DNA from: Acidimicrobiia bacterium
Lineage (GTDB): Bacteria; Actinomycetota; Acidimicrobiia; Acidimicrobiales; JAHEJN01
Direction: 5' to 3'
NCBI GenBank assembly: GCA_029861625.1
Contig: JAOTZB010000007.1
Location: forward strand, 1-33,356
Length of the DNA stretch: 33,356 bases
Under the pieces are notes generated by a model. That model worked only from the letters and a program-made list of their open reading frames with translations. It was not told the origin of the DNA and made no database searches. Position numbers and translations under genes: made by a program. Positions 1 through 33,356 of the stretch are shown here, piece after piece; position 1 is the first letter of the stretch; every line of letters begins with the position of its first letter.

Positions 1-2
1 CG

Positions 3-302
<300 letters not shown>

Positions 303-309
303 ACCTGCC

Positions 310-858
310 ATGCCCCGCAACCGCACCAAGGGACGGATCCTCGTCGCCACGCCGGTGCTCTCCGACCCGAACTTCGACCGCACCCTGGTCTTCATGCTGG
401 AGGACAACGATGACGGATCACTCGGCGTTGTCCTGAACAACCCCAGCGACACGACCGTCGGTGCCACCGTTCCGGAGCTGGCCTGGATCGCCGGTGCCGA
501 CGACCCCGTGTTCGTCGGGGGCCCTGTGTCGCCCGAGGTTGCGCTCGCGATCGCCGAGTGTCCCGGCGAGTGCGCCGGGTTCACTCCGGTCGTCCACGAC
601 ATCGGCACGCTCGATCTCTCCGAAGGTGAGGCCTCGTCCGTCGACATCGGTCGAGGGCGGCTGTACTCGGGATATTCGGGCTGGGCACCAGGCCAGCTCC
701 AGGCCGAGCTCGACGCGGGTGCATGGTTCGTCGTCGACCTGCATCCTGATGACGCCTTCATGGCCGAGACGGTCGGGCTGTGGGAACGTGTCCTGCGCCG
801 CCAGCGCGGGGAGATCGCCTGGTTCGCGAACTACCCGATCGCGCCCGAGGTGAACTGA
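310..858 (+). CDS. YqgE/AlgH family protein (DUF179)
   Basis: ATG at 310; MPRNRTKGRILVATPVLSDPNFDRTLVFMLEDNDDGSLGVVLNNPS...VFVGGPVSPEVAL, characteristic YqgE/AlgH motifs. Confidence 0.9.
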   Translation: MPRNRTKGRILVATPVLSDPNFDRTLVFMLEDNDDGSLGVVLNNPSDTTVGATVPELAWIAGADDPVFVGGPVSPEVALAIAECPGECAGFTPVVHDIGTLDLSEGEASSVDIGRGRLYSGYSGWAPGQLQAELDAGAWFVVDLHPDDAFMAETVGLWERVLRRQRGEIAWFANYPIAPEVN

Positions 859-874
859 CCCGACGACGGTCGGC

Positions 875-1540
875 TCACAGCTCACCTGCGATCGCCGTGC
901 GGACGATGCCCGCCATCGTGGCCCGCAGTGCGTCGACCGACGCGCCCCACTCCTCGAGCCCGCGTTGATGGGCCGACACGTGAGCCAGCATCGCCGTGAG
1001 CACTCCGGCCACCGCGTTCGGCGAGCGCCGCGCGACCTCGGCGGCCGCCACTTGGGCCCGCACGGCAGCCGCCAGTGCCTCTCCGACCGGATTCAGCAAG
1101 CGGCGCCGGCAGGCGGCGAACCGCTCGTCGCCCTCGCCGCTCGCGAGGTCGATCACCCGGAGGAGCGGCTGGTTCCGGGCCCAGATATCCAGGAACGCAT
1201 CGGCAAGCTGGTTGGCAGCCTCATCGGCGCGGCGCGTCCAGTCGGCGTCGACGATCACCGCTTCGAGCCGGGCCCCGGACGTGACCGCGAAGTCGTCGGC
1301 GAGAACCAGGATCGCCGAGTGGACGTCGTGGAAGTACTGGTAGAACGTCGCCGATGACATGTCGGCCATCCGGGCTATGTCGACGACGCGCAGCTCGCGG
1401 TACCCGGTCGTCTCGAGCAGGTCGCGTGTGACGTCGAGCAGTCGAGCGCGGGTCTGCTGGCCCCGCCGGCCGGGTATCCGCCCGTCGACTGCCCGTAGCC
1501 CATCGCCAGACGATCCCCCTGCTCCCACGGCGGTCGACAC
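875..1540 (-). CDS. TetR-family transcriptional regulator
   Basis: N-terminal HTH RGQQTRARLLDVTRDLLETTGYRELRVVDIARMADMSSATFYQYFHDVHSAIL. Confidence 0.88.
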   Translation of the reverse strand: MSTAVGAGGSSGDGLRAVDGRIPGRRGQQTRARLLDVTRDLLETTGYRELRVVDIARMADMSSATFYQYFHDVHSAILVLADDFAVTSGARLEAVIVDADWTRRADEAANQLADAFLDIWARNQPLLRVIDLASGEGDERFAACRRRLLNPVGEALAAAVRAQVAAAEVARRSPNAVAGVLTAMLAHVSAHQRGLEEWGASVDALRATMAGIVRTAIAGEL

Positions 1541-1582
1541 TAGTGCTTTGCGCTTTCGCCCGAAGACCGACGCCGCGCCGCG

Positions 1583-2329
1583 TCAGGACACCTCGGCGCC
1601 GACCAGAGCACCGATGCCGTACGTGAACCCGGCCGCGGCGGCGGCGATGGCGACCTGACGCATCACCGACGCGAGGAGCGACTTGCCGGTGAAGCGGGCA
1701 AGGGCGGCACCGACCAGCGCGGCACCGATGACGCCGAGGACGATTGACACGATGATCGCTCTCGTCCCGCCGCCGAAGAACCACGGCAAGAGCGGAAGGA
1801 GCCCACCGAGGACGAACGAGATGAAGGAGGACGCAGCCGCCTCGATCGGGTTCCCGAGCTCGTTCGGGTCGACGCCGAGCTCTTCGCGGGCGTGCACCTC
1901 GAGCGCCTGTTCGGGATCCTCCATGATCCCGCGAGCCATCGCGAGCGCATTCCCGGGATCGATTCCCCGCGACTGGTAGATCTCGGCCAGCTCGACGATC
2001 TCGACGTTCGGGTTGCGCTGGTGTTCGCGGCGCTCGAGCTCGAGCTCTCGCTCGAAGAGCTCGCGTTGCGCCTTCATCGAGACGTACTCGCCGGCTGCCA
2101 TCGAGACCGCGCCCGCGATGAGTCCGGCCAGGCCCGCGACCCGCACGATCCCCTGTGAGCTGTCGGCGGCAGCGACGCCGAGGACCAGCGAGGCGGTGGA
2201 CACCAAGCCGTCGCTCGCTCCGAAAACCGCGGCTCGGGCCCCACCACCGCTCAGGTTGCGGTGGTGAGCCTCTCGCGTACGCGTCAGGGCCTCGTCGAGC
2301 TCGGCATGGTCGGGCGAATCTGCATCCAC
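1583..2329 (-). CDS. VIT1/CCC1-type transporter family membrane protein
   Basis: AAVFGASDGLVSTASLVLGVAAAD...GAVSMAAGEYVSMKAQRELFERELELER plus C-terminal TM segments, typical of VIT/CCC1. Confidence 0.88.
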   Translation of the reverse strand: MDADSPDHAELDEALTRTREAHHRNLSGGGARAAVFGASDGLVSTASLVLGVAAADSSQGIVRVAGLAGLIAGAVSMAAGEYVSMKAQRELFERELELERREHQRNPNVEIVELAEIYQSRGIDPGNALAMARGIMEDPEQALEVHAREELGVDPNELGNPIEAAASSFISFVLGGLLPLLPWFFGGGTRAIIVSIVLGVIGAALVGAALARFTGKSLLASVMRQVAIAAAAAGFTYGIGALVGAEVS

Positions 2330-2338
2330 GGGCCCAAC

Positions 2339-3466
2339 CTACTGCCGAGCCCGCCTGCGTCCCAGCACATGCCAGACCGATGCGCTCATCGAGACGTCGA
2401 TCAAAGTAGACCGAGACTCCTCGAGCGCTTCGAATGCGGCCCAGGCGCCGACCCAACCCGCGACCGGGTCGGCCAACGCGTCACCGACGAATACCGGGGT
2501 CCGGGCGCCGGTCGGCACGACCCACGCACCGCCGGCCACAGCGGCATCGTCGCCGAACGCGACACGATTGCTCGCCCGGCCGTGTCCGGTGATGCTGAGC
2601 CAGGTCGTCCCCGACGCGACGATGCCGACTACGTCGATGCCGAGCTGCGCCATCGCCCGAGGGCGCGAGCTGTCGATGACCAGGTCGGCCTCGAGAAGCT
2701 CGGTCCGCAGGTCCACGACTGCTCGTGGCGACCGGAGATCGATCGACACTCGCCGTTTGGCGCCGTTCAGGCGCCGAAAGAGCTCGGGAGAGCCGTTCGC
2801 GAGCGCATCGGGCCGGTGGGGCGACTCGACCTTCGTCACCGCCGCTCCGGCTGCGGCGAGGAGCCGGCCCACGAGCGGACCGGCCCACATGGCGGAGAGG
2901 TCGACGACGCGGATGTCCGATACGGGCCGGACGGCTCGATCGGAGCCCGTGAGCGCCCGTCGCGCCGGTGCGACGCCGGGCTCCTCACCGACGCTCGCCA
3001 CGGGGATCCCGAGCTCCGCCGCCAACCCGACCAGGTCGCCGACCCGGTGACGCCGCAACTCGTGGCGAAGCTCGCCATCGTCGTCGACCACCGCGGTGCT
3101 CGCCCCCAACCAGGCCGGGAGGAGCTCCCGATCGCTTCCCCTGGCAAGACTCAGCGCGAGCCAGCCGTCGACGGCTTCGTACATCGCGCATCCCCCACCG
3201 CAGGAGACCACGCCTCGTCGTGTGAGACCGTCGAGCCGGGCCCGTTCCGTCAACGACGAGGCGGCATCGAGCTTCGGCGCCGCTCCGCCGAGACGCGTCG
3301 CTGCCGTCGACACTCCGTCGGCGAGCGCAGCGACGGACGCGACGACGGGATTGTCGATCGTGATCGGTTCGCCGTCGGCCGGGCCGGTGAGCGCTGCGAG
3401 CCCTGATCCCTCCCAGTCGGCGGCGTGATCCACGCCGAGCGCACGGGCGGGTGTCGGCAACTGCAC
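2339..3466 (-). CDS. CaiB/BaiF (family III) CoA-transferase, apparently domain-permuted
   Basis: Canonical N-terminal motif VVDLSAMWAGPLVGRLLAAAGAAVTKVESPHRPD lies about halfway through the ORF; C-terminal-like CaiB segments (YEAVDGWLALSLARGSDRELLPAWLG) precede it. Confidence 0.8.
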   Translation of the reverse strand: MQLPTPARALGVDHAADWEGSGLAALTGPADGEPITIDNPVVASVAALADGVSTAATRLGGAAPKLDAASSLTERARLDGLTRRGVVSCGGGCAMYEAVDGWLALSLARGSDRELLPAWLGASTAVVDDDGELRHELRRHRVGDLVGLAAELGIPVASVGEEPGVAPARRALTGSDRAVRPVSDIRVVDLSAMWAGPLVGRLLAAAGAAVTKVESPHRPDALANGSPELFRRLNGAKRRVSIDLRSPRAVVDLRTELLEADLVIDSSRPRAMAQLGIDVVGIVASGTTWLSITGHGRASNRVAFGDDAAVAGGAWVVPTGARTPVFVGDALADPVAGWVGAWAAFEALEESRSTLIDVSMSASVWHVLGRRRARQ

Positions 3467-3566
3467 GAGCCGACCGTAGCCCCGGCCGGGGGTCGGTCAG
3501 GTTGGCAGCATCGATGTGGGTGCGGGATCATGGAACCGCAGGTCAACGACAGAGGAACAACCGCGA

Positions 3567-3875
3567 ATGCAACTTCGACCGGGTACTCGCCTGAAGAGCA
3601 CCGTGTGCGCCACCGAGGTCATCGTCGTGAAGGCCCCGGCCGACGAGATCGAGGTCACGTGTGGTGGTGCGGCGATGGTCGATCCTCCCACGGCGCCGGC
3701 CGAGTCCGGGACGCCGAGCAGCGACGCCGCCGACGGCAGTCAGCTCGGGAAACGCTACGTCGATGCGGACGACTCCATCGAGCTGTTGTGCACCAAGGCC
3801 GGTGACGGTTCGCTCGCGGCGGGCGGCGCCGCGATGGTCCTCAAGGAGTCGAAGCCGCTGCCGGCGTCCGACTGA
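3567..3875 (+). CDS. conserved small protein of unknown function (102 aa)
   Basis: ATG at 3567 (MQLRPGTRLKSTVCATEVIVVKAP...); ends 3 bp before the next CDS; contains two GGAAMV motifs. Confidence 0.7.
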   Translation: MQLRPGTRLKSTVCATEVIVVKAPADEIEVTCGGAAMVDPPTAPAESGTPSSDAADGSQLGKRYVDADDSIELLCTKAGDGSLAAGGAAMVLKESKPLPASD

Positions 3876-3878
3876 ACC

Positions 3879-4943
3879 GTGAGTGAGCTCGGCCTTGCCG
3901 AGGTATGTGACCTCGTCGCGTCGCCATGGGCGCACGAGGAGCTCAGGGCGCCCGACGGCACGCCGCTCGTCACGGTCGACGTCGCATCGTGGCCGACGCC
4001 CCCCGCTCCGGAGGTGATGACGGCAGCGGCCGAGCGACTCCGGTCGCTCCCGGTTGTCACCGTCGCGGTCATCCACGATGACCCGCCACTCGCCTACGAG
4101 CCACTGCTGCGAGCGTTCGACATCGTCGTTGCGCCACCCGACGTCGAGTCCCCCGCCGCCGTCGATCACCTCGACGTGGCGGCCGCGACCGAGGCCGTCG
4201 CGTCTGCCGTGCGTGCCAATCCCCAGGCCGCCGTCTCGATGGTCCAGCTCTCGCGTCTCAGCGAGGCGTCGACTGTCCCCGACGCACTGGTCGCCGAGAG
4301 TCTCACCTACTCGATGTTGCAGGCCGGTCCGGAGTTCGCGGCCTGGCTCGGAGCCTCGGCGCGTGCTGCCGCCGACACCGAACCCGGCGACCCGGTGGTC
4401 GTGACCCGAGACGGTTCCGTGCTCCGCGTCACCCTCGACCGGCCCCACCGCAGGAATGCGTACAGCGCGGCCATGCGCGATCAGCTGGTCGCCGGACTCC
4501 GGTTGGCCGGCGCCGACCCGTCGATCGAGGGGGTGCTGATCGACGGGAACGGTCCGGCGTTCTGCGCCGGCGGTGATCTCGCCGAGTTCGGCACGTCGCC
4601 CGACCCGTCGAGCGGACACCTCATCCGCACCACGCGCAGCGCGGCCTACTGGCTCGACCGACTCCGACGGAACACCCGGGTGCGGGTGCACGGCGCCTGC
4701 GTCGGCGCCGGCGTCGAGCTCCCGGCGTTCGCGGCAGCCATCGTGGCCGATCCGGGAGCCACCTTCCGTCTCCCGGAGGTCTCGATGGGTCTCGTTCCCG
4801 GCGCCGGGGGGACGGCGAGCATTCCCAGACGCATCGGCCGCCAGCGCGCCGATTGGCTGGCCATCACCGGTGCGGGCATCGACGCCCCGACGGCCAAGCG
4901 GTGGGGTCTCGTCGACCGCGTCGAACCACGTCAGAGGCGCTAG
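3879..4943 (+). CDS. enoyl-CoA hydratase/isomerase (crotonase) family protein with atypical domain order
   Basis: GTG start at 3879; crotonase core VLRVTLDRPHRRNAYSAAMRDQL...FCAGGDLAEF...GACVGAGVELPAFAAAIVADPGATFRLPEVSMGLVPGAGGTASIPRRIG; about 170 aa N-terminal part. Confidence 0.82.
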   Translation: MSELGLAEVCDLVASPWAHEELRAPDGTPLVTVDVASWPTPPAPEVMTAAAERLRSLPVVTVAVIHDDPPLAYEPLLRAFDIVVAPPDVESPAAVDHLDVAAATEAVASAVRANPQAAVSMVQLSRLSEASTVPDALVAESLTYSMLQAGPEFAAWLGASARAAADTEPGDPVVVTRDGSVLRVTLDRPHRRNAYSAAMRDQLVAGLRLAGADPSIEGVLIDGNGPAFCAGGDLAEFGTSPDPSSGHLIRTTRSAAYWLDRLRRNTRVRVHGACVGAGVELPAFAAAIVADPGATFRLPEVSMGLVPGAGGTASIPRRIGRQRADWLAITGAGIDAPTAKRWGLVDRVEPRQRR

Positions 4944-4960
4944 AGGCGCTAGAGGCGTTC
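4934..4960. repeat. three tandem 9-bp units GAGGCGCTA/GAGGCGCTA/GAGGCGTTC at a convergent gene junction
   Basis: Direct reading; the + strand stop (TAG 4941-4943) and the - strand stop (cta 4949-4951) both lie inside it. Confidence 0.9.
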
Positions 4961-6100
4961 GATGATCGTGACGTTGGCCTGCCCGCCACCCTCACACATG
5001 GTCTGGAGCCCGTAGCGTCCACCGGTGCGTTCCAGCTCGTTCAGCAGCGTGGTCATGAGGCGGGTCCCGGTGGCACCGAGGGGATGGCCCAACGCGATGG
5101 CCCCGCCGTTGACGTTCACCTTCTCGTGGGGGACCTCGCACTCGGCCATCCAGGCCAGCGGCACGGGCGCGAACGCCTCGTTGCACTCGAAGAGGTCGAT
5201 GTCGTCCGACGTCATCGACGTCTTGTCGTAGGCGTACTTCGTGGCCGCGATCGGACCGGTGAGCATGTAGACGGGATCGTCACCCCGCACGGACATGTGA
5301 TGGACGCGCGCCCGTGGCGTGAGGCCGTGATCGGCGACGGCCTGCTCGGACGCGATCAGCATCACCGCGGCGCCGTCGGAAATCTGGCTCGCGACCGCCG
5401 CCGTGATCCGCCCACCCTCCTCGAGCGGGGCCAATGAAGCCATCTTCTCGAGCGAGGTGCCCCGCCGGGGCCCCTCGTCGACCGCAACATCGCCGTAGGG
5501 CAGGATCTCCCGGTCGAATCGTGACTCGTCGATGGCCGCGAGCGCCCGGGTGTGGCTCTCGAGTGCGAACTCCTCGAGCTGCTCGCGCCTCAATCCCCAT
5601 TTCTCGGCGATGAGCTCCGCCCCCCGGAACTGCGAGATCTCCTGGTCGCCGTAGCGTTCGAGCCAGCCCTTCGACGTCGAGAACGGATCCTCGAAGCCGT
5701 ATGCCTCGCCGGCTTCCATGGATGCGCTGATCGGGATCGCGCTCATGTTCTGGACGCCGCCGGCCACGACGAGATCCTGGGTGCCCGACAGCACGCCCTG
5801 GGCGGCGAAGTGCACCGCTTGTTGGCTCGATCCGCACTGCCGATCGATGGTCACTCCCGGGACCGATTCGGGCAGTCCGGCGGCCAGCCAGGCCGTCCGG
5901 GCGATGTCGCCGGCCTGAGGGCCGATCGTGTCCAGGCACCCCATGATCACGTCTTCGACCGCGGCCGGATCGATGCCCGTGCGCTCGACGAGACCCGTGA
6001 TCACGTGGGCGCCGAGGTCGGCGGGATGTTCGGCCGCGAGACCTCCACCCCGTTTGCCGACGGGCGTCCGAACAGCATCGATGATGTAGGCCTCGGGCAT
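4949..6100 (-). CDS. acetyl-CoA acetyltransferase / thiolase
   Basis: MPEAYIIDAVRTPVGKRGGGLAAEHPADLGAHV...DRQCGSSQQAVHFAAQ...NVNGGAIALGHPLGATGTRLMTTLL...MCEGGGQANVTIIERL. Confidence 0.93.
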   Translation of the reverse strand: MPEAYIIDAVRTPVGKRGGGLAAEHPADLGAHVITGLVERTGIDPAAVEDVIMGCLDTIGPQAGDIARTAWLAAGLPESVPGVTIDRQCGSSQQAVHFAAQGVLSGTQDLVVAGGVQNMSAIPISASMEAGEAYGFEDPFSTSKGWLERYGDQEISQFRGAELIAEKWGLRREQLEEFALESHTRALAAIDESRFDREILPYGDVAVDEGPRRGTSLEKMASLAPLEEGGRITAAVASQISDGAAVMLIASEQAVADHGLTPRARVHHMSVRGDDPVYMLTGPIAATKYAYDKTSMTSDDIDLFECNEAFAPVPLAWMAECEVPHEKVNVNGGAIALGHPLGATGTRLMTTLLNELERTGGRYGLQTMCEGGGQANVTIIERL

Positions 6101-6170
6101 GGATCCCCCTCGTCGTCCGCGTGGCAGCCAGTCTGCCAGTCACGAGGTGCCTTTCACCCTCCTCGGCTGC

Positions 6171-7364
6171 TCATCGTGACGGCTCTCGTGGCAGGCCCAG
6201 CACCCGTTCGCCGATCACGTTTCGTTGGACCTCGTTCGATCCGGCGTAGATCGTGTGGGCGCGACTGTAGAGGAACGTTCGCTGCTGGCGGTCGAGCGGA
6301 TACTGCTCGTCGCTGCCCGCCGGACCGACTGTCGCGGCGACCCCACGTACCTGCATCATCAGCTCGCCGAGCCGCCGATGCCAGTTCGACCAATACAGCT
6401 TGCCGATCGACATCTCGGGGCCCGGCACACCACCGGCGTCGACAACCGTGAGCATCCTCATGTTGTTGTACCGCATGATCTCGAGCTCGGCGTGAGCCCG
6501 GGCCAGCAGCTGCCGGATGCAGGGATCGCCGGCCGTGCCGTTGGCTCGCGCCTCGTCGACGAGCGCGTCGAGCTCGTGCCGGAAGGAGAGCTGCTGGCCG
6601 AGCGTGGACGCGCCCCGCTCGAACCCGAGCGTTCCCATCGCGACGCCCCAGCCGGCCCCCGGCTCGCCCACGACGAGGTCCGCATCGGTTCGGGCATCGT
6701 CGAAGAACAGCTCGTTGAACTCGATACCGCCGGTGATCTGGACGATGGGCCGGATCTCGATCCCGGGCTGGTTCATCGGGACGAGGATGTACGACAGTCC
6801 GGCGTGACGGCTCGACCCGGGTTCGGTGCGGGCGACGACGAAACACCAGTCGGCGTACTGGGCGAGCGATGTCCAGATCTTCTGACCGGTGATCACCCAC
6901 GACTGGCCGTCGAGAACGGCTCGGGTCGAGACGTTGGCGAGGTCGGAACCGGCGTCGGGCTCGGAGTATCCCTGGCACCACAGCTCATCGCCCCGAAGAA
7001 TCGGTGGCACGAAACGTCGCTGCTGTTCGGCCGTCCCGTAGGCCAGCAGCGTCGGGCCGAGCAGGGTGACACCCATGTTGGGCATGCGGCCCGGCGCCCG
7101 GGCCTCCACGTAGGTCTCGTGGAAGATGACCTGCTCACCGAGGGTGCAGGCCCGGCCACCGAGCTCGCTCGGGTAGTCGATGCCGAGCCAGCCGCCGCGG
7201 GCCAGCTCGCGTTCCCACTCGATGAGGACTGCCGGCTCGATGTCCTCCTGTCCGGTTCCGCCTCGTCCCCGCAGGTCGGCCAGCTCTCCGACGAGATGCT
7301 CTTCGAGCCACGTCCGCACCTCGTCACGAAACTCACGCTCGCTGGGGGTGAGGGTGAAGTCCAT
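6171..7364 (-). CDS. acyl-CoA dehydrogenase
   Basis: MDFTLTPSEREFRDEVRTWLEEH...CQGYSEPDAGSDLANVSTRAVLDGQSWVITGQKIWTSLAQYADWCFVVART...TIYAGSNEVQRNVIGERVLGLPRE. Confidence 0.93.
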   Translation of the reverse strand: MDFTLTPSEREFRDEVRTWLEEHLVGELADLRGRGGTGQEDIEPAVLIEWERELARGGWLGIDYPSELGGRACTLGEQVIFHETYVEARAPGRMPNMGVTLLGPTLLAYGTAEQQRRFVPPILRGDELWCQGYSEPDAGSDLANVSTRAVLDGQSWVITGQKIWTSLAQYADWCFVVARTEPGSSRHAGLSYILVPMNQPGIEIRPIVQITGGIEFNELFFDDARTDADLVVGEPGAGWGVAMGTLGFERGASTLGQQLSFRHELDALVDEARANGTAGDPCIRQLLARAHAELEIMRYNNMRMLTVVDAGGVPGPEMSIGKLYWSNWHRRLGELMMQVRGVAATVGPAGSDEQYPLDRQQRTFLYSRAHTIYAGSNEVQRNVIGERVLGLPREPSR

Positions 7365-7419
7365 CGGCGGCGATGGTACGGCCGCTCCCGTGCCGGCCGA
7401 AAGCCGGACGCCGCTCAGG

Positions 7420-8451
7420 TCAGCGTCTCGGTCGACGAGTCGGCGAGGGTCGACCGCGTTTCCGGCGGCGATCGTGCTCCTCCCGTTCGGCGTCCTGGTC
7501 GACTAGCTCCTCGACGAGGCGACGATGTCGCTCGACGCGGTCACCGTCGAGGTCACCCGTCGCCACCGCCGCCTGCACCGCGCATCCCGGCTCTCGATCG
7601 TGCGTGCAATCGCGGAATCGGCAATTCCGGGCCATCTCGCTGATGTCACCGTAGACCCGGTCGACGGCGTCGGCAGCGGCCCACAGACCGATCGAGCGCA
7701 CCCCGGGAGTGTCGATCAGGACGCCACCCCCGGGCAGCACGAACAGCTCCCGGCTGGTCGTCGTGTGCCGGCCCTTTCCGTCGACGTTCCGCACGTCCGC
7801 GATGTCCTGCACATCGGTACCGAGCAGCGCGTTGACGAGCGTCGACTTCCCCGAACCCGAAAGCCCGATGAACACGATCGTCCGACCCGCGATGCGATCG
7901 GCGAGCTCCATCACACCGTCACCCGTCGTTGCCGTGACCCGAACCACATCGACATCGGGGGCCAGCGGCCCGATGACCGCTGCCGCCGCGTCGCCACCGT
8001 CGAGGTCGTTCTTGGCGATGATGATCAGCGGTTCTGCGCCGCTGTCGAAGGCGAGTGCCAGGAATCGTTCGAGTCGAGCCGGCCGCAGCTCCTGGTCGAG
8101 CGCATGCACGATGCCGACCACGTCGACGTTCGCGACGAGCACCTGCTCGGTCAGCCGCTCGGCCGGATCGCGACGCACGATCGCAGTACGCCGTGGCAGG
8201 ACCCGGTCGATGACCGGGCCGAGCTCGTCCTGCACGACCGACACCCAGTCCCCGGTCGCCGGCGCCCGCGCACCCTGGGCTCGTTGCGAGTCCGACAATG
8301 CCCGAATCGCACCATCGGCCGTCACCACGTCGCACTCACCCCGATCGACACGAGCGACGCGGCCGACGACTGCTTCGTCGGTAGCCTCGTCCTGCCAGGC
8401 GCGCGCGACCTCGTCGTCCCAGCCATAGTCGCGAAGCGATGTCGGATCCAC
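7420..8451 (-). CDS. rsgA: ribosome small subunit-dependent GTPase A
   Basis: Circularly permuted GTPase motifs: IIIAKNDLD, GLSGSGKSTLVNALLG, DTPGVRSIGLW, Zn-site CRFRDCTHDREPGC; GTG start at 8451 preceded by AGAAAGG. Upstream part of the long ORF (to 9522) is antisense to another gene. Confidence 0.9.
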   Translation of the reverse strand: MDPTSLRDYGWDDEVARAWQDEATDEAVVGRVARVDRGECDVVTADGAIRALSDSQRAQGARAPATGDWVSVVQDELGPVIDRVLPRRTAIVRRDPAERLTEQVLVANVDVVGIVHALDQELRPARLERFLALAFDSGAEPLIIIAKNDLDGGDAAAAVIGPLAPDVDVVRVTATTGDGVMELADRIAGRTIVFIGLSGSGKSTLVNALLGTDVQDIADVRNVDGKGRHTTTSRELFVLPGGGVLIDTPGVRSIGLWAAADAVDRVYGDISEMARNCRFRDCTHDREPGCAVQAAVATGDLDGDRVERHRRLVEELVDQDAEREEHDRRRKRGRPSPTRRPRR

Positions 8452-8529
8452 GGGAACCTTTCTCGGTGACTCAGCGTTTCGACTCCAGCACCACCAGCGT
8501 GCCCCACTGTTCGTTGTTCCGCCGAGGAA

Positions 8530-10131
8530 ATGATGCCGACAACCTCCACTCGACCGACCGAAGGGACTGACGCCGACGTTCCGATCCTCGCCGGCGCCGT
8601 GTCCGGATTCATCGCGGCGGGCCTCGCTCTGGGCGTCGCCGAGCTCCTCGCCGGTTTCACCACGAGCGTGCCCCCGATCATCGAGTCGGTCGGCGACTAC
8701 GTGATCGAGAACGGCTGGCAGACTCTCGACAACTGGAGTCGTGAGACCTTCGGGAGTGGCCAGAAGCGAGCGCTCGTCACCGGCATCACCGTCGCCTCGC
8801 TGGTGATCGGGGCGATCACCGGAGTCCTCAGCCGATCTCGACCGATCGTCGGTCCCGTGGTCTTCACACTCTTCGCCGTAGTCGGTGGGCTCGCGGCCAC
8901 CCAGGACGAGCTGGCCAACGCCACGGGCGGTTGGATCGTCTCGATCGTCGCCGGGCTCGCCGGCATGGGCGCGCTGGCGCTCATGTTGCGATCGGCTCGG
9001 CACATCACCCCGACCAGCGACAGCACCAGCCGCCTGAGCACGTTCGTTTCCGAACGTCGGCGATTCCTCACAACCAGCGTCGCTGCGGGATTCACGGGGC
9101 TCTTCAGCGCGATGGTGGGGAACTCGCTCCGACAGCAGCGCAACATCGAGGCCGACCGGGCCGAGCTCGCCACACAGCTCGCTTCCACCGACGCTGCGTC
9201 GCCGGCGACGGCACTGGCACCGAGCGGCAGCCTCGACGACGTGCCCGGCATCTCCAGCCTCGTCACCAGCAACGACGACTTCTACCGCATCGACACGGCC
9301 ATCTCGCCGCCGCTTCTCGACCCCGACACCTGGACGCTCTCGATCGATGGCATGGTCGATGATCCCTACGAGCTGTCGTTCAGCGACCTGCTGGACATGG
9401 ACGTCGTCGAGGCGCCCGTCACCTTGTCGTGCGTCTCGAACGAGATCGGCGGCAATCTCGTCGGCAACGCGATCTGGCGGGGCGTTCCGCTCATCGACGT
9501 ATTGGAGCGGGCCGGTGTCCACGATGACGCCACCCAGATCGTCGGCCGATCGGCTGACGGGTGGACAGCCGGGTTCCCGACGGCCGCGGCATCCGATGGC
9601 CGGACTGCCCTCGTGGCGTTCGCGATGAACGGCGAACCGCTGCCGCTGTCACACGGATTTCCCGCTCGCCTCGTGGTGGCGGGGCTGTACGGCTACGTGT
9701 CGGCCACGAAGTGGCTCACCGAGATCGAGCTCACCACGTGGGACGACTTCGACGGCTTCTGGATTCCCCGCGGCTGGGCCAAGGAAGGTCCGATCAAGAC
9801 GCAGTCACGCATCGACGTCCCCCGCCGGGGCGACCGCATCACCCCCGGTCCGACCGCCATCGCCGGTGTCGCATGGGCCCCGACCCGCTCGGTCGGCAAG
9901 GTCGAGGTCCGTATCGACGAGGGCTCGTGGATCGAGGCGAGCCTGAGCGACGAGCTCAGCGACGAGTCCTGGCGGCAGTGGTTCCACGAGTGGGACGCGA
10001 CACCAGGCGATCACGTCATCCAGGTGCGGAGCACCGATGGCGAAGGGGAGACGCAGACCGCCGAGCTCGCCGATCCCCGACCCGACGGTGCCACCGGGTG
10101 GCACACCGTCGCGGTCCGAGTCGAGGACTGA
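8530..10131 (+). CDS. membrane-anchored molybdopterin-dependent oxidoreductase, sulfite oxidase family
   Basis: N-terminal hydrophobic segments; DPDTWTLSIDGMVDDPYELSFSDLLDMDVVEAPVTLSCVSNEIGGNLVGNAIWRGVPLIDVL (SUOX-type Mo domain with Cys) and C-terminal dimerisation-like domain. Confidence 0.88.
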   Translation: MMPTTSTRPTEGTDADVPILAGAVSGFIAAGLALGVAELLAGFTTSVPPIIESVGDYVIENGWQTLDNWSRETFGSGQKRALVTGITVASLVIGAITGVLSRSRPIVGPVVFTLFAVVGGLAATQDELANATGGWIVSIVAGLAGMGALALMLRSARHITPTSDSTSRLSTFVSERRRFLTTSVAAGFTGLFSAMVGNSLRQQRNIEADRAELATQLASTDAASPATALAPSGSLDDVPGISSLVTSNDDFYRIDTAISPPLLDPDTWTLSIDGMVDDPYELSFSDLLDMDVVEAPVTLSCVSNEIGGNLVGNAIWRGVPLIDVLERAGVHDDATQIVGRSADGWTAGFPTAAASDGRTALVAFAMNGEPLPLSHGFPARLVVAGLYGYVSATKWLTEIELTTWDDFDGFWIPRGWAKEGPIKTQSRIDVPRRGDRITPGPTAIAGVAWAPTRSVGKVEVRIDEGSWIEASLSDELSDESWRQWFHEWDATPGDHVIQVRSTDGEGETQTAELADPRPDGATGWHTVAVRVED

Positions 10132-10161
10132 CCCCCAGCCGACGCCGGGCGCCGTGCCGGC

Positions 10162-10563
10162 TCAGCCCTCGACGGCGCCACCCGGGGAATCAGCGCGCCG
10201 GTCGCGACCCGAGAGCAGCCCGACCACCGAGTCGATGTTGCGGTGCAGCTCGGTGACGGTCTGACCGACCAACCCGGCACCCGGGACCGCGTCACGCATC
10301 TCGGCGAGCTGCTTTTCGACCGCCATCGCGGCCTGGTCGAGCTGACGCATGGCATCGGTCAGCCCGCTGTTGTCGGCGTGTCGCATCATTGTCTCGATGC
10401 CGACTGTGGCGTACTCGAGTCGCTCGGTTATGCGCTGCAGGTCGCTGATCGCCTCGCGGAACCGTCTCAGCGAGTCCGGCAACGTCGCCAGCTCGGCCGA
10501 GAGGTCCTTGCGCCACGTCCCGATTCGGTCGATTCGCTCCCCCACACCGCCGACACTATCCAC
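10162..10563 (-). CDS. hypothetical coiled-coil protein (133 aa)
   Basis: MDSVGGVGERIDRIGTWRKDLSAELATLPDSLRRFREAISDLQRITERLEYATVGIETMM..., heptad-like helical pattern; fits between neighbours. Confidence 0.6.
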   Translation of the reverse strand: MDSVGGVGERIDRIGTWRKDLSAELATLPDSLRRFREAISDLQRITERLEYATVGIETMMRHADNSGLTDAMRQLDQAAMAVEKQLAEMRDAVPGAGLVGQTVTELHRNIDSVVGLLSGRDRRADSPGGAVEG

Positions 10564-10599
10564 CTGACCGCGATCCGGTCACCAACCGGGCCCGACCGG

Positions 10600-11541
10600 T
10601 CAACCCGTGGAGCGGATCATCCCGCTGCGCTCACCCCTCGCTGCGATCTTCAGGCAGACCTTGCGTGACGCCTCGTCGATCATCTCGTCGCCGTACATGA
10701 CCGCGCCCTTGCGATCGCCGGTGGTCGTCGCCTGGGCGTAGGTCTCGAGGATGGCCAACGCCTTGTCGTACTGCTCCTGTGTCGGCGAGAACATCTCGTT
10801 CAGGATCGTGATCTGATCGGGATGCAGCGCCCACTTGCCGTCGAATCCGAGCTCCATCGCCCGGCGTGTGTAGTCACGGAATCCCTCGGGATCTCGAACC
10901 TTGACGTAGGGACCGTCGATGACCTGGAGCCCGTTGGCCCGGCCCGCCATCAAGATCTTGACGAACACGTAGTGGAAGTAGTCGCCGGGATAGCCGGGTA
11001 TGTCGAGACCGCCGCCGAGCGACGGCATCTCCATCGACGCCGACATGTCGACCGGCCCGAGGATCACCGTCTCGAGGCGCGACGATGCTGCACAGATCTC
11101 CTCGACGTCGATCATGCCCCGCGCGGTCTCGATCTGGGCCTCGATCCCGATGTGGCCGATCGGGAGGCCGGCGTTCTCCTCGACCTGTCGCAGGACCATG
11201 TCGGCGGCGACGACCTCGGCTGCGGACTCGACCTTCGGCAACATGATCTCGTCGAGGCGCTCCCCGGCGTTGCCGACCACCGTCGTGATGTCGCCGACCG
11301 TCCACTTCGTGTCCCAGGCGTTGACCCGCACGCACAGGACCTTCTCGCCCCAGTCCTGATCGCGCACTGCGGTGACGACCTTGTCCCGCGCCGATTCCTT
11401 CTCGAGGGGCGAGACGGAGTCCTCCATGTCGAGAAAGACCATGTCGGCGTCGAGCGTCGGGCCCTTGGCGAGCATCTTCTCGCTGGCGCCCGGCACCGAC
11501 AGACACGACCGTCTCGGGAGCTCTCGGGTGCGTGCAGACAT
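10600..11541 (-). CDS. HpcH/HpaI-CitE type CoA-ester lyase (malyl-/beta-methylmalyl-/citramalyl-CoA lyase-like)
   Basis: Start ATG at 11541: MSARTRELPRRSCLSVPGASEKMLAKGPTLDADMVFLDMEDSVSPLEKESARDKV...LCVRVNAWDT...DEIMLPKVESAAEV...GFDGKWALHPDQITILNEMFSPT. Confidence 0.88.
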   Translation of the reverse strand: MSARTRELPRRSCLSVPGASEKMLAKGPTLDADMVFLDMEDSVSPLEKESARDKVVTAVRDQDWGEKVLCVRVNAWDTKWTVGDITTVVGNAGERLDEIMLPKVESAAEVVAADMVLRQVEENAGLPIGHIGIEAQIETARGMIDVEEICAASSRLETVILGPVDMSASMEMPSLGGGLDIPGYPGDYFHYVFVKILMAGRANGLQVIDGPYVKVRDPEGFRDYTRRAMELGFDGKWALHPDQITILNEMFSPTQEQYDKALAILETYAQATTTGDRKGAVMYGDEMIDEASRKVCLKIAARGERSGMIRSTG

Positions 11542-11542
11542 G

Positions 11543-12058
11543 TCAGTCCTCCCAGATGTCGGACCCGTAGGGCCGCTTGCGTTCGGGCGCATGCTCGCGT
11601 TTCCACACCAGCACCTTTCGGCGGAAGTAACAGACCTCGTCGCCGTGTTGGTTGAGCCCCTTGGTCTCCACGCCGACGACGCCGCGATCGGGCTTCGACG
11701 ACGACTCACGGACATCGAGCACCCGGGTCTCCGCGTAGATCGTGTCGCCGTGGAAGGTCGGCTTCGAGTGTCGCAAGGTCTCGATCTCGAGGTTGGCGAT
11801 CGCGGCACCGCTCACGTCGGGAACCGACATCCCCAACACGAGCGAGTAGACGAGGTTGCCGACGACCACGTTCTGGCCGTGGACCGTCTCGTGCTGCGCG
11901 AACCACTCGTTGGTGTGGAGCGGATGGTGGTTCATGGTGATCATGCAGAACAGATGATCGTCGGCTTCGGTGATCGTCTTGCCCGGCCAGTGCCGGTACA
12001 CGTCGCCGGGGCGGAAATCCTCGAGATATCGGCCGAACGGCCGTTCGTGCACGGTCAT
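11543..12058 (-). CDS. MaoC-family dehydratase/hydratase
   Basis: FGRYLEDFRPGDVYRHWPGKTITEADDHLFCMITMNHHPLHTNEWFA...NVVVGNLVYSLVLGMSVPDVSG; 1 bp upstream of the lyase start. Confidence 0.88.
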   Translation of the reverse strand: MTVHERPFGRYLEDFRPGDVYRHWPGKTITEADDHLFCMITMNHHPLHTNEWFAQHETVHGQNVVVGNLVYSLVLGMSVPDVSGAAIANLEIETLRHSKPTFHGDTIYAETRVLDVRESSSKPDRGVVGVETKGLNQHGDEVCYFRRKVLVWKREHAPERKRPYGSDIWED

Positions 12059-12211
12059 CGGGAAGTTCCTCGCGTCGCCGAACCGCCAGTTTTCTAGGCG
12101 AATCGGTTGTCACCCACCAACTCACGGCGGCGCCGTCACCTCGGTTTTCTCGATTTCGTCGCGACTTTCCCGGAGCCACAACGTCAGGACTGCGAAGCGA
12201 AAGGACCCGCC

Positions 12212-13048
12212 ATGACCAAACGTTCCCCCGCGATCACGACGTCGATCGCGCTGTTCGCCCTCGGCGTCGTCGTCCTCAGCGCCTATGGCGCGCTGACGAT
12301 CAACTGGCCGTGGAACAAGCTCCCCGACGTCGCGTCCAACGAGGTGACGGTCACCTACGACGCTCCTGCCCGCATCGTCGAGATCGAACCGATCGGGCTC
12401 GATTGCCGAGCCCGGGTGCATGCCGAGGTTCCGGTGAACGGCCGCAAGGAGCATTCGGTGTTCGGGCAGGTCTACCGCACCGACACGGTCGAGGTGCTCG
12501 CCATCGGCGACATCGACACGTGTCTCAGCGCCGACGCCGTCGAGATCACCGAGACGGCCCCGGGAAGCGTGCGGGTCACGATTCCCGCCGAGTCGATCCA
12601 ATTCGTCCGGCCTCGTGTCGATGCCATCGCAACCCAGGACAGCGTCCGCTTCGACAAGGGATTCGTCGGCAAGCTCACCGACGCCCTTCCCTGGGTCAGT
12701 GACCAAGAGGGTCTGACGCCTGCCGGCTACGCCTTCGCCCAGACCGTCATCGGCGGAAGCGAATGCATGGAACAGGCGTATGAGCTCACGAAGTCGGTGC
12801 TGCTCGATGCCTATGCCGAGCAGGCCACGGGATTGGGGCTCGGCCAGGCTGCCGTCGAGGTGCAGATCGTCGGTGAGCCCGACTTCGCGCAGAACGACAT
12901 CGGTGCCGACCTAGGTGACTTCGACTTCCGCACCGATGACGACTCCGTGTTCTGCGAGGTGACGGCCGATCCGAGCGACGGTCTCGACCCGATCCCGACA
13001 CCCGACCCGGTCCCCGAACACGCCGACCCCCGGACTTCGTCGACCTGA
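12212..13048 (+). CDS. DUF4230-like membrane-anchored protein
   Basis: N-terminal TM (ITTSIALFALGVVVLSAYGAL) followed by a secreted domain resembling DUF4230 (VYRTDTVEVLAIGDIDTCLSADAVEI...SVRVTIPAESI). Confidence 0.55.
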   Translation: MTKRSPAITTSIALFALGVVVLSAYGALTINWPWNKLPDVASNEVTVTYDAPARIVEIEPIGLDCRARVHAEVPVNGRKEHSVFGQVYRTDTVEVLAIGDIDTCLSADAVEITETAPGSVRVTIPAESIQFVRPRVDAIATQDSVRFDKGFVGKLTDALPWVSDQEGLTPAGYAFAQTVIGGSECMEQAYELTKSVLLDAYAEQATGLGLGQAAVEVQIVGEPDFAQNDIGADLGDFDFRTDDDSVFCEVTADPSDGLDPIPTPDPVPEHADPRTSST

Positions 13049-13081
13049 CCGCGGACGCGGCGCGACCTAGTCTGTCCGCCG

Positions 13082-14662
13082 ATGACCGAGACAGCCGAAG
13101 AACATCAGCGACAGCACTATCCCGGGAGCCACGCCGCGTCCGAGCCCGACAAGGCCGCGGTGGTCATGGCACCCGGTGGTGAGATCGTCACCTACGCCGA
13201 GCTCGACGAGCTCGCGAATCGCCTCTCGCAGCTCCTGCGGACCGTCGGCCTCGAACGCGGCGACCACGTGGCGTTCTGCTTGGAGAACCGGGCCGAGTTC
13301 CTGCCCATCGCCTGGGGATGCCACTACGCCGGCGTGTACTACACGGCCATCAGCTCTCGGCTCACCTCCGAGGAGCTGTCCTACATCATCAACGACTGCG
13401 GCGCGAAGGCGTTCATCACCTCTCCCTCCAGGGCCGATGTCGTGGCAGAGATCGTCGACGACATCCCGGACGTGAAGCTGCGGCTGAGCGTCGGTGGCAT
13501 CGTCGACGGCTTCGAGTCGTTCGAGGACGCCATTGCCGCGTGTCCGGCCGAGCCGCTCGCCGACCGGCTCGAGTCCACCGACATGTTGTACAGCTCCGGC
13601 ACGACCGGCCGACCGAAGGGCGTGAAGGTCCCCATGCCGGACGCGCCGCTCGGCACGGCCAACCCGCTCCTCCAGCTCGCGTCCGCGCTCTTCGGCGTCG
13701 ACCACGACGCCGTGTACCTGTCACCGGCGCCCCTCTACCACTCGGCACCACTGCGATTCTGCATGGCCGTGCACCGGGTGGGCGGGACGGTCATCGCCAT
13801 GGAGCGCTTCGACCCCGAGCACGCGCTGCGTCTCATCGAGCAGTACCGGGTGACCACCAGCCAGTGGGTGCCGACGATGTTCGTGCGAATGCTCAAGCTG
13901 CCCGAGGGCACCAGGTCCCAGTACGACATCTCGAGCCTCCGGGTGGCGATCCACGCCGCCGCACCGTGCCCGGTCGCCGTCAAGGAGCAGATGATCGACT
14001 GGTGGGGCCCGGTGTTGCACGAGTACTACGCCGGTACCGAGGGCAACGGGTTCTGCTACACCGGCTCCGAGGACTGGCTGGCCCACAAGGGAACCGTCGG
14101 CAGACCGCTCATCGGCGAGCTGCACATCGTCGACGACCACGGCAACGAGGTCCCAGCCGGCACCGAGGGCACCATCTACTTCGGCGGTGGTGGTGGCTTC
14201 GAGTACCACAACGACGTTGAGAAGACGCACGGCTCCCGGCACCCGGCGGGGTGGTCGACACTGGGCGACGTCGGCAAGGTCGACGAGGACGGCTTCTTGT
14301 ACCTCACCGACCGCAAGGCCTACATGATCATCTCCGGCGGGGTGAACATCTATCCCCAGGAGACCGAGAACATCCTCACCATGCACCCCGACGTCTTCGA
14401 CGTCGCGGTGATCGGGGTTCCCAACGACGACTTCGGCGAGGAGGTCAAGGCCGTCGTGCAGCCGGTGACGATGCCGGCCGACGACGACGCGTCGGCCGCG
14501 CTCGAGCGAATCCTCATCGCGTACTGCCGCGACCACCTGGCCGACGTGAAGTGCCCCCGTTCCGTCGACTTCCGTCCCGAGCTGCCGCGCCATCCGACCG
14601 GCAAGCTGTACAAGCGCCTGTTGAAGGACGAGTACTGGTCCGGCCGCGAGACCCGGATCTGA
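13082..14662 (+). CDS. AMP-dependent acyl-CoA synthetase/ligase (FadD-like)
   Basis: MLYSSGTTGRPKGVKVPMPD (P-loop), YYAGTEGNGFCYTGSEDW, STLGDVGKVDEDGFLYLTDRKAYMIISGGVNIYPQETEN, C-terminal PTGKLYKRLLKDEYW. Confidence 0.94.
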   Translation: MTETAEEHQRQHYPGSHAASEPDKAAVVMAPGGEIVTYAELDELANRLSQLLRTVGLERGDHVAFCLENRAEFLPIAWGCHYAGVYYTAISSRLTSEELSYIINDCGAKAFITSPSRADVVAEIVDDIPDVKLRLSVGGIVDGFESFEDAIAACPAEPLADRLESTDMLYSSGTTGRPKGVKVPMPDAPLGTANPLLQLASALFGVDHDAVYLSPAPLYHSAPLRFCMAVHRVGGTVIAMERFDPEHALRLIEQYRVTTSQWVPTMFVRMLKLPEGTRSQYDISSLRVAIHAAAPCPVAVKEQMIDWWGPVLHEYYAGTEGNGFCYTGSEDWLAHKGTVGRPLIGELHIVDDHGNEVPAGTEGTIYFGGGGGFEYHNDVEKTHGSRHPAGWSTLGDVGKVDEDGFLYLTDRKAYMIISGGVNIYPQETENILTMHPDVFDVAVIGVPNDDFGEEVKAVVQPVTMPADDDASAALERILIAYCRDHLADVKCPRSVDFRPELPRHPTGKLYKRLLKDEYWSGRETRI

Positions 14663-14671
14663 GCCCGTCGG

Positions 14672-15391
14672 CTACGAGAGCAGCGCTCGGGCCCGGCGGA
14701 AGAACTCGACCACGGTGGCCACCGGGTCGTCGCCCGCGTCGATCTCACTGCGCGGCAGCACCGCACCCGTGTAACCCTCGGCCGACCAGAACGTATCCGT
14801 GACGGCGTCGCCGATACGGTCGGGCCACCACACGCTCACGTACGCGTACGGCTCATCGCTGCCACCGTCGCCAGGCGAGCCGCCGTAGGACGCCCGGTGG
14901 TCCTCGTCGCCGATCTCGATGGAGGGATCGAAGTGGCCCGGCCAGAGCTGCACCTCGCTCGGGTCGACCGACTCGGCGTCGGTGCGCACGATCTCGAGCG
15001 CCTCGGACGCGAGCTGCCACCACGATGCGAGGTAGGCGACCGCTTCGGCGTCGATACCGAGGTCTTCGTCGAGATCGCCCGCCGGTGGCGAGTCATGCTC
15101 GGCGGCCGTCTCGAGATCGACCTTCGATCCGATGAACTCGGCGGCGGCGTTCATCGAGGTGATGGGGGTGCGGCGCGACGACTCGCCTTCGTCGACGACG
15201 AGATCTGGGCCGTCGACGCGAACCCGAATGCCGTCGCCGAACACCGGCGTGCCGAACCCGCCGGGCGTGGCGCGCAGGCCGAATCGTCCCGTGACCTGGT
15301 GTCGTGCCGGCGCGACGACGTAGGTCGCGAACCGATGGAGCGCGACCCTGGTCGTGACGAGAGATGCCGGTGGTGTTCCGAGGGTGGGCAC
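14672..15391 (-). CDS. uncharacterised protein (239 aa), last gene of a putative four-gene operon
   Basis: GTG start at 15391 with upstream GGAG; begins 15 bp after the ThDP gene stop; protein MPTLGTPPASLVTTRVALHRFATYVVAPARHQVTGRFGLR..., no family recognised. Confidence 0.7.
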   Translation of the reverse strand: MPTLGTPPASLVTTRVALHRFATYVVAPARHQVTGRFGLRATPGGFGTPVFGDGIRVRVDGPDLVVDEGESSRRTPITSMNAAAEFIGSKVDLETAAEHDSPPAGDLDEDLGIDAEAVAYLASWWQLASEALEIVRTDAESVDPSEVQLWPGHFDPSIEIGDEDHRASYGGSPGDGGSDEPYAYVSVWWPDRIGDAVTDTFWSAEGYTGAVLPRSEIDAGDDPVATVVEFFRRARALLS

Positions 15392-15406
15392 AGGGAGCTC
15401 CTTCGC

Positions 15407-17350
15407 TCAGACGAGTTGGGCGTCAGCGAGCACTTCGACGAGGGCGGGACCCGTGTGGGCGAGTGCCTCCTGGAGCGCGCTGTCGAGATCGGAAACCCGA
15501 GCGACCTCGATCCCCTTCCCACCACAGAGCTCGGCGAAGCCGGCGAAGCTCGGATTGTGCAGCGAGGTCTGCCACACGTCGAGCTCTGCCCATCGTTGTT
15601 CCTTCGAGATCTTGCCGAGCTCACCGTTGGCGAGCAGCACCACGGTGAGGTCCATCCCGTACTTCACCGCCGTGGTGAAGTCCATCGCGTACTGGCCGAA
15701 TCCGCCGTCGCCGGCGACGGCGATCACCTGACGCTCGCCGCCCACCGCGGCCCATGCGCCCATGGCGGCCGGGAACCCGAACCCGATCGAGCCGAGATAA
15801 CCGGACATCAGCACCGACTGTCTGTCGACCTCGAAGTAGCGGCCGAAGGAGTAGGTGTTGTTGCCGACATCGACGGCGATGACGGCGTCGGGGTCGGCGG
15901 CGCGCGTCAGGGCGTCGAAGATGGCGGCCGAGCCGACTCCCTGGCCCCGATCGTCGGCGCGCCGGTTCTGCTTCTCGGTCCGCCACAAGGACCAGCGCTC
16001 GGCGACCTCGCCGATGTAGTCGTGGGCCTCGAAGTCGGCAGGCACGGCGTCGGCCAGCTGCCGAGCGGTGACGCCGACATGACCGAGCAGTGGCACCTCG
16101 ACCGGATGGAAACGACCGAGCGCCATCGGGTCGAAGTCGACCTGGATGATGGGTTTGTAGTCGGAGATGCCCGTGTGGTTCGAGAACGACGCGCCGAACA
16201 CGATCATCAGGTCGCACTCGTTCATGAACCAGCTCGCGATCGGCGTGCCGCTGCGACCGAGCACCCCGCACCCGAGCGGGTGGTGATCCGAGATCAGCCC
16301 CTTGCCCTTGAACGTCGTGGCGACGGGCGCACCGATTCGTTCGGCGAAGGCGCTGACGTCGTCCATGTCGAATCGGGACCCCGCGCCCACCACCACCATC
16401 GGGCGCTCGGCGGCGGCGATCTTGGCGACGGCGCGGTCCACCTCGGACTGCGGCGCGGCGATCCGTCGATCGCCGGATCGACCGTCGGGTACACCGGCCC
16501 GGGCATCGGGGGCGAGCTGTTCCTGGACCTCGTCGGGCAGCACCAGATGGGCGACGTTGCTCTCGACGACTGCCGTCTTGCAGGCGAGGGTCATGAGCTC
16601 GGCGTGGTTCGACCCGGACTGGACGGTCTCGCTGTAGCGGGTCACCTCGGCGAACGCTCCCTTCAGGTCGACGTCCTGGAACGCGCCCCGTCCTCGGACC
16701 TTCGACGGCACCTGTCCCGAGATCGCCAGCACGGGTGCGCGATCGACCTTCGCGTCGTACAGGCCGGTGAGCAGGTTCGTCGAACCCGGTCCGGCGATCC
16801 CGAAACACGCGGCCAGGCCACCGGTGAGCTTGCCGTACGCCGACGCGGCGAACGCGCCGGCGCCCTCGTGGCGGATCCCGATGTAGGTCAGCTCACCGCG
16901 GGACTCGGCCTTTCGCATCGCATCGGCGAAGCCGAGGTTCGAGTGGCCGACCATGCCGAACACGTGCGTGACGCCCCAGGCGATCATCGTCTCGACCAGG
17001 ACATCGCTGACCGTGCGGGCGTGGGGCTCGTCGCCAGGGAGCGCCACGTACACGCCGTCGGACCGCACTTCGGTGTCGAAACACGCAGGTGCGTCGTCGA
17101 ACGGGGGTGGCGGTGATCCCGTCAGCGGGTCGTAGTCGTAGCCGTGCCATGGACACCGCAACAGCCCTTTCTCGATGCTGCCCTCACCGAGCGGGCCACC
17201 CTGGTGCGGGCAGTGGTTGTCGAGCGCGCCGTACTGACCGTCGAAGTGGGTGATGGCGAGGCTCCGGCGCCCGACCGTGATCGTGGTGACCCGCCCCTCG
17301 GGGACCTCGTCGAGATCGACGACCTTGTGCCAGGTTGTGTCGTTGTCCAT
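15407..17350 (-). CDS. Rieske [2Fe-2S] - thiamine diphosphate-dependent enzyme fusion (acetolactate synthase/pyruvate oxidase superfamily)
   Basis: N-terminal Rieske motif CPHQGGPLGEGSIEKGLLRCPWHGYDY; then ThDP fold with catalytic Glu motif IRHEGAGAFAASAYGKLTG and ThDP/Mg motif GDGGFGQYAMDFTTAVKYGMDLTVVLLANGELGK. Confidence 0.9.
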   Translation of the reverse strand: MDNDTTWHKVVDLDEVPEGRVTTITVGRRSLAITHFDGQYGALDNHCPHQGGPLGEGSIEKGLLRCPWHGYDYDPLTGSPPPPFDDAPACFDTEVRSDGVYVALPGDEPHARTVSDVLVETMIAWGVTHVFGMVGHSNLGFADAMRKAESRGELTYIGIRHEGAGAFAASAYGKLTGGLAACFGIAGPGSTNLLTGLYDAKVDRAPVLAISGQVPSKVRGRGAFQDVDLKGAFAEVTRYSETVQSGSNHAELMTLACKTAVVESNVAHLVLPDEVQEQLAPDARAGVPDGRSGDRRIAAPQSEVDRAVAKIAAAERPMVVVGAGSRFDMDDVSAFAERIGAPVATTFKGKGLISDHHPLGCGVLGRSGTPIASWFMNECDLMIVFGASFSNHTGISDYKPIIQVDFDPMALGRFHPVEVPLLGHVGVTARQLADAVPADFEAHDYIGEVAERWSLWRTEKQNRRADDRGQGVGSAAIFDALTRAADPDAVIAVDVGNNTYSFGRYFEVDRQSVLMSGYLGSIGFGFPAAMGAWAAVGGERQVIAVAGDGGFGQYAMDFTTAVKYGMDLTVVLLANGELGKISKEQRWAELDVWQTSLHNPSFAGFAELCGGKGIEVARVSDLDSALQEALAHTGPALVEVLADAQLV

Positions 17351-17372
17351 CGACGGACCGTAGCTGACTGTT

Positions 17373-18059
17373 TCAGCCGCACACAGCGTCGACCTGCGCG
17401 CCGAAGACGACACCTTCGGGCGAGGAGAGGTTGAGGCTCGCGACCCATGTGTTGCCGCCCGTCGAGGTCTCGTTCAGATCGTCGCCGCCATTGAGGTTCG
17501 ACAACAGCACGTCGTCGCCGTTCAGGGCATCGGGTCCGCTGATGAACACGATGACGAAGTCGGGCTGGGTGCTGTCGTAGGTGCCCTCCATGGCGACCCC
17601 GACGTCGGACTCACCGGAGAAACGGAAGCTCCAGTCGTCGCCCGACTCCACGACCGTGCAGCCGACCGTGGCGTCGTACACACGGCCGTCGTCGAGGGCG
17701 ACGCTGACGGTGCCCGTGCTGGCGAAGCTGTCCGCGGCCGGCGGGGGCGGCGGCTCCGGGGTGGGCTCATCGGCGGCGACCTCGTCCTCGTCGGAGGACT
17801 CGGGATCGGTCGCAGCGTCGTCGGCCGGCTCGTCGCTCGAATCGTCCGGCTCCTCTGGTGTGGTGTCCTCGCTTGCATCGGCCGAGCTGTCCTCATCGGC
17901 ATCGGCATCGGCGGAGCCGGTCTCGGTCTCGGCGTCGGCCCCGTCGACCTCCACATCGCCGTCCGGGCTGTCGACCAGCTCGGGGCGGTCACCTCCCGAA
18001 CACGCAGCCGCCACCATGACGACCGCCAGAAGTGAGGCCAGGACCCTGGATCGAACCAT
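17373..18059 (-). CDS. acidic lipoprotein (unknown function)
   Basis: Signal with lipobox (LASLLAVVMVAAAC); long D/E/S/A-rich segment then globular C-terminal domain; start overlaps upstream stop (TGATG). Confidence 0.8.
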   Translation of the reverse strand: MVRSRVLASLLAVVMVAAACSGGDRPELVDSPDGDVEVDGADAETETGSADADADEDSSADASEDTTPEEPDDSSDEPADDAATDPESSDEDEVAADEPTPEPPPPPAADSFASTGTVSVALDDGRVYDATVGCTVVESGDDWSFRFSGESDVGVAMEGTYDSTQPDFVIVFISGPDALNGDDVLLSNLNGGDDLNETSTGGNTWVASLNLSSPEGVVFGAQVDAVCG

Positions 18060-19669
18060 CAGAGCTGTACTCCTCCATACGAGATTCCCGTGAGATGTGC
18101 GATCTCACGATCGAAGGTGGTCAGGTCGTCGGTGCAGAGCTCCCGGAGATGGGTGTGCCCGCACGCTCGGGCCAAGACCGCCATCAGAGCAACGCTAGCG
18201 GCGAAGAAGCGCTCCAACCGCGCGGCAGCCTCGTCGACGATGAGGCGGGCCCGCAGGTCATCCCGCTGCGTCGCGATGCCCACTGGGCAGTTGTTGGTCG
18301 AACATGCCCGCATCCCGAGACACCCGATGGCCTGCATCGCCGAGTTCGAGAGCGCGACTGCGTCGGCGCCGAGCGCCAGCGCCTTGGCGAAGTCGGTATG
18401 GGTGCGCAGTCCACCGGTGATCACCAGCGTGATGTCGCGGCGGCCACGCGCGTCGAGGTGGCGCCTCGCCCGTGCCAGCGCGGGCATGGTCGGCACCGAG
18501 ATGTGGTCGCGGAACACGATCGGCGCGGCTCCGGTCCCGCCGCCCCGACCGTCGAGGATCACGTAGTCGACGCCGACCCGAATGGCGGCGTCGAGGTCGT
18601 CCTCGATGTGTTGGGCCGACAACTTCGCGCCGATGGGGATACCGCCGGTCGCCTCGCGCACCTCGTCGGCGAAGGCCCGATAGTGGTCCTCGCAGTCGAA
18701 GTCGGCGAACGTCGATGGTGAGATCGCGTCGGTGCCGGGTTCGAGGCCGCGAACCTCGGCGATCCTGCCCGTGACCTTCCTCCCGGGAAGATGTCCACCC
18801 GTGCCGGTCTTGGCGCCCTGGCCGAACTTGAAGTGGAAGGCCTGCGTCTTCGCCACCTTGTCCATCGAGAACCCGAAACGCCCCGACGCGAGCTCGTAGA
18901 AGTAGCGGGAGTTGGCAGCCTGTTCCTCGGGCAACATGCCGCCTTCGCCCGAACAGATACCGGTGCCTGCGAGCTCGGCCCCCTTCGCCAACGCGATCTT
19001 CGCCTCCGCCGACAGCGCGCCGAAGCTCATGTCGGACACGAACATCGGCAGGTCGAGCTCGAGCGGGCGGGCCGCGTTGGGTCCGATCACGACCTCGGTT
19101 CCGACCGGGGCATCGTCGAGCTGGGGCTTGCGCGCCAGCTGCGCCGTGACGAACTGGACGTCGTCCCATTTCGGCAACAGATCCCGGCTGACGCCCATCG
19201 AGCCGACCGGCCCGTGATGTCCCAGGTAGTCCAGCCCCTCGTTCCCCAACTGGCGGATGAGCGCGACATGGGGCTCCTCGGGTGTGCCGTGGGGGTCCTG
19301 ATAGGCCCCCTGGTAACTCTCGCGATCGAAGGGCTGGGGGTGTTCCTTCTCCCATGCCAGCACCTCCTCGGCATCGATCATGAGGTCGTCGGCGTCGAGC
19401 CAGGAGGCGAACCGGTGCAGTCGCTCGGCGTTGTCGTACGCGCTGACGCCCGTGTGGAACACGTAGTCCCACCCGTGGACGCCGCAGATGATGTTGTCGC
19501 CGTCGATCCGGCCGTCGGCCATGTGGGCCCCGCGATGCAGGCACCGGCCGTAGAGGACCGAATGGTTGTCGTCAGCTCGAACGATGACGAGGTCGACGTT
19601 GCCGACGAGCACACCGACCGGTTCACGGTCGGCCACGTCGCTCCATGTTGCGATCTTCAAGGGTTGCAC
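18059..19669 (-). CDS. Rieske [2Fe-2S] - FMN-binding glutamate synthase family fusion
   Basis: N-terminal Rieske CLHRGAHM...CGVHGWDY; GltS FMN domain DMSFGALSAEAKIALAKGAELAGTGICSGEGGMLPEE...LDGRGGGTGAAP; 3Fe-4S type CLGMRACSTNNCPVGIATQ. Confidence 0.9.
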   Translation of the reverse strand: MQPLKIATWSDVADREPVGVLVGNVDLVIVRADDNHSVLYGRCLHRGAHMADGRIDGDNIICGVHGWDYVFHTGVSAYDNAERLHRFASWLDADDLMIDAEEVLAWEKEHPQPFDRESYQGAYQDPHGTPEEPHVALIRQLGNEGLDYLGHHGPVGSMGVSRDLLPKWDDVQFVTAQLARKPQLDDAPVGTEVVIGPNAARPLELDLPMFVSDMSFGALSAEAKIALAKGAELAGTGICSGEGGMLPEEQAANSRYFYELASGRFGFSMDKVAKTQAFHFKFGQGAKTGTGGHLPGRKVTGRIAEVRGLEPGTDAISPSTFADFDCEDHYRAFADEVREATGGIPIGAKLSAQHIEDDLDAAIRVGVDYVILDGRGGGTGAAPIVFRDHISVPTMPALARARRHLDARGRRDITLVITGGLRTHTDFAKALALGADAVALSNSAMQAIGCLGMRACSTNNCPVGIATQRDDLRARLIVDEAAARLERFFAASVALMAVLARACGHTHLRELCTDDLTTFDREIAHLTGISYGGVQL

Positions 19670-19743
19670 GACGGCACTCCTCCTGCTCTTGCCCGCGGTC
19701 GTTCCGTCCTGACTGTGCCACGCTTTGGGTCGGGAGGTTCCAT

Positions 19744-21045
19744 ATGCAGGACATCGCGCTGCTCGCGGCCCTGATCGGCGGCTATGGCCTGGTGTCGGAA
19801 CGACTCGCCAAGTTTTGGATCACAGCCCCCATGGCATTCGTCGCGGGCGGCATCGCTTTCGGCGACGCCGGCCTCGCCGTCTTCGATCTCGATATCGAGA
19901 ACGAGTCGGTCGCACTGCTCGCCGAGGCGACGCTGGTGCTCGTGTTGTTCGCCGATGCGACACGCATCGACGTCATGCGCCTGCGATCCGGATACCGGCT
20001 CCCGGCCCGCTTGTTGTTGATCGGGTTCCCGCTCACGGTGCTGGCGGGCCTCGGCCTCGCGTGGCTGGTGTTGGACTCGTTGAGCTGGCAGGAGGCGGGC
20101 CTGGTCGCCGCCGTGCTGGCACCGACCGACGCCGCGCTCGGCGCAGCCGTGGTCAACGACGAGCGTCTGCCCGTGAGGATCCGGCAGGGTCTGAACGTCG
20201 AGAGCGGCCTCAACGACGGCCTCGCGGTCCCGGTCGTCACCGTGTTCCTGGCCCTCGTCGTCGCCGAGGAGACCGGTGGAGGCCAGACCGACTGGGTCGA
20301 GTTCGTTGCCGAACAGATCGGGTACGGGACCCTCATCGGCGTGAGTGTGGGCTGCGTGGGCGGCATCTCGTTGCGATGGGCCGACAGCAGGGGCTGGGTC
20401 GAAGGTGTGTACCGGCAGCTGAGCACGCTGTCCATTGCTGTCGGCGCGTTCGCTCTCGCAGGAACGATCGACGGCAACGGCTTCGTTGCCGCCTTCACCG
20501 CCGGGCTGGCCTTCAGCCAGGTCGCCCGCGAGCTGTGCGGCGGGGTCCAGGACTTCACGATCGACGAGGGCGAGCTGCTTGCCGGGCTCACCTTCATCGT
20601 GTTCGGCGCCGTGCTCGGCGGACCTGCGATCAACGAGCTCACGTGGCAGATCGCGCTCTACGTCGTGCTGTCCCTCACCGTCGTGCGCATGGTGCCGGTG
20701 GCGGTGTCGATGATCGGCGCGGGCACGCGTCGTGAGACGGTCTTGTTCCTCGGCTGGTTCGGGCCGAGGGGTCTCGCATCCATCGTCTTCGGTCTCTTGG
20801 TGCTCGAGGAGACCGACAGCAGCTCCACGCGACTGATGTTCGTCGTCGTGGCATGGACCGTGCTCGTGAGTGTGATCGCCCACGGCATCTCGGCGGCGCC
20901 GTGGAGTGGTCGGCTCGCAGCCGAGCTCGATACGGCCGCGCAGGACGATCCGTCGATGCCCGAGCACGTCTCAGTGGCCGAAATGCCCCTTCGCGGGGGC
21001 GGAATGAGCCGATTGCCCCATGTTCGGCACCGACGCGATGGGTAA
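19744..21045 (+). CDS. Na+/H+ antiporter, CPA1/NhaP-like
   Basis: ATG at 19744; LVAAVLAPTDAALGAAVVNDERLPVRIRQGLNVESGLNDGLAVPVVTVFLAL, multiple TM segments, FLGWFGPRGLASIVFGLLVLEE. Confidence 0.92.
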   Translation: MQDIALLAALIGGYGLVSERLAKFWITAPMAFVAGGIAFGDAGLAVFDLDIENESVALLAEATLVLVLFADATRIDVMRLRSGYRLPARLLLIGFPLTVLAGLGLAWLVLDSLSWQEAGLVAAVLAPTDAALGAAVVNDERLPVRIRQGLNVESGLNDGLAVPVVTVFLALVVAEETGGGQTDWVEFVAEQIGYGTLIGVSVGCVGGISLRWADSRGWVEGVYRQLSTLSIAVGAFALAGTIDGNGFVAAFTAGLAFSQVARELCGGVQDFTIDEGELLAGLTFIVFGAVLGGPAINELTWQIALYVVLSLTVVRMVPVAVSMIGAGTRRETVLFLGWFGPRGLASIVFGLLVLEETDSSSTRLMFVVVAWTVLVSVIAHGISAAPWSGRLAAELDTAAQDDPSMPEHVSVAEMPLRGGGMSRLPHVRHRRDG

Positions 21046-21104
21046 GAATCTGGTCAACGGTAAGTGGTTTGTTAGCCACCTTCTGTGGGAAAGCAGGAAC
21101 CGAC

Positions 21105-21290
21105 ATGCAGCTCTTCCATCGCACCAAGCGGGCACCGACCATCCTCAACACGTGTCCACGTTGTGGCCACAAGGGGAAGGTTCAAGTCGTCGACCTCGTC
21201 CAGGGAATCGACGTCGTGCAGTGCCATCCGTGCGGGAACCGCTGGGAATTGGCCCGTCCAATCTCGGAACAGCTGACAGCCATCCGCTGA
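21105..21290 (+). CDS. small zinc-ribbon protein (61 aa)
   Basis: MQLFHRTKRAPTILNTCPRCGHKGKVQVVDLVQGIDVVQCHPCGNRWELARPI: CxxC...CxxC pair. Confidence 0.7.
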   Translation: MQLFHRTKRAPTILNTCPRCGHKGKVQVVDLVQGIDVVQCHPCGNRWELARPISEQLTAIR

Positions 21291-21327
21291 CGGCGACGGC
21301 ACCCGTCGTCGTCGGCATGGTGTCGAC

Positions 21328-22272
21328 CTACCCCTTGACGTACCGCTCGGCGAGGTCGCCGAGAACCGCCAGACACTCCTCGGCGCAGTTCCGCAGGATG
21401 TCGGCCACCGGCTCCACCCGATCGATCCGCCCGCAGACCTGACCCGACAGCGCGATGGCGGCCTCCATGTCACCGCCGAAGTAGAGATCGACCGCGGATC
21501 CGAACTCACCGAATGCGTTCTTCTCGGTGTCGAACTCGAGCGCGGTCGTGCGCTCGGTCCTGAGCGCCCGGAGCGCCGGTGACGCATGGCGGTTCAAGAA
21601 CACGGTGTCGGTCTCGCCCGCATCGATGATCGCCTGTTTCCAGTTGTCGTGCACCGGCGACTCGGCCGCCGACACCATGCGAGTGCCGAGCTGAACGCCC
21701 TCGGCACCGAGCGCGAACGCCGCGGCCATCGTGGGACCGTCGACCATGCCACCGGCTGCGATGATCGGGACGTCGACCTTGGAGCGGATGAGCGGCAGGA
21801 GCACCATCGATGCGACCGGTTGCGGGTTCTTGAACCCACCGCCCTCGCCGCCCTCGACGACAAGGCCGTCGACGCCCGCATCGACCGCCTTGATGGCCCC
21901 CCGCAACGTCGGGACCACGTGGAAGACGGTGAGCCCGGCCGCCTTCAACGGCTCGGTGTACTTCGTCGGGCTACCGGCCGATGTGGTCACGAACTTCACG
22001 CCCTGGTCGACCACGAACTCGACGATCTCCGGATCGCGGACGAATGCCTGGGCAATGTTGACGCCGAACGGCTTGTCGGTGAGATCTCGCATCCTCCGGA
22101 TCTCGTCGCGGATCACGTCGAGCTCACCGGAGCTCGTCTCGATTATCCCGAGGCCTCCGGCCTCCGACACCGCCGACGCGAGCCGGGATCGTGCGATCCA
22201 GCCCATCGGCGCCTGCACGATGGGGAGCTCGACGCCGAGCATGCGGGTGACACGGTTGTCGAAGGCGCTCAT
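21328..22272 (-). CDS. nitronate monooxygenase (2-nitropropane dioxygenase family)
   Basis: MLGVELPIVQAPMGWIARSRLASAVSEAGGLGIIETSS...VVEGGEGGGF...VPIIAAGGMVDGPTMAAAFALGAEGVQLGTRMVSAAESPVHDNWKQAI. Confidence 0.92.
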   Translation of the reverse strand: MSAFDNRVTRMLGVELPIVQAPMGWIARSRLASAVSEAGGLGIIETSSGELDVIRDEIRRMRDLTDKPFGVNIAQAFVRDPEIVEFVVDQGVKFVTTSAGSPTKYTEPLKAAGLTVFHVVPTLRGAIKAVDAGVDGLVVEGGEGGGFKNPQPVASMVLLPLIRSKVDVPIIAAGGMVDGPTMAAAFALGAEGVQLGTRMVSAAESPVHDNWKQAIIDAGETDTVFLNRHASPALRALRTERTTALEFDTEKNAFGEFGSAVDLYFGGDMEAAIALSGQVCGRIDRVEPVADILRNCAEECLAVLGDLAERYVKG

Positions 22273-24308
22273 CCCGGCACCGGACAGACGTCGACCACGT
22301 TGTCGTGGAAGATCGCGCCGGCGCCCATGTCAGCGTCGCGTTCGAGCACCGTCGCGTTCGGGTTCGCTCCACCGTTGTGGCGGGGCCAACCACCCTTGGT
22401 CGACACGGCCACGCCGGGCCGGGCCCGGTCGTCGACGCGCAGCGCGGCCTGGAACGATCCCCGGCTGTTGTGCACCTCGACGACATCGTTCTCCCGAAGT
22501 CCACGCGCCGCTGCGTCGGTCGGGTTCAGAACCACCGCCGGTTCGCCTGATCGGTCGCGATGGGTCGTGCTGTTGGCGAACACCGAGTTCAAGAAGTAGT
22601 GATCAGCGGCCGCCACGAGCTGGAGACCGCCATCGGCCGGCGACTCGGCCGGACCGACCGGATGGGGCAGTCGGCCGTGGCCATCGGCCTCGGCCCGTTC
22701 GGAAACGAGCTCGAATCGGCCCGAGGGTGTGGGGAAGCGGTCGAGGAACGGCTGATAGGGAGACGGAACGTCGAGCCGGGCCCAGCCCGCCCGTGCCAAC
22801 ACGTCGTACCCACCGGACACGCTCGTGCCGAGCGCGTCGCGAGCCAGTTGTTCGTCGCTCGCATGGACCGCCGGGTGGTCGATGCCGAGTCGTGTTGCCA
22901 GCCGTCGGAACATCTCGGTGTGCGGCAGGCACTCACCCGGCGGCGCAGATACCGGCACGTTCAGCTGCACGTAGAGATGACTGTAGGAGTCGTGCAGATC
23001 GAGATGTTCGGTCTGCATCGTGGCGGGCAGCAACAGGTCGGCATAGTCAGCGGTGTCGGTCCGGAAGTGGTCGATCACGACGGTGTGCAGGTCGTTGCGG
23101 GAGAGACCGCGGCGAATGCGGTTCTGGTCGGGGTTGGACGCGACCGGGTTGGAGGCGTAGATCGCGAGACAGGTGACGGGCGGGTCGTCGAGCTCGAGCA
23201 GACCGTGCCCGAGCCGGGTCATTGCCAGCGATCGACGGGGACCGGGAGCGAGGTCGGGACGATTGAGCGCGACGGAGTCGAACGCATATGCCGGGCTGGT
23301 CGAGTAGCAGGCTCCCCCGCCGAGGCGGTCGTAGTCGCCGGTGATCGCAGGGATGCACGAGATGACCCGGGCCGCCTGCCCGCCTCCGAGGTGGCGCTGC
23401 ATCCCCATCGACAGCTTGATGCCCGTCGGCCGAGCCGACGCGAGGCGTTCGCCGAGAGCTTCGATCTGCTCGCGGGGTACGCCACACTGCCCGGCCGCCC
23501 ATTCGGGGGTGTAGCGCTCCAGGGATGCCTCGAACTCGGGCCAGCCGAGGGTGCGTTGCTCCAGGTAGGCGAGGTCGTGTGCTCCCCGCGCCACGACGAC
23601 GTGCATCAACGCCAGCGCCAGGGCGGCGTCGGTCCCCGGTAGCAGGGCAACGTGTTCATCGGCTCGCTCGGCCGTGCGGGTCCGGGTGGGGTCGATGACG
23701 ACGACCCACGCTCCGTTGCGTCGGGCCTCGGCGATGAACGGCCAGAGATGCTGGTTCGACGTCAGCGTGTTGGAACCCCACAGCAGGATCAGGGACGAAT
23801 GCCGCAGATCCTGCGGATCCATGCCGCCGGCCGAACCGGTGGTGTAGCTCATGCCGACGTGGCCGGCGACCGAGCAGATGTTCGCGTGGTGCTTCGAGGC
23901 GCCCAGGACGTTGAACAGACGATTACCCGCGCCTGGCGTGCCCTGCACGTAGCCGACGGTGCCCGTGCCGGCGTAGGGCCAGATCGACTCGGCGCCGTGC
24001 TCGTCGATCGAGGACTGCAACCGCGCCGCCCACTCGTCGAGGGCGTCGTCCCAGCCGATCCGCTCGAATCGCCCCTCACCCTTGGCGCCGACGCGTCGCA
24101 TCGGATACAGCAGGCGGTCGGGGTGCCGGGTGTGCTCGAGGTAGGAGTTGACCTTCACGCACAGGCTGCCGCGTGTGAACGGGTGGGCTCTGTTGGCACG
24201 CAGCTTCACGGGCGTCGCACCATCGACGGTGACGATCCAGCTACAACCGTCGGGGCAATCGAGCGGGCAACCACCGACGATCTCGTGGGTTCCGCTCGGC
24301 GCCGTCAT
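22269..24308 (-). CDS. bis-MGD molybdopterin oxidoreductase (DMSO reductase superfamily)
   Basis: [4Fe-4S] motif CPLDCPDGCSW...GSLCVK; NICSVAGHVGMSYTTGSAGGMDPQDLRHSSLILLWGSNTLTSNQHLWPFI; C-terminal molydop-binding domain VVLNPTDAAARGLRENDVVEVHNSRG. Confidence 0.93.
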   Translation of the reverse strand: MTAPSGTHEIVGGCPLDCPDGCSWIVTVDGATPVKLRANRAHPFTRGSLCVKVNSYLEHTRHPDRLLYPMRRVGAKGEGRFERIGWDDALDEWAARLQSSIDEHGAESIWPYAGTGTVGYVQGTPGAGNRLFNVLGASKHHANICSVAGHVGMSYTTGSAGGMDPQDLRHSSLILLWGSNTLTSNQHLWPFIAEARRNGAWVVVIDPTRTRTAERADEHVALLPGTDAALALALMHVVVARGAHDLAYLEQRTLGWPEFEASLERYTPEWAAGQCGVPREQIEALGERLASARPTGIKLSMGMQRHLGGGQAARVISCIPAITGDYDRLGGGACYSTSPAYAFDSVALNRPDLAPGPRRSLAMTRLGHGLLELDDPPVTCLAIYASNPVASNPDQNRIRRGLSRNDLHTVVIDHFRTDTADYADLLLPATMQTEHLDLHDSYSHLYVQLNVPVSAPPGECLPHTEMFRRLATRLGIDHPAVHASDEQLARDALGTSVSGGYDVLARAGWARLDVPSPYQPFLDRFPTPSGRFELVSERAEADGHGRLPHPVGPAESPADGGLQLVAAADHYFLNSVFANSTTHRDRSGEPAVVLNPTDAAARGLRENDVVEVHNSRGSFQAALRVDDRARPGVAVSTKGGWPRHNGGANPNATVLERDADMGAGAIFHDNVVDVCPVPG

Positions 24309-24344
24309 GACGCAAGTCTGCCCGGCGCCGCCGGGCGGCGACGG

Positions 24345-25004
24345 TCAGCCACGCTTGTCGGCGAAACCGTCGAGTGAGGGCGGGGGCAGCCCGTCGACAC
24401 CGGCGTCGGGTTCGGGCACGCCGATCGCCGTGCCGAGCGGCAACACCCCGGCCCAGTGGTCGAGGGCGTAGTCCTCGTCGTCGTCGATGGGTCCTCCCTC
24501 GCGGATCTTGACCGACGCCTCGGTGAGCGGCACCGCCAACACCGTCGTCGCGCGCAGCTCCTTCTCGTTGCCAGGACGTGACTCAGCGGCGCGGCCCGGA
24601 AGCACATGATCCACGAACCCGTCGAGCACCGCGCGTTTCTCGGTCACGTCAACCACCTCGAAGGCTCGCCCGAAGATGACTGCCGAGCGGTAGTTCATCG
24701 AATGGTGGAAGGCCGAACGGGCCACGACGATGCCGTCGACCAGGGTGACCGTGACACACACGTCGACGCCCTTCTTCAGCCCGCGCAACATGCGGCTCGC
24801 AGGTGAGCCGTGCAGATACAGCGTCTGGTCGACCCGGCAGTAGGCCGTGGGGATGACGACGGGTGACCCGTCATGGATGAAGCCGACGTGGCAGACGAAC
24901 CCTTCGTCGAGGATCGACTCGAGATGGGTGCGATCTCGCCGGCCCCGCTCTGGAAGCCGGCGCACCGTCGTGCGCTCGGTCGGAGAGAGGTCGGACGATC
25001 CCAT
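24345..25004 (-). CDS. pyridoxamine 5'-phosphate oxidase-like FMN-binding protein
   Basis: ATG at 25004; RDRTHLESILDEGFVCHVGFIHDGSPVVIPTAYCRVDQTLYLHGSPASRMLRGL...GRAFEVVDVTEKRAVLDGFVDHVLPGR. Confidence 0.88.
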   Translation of the reverse strand: MGSSDLSPTERTTVRRLPERGRRDRTHLESILDEGFVCHVGFIHDGSPVVIPTAYCRVDQTLYLHGSPASRMLRGLKKGVDVCVTVTLVDGIVVARSAFHHSMNYRSAVIFGRAFEVVDVTEKRAVLDGFVDHVLPGRAAESRPGNEKELRATTVLAVPLTEASVKIREGGPIDDDEDYALDHWAGVLPLGTAIGVPEPDAGVDGLPPPSLDGFADKRG

Positions 25005-25110
25005 GCCGGACAGTGTGGCAGCGACCGGGCGCCCGTGACACCGAGATGTGATCTCACCGGTCACGCGTCGGGTCCCGGGCCGAGTTCGACGGCCCGGCCA
25101 TACTGACGGG

Positions 25111-26577
25111 ATGCGCCGAGGAGCTCCAGCGGTCGTGGCGGTGGTGGCCGTGCTGGCGGCTGCGTGTGCCGGTGACGCGGGGATCAGCACGTCGTCGACC
25201 GAATCGACCGCGACACCGACGGAATCGACCGAATCGACCGCGACACCGACCGACACCGACGATCCGAGCCCGACGCCGACGCCCCGGAACGGCCCGATCA
25301 TGGTCGCGGCCGGCCCGGAACGTGAAACCCTGCTCCTGGTCGACCCGACCGACGGGTCGACCCGCACCATCGAGCATCCAGCCCACCTGGTCGGCAACCC
25401 GACGGTGTTGCGCGGCGCCGGAGGACCCGGTGGTGAGTACGCCGTCGTGATCACCTCCCAGGACGCCTACGTGTTCGAGGTCGCGACCGGCGCCGTCCAA
25501 CACTCCTCACCCCTCGGCGACACCCTGGGGGCCTCGCCGCGCCCGGTCCCCGAGGCGGCGCTGTTCGTTCGCGGCGACCAGCTCACGGTCGCCGATCTGC
25601 GCACCGGCACGATCATCGACGCCGGACCTTCCGACCCCGGGCTGGCACGGCTGGACGTCGACGCCGACGCCCGAACCGCGCTCGTCAGTCGCGGGAGCGG
25701 CGGCGGTGAGCTCGTCGACCTCGACGCAGGCACCAGCAAGACCATCGCCGACGAGCTGTTCCTCATCGGCGACGCCCTCGACCCCACGGGCCGGCGGGTG
25801 GCGGCCACGCGTCGCGGATCGGGCCCCGTCGACCGCCAGATCGTCGTGTTCGGGGTCGACGATCCCGAGACGATGGCCGTCTGGTACGAGCCGGCGACAG
25901 CCGAAGGTCAGCTGTCTGGCTACGCGTGGACCGGCGATGTCATCGTCGCCATCGATTTCACCGGGCGTGTCTTCGTCCTCGACGGCGCCGAGCCCGACGA
26001 GATCGGCCGCATCGGTGACGGCGAGGTTGCGCCGTTCCGCCTCCACGGCGGAGAGACTGCCGCGGCGGTGCTCGCGTCGAACGCGACGCCCGAGGGCGAA
26101 CGTTGGTATCGGATCGATCCGACGAGCCGCGACATCCAACCGCTCCCCGAGCTCGACGGTCTGGTGCCGCTCGGCGGCGAGCGACTCCCGGACGCGCTGA
26201 TTCTCGGTGACGGCGATGGTGTGTCCGACTGGTCACGGGTGGTCGTCGCCCCGATCGATGTCGGCGACGCCGTCGAGATCGTCGCCAGCGATGCGCCGCA
26301 GACGCTGAGCGTCACAGGGGTCGGGGGCGACGTCGTCCGGGTCACGCTCATCGAATTCCGGCTGCGTACCTTCAGCTACGTCGATGCCGGCGATGGCACC
26401 GTCGTGGGCGAGGGAACCTCGTCCGGCGCCATGGTGATCAGCCCCGACCTCGGCCAGGTTGCCGTCGTCCCCGACGGGACCGCACCGACGGTGGTCGTTC
26501 ACGAGCTCGCCGACCCGGCGTCGGGCCGTGAGGTCGGCGCCGGGGCGGCCGTCGCCTGGCTGGAAGATCCGCGCTGA
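25111..26577 (+). CDS. secreted lipoprotein, beta-propeller-like
   Basis: ATG at 25111; lipobox VLAAACAGD; Ser/Thr linker STESTATPTESTESTATPTDTDD then repetitive beta-rich domain. Confidence 0.75.
   Translation: MRRGAPAVVAVVAVLAAACAGDAGISTSSTESTATPTESTESTATPTDTDDPSPTPTPRNGPIMVAAGPERETLLLVDPTDGSTRTIEHPAHLVGNPTVLRGAGGPGGEYAVVITSQDAYVFEVATGAVQHSSPLGDTLGASPRPVPEAALFVRGDQLTVADLRTGTIIDAGPSDPGLARLDVDADARTALVSRGSGGGELVDLDAGTSKTIADELFLIGDALDPTGRRVAATRRGSGPVDRQIVVFGVDDPETMAVWYEPATAEGQLSGYAWTGDVIVAIDFTGRVFVLDGAEPDEIGRIGDGEVAPFRLHGGETAAAVLASNATPEGERWYRIDPTSRDIQPLPELDGLVPLGGERLPDALILGDGDGVSDWSRVVVAPIDVGDAVEIVASDAPQTLSVTGVGGDVVRVTLIEFRLRTFSYVDAGDGTVVGEGTSSGAMVISPDLGQVAVVPDGTAPTVVVHELADPASGREVGAGAAVAWLEDPR
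25201..25250 (+). repeat. 20-bp direct repeat GAATCGACCGCGACACCGAC (30-bp period) in lipoprotein linker
   Basis: Identical copies at 25201-25220 and 25231-25250. Confidence 0.9.
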
Positions 26578-26650
26578 CCCGTTCCCGGCGGGCCAACCGG
26601 GACGTTGTGCCCTGGGCAGCGACCGGGAGGTCGTCGATGATGACGTCGCC

Positions 26651-26878
26651 ATGGATGCAGCGCGTCGTTCTCGACTCCCCGCGGGCCGGCAGCCCTACGA
26701 CCCCCTGAACGGATTTCGTGTCGGTGCGTTCGTCGGTGGGCTGCTCGGTGCGGTCGCGACCGTGGTGATCGGCATCGCCAGCGCGTGGCTCGTGTTCGTC
26801 GGGGGCGCACTGGGTGGGGTCATCGGGTACAGCTCGGAGAAGCGGAAGATGAAGCGCGGTCCTACTGAGCGCATGTGA
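26651..26878 (+). CDS. small membrane protein (75 aa)
   Basis: ATG at 26651; VGAFVGGLLGAVATVVIGIASAWLVFVGGALGGVIGYSSEKRK hydrophobic; stop overlaps the next start (GTGA). Confidence 0.6.
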   Translation: MDAARRSRLPAGRQPYDPLNGFRVGAFVGGLLGAVATVVIGIASAWLVFVGGALGGVIGYSSEKRKMKRGPTERM

Positions 26879-27396
26879 CGTCGGAACGATCTGCGATTAC
26901 GATTTGGCCAGTGGATCCCGAGAATTCCGACGACCGGGCGGTTACGCGTCGTCGAGCTCTGCGCGCCGCGATCGGGACCGGGATCGCAGCGGCGGCGTGG
27001 AACGCTCCCCGGATCGAAGGCCTCTCGATCACGCCGACCTACGCAGCGGCGGCGACTGCGGCTCCCCCGGGGACCGTCGACGGGGTCAAGGTGGTCGAGG
27101 TGATCGCGGCCGGCGGACGAGCGTGCAACAACGCCAACAGCGAGACCTTTCCGGCTGGTCTCCCCGGCGTTTCCTTCACGATCGTCGACAAGCTCTGCCA
27201 GAGCGGGTTCGAATTCAGCTGGTCGATCTCGCCCGGCAACTGCATGGTGACCGGCATGTACTGCACCGAGGCTGCCGCGCTCCTCGGTACACCAGTCACC
27301 CCCGGCTTCGTTGCCGGCTCGGGCCAGACCCTCCTCACCACGTGCTTCCCTCAGTCGACCCTCGGCGGGCTGTGGATCGACGTCGTCTGCACCTAG
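26875..27396 (+). CDS. Tat-type exported protein with six cysteines
   Basis: TRRRALRAAIGTGIAAAAWNAPRIEGLSITPTYAAAA signal-like segment; mature part has six Cys and ends VVCT. GTG at 26911 is an alternative start. Confidence 0.72.
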   Translation: MTSERSAITIWPVDPENSDDRAVTRRRALRAAIGTGIAAAAWNAPRIEGLSITPTYAAAATAAPPGTVDGVKVVEVIAAGGRACNNANSETFPAGLPGVSFTIVDKLCQSGFEFSWSISPGNCMVTGMYCTEAAALLGTPVTPGFVAGSGQTLLTTCFPQSTLGGLWIDVVCT

Positions 27397-27422
27397 CGGA
27401 CAGGCCGATGTGAACTGAACCT

Positions 27423-28604
27423 CTATCGCCTGGGGGCGTCGAGGGCGGCCAGGGCTTTCCGCCAGTCGGGCGGGTCGACGGTCGCCTCGATGCCGGCGAG
27501 GAAACCCGACTCGGCCAGCTGGTGGCACAACGACAACAGGTCGCCTCGGATCTCTTCCGCTCCCGCGTCGAAGTGGCCGGCCAGCTCGTCGGCCAGCTCG
27601 CCGATCGACGTGTGACCGTCGAGGATCGGCCACACGGCCACACCGATCCGATCGAGGAGGAGCGCCCGGCCCGTCGCGGGGTCGTACAAGACGCCCCCGT
27701 CGGGGAAGGCGATGCCGACGACACCGTCGCGATGTTCTGCCGACGACGAGGCGTCGGTCGAGACGGTCGCCGGCCTCCCCGACGGCCCGTGGGCAGCCAG
27801 CGGCACGACCTCGACCGGATCGACCGCATCGTGCAGAAGGCCCGACACGAGCGGCACGACGGCGTCAGCCTCGTCATAGGTGGCCATGGCGCAATGGCAC
27901 TGCGACACCAGCCGCGCCAGCAGCTCGACCCCGCCCGGCCCGAACCGGCCGAGATCGAAGGTGTTGAGCAGCAGCCGCAGCACGCTCTCGGGCCGGGAGA
28001 TGGCATCCAGCGAGGGCTCCGCGCCCTGAAGGCGGCGGGCGAACACCACTGCGCACGCCGAGGAGGTTGTTCGGACTCCGCCGTCACCGAGCGCTCCGGC
28101 GGGCACGTACCAGCGAGCCTCGGTCCCGTCACCCATGGAGCAGGGCCGGAGATCCACGTGATGGCCCAGCAGGTCGCGGCCGCCGGCCTTGACCGTCAAT
28201 CCCTTCGGGTACCCCAGGAGCGTCAGGTCGACCGGTTCGACACCGATCATCTCGTCGGACATGTACGCGAGCCCGGCGCCGACCAGTGCCGCACACAGCG
28301 TCGTCTTGCCGGCTCCACTGACGCCGGGTAGCAGCAGCGCATTCCCCGTCGCGTCGGCGACGGCAGCAGCGTGCAGGTTGAGGGTGTCCGGTGATGTGTC
28401 GAGCACGCCCTGGTTGATGGCGCCGACCAGATGATCGACCGCCGACCCGACTCGGGTGAAGCGTTGGACCCGCTCGTCGTTGACCAACAGCTCGGCCCCG
28501 GCGCGGTCTCCACGGAGCTCGTAGCTGATTTCGGACCCGACGTCGGCGCGGTCGACGGCCAGGTCGGCGAGCGCCAGTTCGAGCCGGCTCACGAGCTCGG
28601 GCAT
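27423..28604 (-). CDS. HPr kinase-like ATPase / PqqD (RiPP recognition element-type) fusion protein
   Basis: LNLHAAAVADATGNALLLPGVSGAGKTTLCAALVGAGLAYMSDEM (HprK-like P-loop); C-terminal GVLYDPATGRALLLDRIGVAVWPILDGHTSIGELADELAGHFDAGAEEIRGDLLSLCHQLAESGFL (PqqD-like). Confidence 0.82.
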   Translation of the reverse strand: MPELVSRLELALADLAVDRADVGSEISYELRGDRAGAELLVNDERVQRFTRVGSAVDHLVGAINQGVLDTSPDTLNLHAAAVADATGNALLLPGVSGAGKTTLCAALVGAGLAYMSDEMIGVEPVDLTLLGYPKGLTVKAGGRDLLGHHVDLRPCSMGDGTEARWYVPAGALGDGGVRTTSSACAVVFARRLQGAEPSLDAISRPESVLRLLLNTFDLGRFGPGGVELLARLVSQCHCAMATYDEADAVVPLVSGLLHDAVDPVEVVPLAAHGPSGRPATVSTDASSSAEHRDGVVGIAFPDGGVLYDPATGRALLLDRIGVAVWPILDGHTSIGELADELAGHFDAGAEEIRGDLLSLCHQLAESGFLAGIEATVDPPDWRKALAALDAPRR

Positions 28605-28754
28605 GTCGGTCCGGACCGAGAAGGCGAAGGAACGACACCGGTAGTGTCCGACACGTGGCGGCTCAGGATTGATGTCGTCCTCCGATGTTCCAGAATCGGC
28701 GCGACGGCGAAGCGTAGTCTCGAGAAGCCCTCGCCGAGGTCCCGGATGCTGCGG

Positions 28755-29690
28755 TCACATGTGCTGTGCCGGGTCGGCGAAATCGCGGATCCAGCTCGCG
28801 ACCGCAGCGGCGTCGACCTCGTCGACCAGCACCGACGTGTGATCGCCACCTTCGATGACATGCACGTCCACCTCGTAGCCGGCGTCGACGAGTCGTTCGT
28901 GCCACGCCGTCGTCTGCGCGACGGGCACGATCTCGTCGTCATCGCCGTGGATCAGCATGATCCTCAACGTCGGGTTCTCGCCGAGATGGTTCCCCAGCTG
29001 GAGATCGGCGTACTCGTCGGGGTGGTCCTCGATCGCACCACCGACCAGCGCGGCGATCCCGGCATCCTGCTCCTGTCGCTCCTCGGGTGTGAGCGCCTGG
29101 TAGATGCCGGCGATCCCCACCATGCGATCGGGCAGATCGGCCGACGACGTGCAGTCACCGTCGTAGGCGGCGAAGCCGGCCAACGCCGCGATGTACGACC
29201 CGGCCGAGTGAGCGACGAGCGTGATCGACGTCGGGTCGCCTCCGAACGCGGCGGCGTGGTCGCGGGCATAGCCGACGGCACAGCTGGCCTCCTCCATCAC
29301 CGTCGGATAGCGCCCACCTTGTTCGGTCGGACGCCATGGCGCATCGAACACGACCACACCTGTCGCCGCGAGGGTGGGCAGGAACCGGCCCAGGTCGGTG
29401 TGATCGCTCGGGCGCAACACGACGACGACAGGGAGATCGGATCCGGGCGCGCCCGCGCCGACAACGTCGAGACGGTGCCCGATCGCGAACTCCAAGCCGG
29501 TCGTGGCCTGTGGGGACGGCTCCGGTGGGTCGCCCGGAACGGGCTCGGCCGTCGGCGCGGGGACGACGACCTGATCCAACACCCGCTCATCGCCGCTTCC
29601 GCAGGCACCGGCGGCCAGCACGAGCACGACCAGCGCGGTCAGGAGTGCACAGGGGCCGGTTCGCCGCTCCCCGATGTCGGAATCGGCCAT
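28755..29690 (-). CDS. alpha/beta hydrolase lipoprotein
   Basis: ATG at 29690, lipobox VLAAGAC; nucleophile-elbow-like TLVAHSAGSYIAALAGF; IMLIHGDDDEIVPVAQTTAW. Confidence 0.85.
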   Translation of the reverse strand: MADSDIGERRTGPCALLTALVVLVLAAGACGSGDERVLDQVVVPAPTAEPVPGDPPEPSPQATTGLEFAIGHRLDVVGAGAPGSDLPVVVVLRPSDHTDLGRFLPTLAATGVVVFDAPWRPTEQGGRYPTVMEEASCAVGYARDHAAAFGGDPTSITLVAHSAGSYIAALAGFAAYDGDCTSSADLPDRMVGIAGIYQALTPEERQEQDAGIAALVGGAIEDHPDEYADLQLGNHLGENPTLRIMLIHGDDDEIVPVAQTTAWHERLVDAGYEVDVHVIEGGDHTSVLVDEVDAAAVASWIRDFADPAQHM

Positions 29691-29707
29691 TGCACCCGGC
29701 CGCCGAC

Positions 29708-30451
29708 CTATCTCGGCCCGAGCGACTCGACCATGCCGACACCGCTGATGGTCTGGGTCACCACCGGTTCGCCGTAGTAGCGGAAGACACCCGCTCCGGT
29801 GAGCCGGATATCGAGCTCGTCGGTCACCCAAACCGAAATCACACCGACGCCGAGCGACTCGATGTCGGCTTCGGTGGCGCGGAGGTCCTCGCCGGCGAAA
29901 TCGCCTGCCCCTGCCACGACCAGGTCGAGTCGATCGACGACACCGTCGGTGACGATGCTGCCCGCGCCGGGCAGCGAGACGTCGAGCATCGAGACGTCGA
30001 CATCGGTCGCGACGATCGTTCCGGCGCCGGCCAGCTCCAGCTCGAGCTGATCCGACGAGGTGCAGTCGGCCACGTCGATCGTGCCGGCACCGGTCATGAC
30101 GACCCCGGTCAGCTCGGGACAGCCGAGGCGGTAGACGACCCCGTCGGAGGGGTCGATGTCGACGTCCGGCTCGGTCGAGATGGTGAGGGTGTCGCCCGAG
30201 ATGCCCGTCTCGATGTGCGCCATGATGTTGTCGTCGGTCTCCACCTCGATCTGGCCGTCGGATCCGGCCGCGAAGAGCACCGCGCCCTCACCCGCCAGTG
30301 TGATGCGCTCGAACTCGCCGACCGGCCGGGTCTCGGAGACCGTGTCGCCCGATCCCGCGAGACGATCGCCGTCGGTGACGATATCGGTGCAGGCCACTGC
30401 GAGAGCTCCCACCACGGCGAGCACGCCGACGATGTTGCGGCTCAGCCGCAT
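29708..30451 (-). CDS. DUF2807 (GIN-domain) lipoprotein
   Basis: ATG at 30451; lipobox ALAVAC; repeated GAG turns (MTGAGTID, LAGAGTIV, LPGAGSIV, VAGAGDFA, LTGAGVFRYYGEP) typical of DUF2807. Confidence 0.85.
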   Translation of the reverse strand: MRLSRNIVGVLAVVGALAVACTDIVTDGDRLAGSGDTVSETRPVGEFERITLAGEGAVLFAAGSDGQIEVETDDNIMAHIETGISGDTLTISTEPDVDIDPSDGVVYRLGCPELTGVVMTGAGTIDVADCTSSDQLELELAGAGTIVATDVDVSMLDVSLPGAGSIVTDGVVDRLDLVVAGAGDFAGEDLRATEADIESLGVGVISVWVTDELDIRLTGAGVFRYYGEPVVTQTISGVGMVESLGPR

Positions 30452-30573
30452 GTCTCGCCGGGGTGCTCGATCATGGCGCCCACCTCCGCTGAGATCGTTG
30501 CATCGAGCGGTGTTCGGCGACCAGGGTCGAAGGCCCCAACGGCCGATCCGGTCGGCGCCCGGCCGACATCTGA

Positions 30574-31242
30574 TCAGTACGTCATGTGGATGTCGGCGTC
30601 GCCCATCTGCTCCATGAAGGTCAGGTACTCGGCGACGATCACGCCGTCGAAGGCCAGATGGGACGGATCGACGCGGAAGTGCTGCATCGACGAGCCGCAC
30701 GCGAAGATCTTGGCGCCGAGATCGAGCAACTGGCCGACCTTCTCCTGGGGAGGTATGTGGCCGGCCTTGGCCAGACCGGCGCGCGGGAAGCGACTGAACG
30801 GCCGCCCCGGACCGTGCATCTTGGCGACGTGACCGGTGGCGAGCACCCGCACGGCCGGGCCCTGGAAGTACAGGGCCACGTCGTGGCCCTCCAGACCGGC
30901 GGCCAGCGCGAAGCCGAGCGGCGCGAGGAGCTCGAAGAGCCCGTCGTCGGAGATCAGCGCCGCGAGCTTTCGGCCGGACCGCCACGGCGAGCCCTTCTCG
31001 ATCACGAATCGCCAGAGGTCCTCCTCGTGACCATCGTCGACGACGATGTCCACGAGGGCATTCCCGGTCGTGCGGCACCACGCCCGAATGTCGGCGTCGA
31101 TCGCAGGGAAGGCGTCGGTCACGACCTCGACCCGTTCGCCTTCCTGCATCTCCGTGAGCTCTCGGTGAACGGCATAGACGATGAACGTCGTGATGGTCCG
31201 GCCGCGAAGATCGAGGCTCCGGACTGTCTGCACCGCACTCAT
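30574..31242 (-). CDS. TusA-like/DsrE-like fusion protein
   Basis: N-terminal SLDLRGRTITTFIVYAVHRELTEMQEGERVEVVTDAFPAIDADIRAWCRTTGNAL...DLWRFVIEKG (TusA-like) then KLAALISDDGLFELLAPLGFALAAGLEGHDVALYFQ...IFACGSSMQHFRV (DsrE-like). In-frame ATG at 31287 is an alternative start. Confidence 0.8.
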   Translation of the reverse strand: MSAVQTVRSLDLRGRTITTFIVYAVHRELTEMQEGERVEVVTDAFPAIDADIRAWCRTTGNALVDIVVDDGHEEDLWRFVIEKGSPWRSGRKLAALISDDGLFELLAPLGFALAAGLEGHDVALYFQGPAVRVLATGHVAKMHGPGRPFSRFPRAGLAKAGHIPPQEKVGQLLDLGAKIFACGSSMQHFRVDPSHLAFDGVIVAEYLTFMEQMGDADIHMTY

Positions 31243-31307
31243 GGGCTTCGACGATGTCGCGAGCCGGCTCCGGTTGCCAAGGGTCATTGGTCACAAGGGA
31301 GCGGCGT

Positions 31308-31321
31308 AGGACGAACGGCCC
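31308..31321. promoter_or_regulatory. possible DosR-like palindromic box (AGGACGAACGGCCC)
   Basis: Matches remembered GGGNCNNNNGNCCC-type consensus with one mismatch; lies in the divergent intergenic region upstream of a tandem UspA gene. Confidence 0.4.
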
Positions 31322-31374
31322 TACACGAGCTCGGGCGCACCGCGGATCATCATGATGATGAGAGGAGATCGCCG

Positions 31375-32217
31375 ATGAAGCCCTTCGTGGTTGGTGTGGA
31401 CGGGTCGGCGGCGGCAGCAGCGGCGTTGCGATGGGCCGCCGAGCTGGCCGTGGTCGTCGACACCGAGATCCTCGCGCTCAATGCATTCGAGCGACCCTAT
31501 GCCGAGCTGTCACCCGAGGAGAACGAGCGCCTGGTCCTCGAACGCCGGTCGCGATTGGCCGAGGACTGGATCCGACCCGCATTGGAGATCGGCGCCTCGG
31601 TTCGGACACGGGTGCACGGTGGCGATCCCCGCGAGGTCGTGCTCGAGCTGGCCGAGGCCGAAGATGCCAGTGTCCTCGTTCTGGGCCGTACCGGCCGCAG
31701 CGGCGGTCCGGGATTCCTCCATCTGGGCAGCGTCGTCGAACACGTGGCACACCACACCCGTCAACCCCTCGCGGTGATTCCCGAGACGGCATCCGGACCG
31801 ATCCGCAGGATCATCCTCGGGGTCGACGGCTCGCCCGAGTCGTTGCATGCGGTCACCTGGTGTGCGGAGATCGCCCGAGCGGTCGAGGCGACCGTCGTGG
31901 CCGTCACGGTCGACGAGCCGTCCTACGAGTGGGCGCCGGCATCCAGCCCGAAGAACTGGCGACGCGACGTCGAGCACGGCATCGATCAGCTGGTGGCCCC
32001 GCTCGCGGCCGCGGGCACAGCGGTGACTTCACTCGCCCAACGCAACCGGCACCCCGCCGACGGCCTCCTCGACGCGGCGTCGGAACGCGGTGGCGACCTT
32101 CTCGTGATCGGAACCAGGGGTGCGGGCGGTTTCACCGGTCTGCGGGCCGGCGGGGTGGCCATGAAGGTGCTGCACCGGGCATCGCTCCCGCTGGTGCTGG
32201 TCCCACCGTCGTCTTGA
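31375..32217 (+). CDS. universal stress protein, tandem UspA domains
   Basis: MKPFVVGVDGSAAAAAALRWAAELA...LVLGRTGRSGGPGFLHLGSVVEHVAHHTRQPLAVIP; second domain IRRIILGVDGSPESLHAVTW...LLVIGTRGAGGFTGLRAGGVAMKVLHRASLPLVLVP; AGAGGAGA upstream. Confidence 0.93.
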   Translation: MKPFVVGVDGSAAAAAALRWAAELAVVVDTEILALNAFERPYAELSPEENERLVLERRSRLAEDWIRPALEIGASVRTRVHGGDPREVVLELAEAEDASVLVLGRTGRSGGPGFLHLGSVVEHVAHHTRQPLAVIPETASGPIRRIILGVDGSPESLHAVTWCAEIARAVEATVVAVTVDEPSYEWAPASSPKNWRRDVEHGIDQLVAPLAAAGTAVTSLAQRNRHPADGLLDAASERGGDLLVIGTRGAGGFTGLRAGGVAMKVLHRASLPLVLVPPSS

Positions 32218-32414
32218 GATCGGGCGCCTACCGCGAGCTGACCTCGAGCGCGCCGTCGGAGAAGAGGTGGAAGACGCCGCCTGTTCACCTCCCCACTGAT
32301 CGACATCCACGGTCGCGGTACGCTCGCACCATGCCGCGCGACCCACAGTCGATGGCGACATGCGATGGCGAACCGGCCCGTCGTGGGGTCATGGCTCGGC
32401 CGGGGCGCTGACCG

Positions 32415-33263
32415 ATGTGTGTCGCCGCTGCACCGGCGCGGTTCAGCCACACGATCGTCTACGCGGGCGAAGCGCGACGGGACGGCTCGATCGTCCACGT
32501 GCTCGGCTACGAGAACACGGCGCAGAACCGGATCGGGCCCAGGCGATGGTTCGCCCCATGGCGGAGCTCGACGGTCGGCAACGCGATGCTGTTGCACTTC
32601 CCCGCGACGCCGGGTTCGATGAGCCAGGCGAATGCGGTCGACACCGAGTCGTGCCCGCACATCCTGAGCGACATGGTCCGGGCGCTGTTCCCCCCTGTCG
32701 CATCGGTCAACTTCGCCCAGGCGCTCCCGGTGGATGCGACCGCCGAGGTCTTCGACAGCGGCATCTACACCGTCGTCCTCGCATCTGACGCCTCAGCCAT
32801 CCCCGATGCGTTGCAGCGTGTGCCAGGCGCGAAGAGACCAGCGGCCAACGATGAGCTGTTCGCCTGGTATTCGCGACACTTCGCCGGGTGGCCGGTTGCA
32901 TTGTGCTGTTTCGACAACCGCGATGCTCACCACGCAACACCGATGCTGTGGTGGTACGAGCCTCGGTTCCCCGAACTGCTCTTCGCTCCCGCCATCGACG
33001 CGCACACCGGCGGCCTACCCGACCTCGATGCCTCCGTCGACGTCGACCATCGAGTGGTGCTCGGCACGATCGACGGTGATGGCGGAATGCCGGTCCGGTA
33101 CTCCGATCCGCTCGACGACGACGTCGGCTCGCTTCTCCCAGAACGTGTAGTCGGCGCGGACTTCGCGGGCTCGAGGCTGCCGAACGGCGACTTCGTCACC
33201 GCCGTCGAGTCGATCCGCCGAGGCAGTCCACGGATCGAACGCCGCGTGCTCGGAGTCGCCTAG
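32415..33263 (+). CDS. uncharacterised protein with Met-Cys N-terminus (282 aa)
   Basis: MCVAAAPARFSHTIVYAGEARRDGSIVHVLGYENTAQN...GNAMLLHFPATPGSMSQAN; no characterised family recognised. Confidence 0.65.
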   Translation: MCVAAAPARFSHTIVYAGEARRDGSIVHVLGYENTAQNRIGPRRWFAPWRSSTVGNAMLLHFPATPGSMSQANAVDTESCPHILSDMVRALFPPVASVNFAQALPVDATAEVFDSGIYTVVLASDASAIPDALQRVPGAKRPAANDELFAWYSRHFAGWPVALCCFDNRDAHHATPMLWWYEPRFPELLFAPAIDAHTGGLPDLDASVDVDHRVVLGTIDGDGGMPVRYSDPLDDDVGSLLPERVVGADFAGSRLPNGDFVTAVESIRRGSPRIERRVLGVA

Positions 33264-33303
33264 TTGTAGGGACCACTGAGGTTGTTGTCGTGAGTGGGTG
33301 AGC

Positions 33304-33350
33304 CTCCGAGGCAGTGTGGAAGTTGCGAAACAGCCACACGAACCTCGGAG
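33304..33350. repeat. imperfect inverted repeat / hairpin
   Basis: CTCCGAGG-ca-GTGTGG (33304-33319) pairs with CCACAC-gaa-CCTCGGAG (33334-33350); 14-nt loop. Confidence 0.75.
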
Positions 33351-33356
33351 TCTCGA

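Follow-up and report, generated by a model that had tools for sequence, protein, structure and literature searches.

We consider, at a probability of roughly 55%, that the window (the whole stretch of DNA analyzed, 33,356 nt) carries one copy of a mobile redox module of bacteria and haloarchaea, the core of which is formed by a Rieske-ThDP and a Rieske-GltS fusion enzyme that would exchange electrons via their Rieske domains. The module is real and widespread, and its domain make-up, the conservation of its ligands, its linkage across phyla, and the co-occurrence of its genes are established. As far as the open-access literature shows, it is also undescribed; our search of that literature, which has most subscription journals outside it, returned no paper on Rieske-ThDP, Rieske-GltS, or DUF5996. 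Each enzyme is a variant of a known family; what may be new is the module as a system.

The four minus-strand open reading frames of the original prediction were confirmed at their coordinates, and the gene starts that we chose match the family starts. The divergent antiporter gene, which that prediction had missed, belongs to the gene set as well. The features are as follows:

18059..19669, minus strand: Rieske-GltS(FMN) fusion, 536 aa (Pfam)
17373..18059, minus strand: acidic lipoprotein between the two enzymes (lipobox)
15407..17350, minus strand: Rieske-ThDP fusion of the pyruvate-oxidase family, 647 aa (Pfam and NCBIfam)
14672..15391, minus strand: DUF5996-like protein, accessory module member, 239 aa (profile comparison)
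19744..21045, plus strand: cation:proton antiporter of the Na_H_Exchanger family, divergent (Pfam)

The source of the window is a draft genome of 489 contigs. Most of the nearest named matches to the window's ThDP gene are MAGs of Acidimicrobiia. The acyl-CoA synthetase gene downstream (13082-14662) was rejected as an extension of the operon, given its location on the other strand. A reading of the locus as a defense system was likewise rejected, since PADLOC gave no match to anti-phage defense models for any module protein. Elsewhere in the window, two minus-strand genes share a 4-bp overlap and are probably a separate operon (21328-24308); one encodes a nitronate-monooxygenase-like FMN protein (21328-22272) and the other a molybdopterin oxidoreductase with a 4Fe4S domain (22269-24308). 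The product of another minus-strand gene (27423-28604) combines a PqqD domain with a P-loop-like region, as is found near peptide-modification gene clusters.

The two Rieske fusion enzymes

In the Rieske-ThDP protein, a Rieske domain (Pfam, residues 6-79, E = 1e-15) precedes the ThDP enzyme part, which spans residues about 112-645 and matches the N, M, and C families of Pfam TPP_enzyme, each at E = 1e-31 or better. No NCBIfam equivalog cut-off was reached; the best model was pyruvate oxidase, and acetolactate synthase models matched too. The best relatives in the PDB are E. coli PoxB and the pyruvate oxidase of L. plantarum. Across 50 orthologs with a mean column identity of 70%, the Rieske ligands C47/H49/C66/H69 (CxH...CxxH), the catalytic Glu (E162), and the Mg ligands D548 and N575 are invariant. 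Equivalents of the pyruvate oxidase residues F121, Q122, R264, V394, and E483 are also kept, the last of these as E584. In contrast, the active-site Phe of pyruvate oxidase (F479/F465) is replaced with an invariant Lys (K580), suggesting that the substrates or the chemistry are probably unlike those of the model enzymes. The protein ends ~5 residues past the end of the PoxB match (PoxB residue 527 of 572), and sequence comparison showed that it is without the C-terminal lipid-binding tail, which in PoxB serves lipid docking and activation (PMC7245740).

The Rieske-GltS protein likewise begins with a Rieske domain (Pfam, residues 5-75, E = 3.6e-13), followed by a Glu_synthase domain (Pfam, residues 194-504, E = 7e-90), and the nearest solved structure is the FMN domain of glutamate synthase. 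Its 36 orthologs, drawn from several phyla, have a mean column identity of 74% and share invariant Rieske ligands (C43/H45/C62/H65, again CxH...CxxH) and invariant [3Fe-4S] cysteines (C450, C456, and C461). In glutamate synthase, K972, Q978, and R992 form what we take to be the 2-oxoglutarate site. Rieske-GltS retains Lys and Arg at the K972 and R992 positions, while it has an invariant His (H293) at that of Q978, and this replacement, too, suggests that the substrates or the chemistry probably differ from those of the model enzyme. Rieske-GltS is not a glutamine-dependent glutamate synthase.

Rieske proteins of the bc1 type have a high potential and an extra disulfide cysteine pair. We found no further conserved Cys in the Rieske domain of either fusion, and the absence of this pair makes it likely, as judged from sequence, that both domains are of the low-potential ferredoxin/oxygenase type. 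Because the cluster ligands and ThDP residues are invariant across phyla, the fusions are working genes and not chance products. The conserved ligands and active-site residues also lend support to the original prediction that the Rieske domains may act as electron relays.

Linkage of the fusions and their accessory genes

For 80 Rieske-ThDP loci of other genomes, genes were predicted from codon usage and clustered by sequence; 57 of these loci were well flanked, having 3 kb or more of DNA to either side. A Rieske-GltS gene was found within 3 kb of the Rieske-ThDP gene in 31 of the 57 well-flanked loci, from several phyla, a gene for a ferric-reductase-Rieske membrane protein in 18 (in 2 of them fused to an OB-fold protein), an antiporter gene in 13, and a DUF5996-type gene also in 13. 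At least one of these four was present within that distance in 44/57 loci and none in 13/57. Where a GltS gene is a neighbor (38 loci), it lies on the same strand in 31 and, in 29 of those 31, upstream. These GltS-bearing loci are labeled Actinomycetota, Acidobacteriota, Verrucomicrobia, Alpha-, Gamma-, and Deltaproteobacteria, and Bacteroidota, although single MAG labels may err. The idea of a system, which the original prediction had made dependent on co-occurrence of the two fusions, thus held: they are neighbors across bacterial phyla and on haloarchaeal plasmids.

Whole-genome searches gave a consistent picture. Full Rieske-GltS was detected in 37 of 50 Rieske-ThDP genomes; 2 others have a CDGSH-type match and 1 has a shortened GltS, which brings the total to 40/50. 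Among 297 Actinomycetota genomes, 9 have one fusion, 7 have the other, and 5 have both (hypergeometric p = 1.4e-7, or 3.3e-6 when the window's genome is left out), p-values that genome relatedness makes optimistic; some of these co-occurrences are at distant positions (G282 and G165). Within the window's own order (59 genomes), a close Rieske-ThDP ortholog is present in 13 genomes and full Rieske-GltS in 6. The pair occurs together in 4, of which 3 are without the lipoprotein and have their matched stretches separated by 11 to 63 bp. The distance matrices of the two fusion proteins are correlated (r = 0.87, 0/2000 permutations), with a contribution from shared host ancestry. Direct coupling is not obligatory, since Rieske-ThDP was found without Rieske-GltS (G018, G028, G030, and G056) and Rieske-GltS without Rieske-ThDP (G025, G043, G219, and G111). 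Named carriers of the module include Acanthopleuribacter pedis KCTC 12899 (L071), Aliikangiella coralliicola M105 (L118), and Halorarius halobius ZY10 (L225).

Among 72,556 plasmids, Rieske-ThDP was found on five, at 58-60% identity: those of Haloferax larsenii, Halorubrum salinarum, Halorarius halobius, Salinirubellus, and Mycobacteroides abscessus 50594. Full Rieske-GltS was found on three plasmids of this collection, all of which belong to these five. In Halorarius, a sodium:proton antiporter gene comes 43 bp after the ThDP gene, and Rieske-GltS lies 4 kb further on. The haloarchaeal plasmid copies are located near merA, arsenic-resistance, DsrE, and peroxiredoxin genes. Because haloarchaea carry the module on plasmids, it is mobile and spans both bacteria and archaea. 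Large plasmids of Vibrio, Photobacterium, and Pseudoalteromonas (H9-H12) gave matches to the GltS domain only, from residue 129 or 135, and Rieske-ThDP was absent from the same plasmid.

The three other genes of the window's set differ in how they relate to the core. The lipoprotein, which has a VAAAC lipobox signal and whose gene overlaps the preceding Rieske-GltS gene by 1 base, gave no Pfam match even at E = 1 and no homolog in any other fetched locus, and other copies of the module have the two enzymes directly adjacent. It was rejected as a module member on account of this absence and is probably a local insertion into the operon. Thus, of the four-gene unit originally proposed, both fusions and the DUF5996-like gene were retained, and the lipoprotein was not.

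The protein encoded at 14672..15391 had been described as unknown, and indeed it has no Pfam match, scoring below the gathering threshold of PF19459 (DUF5996). A relative at another locus does match PF19459, however, and the window's protein aligned with DUF5996 proteins encoded beside other Rieske-ThDP genes at an hhalign probability of 99%. In gammaproteobacteria, the genes for those proteins sit between both enzymes, and the motif WPxHFD...GD...EPYxYV is common to them and the window's protein. On this profile comparison, we assign the gene as a distant relative of DUF5996. It is also a genuine part of the module. Homologs were detected in 11/13 Rieske-ThDP genomes of the order versus 5/46 others (Fisher p = 1e-6). 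An AlphaFold2 model of the protein (pLDDT 93.8, pTM 0.90) was compared with the PDB by fold search, which gave no match below E = 0.001; the best, at E = 0.05, was not usable.

The antiporter gene starts with an ATG at 19744 behind GGAGG, and its product matches Pfam Na_H_Exchanger (E = 1e-34, run on 19756-21045) and falls into the same sequence cluster as antiporters encoded beside Rieske-ThDP or Rieske-GltS in other phyla. It adjoins the module in G057 and G043, the latter having the DUF5996-like gene, the antiporter, and Rieske-GltS in a row, and other antiporter subgroups stand in at L084/L107, L065, and Halorarius. Its co-occurrence within the order is weak (p = 0.02), and it is absent from many loci.

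Variants in other lineages

The ferric-reductase-Rieske membrane protein of other lineages consists of a Ferric_reduct domain and a C-terminal Rieske domain, the best match of which, in the genomes searched, is the Rieske domain of Rieske-ThDP. In those lineages, this membrane cytochrome is a candidate for the electron partner of Rieske-ThDP, to which it is well linked. Three unrelated enzymes thus carry one kind of [2Fe-2S] domain, for which a plug-in electron port is the best reading. In 50 genomes, close DUF5996 homologs occur in 13 and the ferric-reductase-Rieske protein in 32, with both in only 1 (p = 1.7e-6); the 13 genomes were picked post hoc at a score cut-off near 1e-57, and a loose cut-off gives an overlap of 12 (p = 8e-4). 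This near-exclusion suggests that the module exists in two versions. The membrane partner was not found in the window's genome, and its presence in the window's order was rejected, as the searches gave Rieske-domain matches only, save for one weak transmembrane match in G018.

The neighbor of the ferric-reductase-Rieske gene encodes a membrane-anchored OB-fold protein with the invariant motif KC..G.M.P.....H..CA..C..GG (L091:10163-10936 and 15 relatives); in L096 and L103, the two are fused. The one representative tested is without a Pfam family and has a predicted fold of pLDDT 89; searches with the OB-fold protein of these other loci gave generic OB-fold matches only. At four clustered loci (L037, L064, L147, and L154), the GltS protein carries CDGSH domains in place of the Rieske domain, and in G093 and G099 the GltS match covers the same part of the protein as in this CDGSH form (residue 127 on). 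The [2Fe-2S] domain has thus been swapped from Rieske to CDGSH within one module. Proteins that combine tandem CDGSH domains with a GltS FMN domain are known as type 5 CISD (PMC3174974, PMC5859297). Several proteobacterial loci have ECF sigma factor and zf-HC2 anti-sigma factor genes beside the module (L079:10841-11784, L089:3305-3895, L114:3328-3927, L124:7009-7599, and L134:7599-7871), and these possibly provide dedicated regulation.

Proposed mechanism, alternatives, and known systems

In the mechanism that we propose, the core would be two soluble enzymes, each with an extra N-terminal [2Fe-2S] Rieske domain of the putative low-potential type. Rieske-ThDP would decarboxylate a 2-oxoacid on ThDP and then reduce its putative FAD, and single electrons would leave via the fused Rieske domain instead of by PoxB-like docking to the membrane. 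The GltS-type FMN/[3Fe-4S] enzyme would exchange electrons via its own Rieske (or CDGSH) cluster and interconvert an amino- or imino-acid-like substrate. In the window's lineage, the DUF5996-like protein and the cation:proton antiporter would complete the set; in many other lineages, the membrane Rieske-ferric-reductase cytochrome and its OB-fold partner would replace the DUF5996 protein. Here we infer the FAD content, the cluster potentials, the direction of electron flow, the substrates, and direct transfer between the enzymes. Because each fusion is alone in several genomes, there are two good options: the closed circuit of two enzymes in the original prediction, and a shared acceptor that both enzymes serve. 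We also suggest, tentatively, that the module constitutes a new energy-conserving or metabolic pathway of bacteria and haloarchaea, in which three unrelated enzymes (the ThDP oxidase, the FMN-GltS enzyme, and the membrane cytochrome) would exchange electrons through their plug-in [2Fe-2S] domains and would in some way be coupled to cation:proton antiport and to DUF5996.

The shared acceptor leads to an alternative that we regard as possible but doubtful, namely that a 2-oxoacid dehydrogenase and an amino-acid-like dehydrogenase are parallel, uncoupled sources that feed a quinone, cytochrome, or reductase and never each other. The genomes with only one of the fusions are in keeping with it, as are four loci (L081, L097, L101, and L121) at which the ferric-reductase-Rieske gene adjoins Rieske-ThDP and the genome is without a Rieske-GltS match; however, the fusions are strongly adjacent and have similar trees, and the search of the window's genome gave no acceptor that both could share. 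Rieske and CDGSH clusters are both histidine-ligated and pH-dependent, and they could instead be mainly sensors or switches that tune metabolism with cation:proton antiport, in a stress-regulated device responding to ions or redox state. Such a device would account for the antiporters of one Pfam family but clearly different subgroups that adjoin the module (c3, c10, L065/Mycobacteroides plasmid, and Halorarius), for the sigma and zinc-finger anti-sigma genes in several loci, and for the merA, arsenic-resistance, DsrE, and peroxiredoxin genes near the haloarchaeal copies. We nevertheless consider it unlikely, given that the invariant catalytic residues in both enzymes argue for catalysis, many loci have no antiporter, and the antiporter is weakly associated within the order.

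Joint transfer on islands or plasmids without joint function would explain the patchy distribution and the plasmid copies, but it is quite unlikely in view of co-occurrence even where the genes are far apart (G282 and G165) and in 40/50 genomes including the CDGSH and shortened forms, and of the same unusual [2Fe-2S] addition on three unrelated enzymes. It is very unlikely that the ThDP protein is an acetohydroxyacid-synthase-like carboligase with a structural or regulatory Rieske domain: although acetolactate synthase models match it, pyruvate oxidases are its best sequence matches, it has Glu at the E483 position (E584) and keeps the R264 and Q122 equivalents, and its Rieske ligands are invariant.

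If the reading as a Rieske-coupled redox module is true, it establishes a new link between 2-oxoacid oxidation and amino-acid-type flavin chemistry via fused Rieske relays. It would also give the first functional context for two orphan groups, DUF5996 and the type 5 CDGSH-GltS proteins, for which we know of no established function. The presence of the module in A. pedis, A. coralliicola, and H. halobius makes it testable in these named strains.

Compared with known systems, Rieske-ThDP is of the same ThDP-enzyme family as PoxB, CidC, PQO, and L. plantarum pyruvate oxidase and keeps the ThDP/Mg residues. It differs from all of these in its N-terminal Rieske domain and in the Lys at the position where, in pyruvate oxidases, a Phe aids electron transfer from ThDP to FAD, and it is without the C-terminal lipid-binding tail of the quinone-linked members (PoxB, CidC, and PQO). 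Rieske-GltS shares with the large chain of glutamate synthase the FMN-domain family, the three cluster cysteines, and the K972/R992 equivalents, but it is without the N-terminal glutaminase and the C-terminal domain, adds a Rieske domain, and has the invariant His for Gln978. Type 5 CISD proteins, the GltS part of which is 64-67% identical to that of Rieske-GltS, carry CDGSH clusters where Rieske-GltS has a Rieske, and they take its place either next to Rieske-ThDP or within one genome with it (L064, L147, G093, and G099). The membrane partner, which lies outside the window, has the Ferric_reduct and Rieske domains in common with MsrQ/YedZ and Rieske-bearing ferric reductase domain proteins, the latter architecture having been noted earlier (PMC3591440). 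Unlike MsrQ/YedZ, however, it is linked to Rieske-ThDP and to the OB-fold Cys/His protein, and not to the molybdoenzyme MsrP.
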